DNA of 64,000 nucleotides from Physcia stellaris. Its lineage: Eukaryota; Ascomycota; Lecanoromycetes; Caliciales; Physciaceae. The translations under genes and the position numbers were made by a program. The notes under the pieces are model-generated. The model made no database searches and was not told the origin of the DNA. It was given only the letters and a program-made list of their open reading frames with translations. This document shows, in pieces, positions 1-64,000 of the stretch; within the stretch, counting starts at the first letter, position 1; every line of letters starts with the position of its first letter. The stretch covers positions 62,001 through 126,000 of the forward strand of contig JABSSW010000061.1 in NCBI GenBank assembly GCA_018902385.1, read 5' to 3'.

Positions 1-639
1 GCCGACTTTGCTTGTATCATTCCTCGCAAATCTAGCACCAGCGCCCTTCTTGTTCGTCAATAACCCTAGAGCGCTGGCTTCCGGTTTGTTCTCGATGTAT
101 AACACACCGAGGGGCATTCCGAGTGTCCTTTCAGCTGTGCTATCATAGATACCAGCAGTAATGTGTCCAGGCCACGTACTTTCCTTCAATACCTTGTCAA
201 TGATCCAGCAATAGACGACTCCCACCTTCGCCGGTGTAAGCGGTGGCGCTCGAGAGAGTAATGCTGGCTGAAGCGTGTGTAGAATTTTCACGAAGGGGCT
301 GGCGCGGGCGTCGATTCGCCGCACGATCTGCGCGTTGGCGCTGTCTTCCCATATGACGAGGATTCTGGAGAGGATGCTGGATACAAGTTGACCGCCTTTG
401 AGTGGGCCTGCGCGAATGGGGCTGAATTCGAAGGAAAATTCCACCTCATGCTGGTTTAGAGGATCCAGTGGGAGTCGGAGATGCTCGGTTGGACTTTCGG
501 TTGTATCCACAGGTGGAAGCAACTCAGATGGGAAGCCTGGGGATTCACCATGGGGGAGTGAGGACACCCTTCTGCCCAATGGATGTCTTGCCACGCAAAG
601 TCTGAGGAACAACACAATTCCTGCCAAAACGGTGATCAT
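1..639 (-). CDS. Hypothetical membrane-anchored protein, 3' part beyond window
   Basis: An uninterrupted minus-strand frame runs from an ATG at 639 to the window edge (213 codons, no stop). An in-frame TGA lies seven codons upstream, which fixes the ATG as the first possible start in this exon. The protein begins with a hydrophobic stretch (MITVLAGIVLFLRLCVA) that could be a signal anchor. The rest is soluble-looking, with no motif I recognise; a segment near residues 160-190 (GHITAGIYDS, LGVLYIENKP) reads like a real folded domain. I cannot name a family. Partial only because the window ends. Confidence 0.55.
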   Translation of the reverse strand, partial: MITVLAGIVLFLRLCVARHPLGRRVSSLPHGESPGFPSELLPPVDTTESPTEHLRLPLDPLNQHEVEFSFEFSPIRAGPLKGGQLVSSILSRILVIWEDSANAQIVRRIDARASPFVKILHTLQPALLSRAPPLTPAKVGVVYCWIIDKVLKESTWPGHITAGIYDSTAERTLGMPLGVLYIENKPEASALGLLTNKKGAGARFARNDTSKVG

Positions 640-1244
640 TGTGGCCTACTGCAGTCCTCAAGTTGACTCGCATCTTGGTGGTCTTCCAGCATTCGGGGGA
701 GTGAACGAGTATGCATGAGGTGTCACAGTCCGTAATACCGCATACGGCATATTATGCGACGGAATTCGCGGGACGAAGCGGGCTGCAGTTCAATCGAATG
801 GGCAAATCATCGCCCCGTATCAGGAAGCCGCAAAGTTATATCCGCCCGATGCGCGTATACGCGAATGGACGACTATAAATAGAAAGACGGACCTTCCTCC
901 GAGGATGATGTGTTGACTAATCAAGATAATTGAAGAACAAAAATAAGGTCATCGTCTAAGACTTTTCCTGAAGAATAGGTTTTATGGGCATCAAGCGCAA
1001 TGGATCATTAATGGATTTTCCAAGCCGCTTTTGACCCAGTACCGAAAGCGACCCATTTTCAAAAAACCTAACGAGTATGACCTAGGAAGGAGAAACACAG
1101 CCACTGATATCTCGCGATGGCCTCCAAGCAAGACCTACGACTTTCTTGAAAGCTCCTTTCATGACCTGGCAATGGCGTCGAGAGCAGGCCACACTACAGT
1201 ACTTATCAACATCAGCTTCCGTCGTTCTCTTCTCCTACTACTCC

Positions 1245-1826
1245 TTATCTGCTGCTCCACCGCACTTGTACAATTCTCCGTCGGCGCTCTATCAGTTCCA
1301 GCTCTCTTCTCGACACAATTCGTCCTACTCCACCTCCACTACAAAAAATGATAAGCCTACAAGCCAGATGCGGAAAAGGATAGAATTCCCTCCAGTCAGG
1401 CTCCAGACCGGAGCGAGTCCTCTTAAACCATCTATTAATACGGGAGAGAATAAGAGATGTGCAGGCTCTCTTCAATTTTGCTGGCAACTTGCTGGTCTCA
1501 GTCGCCTGGGTTGTCACCGAATTTTAGTTCCAGGTATACCTGGGGGTAGAGAACCCAGCACACGGAAAAGCGGCTTTGCGGTACCAACATACCTGAATTC
1601 CTGCTTCGAAGAAAAACTTCGCCCACAGTTTCAGGCTGTTGAGATTGTACGCGGCTGGTCCTAAAGGAAAATCCAGCATTGTTGTAGGCGTCGGATCCGC
1701 ACATGAAGACGCCGACCCCAATGATATGGTAGACGGATGTCCATGATTGGATCTCCATCGATTTGGCGGAAGAAGATTCGGAGGTCTGAGGGGACTGACT
1801 TCTATTAGAGCAGGCGTCTCGCTCAT
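1245..1826 (-). CDS. Possible two-exon hypothetical gene
   Basis: A minus-strand ATG at 1826 opens a 78-codon exon to 1593, followed by a GTATGT donor and a CCCAG acceptor at 1506. The second exon (1505-1245) continues in frame to a stop, giving 164 residues. The exon ends with a plausible segment (DFPLGPAAYNLNSLKLWAKF) and the second exon begins with a basic stretch (KLPAKLKRACTS). No domain is recognised. Alternative frames over the same DNA are also open, so this model is tentative. Confidence 0.28.
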
Positions 1827-3552
1827 CGAGCTTTCCCCCTTCTAGTCCACGTTCTGGCCGCGTATTTAAGGCGAAAAGGGGAAATTATAACATGCTTCAT
1901 TACCAGCTTCTTACGATGAACACTAGTTTCCACATCATCTTCATCATGATGCTCCTGCCCCGCAAGTAACGAATGAGAATTTCCATTACCGGCTTTCTCT
2001 CCCCTTGGGGTGCGCTGCCGGGAACGAATGATGATAATGCTTACTCTTCCATATATCGTCGAAAAATATGAGAGCTGTATCAAAACGTATAGAGCTTGGA
2101 TTTTCAAGAGATGCATTATCCTGAATGCTCGCTCGTGTTTCGAGCGCGAGAGATAGGGGGTGTTTACTGCGAAGTCGTTCATACCATCCAAAATATTAGA
2201 AATGGAAGAAAAAGGGGAGAACAAGAAGAAGTGAAAGAAAGAAGACCGATCCAACACCCAAAACCAAACCCTCCACCATCCACCCTCCATCTGAACTCAA
2301 CCAAGAACGCATTGCACTGGTCGCAGAAAAGCAGCCATCATTCGTCTTCTCCGTCCCTGACTCCTCAAACCATCAACGCCCCAGATCCCCTTACAGCCCC
2401 AGATCCCCCTTCCCATTCAGCTTAATCTTCCACAACCAAGCCTCTAAACAAACCACCGTGCATACCCCAGATTTCTCCTTCCCCTTTCCCCGAAGCAGAG
2501 GTTACAGAACTACAACATCAGCCCCAAGAGCCCCCTTCTAGCCCGCTTTTGAATTTGATAGTAGCACCCATATTGGACCAATCGCGCAGCGCTACGAAAT
2601 CGTGAAGTAAAGTCTCTGCTATGAGAAATTGTATGAACACTCAAGGTGCTTGGAATGAGTCTAGCCCGGTTTATGTCTTCGTCGCTTTTTGTTTGCCACT
2701 ATTCTAGATCTGCCGTTTTTGTCAGCGATGGGCTCATGCAAGAATAAGGTTTGGAGCGAGTGACTGAGATGCTGGTTGACGATTCGAAGGGTATGGGGAG
2801 AACGCATTATGGACGAGATATGAATACCTACCTTGAACGGTGTCTGTACGATTCTTTAAGCCTCATGTGCAATGGATTAGGATTTGCCAGCACGTGAGTT
2901 TCGAAGACTCGAATAAAATGACAATAAAAGCGGTCCAGGGCATTGGTTCTTGGGGAGCTGGGCTTGTTGATCCCTACTAGTAGGTGGCGATTCATTGGTC
3001 AAGATGGGTACAGAAAGAGGGTTTGGGCAAAGGGTATATTGAACAGTGAAGATGAGCGTGAGGAATGGCAGTGGCAAGTGAAGGGCAGGGGTAGGTAGCA
3101 TGATCAGGGAGTATGGTGAGAAGATTGGATGATATTTGATTGTAGGAGGTGCGAAGGGATCGGGAGGCTAATCAATCGCAGTAGTGGACTAGAAAGGACG
3201 CGTGGTGCAGATTTGTCTTGAATATTGGAGTCTCGTTATCATCTTGATCCACGCAGGCGGGTGAGTTTGTGGACGACAAGGCAGAGGTGAGTATTTGTGT
3301 GGGATATTGGCAGATGAGTGGAAATGCGTAGTGCATAGGAAAATCTCCGCTTCCGCGAAGACGAGCACTAGTCATAGATGCACGAAGAAGAGTCAGCAGT
3401 AAGCAACCACTCGATTTCCCAGTCCCATCTCAGACCTATCAACCCCAGCTCAGTCGCCTATCATACACAATTCCCCAACGCCCCTCCTCTCTTCCCCTCA
3501 CAACTCACCATTTAACCAGCCCACTAGCGTAGCCAGCTGGATCTATGTCCAT
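1827..3552. other. Intergenic region, no gene supported
   Basis: Several short frames are open on both strands but none has family-like content or a convincing intron structure. From 2220 to 2520 the plus strand is C/A-rich, typical of fungal leader or promoter DNA. I see no RNA gene or repeat. Confidence 0.5.
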
Positions 3553-4336
3553 CTAACCAGCAACACACTTCCCGGAAACGGGAGGGTAGCTACCGATGCA
3601 GTGACGACAATGCTGGCCACAGTTCCCGATCCCATAACAGTCCAATGGTTGGCATCCGACACCAGGGTCCGTGATCAGCTCATCGCGGGCGGCGAGGGCG
3701 GGATTCTCGGAGGTTGGGGCCGAGCGCTGGGTGAGGTGGGATGCTGGGTGATGTTGTGTCAGTACTCTGCACGAAGCGTATTTCGTGTAATCCAGCTTGG
3801 AGATAAGGACAGTAGCGGATGGAGTGGTCAAGGTAAGTAAGATTGGGAATTAAGAGGAAGGGAAGACAACGAAGTGAGAGGAGCGAAGAACGTAGACGGG
3901 AAAGATGAACTCACGAGCACCCGCAGGCAACATATGTGCCTCCGGCTCCATGCAGCCCTTGGCATCAACCTTAGTCCCATCCACGCCCTCCATGATCTTC
4001 TTGAACTTCTCATCGTGGCTGAACCCGTACGTGTCAAGGAAAGCGGTGATCTGAGCACCGTTGAGCTGGGCGTAGCTGTGCACGGTCTTCTCGGGGGTGA
4101 AGGAGCGGAGCACGCCGTCGGTGCCGAGGAGAATGATCCCGTTGGAGTGGTGAGACATGCTGGAGAGGAGGCCGTCGATGGAGTTTTCGGCCTAGAGAGG
4201 AGATGATTAGTGGATTTGACGGGAGTGTTGAGGATAGATGGGTGAGGTGAGGGGAAGGGAGACTTACGGTGGGTAAGGCCGTGGTGGTCAAGGCGGTGAA
4301 GCCGAGAACAGCAATGGCGGATTTGATTAGCTGCAT
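3553..4336 (-). CDS. Small secreted cysteine-rich protein (candidate effector-like)
   Basis: Three exons join cleanly: 4336-4268, 4191-3915 and 3743-3553, total 537 nt and 178 residues. Both introns have good signals (GTAAGT...CTAG; GTGAGT with a TACTGAC branch point and CCCAG). The first exon encodes exactly a 23-residue signal peptide (MQLIKSAIAVLGFTAL... ending in ALPT). The middle region (about residues 24-115) carries a conserved-looking core around GTDGVLRSFTPEKTV and FKKIMEGVDG. The C-terminal 40 residues hold six cysteines spaced C-x4-C-x5-C-x3-C-x2-C-x10-C, with one more Cys near residue 105. This architecture fits a secreted, disulphide-bonded fungal protein. The precise family and any role in host or microbe interaction are inference. 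Confidence 0.75.
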
Positions 4337-5299
4337 GATGAAGGTGGTAGATTGATGTTATGTTTGGTGATTGCTTGAAAGATGTGGTTGTGATATTGGG
4401 AGAAAGAGTCGAAGTGAGAAGGGGGATGTAGAGGAAGAGGGAAGAAAGGAGAAAGTGAGTCGAGGGGTATCTGTAGTGGAGATATCACAACACAGTCACA
4501 TGTGGGGCCTTCATTTCCGAAGATTCCTTGTCCGTCACCAAAAGAATGTTACACAGGACACGTGTGCCGGGATTCGATGATGTAAAGTCGACAAAGTGAC
4601 CGGAGAATACCGGTTGATTGGTCGAGGATGACAAATACGGACACCTTGGATGATTTGTTTCAATTGATGATATGGGGGATGACAAATTTGACGAGGTAGC
4701 CATGGCGAGGTCGAAGTGCTGCAGTTTTCAGCATCATGTCATCAGTTGGGATTAACTGCTGAGGGTAGTGCTTCGAGTCTGATCGACACGCTTGTCTTTG
4801 TTCGAATGAGGATTTTTTCAAGGGGTAAGAACAGCATGGTGTTGTGACTCAGTCACTCAGTCCATGTATAACCACTTCGAAGATTAGATCCGATGGACGT
4901 TGATAGAGTCGAAGGTCACTGAACGCTGATACCTCCTCTGAAGAAGCAGCGGAATACTTGCACTTAGTCCGAGCAGTGAAAGAACTGCTTATCAATAATG
5001 AATGTTTGGCTCTATGTGCGTAAGTCATAATTCATACTCGAATACCCCAACTCCAAATGCGAGAAAGTCGTAAAATCGTCAGACGTTGGGGTCCGCTGGT
5101 GGCTTCTGGGAGGACCAAACTCCTTACTAGCGAAAGCCGCCATTTCCTATGCTGTTGCTTTTTCTCTCTTCTCTTGTTTGAAGATCCACGTCTGCAGTCA
5201 CGCCGTCAGACACAGACTAGCTTTGCATTCTTTCTGAGGCTGCTTAACCAGTCTCTTCAATTGCTCGTCGAGATGCCAGCTGATATGCTAGTGGAGACG
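4337..5299. other. Intergenic region between two minus-strand genes
   Basis: The stretch contains the upstream region of the secreted-protein gene and the 3' flank of the Argonaute gene. No coding frame with believable content, repeat or RNA gene is visible. Confidence 0.5.
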
Positions 5300-8200
5300 C
5301 TAGATGTAGAACATCATATCCTTGACATTCTCATGGATCTCAATCCTATCCTGTTGAGATTTAAGAACTTCTTTCTGTCTATCTTCCTCGTCCTTTTTCT
5401 CTTGGGCTTCTCTTGCTTCGGTCTCATCCTTAGTCTCTTGCTTCTGTCTCTCAATCTTTTCCTTCTCCTGAACCTCTTTCTGCTTCTTTTCCTGATCCGT
5501 AAGCGGCGGTGACGGCGCGAATTGATCAGCTAGATAAGACCTTGCTCTGGTACAGGCTAGATCGGCAAGATAGGCTGGAGGACAGATGCTGACCGCCGTG
5601 GTTGCACGGCCGAAAAGGTAGCACATATTGTGCGTGATCTTCTGAATTTCGTCTGCCCGATTCGGAAAATCATGGAAGACCTCATCCCTTAGGACTATGT
5701 AGTGCGCTGGCCTGGCGGTTCCTTGAAGGGTAGTATGAGATTGTAGGTAAAAGTCAAAGGTTCGAGCTTGAGTGATGCCACGATCAACAACTGTTCCGCA
5801 CAGTGGATTATTGGTTTTGTCGGCACGATATCCAGGTGAAGGATAGAAGCGTGTATGGTGACGTTTGGCAACAACAATTAACGTCAAGCGAGGTAAGCCT
5901 TTTCTGGTATCTCGGGCGTTGTACACAGCGCGGCAGGCTTCACGAAGCGCACCAAGCTCACTTCGGAGTACTTGCTCATACTGGCCATCCGAGACACCGT
6001 CGCGGTAGACGATGATGTTTTCTGGGTAATTCTGGCCATTGTTCTTGTTCCATAGGCGCAGTCTATCCTTGAATATCTCAATCAACCTATCTCTCTGGCT
6101 TATTACCTCTTCTTTGGACTTTCTCTGGACTCCCATTCCAACAGGCCACTGTGCAAGAGTTTTATCTGTGTTAGCAACCACACAGAAGATGCTGGGCGCA
6201 TCGATGTGCGATCGGGGAGAGGGGTGTGTAACGTCGATACCCATGACCATTGTTGAACCTTCATGAATAAGACCTAGTGGCTTCCTCGCCGTCGGTACTT
6301 CTTGGCCTGATTGAAGTCCTTGAGGCTCATTGAGGATGTGATTGATTCCGCCGAGCTTGAGGTTAATCTTGAGGGCAATGTTGGCAAAGTATTGCTCATT
6401 AGGGGCAATGGTGCAACTCGAAGGCCAACGGAAGAACTTCGCCTCACTTCCAACAACACATATCGTTTGAACGCCGTGTTTAAGTTCTCCAAGTGCTTTG
6501 ATCGTATGGTAGAGCTCGTTGTCTTTTCGAGGAAGTATGACAAGTACAAGGAGCCTCTTTGACGTGGAGTTCTCTCCTGGGATCCTGTTTGCGACCTGCT
6601 GCTTAGTGGAGATATCCTTCAGGTATGTACTCAGCTTTTCGCTTGGAATTTCGCCACGTTCGACGACAATCTCTTTGACAGAAACTGGGCCTAGCACAAC
6701 ACCGCTAGCCGTGATTACTTTCTGGAAGTTGTCCAAGACTTCTGTAAGATGGTGATCTTTCTCCGTAAGGGCTGTTTGCGGTTTGCTTCTTCCAATCCTT
6801 ACGCAATACCATTCGTCCAGCTCCTCAGGCAAATAGAAGCTCTGTTTAACGTAATTCCACTTTCCATGGCTCGCATCCAGCGTCGATGGTACACCATCTG
6901 GAGCGACTCGGCAATTCAGTTCATTTCGGACACCTCCGTCGTGATTGGCCTGTGTTTTGGCTTGTCCGTACTCCACGAGGGGTTTGTCGAGCACCCGTCC
7001 AGGGACAGTGATTAGATCGGTGCCAACTGTGACACCAAAGTGATTCTAGCTTCATTAGCTTGGAATGACTGTTTTCACAAGGGTGAGGTCAGGTCTCACT
7101 AGTATCCCTGATGAGTGAACAAAGCCAAGAGTTTCACGGCCGCCCTTCGCAATAGCCTCCGCTGCGACCATTGGATCAGACCTGGCGAATTCAATCATCT
7201 GCTTTGATTGGTTATCAGAAAGCTCCTTTCGCCAGACCTGTCCTGGCTGCACAACGCAAGCTTCTGTGGGTAGGTAGATCGGGTTCTTCCTGCTTCCTAC
7301 ATTTATGACGGGCAGATAATCATTCCATTTGAAGGTCTTGGTAAACTCAGGATACTCTACAGTGCGTTAGTAAGTATTTAACTATCAATAGGGAAACACG
7401 GCTGGTTTTCTACCCCTTGAGAAGAAATCGGCCACCGTAATATATTGAGATATGGCTTTGCCCTTTGAGCCCGTACGGCTTGAGGATGGTTTCGGAAGAT
7501 CTTCCCAGAACTTGACGTGGGTTGGTCTTTCGTAGTCACAGTCCATGCTTGGCGGATGATCAACTCTGGAGCCGTCAGGTTTAGTGCCGTCTTCACGGAG
7601 TGCGAGGCCGCATATAGTTCTGACTTTTCCGTGAGCATCATGATCTGGCGGTAGATGTATCGTGGTGACCCGTAACATCTTCACGAAATTATGCATCTGG
7701 GCATAGTCCGGCTGCCTATCGTCATGTTCATCTGTCGGAAAGTTGAATCGCAATTTGAGTAGTTGTGCAAGAGGGATGGCTTGGTAGAATACCGCATGAG
7801 AAATATTAACGTTGATTAAGAGCCTCCTGCTTGCGCCTATGACATTGAAGAAGAATCCTCGTAAAGCGATCAGACCCTGTCCAAATTTCTGTTCATTCTC
7901 TTTCTTCTGCTGAACTTGCTCTTTGCGCTGCTTTTGCTGACTTGGTTGAGTCTGCTGGGTTCGCTTACTCTGCGGTCTTCGTTGAGACTGCCGACTTGTT
8001 TGGACTGGCTGATCTTGTTGCTCATAGTTATCGACGACCTCCTGAAGGGGGAAAATTCTCCGATTCCCAACGGTTACCAGCGCTGTCGATGCTTTTGCCA
8101 CATGTCCAAGCAGAACATTAAAAGCCTGCAGTATAGGCGAGTCGTTGTAGACTGAGGTCATCAAACTGGGGTTCAGATGATTCCTCAAATCTGCTGTGCC

Positions 8201-9596
8201 AAGCACATGGGCTAATTTGATTCGAACAACGAACTGTACGGCATCCACTGAAGCTTGCTTTGCGCCTTCAACTTTGTACGTAACTGAAACCCGGGCTTCC
8301 TCGCCGGATCTGATCTTCAGGGGTGTTTGAGTAACGAGTATCGTGTTGAAATCCGTAGCGAACAAAGGCGGCTCCAGTATCTGAAAAGAGTCTTCTTCAG
8401 ACATGAGCTTTATAATCTGCTTCCTCTTTTGCCCTTTTGGAGTAACCTGCTTATCGTCCGGGTCAAAGCTCATCGTGTAGTAGTACAATGTCTGGCCTTC
8501 ATGTAATAGCTCGAGGTCAAGGTAATTGGTCCAGAGGCGAACTTCTGCACCTTTTAAGCCATATCCAGGCCGGATGATCGCCTCCCCGGTATCGGGGCTG
8601 TCCGAGATAACCCCAGCCTTGACAAAATCATCCTCTGCCTTCGAAACGGTCCTGCTTGGACCGGGGACACCATTCTGGCCCCTGTACTCACAGTGTCAGT
8701 ATTTGCTTGGTACATGGTTGGGAGATGAACGCATACTGGTAGATCCTGTTTACGGTCTTTGCTTGAGACGTCGCTGCTTTTTCCTGACTTGGTTTGTTCG
8801 ATGCTGGTTTATAGCGATCCCCTTGCGGAGGGAACCCTGAATAGACACCATCACTACCACCGATCCGTTTAGAACTGGATAACGGCGGCTCATCTTGCGC
8901 ATATACTTCATTGTCACCCGGCTTTGGTAGCAGTAAGTTTGTCGCAGTTCGGTATGGGGCGCCACTCGCTGTGGATGGCTGGACCCGAGGCTGCATCTCT
9001 CTCTGAGCGCCAGATTTATACCCTTGATTTGTAGAGCCAGGTATGAGACTAGGCGCCGAGCTGTAGGTCTGTCTAGCATACTTCCCGGTGCCAGAGTAAG
9101 TTCTGTCAGCTAGGTCCTGACTCCGAGCTGATGATCGTACATTGCTTAGGTTACCGAGACCTGAATCTGGATTGGTGGAACTTGGGTTTTGAGGAAGCGC
9201 TGAGTTAGCAGGTTGGCTTAGTCTATTGCTAGCGCCAGAGCCAACCCTTTGGGCTTGATCTTCCCTCAGAGCTAACGTTTGTGTATCTCGCTGAATACCG
9301 GGTGAGGAGCCTTGATTGCTGGAGCGTGAGTCGTGGCGGAGCGCCAGATTCTGAGATTGTTGCGCACGATCGAGGGCGTCAGAGTGGTTCCCGCTGGCTG
9401 GACTCTGTCTGCGAGCTGAACGCTGTGTGTCTGTTGTATTTGTAGGAGCCCGGGCTTGACTGGTCAAGCCTTGCATCTGACGGGATGTTGAATTTGAGCT
9501 CTGCCCGGGTCGATTGGTTCTACCTTGCCCAGTACTGGGAACCTGTTTGTTCGATTTGACAGTCTGCCAAGGCTCCTCGTTATTCTTTTGCTCCAT
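5300..9596 (-). CDS. Argonaute (QDE-2-like), PAZ-MID-PIWI, slicer residues intact
   Basis: Four exons (9596-8737, 8681-7414, 7356-7100, 7045-5300) join in frame to 1376 residues; all three introns have GT/AG ends and strong branch points (ATACTGAC, TACTAAC, GCTAAT). Argonautes bind small guide RNAs and silence matching transcripts in the cytoplasm. Residues 1-288 are Q/S/N-rich low complexity. Then come the N domain, a Q/K-rich insert (from about residue 460), PAZ (TVADFFSREYPEFT), MID (KRLLVLVILPRKD) and PIWI. The catalytic set is visible: D about 1066 in GIDVTHPS, the glutamate finger near 1107 in KSKEEVIS, D about 1144 in YRDGVSDGQY and H about 1243 in ARPAHYIVLRDE. The protein ends in the canonical NVKDMMFYI, but a 55-residue Lys/Glu/Gln-rich segment separates it from the last PIWI helix. 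At 1376 residues it is much longer than typical fungal Argonautes (about 900-1050). Identification is firm; pathway assignment (quelling-like) is inference. Confidence 0.95.
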
Positions 9597-11419
9597 TGAG
9601 AGACTGAATTTCGAGATTTATATGATGGAGCCAGAGAGGACTCGATCAGTAGTGATTCAGATATGGACGCAGAACAAGCTTGTAAAAGCTACAAAAGGAA
9701 AAACCGAATGACAAACAACGCGTAAGCTGTCTTTCTAACCAGGAGTGTTCGATCTGGAAAGCTCTGAGGCATGTTTTGATGGCGAGCATCTAGCATAAAT
9801 ATCTGGAGGACCTTTGTTTGTCACATAAGAAAACAGATCTTCAAACGGATAATAACAAGCTGAAATGGAAAACGTGACGTTAGACTCCAAATACAATCAG
9901 GTGAAAAACGCGGGATGCGCTGGCGTCCGCAGGAAGCAAACCGTGATCCTTGGGGATGGAAACCGAGAAATACCGCGAGATCCGATGAAGATTTGCATGT
10001 CAGCGGTTTTCAGAATTTCTACGTAAACAAGGTAAGAGCACATTTACTTTGGCTCCAAGGGATTGCATATCTTGCAGGTATCAGGTGACTGCTGAGCATC
10101 AGTCAGGGTCGACATCTCGTGACACTCCACACGATTGCCTCTTGCCATTCCAATTATAGAGGATCATCCAGCAACCGATCAACCCGGCTCCAGTATTACT
10201 TGTGTACATCCAAGAGGTCATTGGAAAAAGGCGGTAAGCTTAGACAGTCGCAAGGCCATAGTCTTCGTTCCGTGTTTCTCCACCTTTAAGCCTGTTGTAA
10301 TATCATGACCGGACCAACTTGAGTGCAGGCTCTGTCTTTGCTTGGCTAACAACTCTAAAGCCTGTGAGACGTAATATAGGATAATTAAATGGCGGTGGCC
10401 GACTTCGCCGACGATTTCATGATAGACTTCGGATATCTTGCCATATTTTGTGCTGATCTGAAGAGTTTATGGACGCTTCATGACACTTTACGAGAACGTC
10501 CAATAACCATAAGCATGTATCACAGGCTGGAAGAGGTGTCCATTGTTAAATAGCCACGAGATGAAGAAACTGTACGTTGAGCGGAAAGAGCAGGCGGCGC
10601 TAGGGTTATCTGGTCCATGACTATCACACAATTCGGACGGCATTGTTTTACGTTACCACATGCCTCGAAGTGATTACCTTTTATAGCGTCAACAAAAGCA
10701 AGATAAAAAAGGCTGGCACAATGGCAGTGCGTGAGATTCCACCCGGCTGACTCCCGTACATGAGTCATATTTCTCAACCGGAAATGAAGCTGACGTCCAT
10801 TATAATTGGGAGTTCGAGTGGCGGTCGTGGGTAGTTCCTGTCGAGTGCTCAAGGTTGCTCGAGGCGTATGTTCTTGAATAAACGTGATGGTCAGGAGAGC
10901 ATGCTGTGACCTAGTGCCGACCTCAGGAGAGCTAGATAGCCATCCGAAAAGCCTACATAGCGTCTTACAAGAACGGTTCATCCAACCTAATGAATACATA
11001 AATATTCCAATGAAGAGACTCGTGGCGCCTGTCGACTGATTGGGATGGTGGTGTCGAATTGATTAAATCCCGAACACTTTTGGATGAGCTAGGAGCGGCC
11101 AAAAGTCACACGATCATTCTCAGGTAGCGGACAAGTAAAGTTGACTGTGGCAGTCCTGACGTAAGTAGGAATTGCGTCATATGTCGCGTGAGCTCAGAAA
11201 TGTAGCCGACGTGCCTCGAACGGCTCGCTTATCGTGTGGCCGACTGTTACTTGGCTGTGGGTGACCGAGTGGGATCCGCAGCGCATAGACTCGCACACCA
11301 CGAAAAATCTCCAACTTGGTCGAGAAGCCAAAGACCTCAGGCTCACCTGATCGTGAGGCGACAATGGGGACTCATCTGAGTAATTGACTTGGCCTGTGAC
11401 GGCCGTCATCACCATAGAC
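9597..11419. other. Intergenic region without a supported gene
   Basis: The largest open frame (159 codons on the minus strand near 10.5-11.0 kb) has random-looking composition and no motif. I see no tRNA, repeat or transposon end. It probably contains the Argonaute promoter at its left end. Confidence 0.5.
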
Positions 11420-12151
11420 ATGCTCCCTGCACAGCTACTTTCAACCATCCTCCTTCTGCCCTTCCTCGCTGTGGCTCTCACTGTTCCCAAACCAGCAACA
11501 ATCGACCTCATTCCCAAACCCTTCGTGTTCAACCTCAGCTTCACAACCCTTAACCCTCTTCCCATTAACATTAGCGCACCGCCTGTTCATCCCTTCTCCT
11601 CCAGCCCATCACTCAATGCCTCCGAAAACCGCTTCTGGACCTGCTTCCTCCCCTCCCGCAAGCTCCATGTCACCACCTTCAACGACTGCCACGGTGTAGC
11701 CGAAGCTCTTCGTTCCTTGGATCCCACCGGCAGAGAGGACTTTTTTTTCTCGCCACGCCCATCAGCAGACATACGCCTGCCCTTCCATTTACGTTGGGGC
11801 AGCTGTGTGCTGGACTTAAGAGGTAAAGAGGAAGATAGCTGGGATGTTTTTCCGATGTGGATAATGGCGGCGGAAGTCGATGCTCTGGCTTTGACGTGAG
11901 TACAATTTCCCATCTCGTTTTACCAAAGTCTCGCGGATTCCGAGTAAAGAAGAGAATATTCACTAGCGGCAGAGCAGACACAGATAAATAAGAGGCGCTT
12001 CGCTTTTACTTGGACCAGTATCGCTGATGATCGGAGCCGTAGATGCGTAGCTGACAGTGAGGATCATCTTGGAGGTTTTGGAACGGTGGGCATTCACAGG
12101 CGATTAAGGATGGGTATCGTAGGTGTACCATCTCCGGAGATAAGAGACTAA
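11420..12151 (+). CDS. Small secreted protein with four cysteines
   Basis: Exon 1 (11420-11895) and exon 2 (12043-12151) join across a GTGAGT...CCGTAG intron with a GCTGAT branch point, giving 194 residues. The ATG at 11420 is chosen because a clean signal peptide follows (MLPAQLLSTILLLPFLAVA); an upstream in-frame ATG would bury it. The mature part has four Cys (FWTCFL, NDCHG, GSCVLD, LTCVAD), a WGSCVLDLRG strand and, after the intron, DHLGGFGTVG. The order Cys...aromatic-GSCV...AAE.D...C...GG resembles a widespread family of uncharacterised secreted ascomycete proteins. Function is unknown. It converges tail to tail with the Nudix gene, only 24 bp apart. Confidence 0.7.
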
Positions 12152-12175
12152 GCGGAACAATCATCTCCACGGTTG

Positions 12176-13151
12176 TCATGCAGTCGGAAACGCAAGCGGT
12201 CTATGAAGTCTGGAGGCAATCTCGATGTAGTCCTTTTCTTGTTCGTACGTGATTATACCGTGTCGAATAAAGAAATCAAGGACGATGCATCCGTTTGCTG
12301 GTGTGAATTCGCCTGCCGCTAAGGCGGCCTTCAACCTCTCAACGTTCATGAACATAATCTCCTCTGCTTCGTTGTTTCCAGGCCGAGGAATGACGTCCGA
12401 CGGAAGCTCCATCTCGTAGGTGAATTGTACTTCTGGAGTAAAGAGCCCAAGCTCACCTCCACCTCGCTCATCAGTGCGGCACATATAGTTGACCGTGCCA
12501 CAAGCCTTGGCTCTTGAACGGATAAGTTCCTCGGTGAAAGAAGCCTCTTCTTCAGACTCTCGTATTAGGCATTCGAGTGGAGTCTCACCCGTAGGTAGGC
12601 CGCCTCCCACGGTGCTGTCAAGCATATTTGGGTAAGTCCTTTTCGTTTTCGCTCTACGAGCGATCCAGATGCCAAATTCATCACTCCTGTCCGAGGCACC
12701 TTGGTAAGCTAGCAATTGGACACCATATGTGACGATACCGAAGAGCGGAGCTGCAGTTCGTTCAATGCTTACTACGAGCTGCTTCTCGGAATCATATACG
12801 GAATACACTTCGCCAGACCAGCCCTTCAAGATTTTGAAGGCGCCGCTGTCACGAGCTTGGACCATACTATCATGTATCCTTTGTGTTCTCTGGTGAACAT
12901 TGACACCCTGAAGCCGCACACTTCTTTGTACATGGTCAATTTTCCAGAAATCTGGCCAGGAGAAAGCATGGACCGTTGCTGGGAGCATGTAGCCAAACTG
13001 GCAGTCATAACCCTCGATCTGAAATTCATAGAGGAATGTAGTGTCTTCATTCGGAGAGAATCTTCATCAGTCAGATTACGTCTCGAATTTCAGAAGGCAG
13101 GACTTACTGATCACACTCGTTCACCAGCTGTAAGTTGCTTTTGCCTGTCAT
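12176..13151 (-). CDS. Nudix hydrolase, thiamine pyrophosphokinase-related (DUF4743-type N-terminus)
   Basis: A 44-nt first exon (13151-13108) carrying MTGKSNLQLVNECDQ joins across a GTAAGT intron to 13061-12176, giving 309 residues. The N-terminal half (YMLPATVHAFSWPDFWKID) matches the domain found in front of fungal Nudix proteins of the yeast YJR142W type. The Nudix box lies at about residues 168-188: G-x5-E-x7-R-E-x-x-E-E, seen as GGLPTGE...RESEEEA, with all metal-binding glutamates present. Nudix enzymes cleave nucleoside diphosphates linked to another moiety; yeast homologues act on oxidised or damaged thiamine diphosphates. Substrate here is inferred from the family only. The length is normal. 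Confidence 0.9.
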
Positions 13152-14109
13152 GACCGGTTATGATCTGGGTGAATCGCAAGACGTTGGGAATTCGATGAGG
13201 CAATATGCAGATGTACTGTGAATGTCATTCAGATTTCTCCGCAAAAGCGATTCGGTGTTTGAGACAACATTGAAGCTGAAACACGTTCACACGTTCCTGG
13301 AGAATAAGGTATGGACATGGCGGAGCGCTTACCTTATCACAAGTGGGGGATCTGCAGATATTAGGGCTTATTAGGTCTAGCGTCAGCGCCAGCTCAAACT
13401 TACTTAGCGCCCGCTGTGGGCTTCCATTCAGCCGCAACCCCACTTCAGACTCTCAGAGCTTGATGAATACATGTACAGACGAAGTTTCAGCAAGATGTTG
13501 ATCGCTCTCATTTGATGATCAAAACGCCAACCCTCAAACGATTTCAGGCTTTCAAATGCCACTCTCGATTGTTCAACGTCCGTGAAACGTCCAGAATATC
13601 ATGAGCGGTCTTTGTACGGAGATCCTTACATGCGCATTCCGGCTCAGAGATGATGGATTCAGCAATGAATCGACCATTCAAGGCCGAAGTAGGAACGGGC
13701 TTTTTCCGGAGGAGGCGCTTGCAAGAATTTTGACCTGAGCCAGGCGCCTGAGGTTTGGCCCCCATCCCCAAATATGGCCACACTGATACCAGCCCCTGCA
13801 CCTCAGGCGACTTGAAACTGCGAGACTTAGCCGATGATGTCTGCAGCCTCCTTCCGAAGCTTGTCGTCTTTTGAAGTGATCAAAGCACACCAGCTGAGAC
13901 GAGATTTGCTTAATTGCAATCCATTTGCGATCTCTCATTCTGCGATTCTGCGAATACCCCACGCAATACAATCAATTGCGTGTTTCTCCTACCTTCTTCA
14001 GCATATCGTTCAGTACGACTTCCATATCTTGCACAGGTTTCCTTTGAGCAGGTGCACAAAGCATCACGGCTTTCCAATAAACTCAACGTATTCTAAACGA
14101 GTCAAAGCC
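13152..14109. other. Intergenic region
   Basis: Only short open frames with no family-like content. The right end is the leader of the ankyrin gene. Confidence 0.45.
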
Positions 14110-14957
14110 ATGGCTGATCCGCTTTCAATAGCAGCAAGCATTGTGTCTATGATTGGGGCTGTTCATGTCACTATCCAAGGCTTGGAAAGACTGATTTCCC
14201 TTAAAGATGCCCCAGTACTGATCAAGCAGTTGTCGAGTGAAGTACGTAGGAGAACAAATTCACTGTTTGCCTTTCAGCGCTGACAGAGTCCATCTTCTCA
14301 GATTTCCGAGATTAGTCTTTTGATACGTATTGTTCTGAGCCAAGCCCTGACTTTCTCTCAGCGATCGTTGACGCACCAGACTCGAAGGGCCGAACATCAT
14401 TGAATTTTGCGACGCGCATGGATTTTCCAGTCCACGCAAAGCTCCTTATATCTTACGGTGCTAATTTAGAAGCCATCGACTCCGTCTTGGACAGAACAAT
14501 GTTGCTTTCTGCAGTCTACTGGAGAAGCCACAATGTCCTTCCGATACTCCTTGCAAATGGCGCTCGGACGGACGTCCTCGACGCACGAAAAGCATCGTTG
14601 CTCCATTACGCAGCCAACTTCGGCGATCTTGGTACCCTCGAAATCTTACGGGACTTCAACATTGGCGCTCTTGATGTCGACGCACTAGACGACGCAGGAC
14701 GGACTGCCAGAACTATCTTTGAGTCACGAACCGATCGTTGTATAGAAGAGGACGATGTAATCAGAGTACGCTCTGCGGAAGCTTTTAGGACGATACTGGA
14801 TCGCGCAAAGGGTGTTCATGCGGAGAGTTCACCCGTCTGTTCTTCGACTCGACCCCTGGATTCATCAGGAGGGGATGAAGCCTTAAATCCTAGCCAGAAC
14901 CACTCAAATGCTCCGCTCTCGCCCATGGTCACGGAGACTTGGAGCCTAGAACGGTGA
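14110..14957 (+). CDS. Shortened STAND-type N-terminal domain plus ankyrin repeats
   Basis: The ATG at 14110 starts MADPLSIAASIVSMIGAV, the signature opening of the fungal N-terminal domain found on STAND and ankyrin proteins. Exons 14110-14241, 14302-14326 (25 nt) and 14362-14957 join in frame to 250 residues, with GTACGT and GTATTG donors and CTCAG acceptors. The third exon begins with an ankyrin consensus (SKGRTSLNFAT) and contains about three repeats (LLISYGANLEAID; ILLANGARTDVLD; LLHYAANFGD). A disordered tail follows. Family members usually have several hundred residues between the N-terminal domain and the ankyrins; here about 10 remain, so a large internal deletion is likely. It may be a pseudogene or a minimal functional form. 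Exon 2 is the weakest part of the model. Confidence 0.55.
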
Positions 14958-15398
14958 TCACACACCGCCAGATCGGCTTTCTGGCTTAGGATGGAAGATA
15001 CTCGAAATCAGTCGTGATTTAATCTTGGACAATGTACCATGATGAGCTTCTATTCTGTAAGTAGACTCACGGTTCTGTGACTGATTCTCTCCAAACACAT
15101 TAATCTCTCCTACATTCTTTGTGAGGCTTTTCTAGCATACTCACGTACAGCAGGTGACGGGTAAAATCTGCTATCACATTTAGTACTGCCTTACGCAACA
15201 ACAATCTCATTACATTGCTATCAGGATAAATGGACTCAAAGTTACCCAATCAAATTACAGCCTACCAGACATCCTCCTGCTCTCTGTCAAATAAGCCGTT
15301 GGAGCTTTCTCGCCAGACATTTTTTAAAAGGCTCCTTCCAATCTGCCAGATCCACCTTCATCACGAATATATCTGGCCACTATGAATAGCCGACTCCA
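14958..15398. other. Intergenic region
   Basis: Nothing recognisable; probably 3' flanks of the two converging genes on either side. Confidence 0.45.
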
Positions 15399-15881
15399 TC
15401 ACACACCCCTAGGCACCCACCGCCACACTCCCTCAAGTCCAGCCCATTCCCTGAACCTCTTCATCCAATCATCCACCCTCCTAACCCACCTCCACCCGAA
15501 CCGCTCCGCAACCCAACACACAAGTCGCCACGATTCTCTCCATCCCTGGATACCCCAATAGAGATCTTGCACATAGTTCACCATATCCACCAACCCTGCA
15601 ATCAAGTACCTAAATTTGAAAACCTCAAGTTCCAAGTCTTGGACCGACAGTCCAGGTTTGTAATGACCCACATAGAAATATACGGGAAAGGCGATGAGAG
15701 CAGTGTGCGCGGGTGTGCGGCCTAAGACCGCGAGGAAGGTGTAATAGGCCCCTTCTATGAGACGCAGGATGCGCGTGGTGAGCGAGGGTCGGGCATCTGC
15801 TGGCTGGACCTGGGGCTGGGGTTGTGGAGCGTGGACACGTTGCTGCGCTGCGTGCCTTAGTTGGGGATTTGGGTGTTCCAT
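15399..15881 (-). CDS. Hypothetical 160-residue protein with one hydrophobic segment
   Basis: A single-exon frame from ATG 15881 to a stop at 15399. The first 33 residues are Q/P/A-rich (APQPQPQVQPADARP). A hydrophobic stretch follows (LAVLGRTPAHTALIAFPVYF), then a Trp/Arg-rich helical tail. It reads like a small membrane-associated protein. No family is recognised and no neighbour suggests a role. Confidence 0.5.
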   Translation of the reverse strand: MEHPNPQLRHAAQQRVHAPQPQPQVQPADARPSLTTRILRLIEGAYYTFLAVLGRTPAHTALIAFPVYFYVGHYKPGLSVQDLELEVFKFRYLIAGLVDMVNYVQDLYWGIQGWRESWRLVCWVAERFGWRWVRRVDDWMKRFREWAGLEGVWRWVPRGV

Positions 15882-16584
15882 TCTGTTTGCGTATTTTTTG
15901 GCTAGGGATGAGGTTTCAGCTAGACGCTTCCTGTGATTTCAGCTGTTGGAATGTTTCTGATTTTGTTGTTCGTGGTGGGACGTTCCTTTGTAGTTGTATT
16001 CTGGGGGGTTTGTGATGAGTGTCGGGGTGATATGCGTGGTTCGGGTGGCGGGCTTGATGTGAAACCATATCTGGCTTTGTGCTTTGTTTGGAAGAGTGAT
16101 GAGAAGGGGAATAATGTCACTTTTGTGCTAATGGACTTACAGGTGCTTGTTAGATTTCGGCGTGGTTGCTGTCGATGGCGACCACGTACATGCGCAGTAA
16201 GTTCTTGAGTGGATACGGCATCTATTGTGGCATTCCATGCTCTCCAAGTACATCAAAACAAAGCTCATATCATGATCAATATAAGAAGGACATCTTGAAA
16301 TGGATATATGCATAAATTCAAATGAGATATTTTGATTCTGTTGCAGCGTACGGTCTTGGGTCGAGAGTCCAGCGACTGATCATGTCTGGCTCTGTGGCAA
16401 CTCTTTTGGCAGGAATACACAGGAGATGTCATCATCCCGGAAGCATGCAGTAGTTAACGATCGACTATCTTGGTACAGAAGACCTTGTGTAGTAGCAAAC
16501 CCCATCGAACGTCGTAAAAGCGCTCTTAATTCGAATGCGAGCAGGAGAAACTAGACTTAGCAACGGTTATAACCCAAATACAGT
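15882..16584. other. Intergenic region
   Basis: GT-rich near 15.9-16.1 kb on the plus strand. No gene, RNA or repeat seen. Confidence 0.45.
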
Positions 16585-18077
16585 TCACAAATCAATAGTA
16601 ACGCCACCACGCAGAGACTTCACCCCTAGCTGGTACCGTTCCGTGCTAAGACTGCATGACCCAAGCTATCAGTATATCTTGCAACATTTAGCGGACGTGT
16701 ATGAGCAAGTACCTCCATTGCAGATTCGCTGTGCAGCTGCACCGACATCCACGAACAAAGTTCTGGATGTTAAGATGCATTGCCGAGCCAGTGTCATAGA
16801 GGTCTAGAAGTTGCTGTGCGGCATTGTTGAACCTAGTTATCGACAGTCGAAGACGGTTCATTGCCTCTGTCATGGCTTTTTCCAGATCTCCATACTGATG
16901 AAATAGTAGTGGCAACAGGGTAACAACCTGGCCCTGATGCTATGATAGAATTTAGTAGAGCTGATCTAGAAAAGGAAAAGTGGGGGAAGTCTTACCAGCT
17001 CTTTCTTGACTGATAGGATGTCATTGCTACTGCGTGGTTTTTTAGCACTGAGCGCTAGATGTCCATACTGTAAACGAACGTTGCGATTATTTCATCAGTC
17101 TCGTCCCACAAGATTCTGATATTCCTCTCCTCGAAATTCCCTGACGGAAGTTTCATATTCAGGTTGAACCTGAATTTAATGAGCAATGTCGTGAAAGCGA
17201 GACCAAGAATTGTTTACTCTATGATTGCAGTGCCTAGGTGCACGGCGCTGGTTCCCATCCTAAATTGATGATACTTCTCAATAGTAGGCAGGTTTTCTGC
17301 TTCGACCCATTCTTGTTCCAGTACCGTCATGTCGATATAGAATAACATTTCCCGCTTGAATGTTTCTATCTGCTCTGGGAGAATGTCTTAGTATAACTTT
17401 TCATTCTTGTATTCAGTGTGCATATCTCACCGGTGTCATAAGACGCTCTGAGAGCTTCACTTATCGGCTTGAAAGAAGTGATCAAGCTGCTGTGCTCTTG
17501 CTGTTCCAATGTTGGAACTGTAGTTCCATCCAGACACGCTTTAACGTAGGCAACTGTGTCATCACGAAACCTTCGCGCAGCCTCAGGGTCGGCTACGAGA
17601 GATGAGAATTCGGCTGAATCGGTCTCTTACAGACTGTGTCAGCGCAGTACATAAACCGGCAGTAACTTATCGTACCGTCATCCCAGGCAAACAGCTAATC
17701 GGAGTTAGCTGAACGGTTCCCGGTCACATGAAGAATGTCATACCCAAGAGAACACTAGCGCAATAGTTTTCAGGTTTTTGTACTGCGCAAAAGGCAACCA
17801 CATAGCACAAAGACGACCGGCATCCGCTGCTATCATCTTACGAAGTCGATCGCCTTGAAATAGGCTGCATATACTGTCATTAACGTTTCCTTTCTGAGAG
17901 CAAGGACGCTACAAACCGCTCATTGGTTTCATTCACAGCATTTCGAAGTCGCTCGACCTCAGGGTGAATGCACTGTGGCCAGTCGCGGAAAAGGTCTTGC
18001 AAATCAGGAATCTCGAGCTTCCGACCCCGGAGGCTCTTCAATAATTGCTCTTTAGGGCTTTGGGTGTTCTCCTCCAT
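16585..18077 (-). CDS. Terpene synthase (fungal class I sesquiterpene cyclase type)
   Basis: Nine short exons join in frame to 356 residues: 18077-17917, 17864-17744, 17694-17676, 17625-17431, 17374-17218, 17169-17080, 17029-16996, 16939-16713, 16651-16585. Every intron is 44-61 bp with GT/AG ends. The third exon is only 19 nt yet encodes most of the metal-binding motif. Class I terpene synthases ionise a prenyl diphosphate (usually farnesyl diphosphate) with three Mg ions and cyclise it. All hallmarks are present: LFAWDDETD (DDxxD, residues 99-103), NDILSVKKE (NSE/DTE motif, 250-258), and a C-terminal RY pair (340-341) in STERYQLG. The opening KLEIPDLQDLFRDWP and the TSAVHLG helix are typical of this family. 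No P450, transporter or regulator is adjacent, so no cluster is evident. The product cannot be predicted. Confidence 0.9.
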
Positions 18078-18735
18078 CTTTTGAGAGTATGCTCATCAAT
18101 GCTTCTCTCAAGAAGAAAGTGACTTTTGACGAAGTTCCACGGTTGTTGTGGGAGAAAAACCAGAGGGAGCTGGCTGTCATCGTTGGCAGATATATACGCC
18201 TCTATCCCCACACATCCCCTTTGGCCTTTAGATTTGGGAACACGATTCTCCATCAATCAAGCATCACGCCACAATGTCCCACTGTGCATCGCAAGAAGAG
18301 TTTGCGCGAACAATATTGTTCCATCTGCTGGACAGGGGTGCTTGTGCCAGGGAGGCGCATCCATTTCGAGCATGTGCTCGAGCATTGTGCATCCTATCTT
18401 GCAGAACGCTTGCTTGCTGCTTTTTCCCTCTTCAAGCATCCCTTCTTTGCTCATTCGCTTCCAAGGGATCGTTCCAAGTTCATATCAACTCTATAGCCCG
18501 TTCGCACTGACAGGTAAATCAAATCGACGTCGTTGCTACTTAGGAGCACCTTTTCATGGGTGTCTTCTTGATAATCAGGTGACTCGACACACATTTCTCT
18601 AGGCTTTTAGAGGCATTAAGTCAGATCACATACAGCCACTTGGGTGGTTGGGTGACACCCTGTCAGAATGCGGTTTGGTGCGGGTAACTCATTGGCTATC
18701 CGCTCCATGCCTCGGAGCGGGAGACGACCGACAGT
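18078..18735. other. Upstream flank of the terpene synthase gene
   Basis: Short frames are open on both strands, one containing a CSICWTG...HFEHVLEHC arrangement reminiscent of a zinc finger, but the context is not convincing. No gene is called. Confidence 0.4.
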
Positions 18736-18743
18736 GTGGTTAC

Positions 18744-18823
18744 CTTAATGCTGACAATGCTGACAATCAGACGACGCTAACATTGCTGATAATGCTGACA
18801 AGTGGGATTAATGCTGACAACGC
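18744..18823 (+). repeat. Degenerate micro-repeat of AATGCTGACAA
   Basis: The word AATGCTGACAA and close variants (GCTGATAATGCTGACAA, ATTAATGCTGACAA) recur about five times in 80 bp. The array is irregular and short. Function unknown. Confidence 0.6.
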
Positions 18824-18935
18824 TCACGAAGTGACTTACTCATCAAAATCGTCGTCTTCACCTTCACTCTGTACCGGATGCAAGTTTCAAACGGGCCAAT
18901 AGGCATAGTCACGACGCATTTTTCCTCGTCTCATA

Positions 18936-19087
18936 AGTACAAAATTGTTCTGCTGCAAGGGTCAATTCTTCCCCCCACGCTGAAACTTTCCTGAATGGGC
19001 TTAGTCAGCAACGCTGTTTTTTTTTCTCCCTCCAACGAGTACAAAATTGTTCTGTTGCAAGGGTCAAATATTCTTCCCCACCGCTGA
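18936..19087. repeat. Imperfect direct repeat, two copies of about 48 bp
   Basis: Copy 1 (about 18936-18983) and copy 2 (about 19038-19087) share AGTACAAAATTGTTCTG, then one C/T change, then GCAAGGGTCAA and TTCTTCCCC...CGCTGA. Start-to-start spacing is 102 bp. The repeats lie in a gene-free stretch, so they may be a transposon remnant or a local duplication. Confidence 0.7.
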
Positions 19088-19344
19088 GTCCCTTATCTCT
19101 ACGCGAAATATTAAGATTCTCCCTGCGGAAGTTTTGCTTGCGATAAGGCTGTGCAACAACCGCGTTGTGAATTCTTAAAGCCCGACCGACTCTCCTGCCC
19201 GACGATCTTCCTGTCGGGAGGAAATCGTCATTCGTATTCATGAACACGTGTGTCGTCCGACAGTTCTCAGTCATAATGTACTTCTTGATTGCTAAGCCGT
19301 AGCTAAATGACTACGTTGACCTATGGACACGGCTGTTATATTAC

Positions 19345-20576
19345 TTAATCCTCGGTTAGCCGATCCAGCAGCGAGATGGACAAAATCATGACCAAAAGTC
19401 CAATGGCTGGAATTACAAAAAATGCCAAACCTAGCCAGCCCAAGGCCATGGCGGTTGCCCCGACATGGGTCTTCACTGCGCCGTATGCCGTATCCTGAGC
19501 CGTGGTTGCCGCTGCCACGGATGCGGTGTGCTGCCACATCATGGACACAAGCGCCAACAGGCTTGCCAGCGTTGACGCCGCTAGAGCAATTTGACTGACT
19601 GGTCTTGATGGGAAGGGCTTCACGTCGCGTTCGCTACCTCTCTCATCTGTCTCTTCATGCCAGCCTGGAAATGTCGCCAATAGGCCAAGTGTGACAAATG
19701 CGAGCACCACTGCTGCGATGCTAGCGAGGATAGATGAATTAGCTTCTCTGTGAAAACCGACCATGAAGAAACACTGATATAAAACGAGGTGGAAGGTGCT
19801 GAAAGAAGACCAAAAAAAAAGTAGTAATACATGAGCCCACTGAAAACAATCCCATTCTTGTACCGTGTAGCCACCCAGATAAGATTTAATGGGTCTTGCT
19901 GGGGTTGGAACTGCCTTGCAATTCTGGCAGTATCGCTACCGCATAACCACAAAGCCTGATCATTGCCTCCTTTGACACAGATTCCAAAATAACCAGCGCG
20001 CACTTCAAGCAGGGTATTGTTGGTGAGCGCACTGAAAGTTGATGTCAGAGTTGGGTTCACCAAGGAGGAGTTGTCAGAGGTTGAAGCTGGCGTCTTTTGG
20101 TAGGATAGGGAGATGAGGTATATATTTATGATCGATGTTGCATTGGATGAGCATCCTGAGAGGACGAGGCCTGACAGCATGAGAACGTCACCCTGTCTAA
20201 GGATTCCGATGAGGTACGACTTACTGTAGAAAATGATTGCGAGGCCTAGTAGAACCATCAGGATATGATGGAACCCTATGAAAGGCACTGTAACAACACA
20301 TCCATCAACCCAGCTCTACACTCTAGAACATACGGGCCACAAGCAGTGTGCGCATTGGATTGCCGTCGCCGCATACCAATCTAACTCAAGAGACAAGACG
20401 CAAAGGACACCCACGACCACTGAAGACGATGCTCTGACACAAGATAACATTGAGACATCAAAGGGCACGACTCCAGGAAGTATCGCGCGCCAACATGAAG
20501 TAGGAAATTTGCTCGGGTCTTTGCATGTTGTGCACAGGTACTCACCTAGTCGGCGTATCCTAGTGGCAAACAGCAT
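19345..20576 (-). CDS. Fig1-like four-pass membrane protein
   Basis: Fig1 proteins sit in the plasma membrane and support calcium influx and cell fusion during fungal mating. Exons 20576-20546, 20287-20225, 20170-19831 and 19798-19345 join in frame to 295 residues. The first exon encodes only MLFATRIRRL. The third exon holds the family core: SGCSSNATSIINIYL, then AGYFGICVKGG and LWLCGSD, then DPLNLIWVATRYKNG. Three hydrophobic helices follow at the C-terminus, and the loop FPGWHEETD is typical. The 54-nt second intron (GTAAGT...TCAG) is a multiple of three and leaves the frame open, so it is easily missed. The last intron is only 32 nt, which is suspiciously short; that junction may be modelled wrongly. 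Family assignment is good, mating role is inferred. Confidence 0.78.
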
Positions 20577-21182
20577 ATTGGGCAATTGTTTGCTACGGAG
20601 TCAGTAAGAGCGAGAGCGACAACTTCTCTAGCTCTATATCAGATTTGGCAATGATGGTGAGAGAAACACGCTTCTAGGTCGATTCTCAAAACGGATTCGT
20701 CCCATTCGCGTCGGGGACCCCCACCACTCATTTCTTTTTCTCAGCCTCACTAGGGTGTCACTAAGAGCACGGCCAACCATCGCGGTTTATCGAGAAGCCT
20801 GCAGATACACCCCTGCAATGTTACATAAGCCTGGAATTGCTGAAGAACATGACGGGCCAAAATGGAAAGGCTACTGTTTTGGTACTGCAATTTTCGTGAG
20901 GCAGATCATCCAACAGATCATCCATAGATGGAATCATATGCGCGATACCTCTTACTAATATACAGTCGTAGCACAAGGCGCGACAGCCATCCTAGTAGAC
21001 GTTCAATAGCGAAGCTTCCGCACTTTATCATTGTCCGCCACCGTGCCAGACGCGTAACGCCAGAAAGCCAACGTCAAGTTGAAACGGCTGTCCTAGGGAA
21101 TTTGGGGGGTGATAACGCCTGGTGATAGGACAGAGAAAGCTCGCCTGCCTCAACAGCAACCTGGGGTCGTCGCTCAAATCTA
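20577..21182. other. Intergenic region between divergent genes
   Basis: This lies between the starts of the Fig1-like gene (minus) and the CorA-like gene (plus) and so probably holds both promoters. No further element is recognised. Confidence 0.5.
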
Positions 21183-24177
21183 ATGGCTCAGCAAATCGGA
21201 GTAAACTCATTGCACTTTGATGGCATAGCTAATGAGGTACCATTACCGGATGATAACCCCTACGATGTTAATTATAATCCTGAGCTACGCGCAGATCGCT
21301 CCGGACATTCATCCTTGGAAGCTCTGAACCGCGCATCATCTATTCCAGCTCACCCTGTTCCTGTTAGCCCTACAGCACTAGAGACAGCATTACCTGATAC
21401 GGAGCTCGCCGATTCAGGCGATGATAGGATCGAGCGCCTCTCCGAAACATATAGTATTAGAACAGGATCTCCTAACTCCGGAAGTACCCCATCATATGCC
21501 GAAAAGATCGACCAGCTTGCGGAGGTTCTGCCGCATATCCATAATATCCGACATCGAAGTAGGCAAAGAAATGCTCAAATCGATGGTTATGAGTTCAATA
21601 GAGGCTCGGTCATGTCGAGCTGGCACGCCACCTTTCGCTCTGCACCCGATGGCTTCTTTACAAACACCGGGAAACCACTTTCCCAGGCGCTTCTGGAGCG
21701 ACCACGGAGTAATGTTGACTGTCGTTTGATCGTCGCCAATGACCTATCGTCAGATCTTATTGAGGTTCTTGGATCGGCCTTTGATATCAGCCCTGAGGTG
21801 TTTGAGGAACATCTGCTCAGTTCTGGCTGGAGAAACGGGTCGCAAGTCGATCGTGGGGCTGACACCTGGATTACTCGAGACATATCCAAGGATTACACAT
21901 CTATAAGATGGTACAGGCCAGTCCGAAGGCAACTTCTTAAACCCGCAACATACCAGGATCGCCTTGCTCTATTGGACCCCAGAACCCGGAACACAGGGTT
22001 TAAGTGGGACGAAAATGTAGTCGACGAATTCAGCAAGCCTCACAATGTTCGGCACTCATCGTGGCCTCTATCAAATATACTACGACCGCACTGGAACATC
22101 CATGCTGATGTTACCAATAACAAAGAAGTGCAGAAGACCGTCGCTTGGGAGGAGCATGCCACGGTATGGAGTCAAAAACGAGCGGCTTACGAAATTGGTG
22201 CGTCAGTCTAAAGGTGGCACTATCAACGCTAACACTTTTTACATCCTTGCAGTTTTAGTTCTTTTAGATCCTTTGCCTACTGTCACTGATGAAGCCAGTG
22301 GTGCAGCAGAAGCACTCCAAGCTTCAGGTCTATGGGAGCCACTGGAAGAATCTACGCCCTCCATAGAGACCAGCAACGTAGGAGAGGACAATTTGAATAC
22401 TCCAGCGGCGAGAAGAACCTCCAGGAATGCTTTCATCCGGAAACGGGTCCGCGTAGGACCACGCTCTGAAGCTCACCAAGATTTTCTCTCGGTCCCTTCT
22501 TACATATTCGGTCTCTTTGGTGGTGGTACGCGGAGGTCGCGACGCAACAACGAGCAACAGAATTCTGGAGACCCAGAGAATGCACAGAGAGATCTAAATC
22601 CTGTGACGGGACAAGACCAAATTACCTTTCAAAGAAGTTCATCGCCTCTAACAACGGCTTCTGCTCAAACCAGACAGACGGCAAGTAGTGGACATGACGA
22701 GGTGGTCGGTACCGCTGAAGCTGTTGGCGAACACATCTTTACCCTAGTCCCGCGCGAGCGATCCATCTTTCGTGGACTTCTACCTAGAGGACCTCCTGTC
22801 GACTACACTGCAATGATGACATCTAAAAATGTGCCAAACCTAAAGAAGTATCTAGAGACAGAGACTTCCACATCCAGCGATTTGAAATTATGGATAAGAC
22901 ATCAACGTCATCTTCAAGGCTTCTCTCCCGCCCATTCGGGACCCTTGGATTTTCTTTTCGCCATTGCGCAACGCGATACACTCAACGTCTTGCAAATGAT
23001 GGACATGGCGCTGACGCAAATCGGTCGAGATATTCTAGATGATAGCCTGATACAGCAGCGGTTGATGAATTGGCGCCTACTACTGGAGCGATTTGATGCA
23101 GAACTCCGAGCACTGGAGAAGTCTCTTCGCAAATTCGCAAGATCTATTGCCCCCTTAGCCAGTGTAAGACATGACAATGACGTTAAGTCTCTCGCCTCGT
23201 CTCCCTTCGTTATGAATCTCCTTCAAGAAGGTGTCCTCGAAATCGCCCAATTACGCCGGCGGACTGCGAGCTCGTACCAATCTTTAATGGCAAATATGTC
23301 AATTGTCGAAAGCAAACGAGGAATTGCAGAAGCCGAGGGTGTGAGCAAGCTGACAGAGCTGGCCTTCTTCTTTATACCACTTACCTTCTCTGCTAGTATC
23401 TTCAGCATGCAGGTAAAAGAGCTCACTGCAGCCGATATCTCGGTCTCTGCTTTCATCATTCTAGCAATTATTGTCACTTTTCTGTCCTATGGCCTTCGTC
23501 TTTTCATTCGCAGTGAGTCATTTACACGAAGTCGTCGTGGCTGGATACAAAACATGAGAGAGGATGCTCATCTATCGCCCGGCGCACCGATTCCGACAAA
23601 GACATTCCTACTTTGGCTCTGGCGCCGGTTAGGGTTTTTAACCATCATTGTTACCTTAGTTGTTGCCCTCGTCGTTTCGCCCATTGCGGTCTTATGGACG
23701 AGAAACATCAATCGAGGGTTCCAATCTGTGCTCACTGTCTTGTTGCTCCTTCTGACGCTCTTCGGTTCGTATGTCATGATTACAGCTCTGCTATACGTAG
23801 ACAAGAGAGGGCTACATTTTCAACGTCGCATATTCCAACACAGCATCCAAGTCAAGCATCGAGAGCACACAAAGTTCTCTGCGTCATCTTTTTCCTGGGT
23901 TCTGTCACCTTGGGTACTCAAGATTACTGCAGCATCAGCTATAGCCATTGGACCCCTCATTGCACTTTGGACGCAGGCTTTGACACCTGGGATCAAAGTT
24001 GGAGCTACCATTGCCATTGGATTGATATACCTCGGTTTCATTATATACCTGCTGTTGCAAGCAATACAAAAAGGTCATTTCAACCGGCAGCATGAATCAG
24101 ATGAGCAGACGGATGGGGACATGCCACCCATACCACCGTCTCCCCATTCCCCTCTACCTCCGGGCGCGGATCTATAG
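21183..24177 (+). CDS. CorA-like multi-pass membrane protein (fungal, Mg transporter superfamily)
   Basis: Exon 1 (21183-22197) and exon 2 (22253-24177) join across a GTGCGT...TTGCAG intron with an ACGCTAAC branch point, giving 979 residues. The N-terminal 300 residues include a soluble region (SSDLIEVLGSAFDISPEVFEEHLL) usual in fungal CorA-like proteins. A long disordered linker follows. The helix SYQSLMANMSIVESKRGIAE leads into the first membrane helix near residue 705 (LAFFFIPLTFSASIFSM). At the place where transporters carry GMN the sequence reads FSMQV, so the selectivity motif is not conserved. About six hydrophobic segments lie between 705 and 946, more than the two of bacterial CorA. 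This group is often annotated as CorA-like; transport activity is uncertain. Confidence 0.78.
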
Positions 24178-24507
24178 CATTGACAGTCTGCGAACGATTG
24201 ACTCCGGCGGGATGTGTACCACAATCGACCTGAAGAAGATTGTAGAAATCAAGCCCACAGCATCACACATAAAAATGTCTGAAAACCCTATATTAGCTAG
24301 CCCACCCTAGGCCTCGATCAAGTACGAATGAAGATTGCACTAGCAGGTACAGAGACGTCAATCAGTTTGGAAAACATGGGGTCCTAAAATATGTACCTGA
24401 GGACTTGCCTTGTGTCACTGCGGGTGACTGCAAGGAAACAAGGGGAGAGGGATTGCCAAAATGAAATGATTCCTTGCATCTCTAAGCCCTTAGTGCAGAC
24501 ACTAATC

Positions 24508-24671
24508 CTATCCCTTGCACTGGTATGGCACCTTTTTTATAGGTGAGAGTCCAGGCGAGCCGCCGGCCGAGGCCGCCCCCACCAACGCCTTGGGGGTAGT
24601 TCCGAGCGCTAGTTTTTAGGCGACCTTCGGGCGCTAAAAAAAGGTGCCACGGTCCACAGTGCAAGGGATAG
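24508..24671. mobile_element. MITE with long terminal inverted repeats
   Basis: The left end reads CTATCCCTTGCACTG, a short spacer, then GGCACCTTTTTT. The right end is its reverse complement: CTATCCCTTGCACTG, an 8-base spacer, then GGCACCTTTTTT. Both 15-bp and 12-bp blocks are perfect. The 164-bp element has a GC-rich core with no coding capacity. If the outermost TA is read as a duplicated target, the element starts with TCCCTTGC and would fit a Tc1/mariner-type non-autonomous element. Superfamily is inference. Confidence 0.8.
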
Positions 24672-24829
24672 CAACAGGTTCAGCGCCGCATTTCACAAGC
24701 ATAGCCCGGGGGTGGTGTCCCTTTGATATATAGTATTCCGCTTGCTCCTTCCCACACAGTGGCTTACTCCTTCTCGCCTTTCTCTACCACCAGAAGCCCG
24801 GCACACTCGGACTCACCAGACAAGCAATG

Positions 24830-25196
24830 GCCCCGCCCAACGCTCCAAGACGATTCTTGCTCCGAGCCAGAGTGTTACATATGCCGCCGTATGAACAACC
24901 GGAAACCTACGATTCAGCTAGGGGGCTCCAAAACGTGCTTGTTATGTAACAAAAGTTTCTGCGAGCGACACAAGGGCAAGGAAGAGGGCGTTTGCGAGAC
25001 GAACCATGTCAGCTACTACCGCAACCATCCTCTGCGTTGGGCGACGATCTTCTCGAGCCTGGAAGCCAGGGAGAACGAGATGGAGAAGAGGGGGAGTCTT
25101 GTTAGTAAGAAGCAGGTCGAGAGGGAGAATGAGGAAAAGGATCGAAGAGGGAATGAGGTGCCCGAGGAGACAGGACCATCAAACTCAAAGCCATGA
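24830..25196 (+). CDS. Small zinc-domain protein, copy 1 of a tandem pair (start disturbed)
   Basis: The frame contains C-x2-C-x17-C-x2-C-x4-C-x2-H-x7-C-x3-H, seen as ECYIC, TCLLCNKSFCERHKG and VCETNHVSYYR. Eight ligands with this spacing would bind two zinc ions. The spacing is identical in the gene at 25830. A charged tail (RENEMEKRGSLVSKKQVE) follows that the second copy lacks. The natural start, by comparison with copy 2, is the ATG at 24827, but it is one base out of frame with the zinc domain. The next in-frame ATG is 24891, which would remove the first Cys pair. So the gene is either frameshifted at codon 2 or uses another start. No function is known to me. Confidence 0.55.
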
Positions 25197-25829
25197 TGGT
25201 CTGGAAGAGAAATTCTGGCAGGACTTATTGGCTGTCCAGGGACACTGACTATTCGATGCTCGGAAACATCTCTATTGTGTTGAAAGTTAAAGACGTCTAC
25301 CCCCGATTGGCTATTAATTCCCCCTCTTGAAACGGATGACTGGCACCGAGACCCGAAAATGGCATAAAATCAGCTGTACTAATAGTAGGCCAATCAGAAC
25401 GAGCAGCAAGTCTATGTAGCATACATTACTCTGCAGCTTAGAAATCCACTTGATGACAGCGATTTTCTACCTTTACCAGCACGTCCATCAAAATGGAGTT
25501 CCACAGCCCAGGCCCCGACGCAAAGAGCTGGTCCCTATTAGGTTTGTGGCGTGCAATGTTCTCAACAGCTCGCTCAACAAATGAAAAATTCGAATGACTC
25601 ACGAGCTCAATACTAAAACCTTGAGATGCACAACTTCTTCAGCTTCTATTTCCTTTCAGCACAACAATCTCTATTTTCAGAACGACACTGTAATCAGACG
25701 AAATCATCAACATTCTATAAAATCACTATTCTCTACATCATTGTAGTCCCCTCCACAGCTTTTTACCTTTCGTCAACATTGAGGTTTTGACACTTCCTCG
25801 CTACCCTCTCCAACTTCCGTCAATCCAGC
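25197..25829. other. Spacer between the two zinc-domain genes
   Basis: No gene seen. The last 100 bp are pyrimidine-rich and look like the leader of copy 2. Confidence 0.45.
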
Positions 25830-26078
25830 ATGCCCTTCCGACCAACCCTGCACCGAAACCTCTCCGAGCCAAATTGCCACGTTTGCAGTAGTATGAGCAA
25901 GCGTAAAAACCACGTCCAAAAGGGTGATGCAGCAAAATGTCTACTCTGCGACAGGCCCTACTGCGAGACTCACAAAGGGGAGGAGGAAGACGTGTGCGAA
26001 ATCAACCATTTCACGTATTATCGGAAGCATCCACAGTTTCGTGGACGGATATTCCGTTGCTTGGCGGATAGAGGGTAG
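25830..26078 (+). CDS. Small zinc-domain protein, copy 2 of a tandem pair
   Basis: An 82-residue single-exon gene starting MPFRPTLHRNLSEPNCHVC. The ligand pattern C-x2-C-x17-C-x2-C-x4-C-x2-H-x7-C-x3-H is exactly that of the gene at 24830, and the words KCLLC, YCETHKG, EEEDVCEINH and TYYRKHP align with it. The protein is almost only this domain. A RING-like or zinc-ribbon fold binding two zincs is plausible. The pair is a tandem duplication about 940 bp apart. I do not recognise the family. Confidence 0.65.
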   Translation: MPFRPTLHRNLSEPNCHVCSSMSKRKNHVQKGDAAKCLLCDRPYCETHKGEEEDVCEINHFTYYRKHPQFRGRIFRCLADRG

Positions 26079-28064
26079 ACGCTTGGGAGTTGGAGGAAGT
26101 GTGGGTGGGGGGATTATGCAAAGAGAGATAAGAGGAGTGAAAGGAGAGGGAAAGTCACGAGGTGCTGATGAGCGTGGACAACGGTAGCCGTATGACTATC
26201 ACGGTTGGAGAGCGAAGATTGGATACACCCTCTTGAGCAGTTGTTGGATACAGGTTGGATGAAAGGATTTTGGCTAGTAGCGTTTCTGTTGTTGCCTATC
26301 TGGAGAGAGAGATGTCTTCCCCAGATGGATTGCTGTTCGCTGTCTTTTTCATGCTCGTCATAGTGACCAGAGTATATCAACTCTCAATATCCCACAGCTA
26401 TATACTTCCTTCTTCCATATCACTTGCAGACATATATTAACTAGTGTTGAAGAGGATCACTGTAATCCTTTCAAGTGCAAAGTGTACGATTGGCGCGCCG
26501 AGTAACCCGTAGGTTGTTGAGGATATTTCAGTCTTAGCACCAGAGCCACCTCATTCAATCTATTTATGACAGCAAAACCCCAACACATTTCGACTAAGAT
26601 ATATCGCTCAGATAACTGGCTTTGAGGGCTAGCCTCTCTTCTATCAATCCCGATTCATGGACTTAAAAAGCAACTCCTATGCTCCTTTGACTCTCAAACT
26701 TCAAATCTCAAATCTCAAACCTCTGCATCGGAATTCTACAAACCTTTCAAATTAACCCCAAGACCCGAACAACGAACCAAACTACCTTAGCCCTCATCTC
26801 TTCGCCCCTAGACATACAAGAATCAATACCCACCACCAAACCTACAACAGCCAACCAACAACCAACCCCCTCCCCCTTTTGCCTCGTCCATTCACACAAA
26901 TCAAAACAGCCAACCAACGAGGGCCCCCGCGCACCCCTCCACCTATTCATCCACCTACACGCCCTACCCCTGACCCTTCAAAGGCTGCACCATCTTCCTC
27001 GCCACCTCCCACACACACTGATATCCCGCTATCTGGGATACTGGGACGTGTCCTTGGCTGACCAGTCTTTAGGTGTTGATTCTTAGTTATCGGTGGAATC
27101 CGTCTGTAAGTCTTTCTACGCTTTCTTCTTTCTTCTTTTTTATGCCTCTCTGTCGCGTTCCCGATTTACCGACCTCCTTAGTGTGTATTTTTCGTGGATG
27201 AGGCGCGGCGGCAGTTTGGGCTGCTAGTGAAGAGGAAAATAGAAGAAACAAGAAGAATTAAGAAAGCAAAGAAGCTAACCCCCTCCCCCTCCCCAACCCA
27301 TCTCCACAACCGCCTACCTCCTCACACACCGAGAGCTAAAATCCCAACTCGCCGCGGCCGGCGGGAAACCCGGTTACGGCTCGAGCAAAGAGAAACAGAA
27401 GGAGAAATGACCAGCGCAGGGGAGGAAGGGGAAGAGTGCGAATATCTTCCGTGATGCGTCATGGAGTGGGGAGCTTGAGGAGTCTGATGAACGGGGGAAA
27501 GAGTGGGTATGGCAGTGTTGGTGGATGTGGGTATGGGGGTTGGGGCGGGAGATAAGGGGAGGATGAGGTGTATAGATTTCGGCTGGTGCCGAGACCGAGG
27601 CTGTTGGAGAGGGGGTATATGTTGGTGGGGATGGAGGTTGTGGATGATATTTGAGTTGGGTAAATGAATGGGAATTGAAGAAGGGTGGGTATGATGATAG
27701 TGAAAAGGGATGGTGGTATGGCAGAACGAAATGGGTGATGATTGGGAATCAGGGACTCCTACTGGCTAGGCATCTATCGACCGTGTCAGGACGCTTATGC
27801 AGACACTAGTCTCAGTTGGTGAGTGGTCAATTCATCTAGGACACATTTATTGATTTGAGGACGTCACAAGGTGATATCTTCCCGACATAGGGAGGCTGCA
27901 GCAAATCTAAGTCAGGATCTGCTGTCAATCTTCTGTCCTTCACGTCCACCATCCTATGCTCAATTCCCTGCTTCAGTACCACTACAGAGTATTACGCGCA
28001 CAAGCTGTGGTCCACCATGCAGCCTCCATGTCACCATAACTTTGACAGATGAAAGAAGTATCCC
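26079..28064. other. Long region with strong strand asymmetry, no gene supported
   Basis: From about 26.74 to 27.06 kb the plus strand is C/A-rich. From about 27.44 to 27.74 kb it is G/T-rich. Read on the minus strand, the latter part is an open Pro/Ser/His-rich frame with no clear start. It could be the coding part of an unrecognised minus-strand gene or simply untranslated DNA. Nothing firm is called. Confidence 0.4.
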
Positions 28065-30036
28065 CTACATGGGTTTCCCCCAATGGGGGTTCCCCCACGA
28101 TGCCCGGTTCCATGCTTCCTGGCGCCAATCATATGGCTCGTAGAAGAGCACCGACGGACGCGTCCCGTCAACAAGGGGCCGCAACCTTGAAGGCGCCTGC
28201 TGACGCTGCACCCTCTGCTGCTGCTGTATTACCTGCTGGCGCTGAAACTCCTCCTGTTCCTGCATCAATCGCCGCTCCCGGGTCGCCTGTTGCTGAATGG
28301 TCTGGCGGCGCTGAATGCCCTGCTGCTGTATCGCCTGCTGTTGTATCGCCTGCTGCTGTATCCCCTGCTGCTGTATTGCCTGCTGGAGTTGAATCTCGGG
28401 CTGCAGCAGTGTTTGCTGGGGCCGGACTGTCTGCGGTTGATGTGTCGCCTGTTGCTGTCGTAAAAGCTGGTGCCGAATGGCCTGCTGACCCATGGGTTGA
28501 AACGGATTGACACGGGCCCCTGCACGGAGTGCTTTGATCAGTATGGGACGACAGTGTATACTACAGTGACCTATTTGTCAATAAAGTCAACTAATCTATT
28601 CCGATATAGAGCAATGATTGATTCGATGTACTTACTAGAGCACTCGTGCTGTGGCCGTGTTGTCTCAACATTACCATCATCAATGACCATGTTATTTTCT
28701 ACCATATCAACGTCGGCAGGATTGTCTTCCATCATGGATGACTCTATCCAGTCCATGGGATCTGTCATAGAATCGTTGAAGAGCCGAGATCGCGCCATGA
28801 GGCTATCATCTTGTTGGCGTGGTCCACCTGATGCGTTATCAGTGGCTTCAATAGCTGCTACTTGGGTGATTGGTGTGAGAAGTGCTGCTGCCGGGGCAAG
28901 TGCTGGTCCAAGTGCTGGCGCTGGCGCTGGCGCTGACAATGGGGCAATCTGATTGCTCCCATTTTCGCTTTGTGTAACACCCTTAGCAACAGGTGTCTGG
29001 TCATCACCGTTCCGCTCGTGCCCCTTTGAGGCGCTAAGGGTGATTTCGGTGTTTGAAGGTTCGGTGGAGGTGTTCTGTTCTTGCTGTTTGTCCTCATCCT
29101 GGACTGGTGCAGCACTGTCAAGGTTCATCGTCGGGCTATTGACATGGTGTTTAGGTCTATAGATGGTATCTTGGTTGGCACGAGTGTCGGGCGCTTCTGT
29201 AATTGGGGTTTGGGGCTGTGGACTGTCCCTGTTCATTACTGCTGTGTTGACACTTGATTCAGGCACGTGGGCACTGGTATCAACCTGAGTCGCGCCCCCT
29301 TCGACAGAAGGCCTCAAAGGCAACGACGCTGTAACTTCCGGGGCTCGTTGGCTCCCAGAAGAACATATTCTGACATAAAAGCTAGGCTCCGCCGAGCTGT
29401 TTCTCATCTGCTGGGGAGGATCTTCGGTAGAAACGTCCGCTGGCTCTTTTATAGAGATTCTGGTCTCTTGGCCAACGCTCATAACAGAAGGTGCAACACA
29501 ATCTTCTTCTGACACGGCGATGCTACTGCTCGTTCGTTCTGCAGGTTCTTCATCAGAGGATGCTGTTTCTATTGCAAATTAGCATTCTTGGCAGAGAAGT
29601 GCCCTGTTCATGCGCAATCCTCCAAACCTCTAGAATTATCATAAGAAAATTGCACTAGATCTTACGTACCAACTACCTTCTTCAACGCATTTTCATCGAG
29701 ACTCTCAGTCTCTGAGCTAGGAGGATTCGGCAATGGAGATGACCTTGGTATATCTGGAGCGCTGTCTGTTTGTTGTAGACCTTCAAGTGTCCTATCGGTC
29801 CTCGGCGACAAGGAAGAGCCATTTCGGGCATTTTTTGAACCACGACGCTGATTTGTACGAGGACTAGGCCCCCCAATGCATGGCTTCCCAGAATTATGAC
29901 ATCTAACACAAGCTTCTTGCCCAGGGATGCGCTCGCAGCGTTGTTTTATAGACCTGCACCCATGGCAGACCATCGTTCTTCGAGGTGGGTCAGCGCTCGG
30001 AGTTGCCTTTGTGCGGGTTACCTTTCGGCGAGCCAT
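28065..30036 (-). CDS. Zn2Cys6 transcription factor with Gln-rich C-terminus
   Basis: Three exons (30036-29670, 29568-28636, 28570-28065) join in frame to 601 residues; donors are GTACGT and GTAAGT, acceptors AATAG. The N-terminus is basic (MARRKVTRTK) and residues 24-53 form a binuclear zinc cluster: C-x2-C-x6-C-x8-C-x2-C-x6-C, seen as CHGCRSIKQRC...ACVRC...C. Such proteins bind DNA in the nucleus, often at CGG-containing sites. The middle is acidic and Ser/Thr/Pro-rich with an Ala/Pro run near the centre (APAPAPALGPALAPAAA). The last 140 residues are strongly Gln-rich (IQQQAIQQQ repeats), typical of an activation domain. There is no fungal-specific middle homology region that I can see. The start is the ATG immediately before the basic stretch. 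Confidence 0.85.
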
Positions 30037-30632
30037 TTTTTCGATTATGTTAGTGCGGTGTGCTTTGAATGTGTGGAGAATTAGGATGTAGAAGTTTGTC
30101 CGATGTAAACAATGATGTAAATACAAATACATGTGGAGTGATGAACCCTAGCGTGTTATTCCCTAGCTCCGTAAACGTTAACACATATGGTTTTTTATTT
30201 AACATAATTAGCATTGACACACTGCAAACACTATATACTGTGGAGTAGAGTATCACCACCCTAATACGAGTTTCGGCAAGCGAAAAACTCATTAATGTAG
30301 TGGCTTCTTTCGAAGGAGTTGCTAGGACCGGGTGACGAATAGACGCTATTTCTTTTTATTTTTTCATGATAGGAGTAATCCAACCGGCTGCAGCCGACAA
30401 ACTCCAGCATACTGTGTTAGAATTCTTGAAGATGGGGGTAAATCAGAGGAGGACCTAGGCTTACGTCCTGACAGCCACATAGCAGAGCTGACGATACCCA
30501 TGTCAGGTGCAGGCATGGCTTTTATCGAATCCATGTCTGTGGTGTACGTCCTTCAAAAAATCGCACGCTGAGGCAAAAGCCTTTCGTCTAGTGGACTCAT
30601 CAATGACCCAGGAGGGCACTGGCGCTTTTCTG
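30037..30632. other. Intergenic region
   Basis: Holds the promoter of the Zn2Cys6 gene at its left and the 3' flank of the esterase at its right. Nothing else seen. Confidence 0.45.
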
Positions 30633-31671
30633 TCAGCTGGGGACTCTCTGGATTGATTCGACAGCTGGGGGCGTACACTCTAGCCATCCATGAAGTTGTC
30701 CTTCGAAAATCAACTTCTCGATTCTTTTCGAGTTTAGGCTAGAAGTTGTTTTCTTTTCTTCCTGCGATACCTCTTTCTGGAGCCTTTCAACCATATCCAA
30801 TTGCTCGTACAAAAGAAAATCAATTGTGGGGATAATAAAGAGGATAGCATCAGGAGATCCTGCAGAGGTGCAAGCGTTGGATGCAGCCTAGGATTTTCTA
30901 AGTCGATGGTTCGACTGGGTCCTGCATATGCATCAAATAATGGAAGCAAAAACCAAACAGGATCAAATGATGGGAAGCCTGGCGGTTTGCGCTTCTCCTG
31001 TGGCGGAAGGCGGAGGTCAACCTGTAGTAGGATCAACATTAGTTGTAGAATCTATGCTCAGTGGTACCACTCACGGGATTGTAGAACGTCACTGCGCCCT
31101 TGACCAGTTTCTCTCCTTTGCCATCAGTCGTCCCTAAAGTTGCTCCTAAAGCAAGGTTTCCACCGGCAGAGAAACCGGTGACTGTAACCAGCTCGGGATC
31201 TGCATTGAACTCTCTCTCGGCATTCTTTACAAGCCATGCAACAGCATCTTCTACATCGTCATGGGCAGCAGGAAAAGTGTATCGTGGTGCGAAGCGATAA
31301 GTCACGCTGACAACCACGGCGCCTGTCATCTCTGCAAGCTGCATGCAGAACGGAGCGTCGTATTCTGGTATTCCACCAATGAAGACCCCTCCATGGATGT
31401 CGATGTGCAAGGGACGTTTCTTATCGGTCTTGAGCTTTACGCATCTACTAGGATGGTTGTAAACCAGTGCGCGACTTGTCCTACCCTGACCACGCAAAGG
31501 AATTTGAATGACCACGAAAGGGCGTGACAATAGGAACGGGAATGCTTTTAGAGGGTACGTGAGTAAAGTCATAGGGAGAAGGAGCAGTAATCGCCATCGG
31601 TGTTGGAACGGATGCGGAGCAAAGAGCGCATCGAGAAGAGGATGCCACACAGTCAAGAGGAAGGAGGCCAT
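30633..31671 (-). pseudogene. Alpha/beta-hydrolase (esterase/lipase, HSL-like) with one frame break
   Basis: The frame from ATG 31671 has an N-terminal hydrophobic segment, the oxyanion-hole motif HIDIHGGVFIGG and the nucleophile elbow TGFSAGGNLAL. A GTGAGT...CTACAG intron (31074-31022) joins it to 31021 onward, reading into DLENPRLHPTLAPL. There the frame must shift by one base, near 30861-30870, to continue into ILFIIPTIDFLLYEQ (catalytic Asp region) and FEGQLHGWLE (catalytic His). The protein then ends at 30633. All three catalytic residues therefore exist but not in one frame. No intron of usable size can bridge the gap. It is either a recent pseudogene or a one-base sequence error. The unbroken product would be a carboxylic ester hydrolase. 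Confidence 0.7.
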
Positions 31672-32488
31672 GAAACCTTAGAAGTGCGGTACTATTCGAA
31701 GAGTTGTAGAGAGCACTCGATATACTCTCACTTAGCGACGGCCGACAAAAAAGATGCGCCGTAATGATGGTAAAGTGTTGTAGGTTCTCAGTACAACTCA
31801 AAGATGGGGGTCCATGGGTGTGTACACATATGGAAAGAGACCATACAATGTTAAACCAAAGGCAGCAGCATTTCAGAATCATCTAGTTCTACCGTCTTGT
31901 CATGCCACATGACAAGATGGGCCCATCATGAGCAGAATCTGGTTGGCTGGGCAAGGAGGTTGCCGGCCCGAACTTCCACACCTGTGATTGGCTCCCGTTT
32001 GTAATCTCCGAGGATTAGTGTATCATCGGGAATATATTTCTCCTGTCCCGATCTTGATTTTTATTTTCCAGATTCACCGCCTTCATTGTGCTCAATCTTG
32101 CGGTTTCTGCAGAATCTTGATACCTTTATCCAATTATGCCTGTTCCAAAGACCGAATCATTTGCGGATCACAACACGTTTGATTCAACATGATAAATCAA
32201 TCTTCTAATTGGTATCACGACCATTTGGGAAGGCAATACCTTAAAATGTCATAAAACTCATTTTTCATGGACTTCCCCAAAGAAATAGCCAATGCCCAAG
32301 ATCTGTCTAAAGTGCCTAATGATGATCTACACTTCCCTACTTTACTGAGCTTGGAGCTTGTTGAAATCTCAAATACTAAAATCTTGCTCAGTAAGAAGCA
32401 CAGAGTCAATCCTCCATAGATAGGACCAACATGAGTTCGTTCATCATCATCATCTCAACCATAGCTCTCCTCCGGAGCCTTGCCCCAA
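31672..32488. other. Intergenic region
   Basis: Frames opposite and upstream of the esterase are shadows or short. No feature supported. Confidence 0.45.
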
Positions 32489-32839
32489 TCACTTCTCGAT
32501 AGTATTCTTCTCCCTTTTCTTTGCGCCTCCCTCACTTCGCGGAGTTCCTTCCTCAAGTGACTGCGTGGGCGAGTACGGTTCAATAACTTCGACTACGTCA
32601 TCATCCTCCCAGGAAGGGCGTCTTGTCTTGGGGGGACCAGCGGCAGCCTCGTTCTTATTGGTGTCATTGTTCTGCTGCGGGTCCTCCTTGGAGATCTTGT
32701 TTCCCATACTAGTGACATTGCCAGAATCCGTCTTGAAAGGCCGATGCTGACATTCGTGGCAACGGAAATGGCCACAGGCGCACCAGGGAAACGGACCGTG
32801 GGCTATCCCACGGTAGCACTTGCAACAACGCCAACCCAT
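32489..32839 (-). CDS. Small Cys-rich zinc-ribbon-like protein
   Basis: A 116-residue single-exon protein. The first 30 residues hold closely spaced Cys/His: WRCCKC, then WCACGH and CHEC, a pattern typical of small fungal zinc-ribbon proteins. The rest is disordered and charged with an acidic patch (WEDDDVVEVIE) and a Lys-rich end. No transmembrane segment. Function unknown; protein or nucleic-acid binding is inference from the zinc motif. Confidence 0.6.
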   Translation of the reverse strand: MGWRCCKCYRGIAHGPFPWCACGHFRCHECQHRPFKTDSGNVTSMGNKISKEDPQQNNDTNKNEAAAGPPKTRRPSWEDDDVVEVIEPYSPTQSLEEGTPRSEGGAKKREKNTIEK

Positions 32840-34521
32840 TCAGGAGACTGAGATACGGAAAAGTTATGTTGCTGAGAAGAAAGATTCTGTCGATGTGTCG
32901 AAGGGATAAGTAAGGCCTCTCTAAACTTTATTTTGGACCAGGCGAAGAAGGTTTATTTTCTCCAAGAAACCCGACTGTAAGTCTCAATTGTCTGATGGGG
33001 GATCCTCGCTTTTAAATGTCCCTCTCACGTTAGTTGATTGTCTTGTGGACAGGTGATGAAGCATGCATTCATTGGGGAGGGGTCGGTGATTCACTAAGCC
33101 AGCACATCCTCCAAACGTATGCCTAATGATTAACGTGGCAGTAGATCAATGGACCCAATGTGGCAACGCAAGATGTTTTATTTCTAGAGGGTAAAATACA
33201 AACAATGCATGGCCATTGGGAAAACGCAATTCAGATCGCGCTGTTTCGAAGCAAACAAGCAAGAATGACAGGTGGGTTTCATTGCGCGATGGCTTTATCG
33301 CTCGATTTCGATCGTCGAACACTTATGTTTCGTTTGGTACATAATTCTGAGTGTTTACAAGTAATTCAGTGGACGCGAAGGGAATCAAACCACAGGTACG
33401 CCAGCAAACAGTCCCAGGACACTTTTTGCGATACCTTCAGCCACAGATCTACGGATTTTGTTCAGATCAATTGGTCGGGTTCTTTAAGTTGCTATTTGTT
33501 GAGGACAGTATTTTGTTTGAGTATCAAAATATACGACTGAGTCTGGTGCTCTAATGACGTTGAGCAGCTATCGTACATCTTGGAAACTTTTGAAATGCCG
33601 TTAGAGACGTATCAGAGTCTACTCCACGCTAATAGCATGCTTGATCTCCTTATCGTAGCGGGGTAGTTAGAAAAATTCACTCTCTCTAGCGTTTCGAATA
33701 ATGCTTGGGGCTGCCAATGCACGTTGAAAATGGTGCTCTCACGACAATAGCTCCGGCTGGTGGAAACCTAGTCTGCAGGACTGAGAAGTGGTATGAAGCA
33801 GTGAGTCTTCCATCACTTTTGAGGATCTTATTGGTGCTCAAAATCCGTCTATAGTAGGTTCCGGTAAACCTCATAGCAAATTGCCTACGCAACACGTGCG
33901 GTGGATGTACTCCGCTGAGCGGTGATTTGGATTAGTAAATCTGGAAATCTCAGGAGTCACTGGCTAATCAACTATCCTCTAGTAGCTCTTAAAGACACGT
34001 TGTAGACGTGCAGGGTCTGCTGGTGCCGTACCGACTCCATTCGCCAGGTTTCATACTCATGATTGTACAACATCCCCACTCCAGCTTCATGAGGTTACCA
34101 CACACATTCATAGGTACTTACCCTATTAGCCTAGTATTCAAGTTGTATGGCGCAAGAATAGCCGCACATTGTGGGTATCTCGCAGGCTGTTGATGTGCCG
34201 ACACATGGTCGCCGTTAGATCACCAGATGGGAGTTTTGAAGTCAGTGAGTGAACTTGGCGCGGCTTATTACTGCTCCGTGACTCTGATGCAAACTCAATC
34301 TGCCAAGAAATCCAAAAATACGGAAACATGCCTTGAAGCTAAACAGATCAGCTTTTTGGGCCTGAAGATATTCCATAGTCTAATTTCTTACAGTCTCGTA
34401 CATCATTTGAAGGGGATCCATAGAGAGCTGGAGTTCTGGAAAACAGCAATATTTCCTGTTATGAGATACAGGTACCACTCATACAATTGATCGAAAGTAC
34501 AATCTGCCGTTCGAGGGCAAT
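32840..34521. other. Gene-free stretch
   Basis: Several frames of 60-126 codons are open but look random in composition. No repeat or RNA gene is seen. Confidence 0.45.
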
Positions 34522-34944
34522 TCAACATCGCCTCCTCGCTTCGAAATTTCCATACCCCTCCCGCATTTGCTTTACCTCCAGTTTGACTTCCTCACTTACT
34601 TGTGGTTTACCTGTAAAGTAATATCTATGGAATGGGTCGCCACAGTAACCTCTTTCCAATTTACACTTGAAACACTGAATCATACGATACGGGAATGTTG
34701 TCTTCGGATCATAACAATTCCCACACCGACGCCTTTCGCAGTCTAAATTTGTACATCTCCATTCAGACCCTGGATTGTCCTGAAGTTTGCAAGTTGAGTG
34801 GCAACAGCGCCAGTCGCCTTGCTTATCGCATTCGGATTTGGTATATTTGTGTGGAAATAATTCACGATGGTGGGGGGGTGAGTTTGACGGGTCGGCCGTC
34901 GGTTCCTTACGGATATCAATGGGGTTTTCGGCGCTTTCTGACAT
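34522..34944 (-). CDS. Cys-rich small protein with paired zinc motifs
   Basis: A 140-residue single-exon protein from ATG 34944. After a disordered N-terminus it carries a dense Cys region: WRCCHSTC, EWRCTNLDC, RRCGNC, IQCFKCKLERGYC. At least eleven cysteines suggest two or three zinc sites. The tail (VSEEVKLEVKQMREGYGNFE) looks helical. It shares the WRCC opening with the protein at 32489, a weak hint of common origin. The DNA just upstream repeats the gene's first codons (see repeat at 34861). Confidence 0.6.
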   Translation of the reverse strand: MSESAENPIDIRKEPTADPSNSPPHHRELFPHKYTKSECDKQGDWRCCHSTCKLQDNPGSEWRCTNLDCERRRCGNCYDPKTTFPYRMIQCFKCKLERGYCGDPFHRYYFTGKPQVSEEVKLEVKQMREGYGNFEARRRC

Positions 34945-35052
34945 AGGAGCTCGGTGAGCTTGTGGAAGTGTGCGTTTGGGAGGTAGGCGGTCCGTTCCTG
35001 ACGGATATTGATGAGGTTTTGGCGTTGTTGAACGTGCAAGCTCGGTGAGCTT
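34861..35052. repeat. Tandem duplication of 91-bp period at the gene start
   Basis: The word AGCTCGGTGAGCTT occurs at 34948 and again at 35039, 91 bp apart. Around it, ACGGATAT and GGTTTT..GGCG also recur at this spacing. On the minus strand the second copy reads as an imperfect version of the first codons of the gene ending at 34944 (ENPIDIRKEPTAD versus QNLINIRQERTAY). The period is not a multiple of three. Confidence 0.75.
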
Positions 35053-35744
35053 GGCAGGAGGGTACGTTTGACAGAGCGAGCTAGTAGATGGCTGCGGTTG
35101 GCAGAGGGATGAAGAGAAGTGGGTCTGGTTGTGTTTAGTATGGCTAATGGACTCTTATTTATAGTGGGCTCCTCAAGGACTTGGAAGCACGATGCTATTC
35201 ACCATATACGAATCACCACCATTCATGAAGCTCGTAACTTGGGGGGACAAGTCTTGGTGAAATGCAGTCTAATACTACGTGAGTATCGCATCGACTATCC
35301 TATTGATCGCCCCATCCACTAATAGCGATCTGTAGGTGAAGCTTCTATGCGTGAAGAAAAGTTCTATTGCCTTGTGGATGATCATGCTGCTTCACAAGCT
35401 GTGACCATGCACAGAATGATGCTATGCCAAATCGTAAGTCATTCTTTCTAGTCTCACCATCATAAATCGACTTATTCTATCACCGTCGGTAGTGAAACCG
35501 ACCATGTCTATACGAATCAATTGAACCAATTTGACGGGGTCAGTCATTGCGAGCTGTAAAAGCGATTGTGAAAGTTGCCCTGATCTTCTTAGGTCACATG
35601 TATCAAATCAAAAGCCAGATTTCCAAACGAATGAATACAGTCTGTGGATGGGCTATCTGATGTTATGATTACATGCGCTCCAACAGAAGCTCCAAAAGCA
35701 CGCAGCATCAGTCTAACATCAGAACCAGAACGCGGTCTTCTGTT
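35053..35744. other. Intergenic region
   Basis: No gene, RNA or repeat seen. Confidence 0.4.
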
Positions 35745-36454
35745 CTATTGCTTTCTGCGCTTCTGACGTTTTCCATACCATTGTCGTTTCCCACCTACAT
35801 TAGCAGGATTATCAATGTCTCTCCAGAGCTCCTTCAAATGCATCCCCGGATTTGGCACTGGAGAAGGAGTTCTATAAGCCGCGCCGGTCTTGGCCGACAT
35901 GCTTCGCCGATGCCCCTGGGTAGCTTGGGTTTGTGTAGTAGCCAAAGGCTCTGGAATCTCTCTTGGTGCTCCTACTCCTGATATCGAATTAGCAAGAACG
36001 TCTAACATTGCTCTTCACACAAAAACTTACCAGCGCAACTCTGCTTGAGGTGGATCCTCGCTTGCGATAAGAACTGTTGAGCTATCATCTTCTGGCCCGG
36101 GGTTACAGGTGCGATCATGTGGCGACCGACATAGGTATATTGAGGTGGCTGCCCAGGTTGTAAGGGTGCAGTTGATAGCGGTGGATATGCAGGGAGTGGT
36201 GGTGCATTCGAGGGTAGAACCCTGAGAGGGCTAGGTGGTGGAAGGTGTTGAATTCGCTCTTCTACCTCAGCTTCTGGATCTGCTCCCAATTCCGCGCCAT
36301 CCAGATCTTCCATATCAATATCCGTCTCATCTTCCGAGCTATTGGCGATTACAACACCATTCGCCTCCTCTGCTTCAACTTCGGCGTCTAGCATGGCTTC
36401 AAGCTCATCGGCTAATTCTGCGCGATCTTGGATGTCTTGCTTCGTTTCTGGCAT
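35745..36454 (-). CDS. Acidic hypothetical protein, possible member of a local family (A)
   Basis: Exons 36454-36031 and 35977-35745 join across a GTAAGT intron with a TTGCTAAT branch point, giving 218 residues. The first 70 residues are strongly acidic (EDETDIDMEDLDGAE). A proline-rich middle follows, then a helix (MIAQQFLSQARIHLKQ). The end is highly basic (GGKRQWYGKRQKRRKQ) and could be a nuclear localisation signal. The helix resembles AAQHLKLARAKLL and AANHLREARSRI in the next two genes to the right, which is why I group them. Function unknown. Confidence 0.55.
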
Positions 36455-37013
36455 CGAGTGCGGAACCGATGATTGGCTGCGTACAGGTTCTTCAATCAGC
36501 CTAATGGTCGAACATGGCTGATCTTGTATGGTATCTTGAGATCCATGCGTTATACTACCTTGAGAGCCTTACCAATTGAAGAAAAACTGGTCTTTGAACG
36601 AACGAGTGCTGAACTACTATAACTATAGTAGCTTTGCTCCAATACCAACCAAGGAACTTCTAGCAGTTCTTTGACTCTTCTAGAGCCCGCTGGACTGAAA
36701 ATTTAGAAGGGAAAAAACAAAGGTCGAAATAGAAAGTTAAAAGAATGTGATTCAGAGGGAGTCCTTGAGCGACGACACGAGTGTTCCAGCTTCCACTGAT
36801 CCATACACACATCCACCGAAAGAAACCTACCCAACACTCGGTGTTCTCATATAATTTTTTGAACAGTTTAGACACTGCGGTACATTAACACAGTCAGTGC
36901 ATAAGACGAGCATTGAGGAACCAAATCAGCATTATCAAAGGAAGAGGCCTGCTCTCATACTAGCGGAATCAGAAGCTACGATTACGATCCCCAGAAAGCT
37001 CTAACACTCTCAT

Positions 37014-37976
37014 CTACATCTCGTCCCAGAAAGTGCCCTCTTCATCATTCTTCTTCGATCCACCTGGCTCACCATCAGCAGCGGATGAACCTTGTCCCAA
37101 TGGACTGGCGACAGCATTCACGGGATTCCTGGCGCCTTTCCCAACATCCAGATCTCCCTCTTTCATTAGCTGCCAAACTGCCGCTTCTGTAGGCACCATC
37201 TTCTTCTTGATGTCGTCCAAAATCCGTTGGCCAGTCCAAGTCTTGTCTCCGTAAAGCAAATCCATCAATTGTCCTAAAGGATCTTCTCTTGGCTCGAAGA
37301 CCTTGTCTTCTCTATAACTCCCATCCAACCAAGGATTGGTGGGAAAGACCACTGGTGTCTGGATTGGTGCCTTGTTTGCTGGATTTGCGAGGAGCTTTGC
37401 TCGAGCTAACTTGAGGTGCTGAGCAGCTAGTCCGCGTTTGATTTCTTCTTGGGGCTTCGAATATCGGATACTGTGCGCAGAGACTTGGTCTTGTTCGAAA
37501 TCGTCATGATCTTGCTCAGCTTTGCCGACCTCTTCCTCCAACTCTTCCTCGCAATCATATTGATCCAAAGAGCTATCTCTGGGTGCTAAATCTCTCGTGG
37601 TAATTGGCCGAGAAGATGAGTTAGGCAGCATCCCGATTGCGTTGGCAAGAGCTACAATGTCGTCATGGTCGAGATGAGAGACTTCATATGGACCCGTATA
37701 AGGTGAGAAATACTGGTCTTCTATACTGCTAGGTACTTCGACCATGATGTCCTCTGGAGGTGGAGGAGAAAAGCAATCCTCTGTCACTGGCAGCAGGCGA
37801 GAGAACGGTTCTCCTGAATTGACGTTTGATGCACCAGACTCTTCCATCTTGGAACCGTTATCATGGTGCTTGAGGTTCGCCGATGGCTTGAGTCTCTTTA
37901 AGACTTCGCCGAGTGGACCAGACTCGCTCTTTCGTCGGTTACCTGCGGCTTTTCCGGAGTTATTGCCGGATTTCAT
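37014..37976 (-). CDS. Hypothetical protein of the FEPREDP local family (B)
   Basis: A 320-residue frame; I take the first ATG (37976). Near the N-terminus it has GPLGEVLKRLKPS, in the middle an acidic coil (CEEELEEEVGKAEQ), then a helix AAQHLKLARAKLL. The clearest block is FEPREDPLGQLMDLLYGDKTW followed by TGQRILDDIKKKM. The same block, slightly changed, occurs in the gene at 38480. The C-terminus is Gly/Ser/acidic and ends FWDEM. No known domain is recognised. Orientation and spacing match its neighbours, consistent with tandem duplication followed by divergence. Confidence 0.65.
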   Translation of the reverse strand: MKSGNNSGKAAGNRRKSESGPLGEVLKRLKPSANLKHHDNGSKMEESGASNVNSGEPFSRLLPVTEDCFSPPPPEDIMVEVPSSIEDQYFSPYTGPYEVSHLDHDDIVALANAIGMLPNSSSRPITTRDLAPRDSSLDQYDCEEELEEEVGKAEQDHDDFEQDQVSAHSIRYSKPQEEIKRGLAAQHLKLARAKLLANPANKAPIQTPVVFPTNPWLDGSYREDKVFEPREDPLGQLMDLLYGDKTWTGQRILDDIKKKMVPTEAAVWQLMKEGDLDVGKGARNPVNAVASPLGQGSSAADGEPGGSKKNDEEGTFWDEM

Positions 37977-38479
37977 AGTAGGTTTATCGAGGTTTTTGGT
38001 TCTGTCCAAGGTACGATGATGACTTTAATCGTGTAGTGAATGCCGTTTCTGGGTTCAGGTTGTATGGGGGAGATGTTGGTGAGAAAAGAGCATGAAGCTC
38101 CGCATGAGACTCAAATACGGTTCTAGGAGGTGAGGAGTGATAAAGAATGAGTATAACAACGGCATTGTGCAATGGGACAAAGAAGCTATATCATAAATAT
38201 TATATGTCAAAAGTGATTTAGGAACAAGGAAATCAGTTGTCAACTGATTATCTTTAGGGGTTTCACACGAAGTAGTTCACTGAGACAAAGGTGATTGGAT
38301 CAGAAGCATATTGCGAAGGTTCATCTTCTTACATGTGGTCTTGAACTTATAGATGATCCCTCAACAAAGGCAAAAGAAGAGCAAACATAGCACAAAGAGC
38401 ATAAATTTCTAATTCTCAAAGACTCAAACCAACGCAGAGAACCGCAGCTCTATCTCAACCACCCAAGCATAACCCAAAC

Positions 38480-39115
38480 CTACATCTCATCCAGTATCCG
38501 CTTACCGCTCCAGCTCGGATCCCCAAACATGACACCCAGCAGCTGAGCCTTCGGATCCTCTCTAGGCTCAAAAGTCCGCTCCATGGCCGGAATCTTAGGA
38601 CTCACCCCCTTAGGCGACTCAATTCTCTTGACATAGTCTTTGTTACCCGATTGCCTGATGCGACTCCGGGCTTCGCGCAGATGGTTCGCTGCGTTGAATC
38701 GCTCTTCCTTGTCGATTTCTTCCAGGACTGCGGGATTGGGACCTACATAATCGTTGTAGGGCAGGTCATTGTCTGTGGAGTTGGTGTAGTTGCGGGAGGA
38801 TTGCTCGATGCGGCGGAGACTGTTCTCCGAGCTTGCGGTATGGAGCAGTGAGAGCGCTACGGAGGATTTATTGCTTTGAGGGAGGTGGAAGAAGGAGTTT
38901 GCTGGTGGGATGTACTCTTGTTCTTCGTCGCCCTCAACTTCCCAGTCCTCGTGCGTATCTGCCATCTCGCTGTCTTCTTTCGTGTTATTTACCCTTGGGA
39001 CGAAGGCGTCGAGTCTTTGAAGGACGTCTGCGAGACGACTGCTGGGATCGGGTGATTGTGTTCGAGGGGTCTCTTGGTTGTTTAGGCAGTGGGTGATGTC
39101 GACGAAGCCGACCAT
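38480..39115 (-). CDS. Hypothetical protein of the FEPREDP local family (C)
   Basis: A 211-residue single-exon protein from ATG 39115. It has an N-terminal helix (RLADVLQRLDAFV), an acidic middle, the helix AANHLREARSRIRQ and, at the very end, FEPREDPKAQLLGVMFGDPSW then SGKRILDEM. Compared with the gene at 37014 it stops right after this block and lacks about 50 C-terminal residues. Function unknown. Confidence 0.65.
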   Translation of the reverse strand: MVGFVDITHCLNNQETPRTQSPDPSSRLADVLQRLDAFVPRVNNTKEDSEMADTHEDWEVEGDEEQEYIPPANSFFHLPQSNKSSVALSLLHTASSENSLRRIEQSSRNYTNSTDNDLPYNDYVGPNPAVLEEIDKEERFNAANHLREARSRIRQSGNKDYVKRIESPKGVSPKIPAMERTFEPREDPKAQLLGVMFGDPSWSGKRILDEM

Positions 39116-40033
39116 GTTGCTTTAATCTGAGTATTGGAAGTTGAGATCTGGAAGTTTGATGGGTTGCTATTTACCTCTTTGCTCTTGTGATTGACCTTGT
39201 GATACTCGGAGGTAAGTTGATTGAAGAGAACATACTGATGCGAGTAATACTATTATATAGGACAAGGGCATTGTACGGTCGAACAAAGAGAAAGAATGCG
39301 AAACCCCATGGACAAAGGAGACGTTAAACTGGTCAGATACAAACAAAGGAGCCTTTCTGCTACCTGACGACATAGCAAACCGGGCAAAGATTAGCGACCA
39401 AGAGGACGAGCTAGGGTGACGAGGACGATCATGCGATCAAACAGAGTCTTGATGTATACAAGAAAAGAGTCCGACACACCATGAACCTATGAGGTCGAAT
39501 GGTCAGCAAAATTTAGGAGCAAGAACTCGGTAAGCGCTTTGAACAGCCAAACAAACCAAACAGACTCAGATTCATGAGCAGCATGTCTATACCACTAGCC
39601 CAAATCTATCACCACCTTCGCGAAATAAATCTCGTCTGCCCCAAACCGACGACGCTAACCTTCTTCCTCGATAGACACCCCCTAAATCCCAACCGCCCTC
39701 CCCGCAACAAGCTCAAACCCACCGCACCCCTCCTCCTCCTCTCCCTTCCCCTCATCCTCTCTCTCTTCCCTCTCTATATCTCTCGCCAACCCCCGCCCTC
39801 CACCATCAAACCCCCTCGCTCCCTCAACCCCTCCAACACCCCCATCCCCACCCCAGGATACATCCCCTCCATCATAACCCGCTTCGGACACACCCTCTCC
39901 TCCACCACCCTCTCATCGCCCCTCTTCCTCTTATTCGTCACGCCCGTGAGCCCTGCTTCGGGGGTCTCGATATATCTCGAGCGCGGGTGCCGTGCGATTT
40001 TCACGCGGGCGCTGTGCAGGTGGGTGCGTGCTT
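39116..40033. other. Intergenic, C/T-rich on the plus strand
   Basis: A 188-codon plus-strand frame (39574-40140) is open, but its Pro/Leu/Ser content mirrors pyrimidine-rich DNA and it overlaps the end of the minus-strand gene. I do not call it. Confidence 0.4.
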
Positions 40034-40555
40034 TTAGGATGAGGCGGTGGGTGGTGAGGGGGTTTGATCTGAGGAAGAGGTTGAGGAGGAGGTGGTGGGG
40101 ATGGGGGTGTGTATGTCAGGAGAAACTGCACGGCTGTTGAGGTCGAGTTGAACGGGATTCGGCTGCAGCGTCGCTGAGTTTGATCTTGATAGCTCGATGA
40201 GGATTTGCGCAGCACGAGCTCTGATCTCATCTTCTTCGTTCTCATTGTGTTGGAGAGTGAAGCGACGGATCGTATGCGCGGCCGTGGATGGCATGTATGG
40301 TGGGAACTCGTGCTTTGAGCCACTGTGAAGCGAGATGCGGGAAGAGTTATGTTCCATCTCATCGTTGCATAGATCCCGCTCTTCTTCTTTTCTGTCTTTC
40401 CCTTTTTCTTCATCTATTTCTTCATTCTCATCCTCATCGTCATCACTGACAACTTTCAACCGCTTCAGCACCCCGCACTGGCTACTCCACGGCGGCGGAC
40501 GTTTCTGTGGGTGATAAAGCTCGCTGCTGCCTGCGCTCATGATCATACGCGCCAT
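40034..40555 (-). CDS. Acidic hypothetical protein, possible local family member (D)
   Basis: The frame from ATG 40555 encodes 173 residues. It has SSQCGVLKRLKVV near the N-terminus, comparable to GEVLKRLKPS in the gene at 37014, then a very acidic run (SDDDEDENEEIDEEKGKD) and a helix with IRARAAQILIELSRS. The tail is Ser/Thr/Pro-rich. The FEPREDP block is absent, so membership in the family is weak and the 3' end could be spliced further. Function unknown. Confidence 0.45.
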   Translation of the reverse strand: MARMIMSAGSSELYHPQKRPPPWSSQCGVLKRLKVVSDDDEDENEEIDEEKGKDRKEEERDLCNDEMEHNSSRISLHSGSKHEFPPYMPSTAAHTIRRFTLQHNENEEDEIRARAAQILIELSRSNSATLQPNPVQLDLNSRAVSPDIHTPIPTTSSSTSSSDQTPSPPTASS

Positions 40556-41730
40556 GCGCAGTTCTTGTCTTGGCCCCCTATTCGGTTGGTCCCTTCGCTG
40601 TTTTGCTACTGCTTGCAAAGAGGTGGAGAAGCTATGGCACTAGACCATATTCTATGCTTGGGCTTTGTCTGGGAGGAGATCTCACGGGGCTTAAATATGT
40701 TGCGAAATATTTAGGAAGAAAGAGAAATTGAGGGGAAGAAATGACATGTAGAGGTGATGGGAGAAAATTGGTCGAAAGGGCTTAGTGAAGCTTGACTGAG
40801 AGAGAGAGCGGGTTATGGCATGTTGCTAGGAGATGCGGTGTTAATTTCATTGTCTGGGGGGTGAATGGAGCGTGTTTGCTGGTATTTTGAGATGTTGGAG
40901 GTGAGAGAGAAGTCGTGGTGAGAGCTACGCTGAGTCCTAGGCTATCAGCTCCATCTGTCGAAGCAGCTTCGTTGATCCCCATCCCTAAACGTCTGAATTT
41001 GAGCGCTGGCAGGCTCTATCGCGCTTTTATTGTATATGTTGGCATCTGCAAACCTGAAAAGTTGATTGTAAATGCAAGATTAAGTAGGAATTAAGCTGTT
41101 GTAAGATAATATATATCATAAATGGAGAATATAAGACTAAACCAGATACGAGTTCGGAATCATAAGAAGCCGTCGATGAGTATGGGGTGACGATCAATGA
41201 TAGTAAGGATGAGCAGACAATGATGTGCAACTCAACCGATGACTTCCACAGAACAATAACAGTATGAGATGATCTTTGTTAATTAGATGATATGGTGTTC
41301 TGGTTTTTTTTATTAAAAGGGCAAGTTTCGGCGAGTAGAGCCTGCTACGATGGCTATCTGGGGTGTTCGAAATAGGTTTTGGGAACTCCCAAGGAAGTTA
41401 TAATCGAAACTAGCTAATACACCATTCCGTATAGTAGTTTCATTGTAGAGAAGATAAAGTGCTCGTATCCATAGAAAGATCGATGATGAATAGATAGTGC
41501 TATCAACAACAAACGATCAGTATCGTCAAATTGGATATTATTGTATCATGTAGCAAACTTTCCGCTATGGGTGCTCAACTCCGAGCCCCGGTTGTCTTCT
41601 TTGCTCCTCTAAGAGAATCTAGTCATTTCATCATCTCCTCCAGAATGTTATCGCCAAACTCAAGCAAGCAGTAACCGCAGATTCCAGAAGCATACATCAA
41701 CTCCCTTACCCTTCGACTCGTGACCTAGAA
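40556..41730. other. Intergenic region
   Basis: No coding frame with believable content. AT content rises near 41.05-41.5 kb but CC/GG words remain, unlike the block after 52.87 kb. Confidence 0.45.
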
Positions 41731-42711
41731 TCAATCCCCACTGCCGCTGCCTCCATGCCTTGGACGGCTCTGGCTTGCGCGGCTACCAAGTGCCGCTCCA
41801 CCATTAGAACGGCTTCCCCCACCACTTGAATGGCTTCCCCCACCATGAGAGGGACCAAACGCTCCCCCTCCTCCTCCTCCGCCGCCGGGACCACCGAACA
41901 CTGGTCCAGCATGACTACCATATGGTCCATTGCCAGGGGTAGGCAACGCTATTGGACCTCCTCCGCCGCCGCCATGCTGTCCTCCTCCAGGAGGTCCTCC
42001 GAAGGCATTGCCTGCAGCTGGGCCTCCTCCACCATGGCCAGCTCCCCCAGGACCCCCGGGAAATCCTCCACCTGGGAATCCTCCATGGAATCCTCTGCCG
42101 CGGCCGCCACGGCCGCCACCACGCCCTCTGCGCTGAGGAGGCGGTGATCCCGCGCCCAAGCTCCTTGGACGCGGCCCTTGGCCGCCGGTCCATGCGTGCG
42201 CATTACCGCCTCCTTTGATGTGGTTTACGAAATCTTGGACCTCGGGATCTTGGGCTGATTTGGATGTACTGATTAGTATATTTCGTGGCACTACGATGTA
42301 AATGACTGTCGAGAGATATATTCATATGGAAGGGAACTGGACAGGAGTCTTAGAGATGATGAATAGGAAACAGATACTGACCCATTGCTTCCTCCCACTG
42401 CTCACGGAAAGCCCTGCAGATAGATCACCGTGATTAGCTAGGTCTCTCCCCCCGCTCGGTTCTCGAAATTGGGGAATTTGGGATACGTACACTCGACCAT
42501 TGGGCCTTGGCGGATGTTGCAGAGGCGAAGGTATTAGATGCATAGGGAAGTTTTGTTGACGGAGGTCATTCACAAGCTGCTCATAAAAGCCTGGGTTCCA
42601 CGGGCCCAAGCCCGCCAGCTTTTTCCTGTCTTCAGCATCCTGTTGTCTTTCCTGAGATCTTCCTGCCTCGAAAGAGTCTAATCGCTTGAAGAAGTTGTTG
42701 AGGAGAACCAT
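41731..42711 (-). CDS. Gly-rich (RGG/GGF) protein
   Basis: Exons 42711-42491, 42413-42378 (36 nt) and 42268-41731 join in frame to 264 residues; introns have GTACGT and GTATCT donors. The N-terminal 85 residues are helical and charged (NNFFKRLDSFEAGRSQERQQ; FYEQLVNDLRQQNFP). The short exon adds AFREQWEEAMG. From about residue 115 on it is an RGG-box region (RGRGGGRGGRGRG) followed by Gly/Pro repeats. RGG boxes usually bind RNA or drive condensates; that role is inferred. No RRM is present. The symmetrical GC-rich repeats create many spurious frames on the other strand. Confidence 0.6.
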
Positions 42712-43843
42712 TTTGTCGACGAGGGAAAGAAGGAAGTATTGACTGTGGTAAATATTCAGAATTACCTTTGTACTGCGGATCTGTTGTTGATGATGATACG
42801 TGTGAGTTAAGGTGTTGGGTGACTTGAAGAGAGAGGAGGTTGAGAGAGTGGGATAGAGGATCTTTTATATGCGAGGGGCTGGATTGACTGAGTCAGGAAG
42901 TAGTAGCCTTGGCGAATGTTCTTCGTCATATATTGCCCAATAGCGGGAGCTGAGGGTACTAGTAACAGTCATAAGCTCAAGGCTCGGCCAAGTCGTCATT
43001 CGTACATGCGTCGAACGACAGAAGAGGAGTCACTAGTTTGATATTCAATCCAAATGACTTGTAGAACCTGAACAGTCAAATTGTCAGTAATTCAAAGCAC
43101 ACTCAACAAGATTATATCAGGCTATTGAACACAATCGGGGGCCATACCGGTACGTCCCTACCAGCTATTATAATTTTGAGCATTCCAAGGCAGAAGGTCG
43201 GTCTATATATGCAGGGCAAATTCTATCAACATCTTAGGCCCAAATCGCTAGCTCCTCTTATTCTAGTGACCCACTGACGCTAATGCTCACATGGTTATTG
43301 ATGTTGTTGCAGCAAGAGTTGGTCGACCAGGACTTGTAGTCCGTGCGACTGTACCTGAACTATTCCAGACAGCCTTGAGGAACTGAAGTGGAAGATATCA
43401 TGATTAATTAAAATCACAATCGAGCAACAAAGACAAAAGCCAAAAACCTACTAGCAGCTCGTCGCATAGCTCTAACGAAAGCGTCGGCGAAAATCGAGAA
43501 CACAGTTCATCACGCTAACTACCGAACAGATTAGCTCTTCCAATGAGGTTATCATCCACACCACTTTTTCCCGATTTCTTTGTAACTTACCGAGTCCAAG
43601 GGATTAGGCAGCTCTACGACTACGAGCGTAACAAAGAGAATACCCACAATGCATTGTACAATCCAACCACCAAAGAAAGAAGACAAAAGAAACAATGACG
43701 ACGACACCTCTTACACTTATTTCCGCAGCGGAAACGCCGTCGCCCATCCTCATCAACACAATCTCTCTCCCTACATCGAAAAGACGTAGGCGCAGTGTTG
43801 AAGCTCTCAACACCCACAAATTCTTTCAAGCACCACTCCCCAA
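42712..43843. other. Intergenic region between divergent genes
   Basis: Contains the upstream regions of the Gly-rich gene (minus) and the 43844 gene (plus). No other feature is supported. Confidence 0.45.
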
Positions 43844-44986
43844 ATGGCGACACCAACAAAACTTCCCAGACCGCAAACGACTTCATCTAGCCCTCCGTCG
43901 CCACTCAAAAACAGCGAAACTCCGAAAGCGAAAGCAAAGGCATCACCAGCGTCTAAGATCCCATCGCCACCCAAGACGGCCTCATCTGGACGCGAGAGCC
44001 GCCAAGGGTGGAGGCCGCCAGGAGCTGTTAACCAGCTTCCACGCCCACCAATATACCTGAGTCCAAATAGCCAACGAGGTCCAGCATCCACACCTTCGGC
44101 GAGGAACGGTTGGAAGCCGCCTGGGACTGTAGACACTTGTCCTCGGAACGGAGGCTACAAACGCTCGGATGTACTGATGAGGTCCCCCGAAAACCGCTTC
44201 TCCAAGCGGAGTTACTTACCCTCCGTCCCGTCACCCCTCAAAAACAAGCTTCCCAGCACAGACGCTAAATCTAAAGGTACATTCCCTGCATCGTGGAAGA
44301 ACCCCAGCAACGGTGCGCCGAGTTGGTGGGGAGCGGAGGGTATTCCCTTTGTGGAAATCATGCGGAGGCAGAATCCCAACGTTGACAGATCCCCAGCCGT
44401 GCTCAACGAACCTTGTGTCCCAAAGCTATTCATAAGACTTCGCAATGCTTACGGAAGGCCCATAGAGCGGGAATACCCCAACTCGATGGATTGGTCAAGT
44501 ATGGACCGCATCCATGCTCTCAACCGTTGGCGCAACAAGATACTTGAGTATTATCTTGGGCCTGCTGAAGGAGAGGAGGTGCGCCCGCATGCGCTTGAGA
44601 ATGCTTTGATTTTGGAAGCGTACCAGGCGTTGGAAAGTGCGGCTGAGGCGATGCATCCTTTTGTGGGCAGGGAATTACCTTCCTGGGCTGGGATAGCTCA
44701 GGACTTCAATGTCAAGTTCGAGGGACAGAAGCTGGATGGAGATGAGCGCCCGAGACCTAGGATAACGCGAGAGATGCTCCGTGGACGTTATCTAGTTCCT
44801 TTGAAGGATGCTGAAGAGAGGGGCCCAGCAAAGTCGTCTGTTAGAGAAGTATCCAGTCGCGCAGCACTCGAGATAGAATCTAGAGGATCTAATTGTAGCG
44901 AGCCTCTTCCTCCAGTTCGAGCCTCGAGGATACCTCTTCTCCCTAGAAGTCGTGGCGCACCGAAGCCAGTCCATCAGAAGGCATAG
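43844..44986 (+). CDS. Hypothetical 380-residue protein with two GW(R/K)PPG repeats
   Basis: A single-exon gene. The N-terminal 150 residues are disordered and basic, rich in Ser/Pro/Lys, with two copies of a short repeat: GWRPPGAVNQLPR (about residue 55) and GWKPPGTVDTCPR (about residue 88). The middle (WWGAEGIPFVEIMRR to FVGRELPSWAGIAQDF) looks folded and helical. The C-terminus is again disordered and basic. No family is recognised. Confidence 0.6.
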   Translation: MATPTKLPRPQTTSSSPPSPLKNSETPKAKAKASPASKIPSPPKTASSGRESRQGWRPPGAVNQLPRPPIYLSPNSQRGPASTPSARNGWKPPGTVDTCPRNGGYKRSDVLMRSPENRFSKRSYLPSVPSPLKNKLPSTDAKSKGTFPASWKNPSNGAPSWWGAEGIPFVEIMRRQNPNVDRSPAVLNEPCVPKLFIRLRNAYGRPIEREYPNSMDWSSMDRIHALNRWRNKILEYYLGPAEGEEVRPHALENALILEAYQALESAAEAMHPFVGRELPSWAGIAQDFNVKFEGQKLDGDERPRPRITREMLRGRYLVPLKDAEERGPAKSSVREVSSRAALEIESRGSNCSEPLPPVRASRIPLLPRSRGAPKPVHQKA

Positions 44987-45480
44987 TCGAAGCAGCCAGA
45001 AACAAAAGGCCGTATATCGAGTTTGTCGCCTTTTCCTTCTTCCACATTAGTTCAATTCGGAGGGGAGGCTGTGTAGCACCACGATCTCTACTCTTGTCTC
45101 GTGGTACATAGTTCATGTTTCGAAATGGTTAGTGGGACGTCGATTTGGATAGATTCAGATATCAATAAATCTTTTCCTAAACCTTTTGCTGCCTGAAGTC
45201 CAAATATAAGTATTAATGGGAGACGTTGAAATGAAACGTGCGGCTGGCGGATACAACGTGTCCGCACAACGGGCCGTGTCTGTAGCTGCTTTAGTGTCTC
45301 TGACCATTCCTGTTTCAATCAAACACCGTGAGGTTGAATGTTTCTCAATCAAGGCGTTGCCGTGTCGTGAAAGTGCCGCCCAGTGTATAAATGTGTGGTC
45401 TCAACTCAACCGAGAGGTTTCGTAGAAGTCTGTGATATAATTTGGCAATTATTCAAGTCCCTCATCGTTCAAATCAGTTA

Positions 45481-46193
45481 TGGCCCCCCATAAGTACCTT
45501 ACTATGGGTTTGCAGTCCTTGCAGCGTCATCACCGATCCTTCCACGAGCTGGCCAAATGGGCCTGCGCTTCGCCGAGCCCAGCGGATGCACTCCCGACCA
45601 AGTTACCGGGATCATGAACGCCATCGCAGATACCAGAACACTGGCTCAGGCAGCCATCTCGGCTCTCAAAAGTTCTGAGCAAAATCCAGCGGCATACTTC
45701 TTTCCGTCCTCCTATGCCCAGCTGGCAACAGGCGTCTTCAGCGCCGTGCTCACAGCCGCTCAATCGAGCGAGCAACTTGATTCCATGGATGCAGACAGCA
45801 AGCTGAACCCGATCCAGCTCACCTGCAAAGACCTTTCTTCCATGTGTAATACGCCAGCTCCGGATAACAATGGCGGCAACACATCCCCTCGTCTAGGCTA
45901 CATTCCTCAGGGTGTGAATCCAGCCCCAGGCTTTGGCACGGCGCTGATAGTCATCTGCCCCGCTATGTTAATTGCCGCGAACTCCTGCTCCATGTACGGG
46001 CACACCAGGCCTCGCAAACCTAGGTTGGGGGTTCTTGAGGACGTTCGTGATGTTGAGAAGCGTGCAGTTTGGCTTCGATCGATTGGCAAGGGATGCGATC
46101 GGCGATGATCACCCTGGGGCGGAAGGGGCGCACAGCTTGCTAGATAGTGGCTATCAGACGAATACAGACAATTATGCGCAGCTGGCTACTTAG
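45481..46193 (+). pseudogene. Decayed secreted peptidase-like gene (zincin-like, uncertain)
   Basis: The best frame (45509-46010) reads FAVLAASPILPRAGQ then a helical domain (SGCTPDQVTGIMNAIADTR) and the pair LTCKDLSSMCN / ALIVICPAM, an arrangement seen in secreted fungal metallopeptidase-like proteins. The start codon and signal-peptide N-terminus (MAPHKYLTMG, from 45481) lie in a different frame, one base off at about 45508. Near 46020 the frame must change again to reach the end (SLLDSGYQTNTDNYAQLAT), a typical C-terminus for that group. Where the zinc-binding HExxH would be expected the DNA reads LRTFVML, so catalytic ligands appear lost. I infer a pseudogene; family assignment is tentative. 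Confidence 0.42.
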
Positions 46194-46468
46194 AGTAATG
46201 AATTGGGCGTGAAGGACACCGGTGTCCAGTGTCCAAATGTATGGCCAGCAGATTGGAGTTGACGACCAAGGTGCAAATGACTGTAGAACCTGGCTATAAA
46301 CAAATCAGCATATAAGAGTTCTGTATTCTTGTATCATGAACTATTTCGACTGGTCCGAATGCCTCGGAGAAGCAAATATATGAAGTTGGTATAGGGTTTG
46401 ACTCGAGCCAATTGAAGAATGCTTGACCTCCGATAGTATCGTACACTTGAATTGCACAAGGGACAGGA

Positions 46469-47304
46469 TCAGACCACACGTTTGACCTAGTACGGTATCA
46501 GTCCATTCTCTATCTCGAGCCCTTTCACTTCCTTGTTTGGTCTTCGTTAGTATCTGGGTGTACTCACCTCAAAGAACCTCTTCAACCACCAAACCTGAAA
46601 AATCCCTTCCCCCAACAACACCCCCAATTGAAAGATACTCCACCACTTGACCCTACCGTTCGTGCTTTCCGCCGTATTTCGATGTGTCCTTTCCCTAATC
46701 ACTATATATGATTGCTCATCCTTGACCTGATTCAGGAGCTCTGATAGCTGTTTGACCTCCACCTCCAAAGGGTCGCTCGGAGACTCGGCTTCGGGGACGT
46801 AGACTATGCCGTGGACGTTGAAACTGACTTCTTTGCTGGTGGCGGACCAGTGCTCGTTGCTGAAGCAGTATTCGAATTTACCGTCTTGGTGGGCGTCGAA
46901 GCTGTGGTCGCCGGAGGAGACGCCGCGTTCGTGGATGAAGTTTTTGCCAGATGGATCAAGGACCTAGAGAGCAGCGAAGATAGCATTAGTAATGGGAGGG
47001 TTACAGGGCTAAGTAAAGGCAGGGTCTTTGTCAATGCCCTCTCCACTTCGAGAGGAGAGCGTCCTCGGTGGGATGGATCGGGTGGCCCGAAGACTGGGAT
47101 TCTTACCCAAAAGTCGATCTCCAAGTTTCCCGCGCCTCCAAACTCCCTATCGCCCACTTGGAAGGTGACTGTCATCTTATCATCTTTGTGCAGCTGCTCG
47201 TGAAAACACTCCCTGGAATGCGCGCCCATTTGGATATTATGACATGAAACGGTGTTTGCGAGAGTTGCCAGAGCAGCAGAGATGGAGAGTAGAGTGGACC
47301 GCAT
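46469..47304 (-). CDS. EMP24: p24-family COPII cargo receptor, EMP24/TMED2 type
   Basis: Exons 47304-47107, 46963-46568 and 46486-46469 give 203 residues. The last exon is only 18 nt and encodes KRVV plus one residue. p24 proteins cycle between ER and Golgi in COPI/COPII vesicles and help load cargo. Residues 1-21 are a signal peptide (MRSTLLSISAALATLAN). The GOLD domain follows, with its two conserved Cys (HSRECFHEQ and FEYCFSN) and DKMTVTFQVGD, GNLEIDFWVLDPSGK. A coiled coil (LSELLNQVKDEQSYIVIRER) leads to a membrane helix and the short cytosolic tail LKRFFEVKRVV, which has the diaromatic FF and the terminal VV export signals of the p24-beta branch. Length and splice sites are normal. Confidence 0.95.
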
Positions 47305-47907
47305 CTTGGATTAGAGCTGTGGAAGAAGTGAGTGGAGGTGAAGCGCTGGGTAAGGGGGTTGTTGCAAGTTGGCTGAACATCAGACCCGCCAAGCTTTTTC
47401 TTAGGCGGAGGACGTTGACCCTAGCAGGACTAGCCAGAAAGTCGTCTAGGGTTAAGGGGTGGAAGGCCCAAAGGTCACACGTTCTTCATTATTTGCCTGT
47501 TCGATGCGGCTCTTAGGCCCTGGGTATTGCTATAATTGTGGCTTTTAATTGACGAGGATGTCTCTTGAAAGCGGGATATTGAGATGTTGAAGTTGTCTGA
47601 TCAAGCTTGCGACCAAATAGCGTATGCCATGCCATGATCTCGGTCTTATTTCAATCCGTTGTAAGAATTTCAATGTCAAGTACATCGTAAGAAAGACGCA
47701 GATAAGATGGACTACTATTATTTGGATTTGGAAAGTCCGCTGTGAACCCCACCAAATATTCACTTGTCCCTCGACACCCATTTCTTCCTTTTGCTCCAAG
47801 AACGCTTTCATACGTGAAGTGAATTGCGCCCATAGACCTCGAGATTCCAATCGACATCAGCTTTTCCAGTCTGCAGCCTGGAGTGTTGAACTCTATCCCT
47901 CCTAATT
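47305..47907. other. Intergenic region between divergent genes
   Basis: Likely holds the promoters of the p24 gene and of the SANT-like gene. No other feature seen. Confidence 0.45.
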
Positions 47908-48884
47908 ATGGGAGGCGGCAAGTATGTCCTCCGCGACGGTGAAGCAGTCGACACAAGCTTCAGCCATCTCCTCTTCTACGGCCTTCCGAGATCTAGGACT
48001 CTACGCAGGAAGACGGAACTCAAGGTAAGCACCTTATCTTTAACACCTCCTGTGATCAAACTTGAAACACGCTCTACCTTTGTCTCTTTCTCCACTCGCA
48101 CGTGCCACGTTCCACAATGTCGTTTCTTTGACCTCTGACAGTATGTCGCCGACACCGCTCCCGCCCCTGCAGCGCCACCTGCCGCCCCACCTGCTCCTGC
48201 TCCAGCTCCTGTACCCGAAGCTACCCCAGCACCTGAAGCCGCACCGGCTGCAGAACCAGTACCCGATCTACCTCCGGCCCCAGAAGTCACTCCAGAACCA
48301 GCTGCAGATTTCTCAGCCGCCGACGACGAAGCCATCCTGAAGCTTAAAGGCGAGAATAAGACCTGGGCAGAGATCGGAGAGGTCGTCAAGGGGAAGGATA
48401 AGAACGAGCTACGAAAGCGTTACAAAGAGCTGATGGCTAAGAACGGGGGAAGTGCTGCTCCAGCACCTGCGAGCCCGAGCAGTGAAGCTAGTACTGCTGC
48501 GGCCACTGCGGGAGGAGGAGGGGCAAAGAAGGAGAAAGGGAAGGGAGGGAAAGGGAAGCAGAAAGCAGACGCCGCGGGGTTAAGGAGCAAGGGAAGAAGA
48601 TGGAGGAGGGGGTGGGAACGGCGTTGCAGACTGAACGGCCGATTGTGTACATCGATGAGGAGGATGGACTGAACATTGAGGATGTAAGTTGCTGTTACTG
48701 GTTTTGAGTGGAAGGAATGTGTGCTGACTTGACGCTGGTGTAGCTGCAATTGGCGTATGACCTGTTCGTGCGGTACGAAGGGCGGAAATGGGCTCTGATT
48801 GCTTCTAAGCTCTTCGATCAGACGGGGAAGAGGATCGATCCCGAGGTACTGAAGGCGAAGTTCACCGATGTTGGGGGTGCATGA
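47908..48884 (+). CDS. SANT/Myb-like fungal protein with an apparent one-base frame break
   Basis: Exon 1 (47908-48024) joins by GTAAGC...TGACAG to 48142 onward. An Ala/Pro-rich region precedes a SANT-like helix set (DDEAILKLKGENKTWAEIG; DKNELRKRYKEL), a motif used by fungal chromatin or DNA-associated proteins. A Gly/Lys linker follows. At the GGGG run 48576-48579 the frame must change: upstream it would end in an Arg-rich tail, downstream the other frame reads QTERPIVYIDEEDGLNIED, then a GTAAGT...GTGTAG intron (48684-48743) and an exon ending at 48884 (YDLFVRYEGRKWALIASKLF). One additional G would restore continuity, so a homopolymer sequence error is a strong alternative to real mutation. 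Exon 1 is the least certain part. Confidence 0.6.
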
Positions 48885-51186
48885 GCCGAGACTGGTATGG
48901 AGACATTCTCTGTGGACGAGTGTCCGATAGGTGTACGAGTACTGGGATGACGGGTCAACGGTTATAAGCGTTTAGCAGCATCAGATAGCTCCAGCTTTGA
49001 ATCTGAGAATATTTGGAAGACTTTTTACTTGGCCTTTTGCTCTAAGTCCTAGTCTTCTGCTCTATGGCCATGTCTCGATCCAGTGTCGGGTAGCCGTGGG
49101 TATGAGACCTGCCACTGTTGCCATTTGCTCTATTGACCACATTTCCTTCCTCAATCCAAAGACATCTAGCAATCGGCTTTCGTAAGATCGTTGGGTGTTT
49201 GCAAAGTAAACAGAATACCAAGCGTGGGGAGAAATGAAACGATAGAAGACCAAACCAAGCAGCAAAAGCACGAATTGGGTAAGGAAGGAAAAAAGCGCCC
49301 AAGCAACAAGAAAAGCTGTAGAAACCAACAGAACCGCCGAGTCATACGTAAGACACAGAGGGATGCTCCAGATGGGGAGGGAGTCGATGTGAGGGAACTT
49401 CTGGAGAGATGGTCCAGCTCACCGCCTCTCCTTCCTTCGAGTGTTGCAAGTCTCAAGCTAAAGACGCGAAGGTTCATTAGGAGGTCTAGCAATCCGGTTT
49501 CGATCTTTTGACATGATGGCGATACCTTTGGGAGCTTTTATTATTGTTAGCGGGTATGTAACGACTGGATGTTGTGTTGAGCTGTGGAAGGAAGTTGGGA
49601 TGAGATGGGATATGAATAGAGGTCGCACGCGGGGATACACCTTTGCGCTTCAGCTAAGGCTAGCTCTACACCCAATCCAATGTTTCATAGGTCACGAGGG
49701 AAGAGCCTTCCATAGCATAGCCCTTGTTCTCGATCCTGTTCAGGCTTCAACTCTGCTCTTTCTCTCTCTCTCCTTCTTGACCAACTTCACGCTTGCCTCA
49801 TTTCATCCCAACTAACGGCCATGGTCATGAACTTTATGATGCGCGGTCTTGAGCCTCATTCGAGCCGGTTAGGCTGCTGGTCGCCTAGATGTCCCTGCCC
49901 AAGCAATTGTGCCGGGATCAGCGAAAAAAGAGATGAACCCTCCGCTTGACACGTATGCAAGCGGCATGCAGGACCAGCAACACCACTCGCTTCGCACCGC
50001 ACACTACTGGCAAATCCATAGCTGAGGCTTGATTGAGGATACCATGGATCAATGGTTCCTGTCCGGTAGCTCAATGGCATCACTGGGAGCTCCGTCATCT
50101 CTTTAAGAGCTCCCTCTGCTCGCGCAACCTCCTTTTTCCCAATTGCGCGCATTCCGGCCGCCGGCGACACAATCGGTCCACTCGCTGCGCTGACCGCATA
50201 TTGCTCCATTCGCTCCAAGCCGAAGCCACATCCCACTCCGAACCGTTTGGGCTAGAAGCAACTGCCGCACGCCTGCAAGATCGTCATCTGGCAAGGCACA
50301 GATCTTGCGCTAAGCTTCGACAATTTTCTCCCGAGGCCTTTTCTTGACCGCATCTCGTCTGCGAACATTGTACACCACTCCCGGTATTCTTACCGTCCCT
50401 CGAGGGCAAGAACCTTTTGCCATTGAGTGCTTGGATGCGGACGACGGGGTCTTGAGGGTCAATTGGTATATGATTGGGTGGATTCTTGCCTGCATTGAGC
50501 TATTCCAGAGGTTGGTGAGCTCACAGTGCATTACACAGAGATGCTGACACGAGACCGAGAGTACAGCCAAATCTGCGAGAAATATTAGCACCTCCCAATC
50601 CCCATTCGATCTCAGTTGTTACACCACATTGGCCTCTTGAGTCGACCACTGGCCTATCGTCCTTCGATATCCTAAACCAAGCTCCCACGTTAGTGCAGTA
50701 CAATTTCAGGAAATCCGACAGAGCTCCATTACTACATGATAATCGAGAGCAACGATTCGAGAGCTAAGGAGAGGGCAATAGTCATTGTTGGGAGATACCG
50801 TTTGTAAGGGCCCTTTCGACTTTCAGCACAGGGCACCTCATGAGCATGCGTGCTCTACTGTGGGCGCCTGACTTCAAGACCCCTCCACAAAATCACGACA
50901 GGTACTCAAGAGATAGGTAGCGGGGATATCGGAAACACATAAAGGTCAATTGGGCAGTGATAGGTGAGCCATCATTCATTCCATCTCTTCACTTTGAGCA
51001 CACAACATATCTTGACAGCGCGGGGAACTCATCGGCCTCACCAATATCCTCGGCCCGGACTCTCTCAAGCGACCTCTCCCTCTCCTATTTGCAACCATTG
51101 ACCTTTCCGAGTCTCAATTGTCCTATAAGGAAGATTGGCTGATACATTAGCTTCCATACACAGGCTTGTCGGGTCCGCCGTCTTTG
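48885..51186. other. Gene-free stretch
   Basis: Open frames near 49.0-49.5 kb and 49.85-50.35 kb are short, overlap each other on both strands and lack recognisable content. The last 250 bp are the leader of the next gene. Confidence 0.45.
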
Positions 51187-52149
51187 ATGGCCTCTTCCGA
51201 TGTGGACCAAAAGTTTCTCGGAAGATATGCTCAACAAGTCAACAATAGCAACCCCTTCCTCTCCTCATGGCTTTACAAAGTCCTCGGCCTCTCTGTCATC
51301 CTCTCCAGAAAGCTCCTACGTGCCCGCCGCTTGCGTAAACTGGATACGACACGCGACACAAAATCCCTTCAGCTTTACCACCACATCATATGGCTGTCAA
51401 GAGAAGGCTTGGTCATGGTGGAACAGTACATCGTACCCATGACAGAGGGCTACATCGAGCTCAAAGTCCTCGCCTACAAGCTCCGCGCCAGCTTCTACCA
51501 CATCTACGTCCTCTTCCACAACCAACCCAGCATCAACCAAGCCGCCATCCCGAGCTTCTCCGCTCCCGACAAAGGCAAAGGCGTCGACCGAAGCTCCATT
51601 CGATCGTCTCCAAACCCAATGGAAGGCGGACCAGTCCAGATGCCTGGATCCCTCCCCCCTGGTCTGGCACCGATATCAGTTCCTAAGCCGTCCGCCAGCT
51701 TCCTGCTACCCGCGATGAATTACATCCCCCTCGCCTCATCCTGCTTCTCCCGCGCCTCCGTCCTCTGCGATACCCTACTCTCCGGCTCCCATCCGCTCCG
51801 TCTGTCTGTCAAAATCGAGTACAGCGCCTACGTCTACGACTGCTTGCACGACGGTGAAACCTCGCGCAACATCGCAAAGCAGGCTTTTACGGACGTTTAC
51901 AATGCGCAAGAAGGTATGGACGACGAGATGTTCGAGGATGCAGCGCAGCTGGTCTCGATACTGGGGAAGTTCACGACGAGAGGGCTTGGGAGCAGTGGCA
52001 CGAGTAGTACGCCCAGGATCGGCAGTGCGGGGACGCCGGAGACACCCAGGATGAATGCTAAGGGTACGGCTGGAAGCACGCCGAATACGGGGGAGACGGT
52101 GGTGCCTGCGGTGCCGAGTCCGAGTCCCAGGGCGAGGGAGAGGCGGTAG
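51187..52149 (+). CDS. 14-3-3-like domain protein
   Basis: An intronless 320-residue protein; the ATG at 51187 is the first in-frame one. Helical repeats resembling a divergent 14-3-3 fold are visible: SDVDQKFLGRYAQQV, LSREGLVMVEQYIVP, SVKIEYSAYVYDCLHDGETS and KQAFTDVYNAQEGMDDEMFE. An insert rich in Pro/Ser splits the domain at about residues 120-165. The last 60 residues are disordered and Gly/Ser/Thr-rich. 14-3-3 proteins bind phosphoserine or phosphothreonine motifs, but fungal members of this divergent group are uncharacterised, so binding ability is inference. Confidence 0.6.
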   Translation: MASSDVDQKFLGRYAQQVNNSNPFLSSWLYKVLGLSVILSRKLLRARRLRKLDTTRDTKSLQLYHHIIWLSREGLVMVEQYIVPMTEGYIELKVLAYKLRASFYHIYVLFHNQPSINQAAIPSFSAPDKGKGVDRSSIRSSPNPMEGGPVQMPGSLPPGLAPISVPKPSASFLLPAMNYIPLASSCFSRASVLCDTLLSGSHPLRLSVKIEYSAYVYDCLHDGETSRNIAKQAFTDVYNAQEGMDDEMFEDAAQLVSILGKFTTRGLGSSGTSSTPRIGSAGTPETPRMNAKGTAGSTPNTGETVVPAVPSPSPRARERR

Positions 52150-52630
52150 AGGGCATGTCGGCTATTATCGCATTGGTAGCTCTAATCATAATTACGGGGG
52201 GATCTTATGTTGCTTGATAGCAAGTCATTGGGGACTGAGCATTGGGAAGGGAATTGTACATTATATTTCTGCCTTGGCGTTGCTGGCTTTCGGGCGGGGG
52301 CTTTTTGGACACCTGCTCATGGGCAGCGGCGATGGCTTTGGCTGGTTGATTGATAGATACCCTTCTTGTTATTAGATGGCATTGAAATTTAGATGACATA
52401 TATCGAAACCCTGCCTTTTCCAAGCTGAAATACAGAAAAGAAATCTGAGGATTCGTTGTGGATGAGGTACGGTACCCTTGAATATGTCCCGACCAATGCC
52501 ATTATCAATCTTGCATACCATTGACGGTACCTTCCAGTCCTACATACTTTCATGAACCATTGATGAAAGATCATAGCAGAAGGAAAAAAAGTTTACCTCG
52601 GATGAAAAGGGCAAAACGAAAATTATTTTG
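52150..52630. other. Intergenic region before the tRNA
   Basis: 3' flank of the 14-3-3-like gene. On the minus strand a TTTT run lies just downstream of the tRNA, suitable as a Pol III terminator (about 52614-52624). Confidence 0.5.
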
Positions 52631-52711
52631 CGTCATCGAGAGGACTCGAACCTCTGCCTCCGAAGAGATTTGATTTCTAGTCAAACGCCTTAACCACTCG
52701 GCCACAATGAC
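52631..52711 (-). tRNA. tRNA-Ser(AGA)
   Basis: The minus strand folds as a class II tRNA. The acceptor stem GTCATTG pairs with CGATGAC before a G discriminator. The A box TGGCCGAGTGG and B box GGTTCGAGTCC are intact. The anticodon stem TTTGA/TCAAA closes the loop CTAGAAA, giving anticodon AGA. A long variable arm (CTCTTCGGAG) is typical of tRNA-Ser. There is no intron. The gene sits at the very edge of the AT-rich mutated block. Confidence 0.95.
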
Positions 52712-52869
52712 GTCCAGGATATCTTGTCACCAAATTGCCCAAAATGGTAATACAATTGTTGTCAAATGTCTTGAAAGTTGTTTCGGAAAGTTGCAGATCA
52801 ATTTCTTTCATTCGATTTTTGCACTTTATGAGATGAAAAAATGACATAGATTAGCTCTTAGCGCATCAC

Positions 52870-55800
52870 TTCATCAATAAAAAACTCAATAATGTCAAAT
52901 AAGCGTGAAAAACACAAACATGTTTGTCATTTTTTGCATTGTGATTACATAGCAAACAGACATGTTTATGCAATGTCTTCGTGTTATTGTATTCAAGCAA
53001 ACACTCATTGTAAAAAATTTTTGACATTCAAAGTTTTTGTCAATCATTGAAATGAAATCATTCATCATGTTTTCGACATCAAAAAAACATTATGTGAAAT
53101 TCACAAAAAATGCAGTGATTTATTTAGTTGAAATCAAAATTTGTCAATTGAAAATTGAAACACACAGAAATTTTTGCGATTTTCGAAAAAAAAAATCAAT
53201 GATTGTGAATTATTCATGAAATCGAAATTGTCAGAAATGTTTGTCACAAACAGATTGTTCAGTTTACAAGAAAATTTTGTCAACAAAAAAAACAATGTCG
53301 TGATTTTAGAAATAAAGAATTTGTCGTCAAGAATTGATGAAAAAATCAACGTTTATTGATCATGTAACATTATCATTGATCAAATCAAAATTGCTCAAAT
53401 TTTCATCTTGATTTCAATTGCAAAGTCAAATTATATTGTTTTTATTTTTGTTTTTTATTTTCACGACAAGAAAACGATGATTTATTTGAACACAATTGAA
53501 AATTTTGATGCGACGTTTTGATCAATTCGAACAGTTTGAACAATGCATTCATTGTTCGCATTTTTTTTGAAATTATTTTTTTGCATGTTGTCGTTGAAAA
53601 AAATTAAAATTGTTTTATCGAATTTTTATGCTTTTGTTTTTGAAAACATTGATTGTTGATATGTCGATTTTTGATTATTCGACAAATTTTTAACATTTCG
53701 CAAATTCAATGAACATACGAATGTTATTTATCATGTATCACGTTCACAACGTTTTTCATTATCGATTTTAATGTTCAACTTTGAATCGTGACAAAAAGTT
53801 TTGAAATTGATTCATTTCATATATTTCAATTTTCAAAAACACTTTTTCATTTGAAAATTGAAACTTTTTTCGATGTGTTCGATATTTGATGATTTTAAAT
53901 TGATTCATCGTAATGATGACAACATGATTTATGTGAAAATTAAAAAACGTCATTGCAAAATGAAATACAACGACAAAAAAAAAATTTGTCGCATGCAACA
54001 TTATCAAAAAACAATGAATTTCACAAAACGACAAATGTTTAATTGAAAATTCTCTTGAAATTTCATTTGAATTATCATTGACGAAAAAAATCAAACATTT
54101 TTTTTGTCACGAAACATTATTTTTCGAAATTGATGAAATGTTTTTTTATCATTTAGCGAAAAAAATATATACAATTTGAAATGATTCACGAATAAAATCG
54201 TCATGTTGAAAAAATACATGATCAATCGAACAAAATCAAATCGATTAATCGACGACATGAAACATATTTTGTCACATACAATGATCAATCAAGATTTTTA
54301 TAAAACGCGCACAAAAATATTTATCGAAAAATTGTTCATTGATTCAAATATTGAATTCAATTTTTTCGAAAAAACGAACATAATGAAAATTTTTTCGATT
54401 TTCTCGAAAATCAAAAAGCATAATTCATACATCAAACAACATGTCTAATCATTTAATCGTTTTCGAAAAAATTTCGATTTCGTCGATCAACATCAAAATC
54501 GAAAAATTTTTTACGAAACATTCGCATCGAAAACAATAACAAAATTTTGTCGATTTACGTGAACAAATCATTTTTTGTTACGATTGTTTTTGTTGACATT
54601 CAAATAATGACAAATACATTGTATTCGATATAAATAAACGTAACAAAAAATATCGTTTTGTTTTATTGAAATATACGTGATCAAAATTGAAACAAATATA
54701 ATATAATCGAAACGACATTTTTTCAAAACAAATTTAACGTTTCGACAAGCGAATTTCAATCATTTTTTTTATTTTCGCAAAATCGAAAATTTTTAATATT
54801 TTATATTTCAAAAACATTAAAATCAACGAATATGCGAATGATTTGATCAAAAATCGTTTCGCGACATTTGTGATTATGAATTTATTTTTTTTCAATTGTC
54901 AACGATTGAAACATGATCGTTGTATTTTTTCGTTTATCGAGTTGTCATTGTCAATGCGTGTTCACAAATATGTGCATTTCATTAACGATGACATTTTGAA
55001 TCAATATTTTGTTGATGAAAATAAATTGATAAAAATCATTTGAAATTTGATCGATGATGTTGAAAACAATACACAAATTGTTGTGAATTCAAAAAAAATC
55101 ATGATCGATATGAGCGATTATTGTTGATTCATTCAAAATGTTTTAAAAACAAACGTTGATCAAATAATCGATTTCGACAATGATAAAAATGATTCGACTT
55201 AACAACGATAATTAAAAAAATGAAAAAACGTGTATTTCGAAAACGAAATTCATGCTAAATTAAATTATTGAATAAAAGTTGAAATTTTCATGATGACATT
55301 ACAAAATTTCGAAAATCGATGTGAAACAAACAAACGCATTAATTCATAAATTACAGAATTTCAAATTTGTTTTTGAATCATCAATTTGATGAATAACGTA
55401 TTCAATCATTTGTTAATTATGATTTTGCACGTGACAATTTCAATCGTCGAAAAACGACGAATTACGTTGTTGAACGAATAAAACATTTTGTTTTTACAGA
55501 ATTTAACGACATGAATCGTGATTTTGCGAATTTTAAATTTGTCGTTTTTCATGAATGTGCAAATATTGATGAACGTTGTTCAAAAATATTTTATCATTTT
55601 GATCGTTATTATGATTTTGACATTTATCAATGTTTGAAATGATTGTCGAATTCAAAATTTGAACAATGCATTTTCGAATTTCATCAATTCGTATATGAAA
55701 TTTTTCAATTTCATCAACGATTTGAATTTTTTTTCGAAAAACATGTTTCAAAATTTTTCGATTATCGTTTGAACAATTGACAATGTCGAATCACGAAATA

Positions 55801-57105
55801 TTTTTTTGTTAATCAAAAATCATGTTTTTTTAAAATGTTTCAATGATCAATTTTCATGTTCAATTTCAAAATGATTTTTTTGCATACGTGAACATCAATC
55901 AAAATAGATTTGAAACATAATAATCAAAAACGTTTTGCATTCAATATGTTTTTCGTTAAATCGATTCAAACGTATCGATTTTTGATTGTTGTTTAATAAT
56001 TTGAATTACGATTTTGTTTCATTCAAAAATCATTCATTTTTTTTTTCGATTCGTATGTCAAATTCAAAAACATGATTTTTTTTTTTTTCGAATTGCATCA
56101 TTGCGAACGTTCAATAGCAAAAAACGATCTGAATGAACATGAATTAATTTGAAAGTTTGCAAAAATAATTTACAAAAACGTGAAAAAAAAAAGCAAACAA
56201 ATTTATCATGATAAAAAACAAACGTTTGAAACGAAAAACATCGAAAAATTTATCAAAATGTTTCATTTTTTTTCATGATCGTTGATTTTTCTTGTTTCAA
56301 ACGTAAAATACGTAAACAAACTTAAATAATCGAAAAAAATTATAAACAATGTTTTTTTTTGTTTTATTATCAACATTTTCGATGTGAATTCTGATAAACT
56401 TTTCGAACATCGAGAAATAATAAATTTAAAATGTCAATCAGCAAATAAATTTGAAATTTATTAATCGATCACGTATTTTGTTTATTTTCAATTCACAACA
56501 AATTTTCGTCAATTCAAACGCGATCAAATATTTAATTTTCAATATTTGAATGATTCATTTAAAATCGATTTTGAAATTCAATTCATCATTCGAATTCGTG
56601 TTCAAATAAATATTTTTTGTGATGAACAGATTTCGCAAACTCGTAATGTTTGTGATTTTTTCATTTTCATTTTTCATGATATCGTGTTTTAAAATGAAAC
56701 AATATTGATTAACGACATTGTTATCGAAAATAAACACGCGTTTGTTTTGATATTTTCAAATGTGAAAATCGTTTCGAAAATTCGAATCAAAACGAATTTG
56801 CACAAAACAAACAAAAACGACAACAAACGTCGAAAATAAATATTTTGATAATATGCGTTTCAACAGCATTCGATTTCTTCGTCGTCACGAAACGTCATGA
56901 TGAATGTGATTGTCGTTTCATGACGATAACATAAAAAAACATAACGAAAAATAAAAACATCAATTCGAAAACGACAAATCGATTCACGTTGAAAACGAAA
57001 TGTTGTGTCGAAATCATGTGCAATCGATCATTTGACAAATGTCGATTGTCAACGATGTGAATGAAAAACGATAAAATGCGTCAAATTTCGAAAAAATGAT
57101 TATAT
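52870..57105. other. AT-rich, heavily C-to-T mutated repeat-derived block (left part)
   Basis: After a short transition the sequence becomes extremely AT-rich. In a hand count of 54181-54480, 45 cytosines are followed by A (27), G (16), T (2) and C (0), and TA occurs only about 17 times. Open frames exist on both strands but contain no Gly, Pro or Trp and no family I can identify. This is almost certainly one or more transposons altered by a RIP-like process. Which element cannot be told from the sequence by eye. Confidence 0.85.
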
Positions 57106-57316
57106 TGTAAACACGCAATTTATTGAACGAATGTGAGTGACTGTCATTGCATTACATGCAATACTACCGAAATTACGTACAGAAATAAATACAATTTGAT
57201 TGCGCAAGTGTCTCTAATAATGATCGATTTTGACACGTTTCGTTTAGTCGATCAATCAAAAATTCTGATCTTATTCGTGTTCATATTTCAGTCTCTTGTC
57301 ATCGTACTTTTCAACA
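57106..57316 (-). repeat. 3' LTR of the copia element (211 bp)
   Basis: Bounded by TG...CA on the plus strand. From 57117 it aligns without gaps over 200 bp to the other LTR (from 62566). It is the less mutated copy at several sites and retains words such as CTCTAATAATG and CAGTCTCTTG. Confidence 0.85.
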
Positions 57317-57658
57317 TTTTCACTCGATGACAATCATGCTCATTGCACTCGTGAATGCGATTCTCATTGAGTTTCAATTTTTGCATTGATTGTGATTTTC
57401 ATTGAGTGCTAATTCGTGCAGCGACGTAACTTTTACTAAATTCGAATTTTCTTAATCATTGACGAGAGAAACATTGACTCTTTTTGATCAAAGAATTAGA
57501 CTCGAACGACTTCAGAGAAAATCATTTTGAATCATCATGCAATTCGAGTTTGAGCACGATCAACGAACTTCTGTTTTCGATCATGACTCGTCAGATGTGT
57601 ACGATTGAATCATCAGCACGTTAACATAAAAAAAACAATTTTAATTATTGAAAAAAAT

Positions 57659-57913
57659 CTAATTGATTTTCAATTTTTTCAATTTCAATTGCTTCACGAA
57701 TTTTTTGAATTTATTTTTTGACAATAATTTAATCAAATCATCGATTATCATGTTTGCATTTGAAACGTAATTCAATTGAATTAAATTTTTTTGATGCAAA
57801 TTTTTAATGTTGTAATAAATCATATCAATGTGTTTTGATCGTTCATGAATATGTGCGTTTTTGATCAACAAATTAACGATTTGATTATTTTTCAAAATTG
57901 CATTGATGAACAA
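57659..57913 (-). pseudogene. Copia polyprotein, C-terminal segment
   Basis: The 84-codon frame reads LLIKNAHIHERSKHIDMIYY and NLIQLNYVSNANMIIDDLIK, which match the end of fungal copia polyproteins (the ...RSKHIDIRYH... and ...DMLTKPL... region). Gly and Pro of the consensus are replaced, consistent with C-to-T and G-to-A change. Confidence 0.8.
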
Positions 57914-58090
57914 ACTTCATGTTTATCGTTTTGAATGATTGTTATTTGATTCAGTTCGATTTCAAAATATTTGATGAAATTCAAATCACGAAAAAACTGT
58001 GCTATTCATAGTTTTTTTAACACATGTCGATAAAATCGTATATTCAATTTCAATGATTGAAATAGCGATCGATTTTTGTTTACGACTCAT

Positions 58091-58597
58091 TCATGATATT
58101 GATTTTTCAGCGAACATGTAAACGTATTCGAAAATCGATTTTTTGTTCAATTTATCGATTGCATAATCAAAATTCGAATAAATTTTGATTTTGAAATTTT
58201 CATTGTTGTTCAATTTCAAATCGTATACAAAATTTAAATCGATGATCGATCGAATGTAACGAAACAAAATTTTCATTGTTTTATCGTGATGTTTCGCAAA
58301 ATCATTGAAATATTGATTTAATCGTTTTAATGCGAAAACGATATTTGAACGAATGTGTATGACAACATACATGAATTTTTCAATTTTGTGTTGATAATTT
58401 TTTGAATCAATTCGCTCGTCGTTCGATTCAGTTGATTTGAGTGAATCGTAATCGTTCATGAATAATTTCGTACGTTCGTGTTTATCGATATTCATATGCA
58501 ATTCATTCAATATTTCGCTCAAATAATGAATTTGATTCAATCGAATAATTCGTCTTTTACGATCGCGAGTGATTTTAATGTCAAAAATCTTTTTCAT
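58091..58597 (-). pseudogene. Copia reverse transcriptase end and RNase H
   Basis: The frame shows IKITRDRKRRIIRLNQIHYL (connection region), then IVFALKRLNQYFNDFAKHH and KILFRYIRSIIDLNFVYD, then the RNase H start YSNFDYAIDKLNKKSIFEYV. These are standard copia landmarks. Gln codons are kept while Gly, Pro and Trp are absent. Confidence 0.88.
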
Positions 58598-58798
58598 TTT
58601 TTTCAGATTTTTGACTTTGAATATTTTTTTGAATTCATTTTTGAATCAATTGATTTGCTCGTTGAATTTGACGACAACAAAAATGTCGTTCACGTAAAAA
58701 AGCAATATGATTTCTCGTTTTTTATGACGAAACATGCAGAAGTCAGTCGAAATCTGTTCAAAATTCAATTTATACAATTTTTTCACATAACGTTCGTG

Positions 58799-59110
58799 TC
58801 AATTTCTAATTGCTTGCTTCAATTCATAAAGATTTCGACGAATCAGAAATGCTTGTTCAGAAAATAAATTCACGTCGAATGACGATTTCATGTAAATTAT
58901 TTTCTTTAAAAACGACTTCGTGAAAACATTGTTGACGTTCATTTGATGACATTCGAAATTCTTCAACGCAACGATGACAAAAAACAGACGAAAAATATCG
59001 AATTTGACAATTGAAACAAAAATATCTGTATAGTCGACTTCATACATTTGCGAAAAATCTTTTGTCACGAGTCTGATTTTTAATTTGTTCAATGTATCAT
59101 TCACATGCAT
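58799..59110 (-). pseudogene. Copia reverse transcriptase, N-terminal half
   Basis: Landmarks: RLVTKDFSQMYEVDYTDIF (consensus ARLVAKGFSQ...DY.ETFAP), LRLFF-like FRLFFVIVALKNFECHQMN (consensus ...QMDVKTAFLNG...) and IYMKSS. Substitutions such as G to D, A to T/V, P to S and D to N are those expected from C-to-T and G-to-A change. Confidence 0.9.
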
Positions 59111-59338
59111 TTTGATTTTGAATATTCATTTATTGATGACGATATTGACGTTCTTCGATGAAATGACGACGTCTCAAATCTCATTGATTATTAACGTCGT
59201 CAATTCGATCTGAATGATTTCAAGTCAGAGTTTGTTTCAAATAAAATCATTGACGACCTTCTGATAGTTCTCGAATACAAATATGATTAGCTTTTCAACG
59301 AATTGTCGATTTGTCTTTTTTGTTGTTGCAAACAAAAT

Positions 59339-59824
59339 TCATTCGTCATGCTCACACGTATCGAAATTTTCGATCAAAAAAATCATCATAACGCGTGCAA
59401 TTTTGTTACGATGTTCATCTCGCTTTTTTTCATTCGTGATATCTCGTTTGCGCTTGAAAATTGTCACGTGAAAAAATTGCTGTATCATGCGTGAAAATTT
59501 GATAAAAAATGCTAATTTAACGCGCGTTTGAATTGTCGATTTTGTCGTAAATTCGTTGATTTCATTTTTTTCATTCGATGTATCGATAAATTTATCGTTT
59601 TTTTTCATGTGCATTGATTGAATTTTTTTTTGTTTTTCGAAATCATAAACGCAATAAAAATCGAAGATTTCGCAAAAATTGATGCAACAAATGTTGATGT
59701 AAACGTCGATGTCATCGAAACGATTGCAAATGCAAAAATTATTTTGCGTGATTTTTCGACAAATCGTTTTTCGAGTAATTCGTTCATTGTAATCGTGAAC
59801 AGATTCAAAAACTCGTTTTTTCAT
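59339..59824 (-). pseudogene. Copia linker between integrase and reverse transcriptase
   Basis: A 161-codon frame in the position of the variable, charged linker of copia polyproteins. It has no recognisable domain and no Gly, Pro or Trp. Assigned by position only. Confidence 0.55.
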
Positions 59825-60179
59825 TTTTCACGTTCAAAAACACTATTTTGTGATGCTTGATAACATCACGACGATCGAGAACTCATATTTTGTATTAAAT
59901 CGTGATGTTTTCGTCATAACTCATAAACACGTCTGATTTTTTTGTATTGACGAATTTATTCTTTCTACTTTTTTTCAAACAATGATTTGATATCAACGAA
60001 CGAATAGCATTTGCATTTTCAAACGCGTATGTGATTTATTGACGATTTAATATTTGTTCAGATTTCAATAAAATTTGTTCAATTGTCGTCAATTACTGAT
60101 TTCGTGTTCATACGATTGCGAACATATGCATTTGTTTTTTCTGTTTCAAATCAAAATTCTATAAACAGTTTTGCATTCT

Positions 60180-61177
60180 GAATCATTGTTCGAATTTGAT
60201 TTTCGATCGTTTTTATGACACGCTCTACTACGTCATTCTGAATGAAATTATACGAGACGATGTACTGTGAAACAATGTCGATAAATTCGCATCAAAAATC
60301 GAATATAAATTTCAATTCTTTGACGTTGTCACAACGTATTGTTTGTAATTTTCGCTGAGTTTCTAATTTCACTTTCAATTTTCATTTGTTGAAAACTTTT
60401 GATGCATCGATTCGTTTGCGAAAAATAGAATTCACGTTCGTCGAGAGTGATTATTCACGATTTCTAAAAATATTCGTAGTCGAGTTTTGAAACGAATAAA
60501 AATTCACAAATATCGATAAATATCAACTTCAATATGTGAGTTTTGCGTTCGATTAAACGACGATTATATGCATTAATCATTTTCGTAATCGCACATATTT
60601 TGCATAAATCGTTGCGATTTTCAACAATGAATATTGATTTGTGTAAAGTTGTGATTTTGTGCAAATTTCGAAGTTTTGCAAACTTTATATAATCAAAACG
60701 TCGATATTATAATTCGTATAAATCACGTTTCTTTTGATCAACATTTGAGTCGATACTTGAATCAACATTCGATGACTGAAAATCGATTTCGATATCATTT
60801 CGAAAATCAATATTTGCATCGAACAAGATTTCGTTCGAGTTCACGATTGTTGACATAGCAAATGAAACAAACAAAATTTTAAAAAATTCAATTGCAAACA
60901 TCGTGTTGCTCGCTAACAATGCGTACTTTTTAAATTTTGATGTGATTTTGTCTATTATGTAAACATTTTTTTGAACGAATGCTCGAAATACTTCAACGTT
61001 TTGTTTATTGCGCATGAACAAACTATCGTCATTGAAATTTTCTATCAAATTCTTTTTGATAAAGTGTTTGTCGAATAGAAAATTGACGTCGAAATCAAAT
61101 ACATAAAACACTTTCGTCAACGTGTTTTCATCATTTTTGACGCGCATCGTCATTGAATCACATTGATTTGAATACAA
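60180..61177 (-). pseudogene. Copia protease-adjacent region, GAG-pre-integrase and integrase core
   Basis: The right part (61177-60707) encodes a segment with VFYVFDFDVNFLFDKHF, comparable to the region after the aspartic protease. Next comes LHKITTLHKS-like DNA with a CKICAITK zinc-like pair and ILKLIFIDICEFL, the start of the integrase core. Toward 60180 the reading QTIRCDN and SYNFIQNDVVERVIKTIENQ matches the second Asp and the Glu of the DDE core. Frames are broken in between. Confidence 0.75.
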
Positions 61178-61509
61178 TTTTTTTTTTTTTCGATTTTGAT
61201 CGTGCGTCTTTTAATCGATTTAAAAATTCATTAAAAAATCGAAAATCGTCAATCATGTGTGACGAAACGTCGATATTTGCAATTCATACGAATTTGAAAA
61301 ATTTATTGATCAACTTTTTTGACAAAACGACGATTTTTTCATGTCGTTTTCATTGTTTGAGTCGATGTCGATGTCGAAACTGAAATTGCTGCTAAACGAA
61401 AAAAAAAATTTGCGACGTTGTACGCTTTATGCTTTTTTGTTTTTACTTTTATTCTTGATTGTAAACAACTTTTTGATTTGTTGTTTTTTTGTTCATTTTT
61501 TTAGTGTTT

Positions 61510-61953
61510 TCAAAAATTGCATTCGACGATTTTGTGTGAATCGTCAAAAAAACAACTTTTAGTTTTTTTCGTCATGATTTTGAAACGACGACGAGAATTT
61601 TCATCAAAATTAAAAAATCGTCGTTGAAATATGCGATACGATTGACGACGATTGTTTTTGATTATCAATGTCGATTCGACGATTTTGTTCGCAATGAATT
61701 GTGTTTTTTTTTTTTGCAATTTTTGAATAAATTTATCGATATCGAAATTGTTTTGTTCGTCGATTGCATCACGAATGACATCGTATTCGACAAACAAAAA
61801 TGTTAAAAATGTTTGAAAACGACGTTTTGATTTGAACAAACTCGTTATGTCTGATTGCATGTTTGCAATTTTGCGATTTTTTTTGATGATATCGATATAA
61901 ACGATTTCAATGATCACGTTTGAAAATTTTTTGTAATTCATAAACTTTTGCAA
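61510..61953 (-). pseudogene. Copia gag-like segment
   Basis: A 147-codon frame in the gag position, including LPxx-like FLTFLFVEYDVIRDAIDEQN and a basic, Arg-rich end (RRQSYRIFQRRFF). No Gly, Pro or Trp. Assigned by position and general resemblance. Confidence 0.6.
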
Positions 61954-62547
61954 ATATTGCTTTTCAATTGTAGCAAACTTTTGTTTGTATTTGTTGACAA
62001 AAACTTTTCAAATCTTTTTGACAATTTTCAATTTCGTCATCAATTTTTGATCATCGTCATCGATACATTCGATAAATTGATATTGTGTTTTTGCGTCGAA
62101 TTTTTTTTCAATGTTTTTTTCATCAAAGTTCAAATCGACGTCTCAATTTGATTTTCGAAAATCATTCGACAACAATTTCGACACATAATTTGAATCGACG
62201 ATCATTCAAATTTTTCGTCGATGAGTCATTGTTTCATTAACTTGAATCATTTCTCGCAATTTTGACGAGTAAAAATATCACAAACTCGACGCGCGTTGAA
62301 TTTGTTGAACTCGAAATCGTTCATGATGCGTGATATGATATGTAAATACGTAAATTTTTTCTATTTGTTGTATTGCGTGAAACATTTTCACAATCGTTCG
62401 TTCACTCGTTGAATTGATGATCGAATTCGAATATGTAAAGCATTTTTACAATTTTGACGCGATTGAATCGATGAAACATCTTCATTGTTGTTTGATTTTC
62501 GTGATCTCGTGATCGAGCGATTGACGCTGACAATTACAAAAAATTTA

Positions 62548-62765
62548 TGTTAATTCGAATCTCATAATTTATTGAACGAATGTGGATGACTGTCATTGCA
62601 TTACATGCAATATTATCGAAATTACGTATAGAAATAAATACAATTTGATTGCGCAAATGTTTTTAGTAGTGATCGATTTTGACACGTTTCGTTTAGTCGA
62701 TCAATCAGAAATTTTGATTTTATTCGTGCTCATATTTCAATTTTTTGCCATCGTACTTTTCAACA
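62548..62765 (-). repeat. 5' LTR of the copia element (218 bp)
   Basis: Aligns without gaps over 200 bp with the LTR at 57117-57316. There are 18 differences, all transitions. Its left end, outside the aligned part, is more diverged and slightly longer. Confidence 0.85.
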
Positions 62766-64000
62766 CAATTCGACATTAATCGATAATCAAAATTCGTTGA
62801 ATTCAAACATCATTTGACATCAATCAAAATTTTTTCATTTTTTTTCTGAAACATATTGTTTTTACAATAAAATTTTTTGTCATTTAAAAAATTTTTTCAT
62901 TAAATGTTTTTCATGAATCGCATGAAATCGTATCGACACAAATTCAAATTGATCAATCACAATAATTTGCAAAAATCATTAAACGCAACAAAATTTCAAA
63001 ACGTGATTTTCAAATTTATGAAAAATGTACGAAACAATGTATGATCGATTGAAAAAAAAAAAATTTTGATGAATGATTTTTGCGATTATGTCAAATATGA
63101 AAAAATTTGACATTTAATTCAAATGATCGTTTCAAAATTTCGTTTGACATTAAAAAAGCAATAAATATTTTTCATAAAAGTCATAAAAATCAAATTTGAA
63201 TTTGATATGTATGCAAACATTTGAAAAATGTTTCGAAAAAAAAAAATGTTTGTTTCAAATACGTATTTCAAAATGTTGTCAATTTTTTGTCATCATCACG
63301 ATGTGATTTCAGCGATCGAAATGTTTTGTCGACGAAAATAAACATGATTCGTGAAAAACATAAACATTTGATCGAATATTTTGTATCAAAAAACAAATCG
63401 AAATTTGAAATCACAATCGAGAAAAAATCGAAAATTCAATCGCGTCTCGTCGCAATGAAAAAAATTTTATATCGTACGTTTGTCGTACAAAAATTGATTC
63501 GTTTTAAAATTCAAATTAATTGTGTACAATTTCAAAATTTAAATAAACGCATGAATACATGTAAAATCATTCGACAATGCGAATTTAATGTCACTTTAAT
63601 GAAACGATCGAAATGACACGAAAAATTAAAAAAAATATGTTTGATTTTATCAAATACATGTAAGCAAACAAATGACATTATTTTAATGATATTTTTCATA
63701 AACGTAAATTAGCGCAATTTTCGTTTTTTCGATATTTGAAATGTTTTGTCGATTTTTTTTTTTTGATCAATTCGTTTGCGTGTTTTTGTTTTTTCGTTGT
63801 CATTGAACAACATGTTTTTTTTGTCAATTTGAATTTTAATGTTATCGTCATTGATAACATCATCGTCGAGATCGTGTGAAATACGACAAAAATCAAATAA
63901 CGTCATAATTAACATGAAATCGAAAAAAAAATCGTGAAATGTTGTTTGTTCATGTTGTGTTGTTGTATCAACTTTTTGATGCGTCGTGATTTTTTTTTGA
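62766..64000. other. AT-rich mutated block (right part, continues beyond window)
   Basis: Same composition as the left part: CC, GG, CT and AG are rare, poly-A/T is abundant. A 131-codon plus-strand frame (63221-63616) and minus frames near 63.7-63.9 kb are open but unrecognised. Probably another mutated transposon. Confidence 0.7.

Follow-up and report, generated by a model that had tools for sequence, protein, structure and literature searches.

The question raised by this locus is which process could remove the cytosines that precede C or T, in place of those preceding A, from the repeat DNA of Physcia stellaris. The window, i.e. the entire stretch of 64,000 nucleotides analyzed here, ends in an AT-rich block; the features of this block and its edge (coordinates in the window) are as follows:

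52630..52711, minus strand: unmutated tRNA-Ser(AGA) gene at the block's sharp edge (gene call and composition edge)
52801..64000, no strand: AT-rich block almost devoid of CpC/GpG, with strong depletion of CpT/ApG (GC and dinucleotide counts)
52952..54445, plus strand: 498-codon frame without TAA or TAG, 16 TGA (reading frame only)
57104..62765, minus strand: Ty1/copia LTR retrotransposon relic (RVT_2 domain and own-genome matches)
57104..57316, no strand: terminal repeat copy 1, 213 nt (89% identity with copy 2)
57926..59842, minus strand: 639-codon pol reading frame in which 12 TGA but neither TAA nor TAG occur, lacking Pro, Gly and Trp codons
58493..59185, minus strand: RVT_2 (PF07727) reverse transcriptase domain with 4 in-frame TGA (E 4.2e-30)
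62553..62765, no strand: terminal repeat copy 2, 213 nt (pairs with copy 1)

The boundary of the block is sharp (~52,800-53,000), with a GC content of 0.24-0.30 inside vs 0.44-0.55 in the rest of the window, and the longest run lacking both CC and GG reaches 4,367 nt within the block vs 96 nt in the genic part. Between positions 52,951 and 64,000, there are 3 CC, 1 GG, 161 CT, 121 AG, 762 CA, 808 TG and 572 CG dinucleotides; relative to the expectation from base composition, CC (0.01), GG (0.00), CT (0.28) and AG (0.23) are depleted, and CA, TG and CG survive (1.47, 1.41 and 2.81) while TA is low (0.37), as the original prediction had it. Recounting reproduced its numbers for 54,181-54,480, where C is followed by A 27 times, by G 16 times, by T twice and never by C, and for 55,500-55,750, where CT, AG, CC and GG are all missing; the scarcity of TA in the former segment holds as well, with a count of 15 rather than about 17. 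In eleven 1-kb segments from position 53,001, TA/AT is 0.29-0.48 and (CA+TG)/(AC+GT) is 1.29-1.84, so that the standard RIP indices score the block as unmutated. The depletion does not stop with the window but reaches C61:146,000 or further, a minimum of 20 kb beyond its end; in a small genome-wide sample of three 2-kb stretches, two are AT-rich, with 6 and 4 CC.

The RVT_2 domain of the Ty1/copia relic corresponds to C61:120493-121185 in contig coordinates. The element has at least 45 matches in its own genome, most of them 82-93% identical, and long copies of its family number at least 22, with CC all but missing from every one of them; among the 24 of 76 candidates scored in the copy search, none was an unmutated member of this family. 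The 498-codon frame has no Pfam match, and no other part of the genome matches its stretch over any great length. Among nine read-through frames from the remainder of the block and from DNA downstream, eight showed no Pfam family and one a match below the cut-off; a search of viral contigs for relatives yielded none. That the process is directed at repeats is favored by the mutated state of all 26 stretches of the window's family (CC at most 0.9% of C dinucleotides), with genes adjoining the mutated blocks being normal in composition. Two observations run counter to repeat direction: the multi-copy elements L042-L044, 91-98% identical, are unmutated and of normal composition, and no second copy was detected for 53,000-57,000, yet this segment is CC-free to the same degree as the rest of the block.

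Comparison of repeat copies shows which cytosines were changed. In the cleanest pair, with the reference copy L041 itself lightly mutated, C-to-T changes in L049 affect 155/161 CpC, 143/233 CpT, 6/284 CpA and 0/216 CpG sites, against 0 transversions at 1,996 sites and 10/1,102 AT-to-GC changes; L050 and L051, which together with L049 are the 3 best of 39 other matches, show a spectrum that agrees. The unmutated copia copy L040, compared with 4 relatives (the longest of 5 other matches, a 175-base match being left out), gives 946/987 CpC, 780/890 CpT, 122/1058 CpA and 62/946 CpG. Thus, ~96% of CpC and, depending on the copy, 61-96% of CpT are changed whereas CpA and CpG mostly survive; in the oldest-looking copy (L048), 27% of CpA is lost as well. 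The 5' base shows no preference, and the strands are hit alike (for example, CC changed in L045 at 114/122 sites on the coding and 137/140 on the template strand). The proposed C-to-T process with a 3' pyrimidine preference (CpY) acting on both strands is therefore upheld by the copies, and neither of the outcomes that would have spoken against it was encountered: none of the 3 families tabulated has CpA as its main mutated context, and where copies of related elements are unmutated, their composition is normal. Beyond what that prediction contained, CpC is mutated more than CpT, and the genome encodes a second, divergent RID. Among L042-L044, three copies that are unmutated, C/T differences are not biased toward any context. 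The CpT sites that survive are largely different between copies, so that each copy was mutated largely on its own; survivors common to copies are somewhat above chance (1058 observed vs 796 expected, plus strand). Of the traits of RIP, C-to-T (G-to-A) transitions on both strands are present whereas the preference for CpA-to-TpA with raised TA/AT is absent, as is apparent from the CpA counts (6/284, 122/1058) and the TA/AT ratios of 0.29-0.48.

The same spectrum is imprinted on reading frames. C-to-T change at CpY turns TGG into TGA (template CCA into TCA) and causes Pro, Gly and Trp codons to vanish. Genome-wide, 651 of the 791 stops scored in reverse-transcriptase relics are TGA, as CpY mutation predicts: in a simulation with chosen, not fitted, rates, the TGA share of stops was 0.79 under CpY mutation and 0.003 under CpA mutation. 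RVT_2 relics (150 of 165 matches taken) contain 401 TGA, 101 TAA and 3 TAG, with stops in 133/137 rows and none in 4; for RVT_1 (150 of 527 matches), the numbers are 250, 33 and 3, with stops in 140/150 rows and none in 10. Among nine proteins from other assemblies (P0122-P0130), four (P0123, P0127, P0128 and P0130) lack Pro and Gly.

Methyltransferases of both the RID and the DIM-2 type, for which the original prediction had suggested a search, are present: a DIM-2 candidate, an ordinary RID (C5) and, on contig C6, a divergent paralog of RID. The DIM-2 candidate (L002), named by resemblance, carries DIFCGGGS, SPCQGFS, LLENV, SRTRIF and GNSV in one frame. The C6 protein belongs to a 39-row RID clade with an SH-aLRT support of 100 in a quick tree (midpoint root for drawing; 33 of 109 inner branches open), and a motif scan recovers all the C5-methyltransferase motifs, F.G.GG, PPCQ, E[EQ]T, Q.RRR and IGNA. 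In the loop after PCQ (SPAHT), all 39 members of the C6 clade have Gln instead of His; other RIDs have His at this site in 66/73 cases, as do 118/118 further rows. The structural model of the Heterodermia relative P0008 (pLDDT 84.7) resembles the folds of MET1, DNMT1 and DIM-2. The C6-type paralog is the prime suspect as the agent of CpY mutation; what ties the C6 protein to the CpY spectrum is solely their co-occurrence in one genome. According to the available text of a review, RID catalysis has not been detected in vitro (PMC13297926).

Taken together, these findings suggest that the block probably consists of repeats that a RIP-like defence, with CpY rather than CpA as its context, has inactivated. 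C preceding C or T is converted to T on both strands of repeats, and C preceding A or G mostly left; the process is presumably enzymatic and repeat-directed and, by analogy with RIP in Neurospora, may be active around the sexual cycle. The executor would be a RID-family protein, the first candidate being the C6 paralog with its lineage-wide Gln beside the catalytic PCQ; DIM-2 may contribute. More tentatively, and with the chances slightly against it, the Physciaceae lichen fungi may have evolved a second RID in which the replacement of the catalytic-loop His by Gln re-aimed RIP from CpA to CpY.

It is possible, albeit rather unlikely, that the context of the same RIP-like process is set by the ordinary C5 RID, or by DIM-2 together with heterochromatin, rather than by a divergent RID. 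The C5 RID retains its motifs, with SDAHT where most others have SPAHT, and the DIM-2 candidate is intact by motifs; according to the portions available, Neurospora DIM-2 methylates mainly non-CG sites and prefers CpT (PMC13297926). However, CpC is changed more than CpT, the available text of that review does not report DIM-2 as sparing CpA almost completely (PMC13297926), and C5 retains the His site. Slow decay, whereby methylated CpC and CpT of silenced repeats deaminate spontaneously over a long time, would also yield strand-symmetric C-to-T changes limited to silenced DNA, and a DIM-2-type enzyme is present; this explanation is nonetheless improbable because the 298 CpY C-to-T changes from L041 to L049, next to the near lack of other changes, are burst-like. 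The roughly tenfold gain in mutability that 5-methylcytosine brings is also too small. A single-strand cytidine deaminase acting on retroelement cDNA would account for context-specific C-to-T changes in retroelements, but was rejected as highly implausible given that the strands are equally mutated inside single copies and that the DNA around the element is mutated too; an APOBEC_N profile search of the genome gave no match, and neither did the controls. An artefact of sequencing or assembly, such as methylated C miscalled in nanopore reads, is conceivable given that, by the available text, the published assembly was built from nanopore and Illumina reads (PMC7513301), but is effectively dismissed by in-frame TGA tracking codon frames with TAA/TAG largely absent, by the Pro/Gly loss in proteins of other assemblies, and by stretches without a second copy being affected as well. 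Ordinary CpA RIP or natural AT-rich composition without mutation, although RIP genomes typically contain AT-rich repeat islands, is refuted for the families tabulated by the sparing of CpA, the depletion of TA and the normal composition of less-mutated relatives.

Classical RIP, as known from Neurospora crassa, is RID-dependent and converts CpA to TpA. The process in P. stellaris resembles it in the both-strand C-to-T changes in repeats, the saturation, the sparing of genes, the sharp-edged AT-rich islands and the presence of RID genes and of a DIM-2 candidate, and differs in that CpC and CpT are changed and CpA and CpG spared, so that TA drops rather than rises and the stops are TGA rather than TAG/TAA. 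RIP-like signatures in Botrytis, Sclerotinia and Magnaporthe share the targeting of CpT and a RID/Masc1-type gene but, in the part of the source available, involve CpT beside CpA, with CpC unlisted, whereas in P. stellaris CpC is the foremost target and CpA is spared (PMC4352252). The CpG-biased signatures of Microbotryum and Tuber likewise consist of C-to-T changes in transposons (PMC2621366, PMC4352252, as available), unlike P. stellaris, where CpG is the best-spared context. Another lichen fungus, Cladonia rangiformis, has large, sharp-edged AT-rich TE islands and homologs of RID and DIM-2, with a TE GC peak of ~16% vs the 24-30% of the block; in the available text of that paper, we found no base-context analysis, and neither 'dinucleotide' nor 'CpA' occurs (PMC12542154). 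In the searchable literature, so far as its text is accessible, CpA, CpT and CpG signatures are described and we found none led by CpC. According to the part available of a survey covering 1,239 fungi, a preference for CpA is common to RIP-like defences; no Lecanoromycetes are among the 130 species that it scores as strongly RIP-positive (PMC12543289).

A CpY preference is nearly the opposite of that known from other fungi, and a defence of this kind would be missed by the usual indices; surveys relying on TA/AT and CpA indices can thus call heavily mutated genomes RIP-negative. A genome in which the context has changed naturally from CpA to CpY, with an ordinary RID beside a divergent one that carries a clade-wide change in the catalytic loop, would offer a direct test of how RIP chooses its cytosines and of whether RID itself is the mutator. 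If the proposed scenario of a re-aimed second RID is correct, the Physciaceae would defend their genomes by introducing TGA stops and removing Pro, Gly and Trp codons, unseen by current RIP indices.

In Physcia stellaris, a lichen-forming Lecanoromycete (Caliciales, Physciaceae), the GC content of the window drops from 44-55% to 24-30% at about 52,800 and remains low to the window end; the low GC and the dinucleotide depletion extend at least 20 kb further. The counts in 52,951-64,000 are CC 3, GG 1, CT 161, AG 121, CA 762, TG 808 and CG 572, with CC, CT and TA at 1%, 28% and 37%, respectively, of the values expected from base composition. The local counts behind the original prediction of RIP-like C-to-T mutation at CpY (C before C or T) were all reproduced exactly, except that TA is 15 rather than about 17. 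An unmutated tRNA-Ser gene (52,630-52,711) is located directly at the sharp edge of the block. The 4 kb from 53,000 to 57,000 are as CC-free as the repeats, with no long second copy in a search of the genome (43.97 Mb, 147 contigs) that skipped common words, and with no Pfam family matched; this segment may be older repeat DNA, or mutation may have spread out from repeats. A 498-codon frame in this part of the block is interrupted by 16 stop codons, all of them TGA.

The block also contains a retrotransposon:

57,104-62,765, minus strand: Ty1/copia element with 213-nt terminal repeats

At least 22 long copies of this element's family, together with 4 shorter stretches that match it, are spread over many contigs. 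CC makes up no more than 0.9% of the C dinucleotides in all 26 stretches, and CT 1-18%. CC is at most 3.8% in 43 of 50 flanks of family copies and normal or part-normal (14-28%) in the other 7, where unmutated DNA starts. The pol frame in the window (639 codons) is devoid of Pro, Gly and Trp codons, these being the only amino acids that lack any codon free of CC and GG. Elsewhere, contig C1 (1-8000) starts with CCCTAA-type telomere repeats, and its subtelomeric positions 501-1000 show a block-like signature (CC 1, CG 60).

In an alignment of 22 family copies, C/T differences at C-bearing sites occur at a rate per site of 0.99 for CpC, 0.89 for CpT, 0.21 for CpA and 0.17 for CpG. A decisive comparison employed as the reference L040, a related copia element whose composition is normal (GC 0.52, CC 270, CT 240), and its four long relatives, a 175-base match being left out; the other changes of C in these relatives are C-to-A (44) and C-to-G (5). 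For a second family, the reference, L041, is itself lightly mutated and was compared with the best 3 of 39 other matches (L049-L051).

C-to-T changes by dinucleotide context of the reference C
Comparison: CpC; CpT; CpA; CpG
L040, four long relatives: 946/987; 780/890; 122/1058; 62/946
L041, L049: 155/161; 143/233; 6/284; 0/216
L041, L050: 153/161; 149/232; 10/283; 7/216
L041, L051: 154/160; 188/231; 16/284; 6/216

The 1,996 sites compared between L041 and L049 show no transversions, and AT-to-GC changes number 10 out of 1,102; the L049 fractions imply a mutation pressure at CpC roughly 3.5-fold that at CpT. No effect of the 5' base was detected in the 22-copy alignment or the L040 comparison, and the mutated contexts are identical on each strand in every copy examined. 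The oldest-looking, most mutated copy of its family (C15:145503-147025) has lost 27% of CpA, compared with 6-10% in its three relatives, so either CpA is not fully immune or further decay comes after. CpT is kept in at least one copy in 318 plus-strand and 240 minus-strand columns of the window family, mostly in 1-4 copies each, and surviving plus-strand sites are shared at 1.33 times chance; therefore, the copies were mutated largely, although not perfectly, independently. At the level of the mutation spectrum, a RIP-like process whose target context has switched is clearly shown.

Under CpY mutation, TGG is expected to become TGA, and TAG to be scarce. Among the matches listed, 133 of 137 to the reverse transcriptase domain RVT_2 contain stops (TGA 401, TAA 101, TAG 3), as do 140 of 150, out of 527, to RVT_1 (TGA 250, TAA 33, TAG 3). 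Simulated on unmutated frames at rates chosen by hand, CpY mutation yields fractions of 0.79 TGA, 0.20 TAA and 0.01 TAG, and CpA mutation 0.003 TGA. Stops are absent from 10 of the 150 RVT_1 and 4 of the 137 RVT_2 matches listed. Three copia copies also escape:

C8:902300-903200: unmutated copia copy
C42:398540-399400: unmutated copia copy
C7:889850-890650: unmutated copia copy

These copies are 91-98% identical to each other, with normal composition, long open frames and C/T differences that are free of context bias, in a genome where most of their relatives are destroyed. Together with the stop-free matches, they indicate that the defence is not absolute, or that the insertions are recent or otherwise shielded.

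RIPCAL (PMC2621366) lists CpA, CpT and CpG signatures, the same three that are named by Amselem 2015 (PMC4352252), and Badet and Croll 2025 (PMC12543289) conclude that CpA preference is common to RIP-like defences. A lichen paper (PMC12542154) reports strong RIP but never uses the terms 'dinucleotide' and 'CpA', and 'RIP' and 'repeat-induced' are absent from the main text of the P. stellaris genome paper (PMC7513301). We found no CpC-led, CpA-sparing signature in the open literature; an earlier mention is possible, for example, in the Clutterbuck 2011 survey, which these papers cite.

The timing of the RIP-like process and the enzyme behind it are what we infer. Genome search identified three C5-methyltransferase genes: one with DIM-2-like motifs, one on contig C5 that clusters with ordinary RIDs, and one on contig C6 that, among the RID matches listed, belongs to a separate, long-stemmed clade of 39 sequences, including Heterodermia, in a quick tree with 33 of 109 inner branches open and a midpoint root for drawing. 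Both RID types are present in Heterodermia aff. obscurata (P0008, P0141); Dirinaria, Pseudocyphellaria and Usnea appear to have the ordinary type only, among the matches listed. The residue five positions past the PCQ motif is Gln in 39 of 39 members of the C6 clade, and His in most other RIDs (66 of 73, and all 118 in a further set). Judging from what is generally known of C5-methyltransferases, the post-PCQ loop may select the base neighbouring the target C. The predicted structure of P0008, the C6-type protein of Heterodermia, is a confident methyltransferase fold that matches plant MET1, DNMT1 and DIM-2.

One pol homologue from another assembly, P0123, lacks Pro and Gly and has Trp, Cys or His at several Arg positions, as would be expected if CpG were mutated too, perhaps another context variant in a different lichen. 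Altogether, 4 of 9 such homologues (P0122-P0130) lack Pro and Gly, yet retain Trp, presumably because TGA was translated as Trp by the gene finder; this lack of Pro and Gly argues that the CpY process is not restricted to one assembly.
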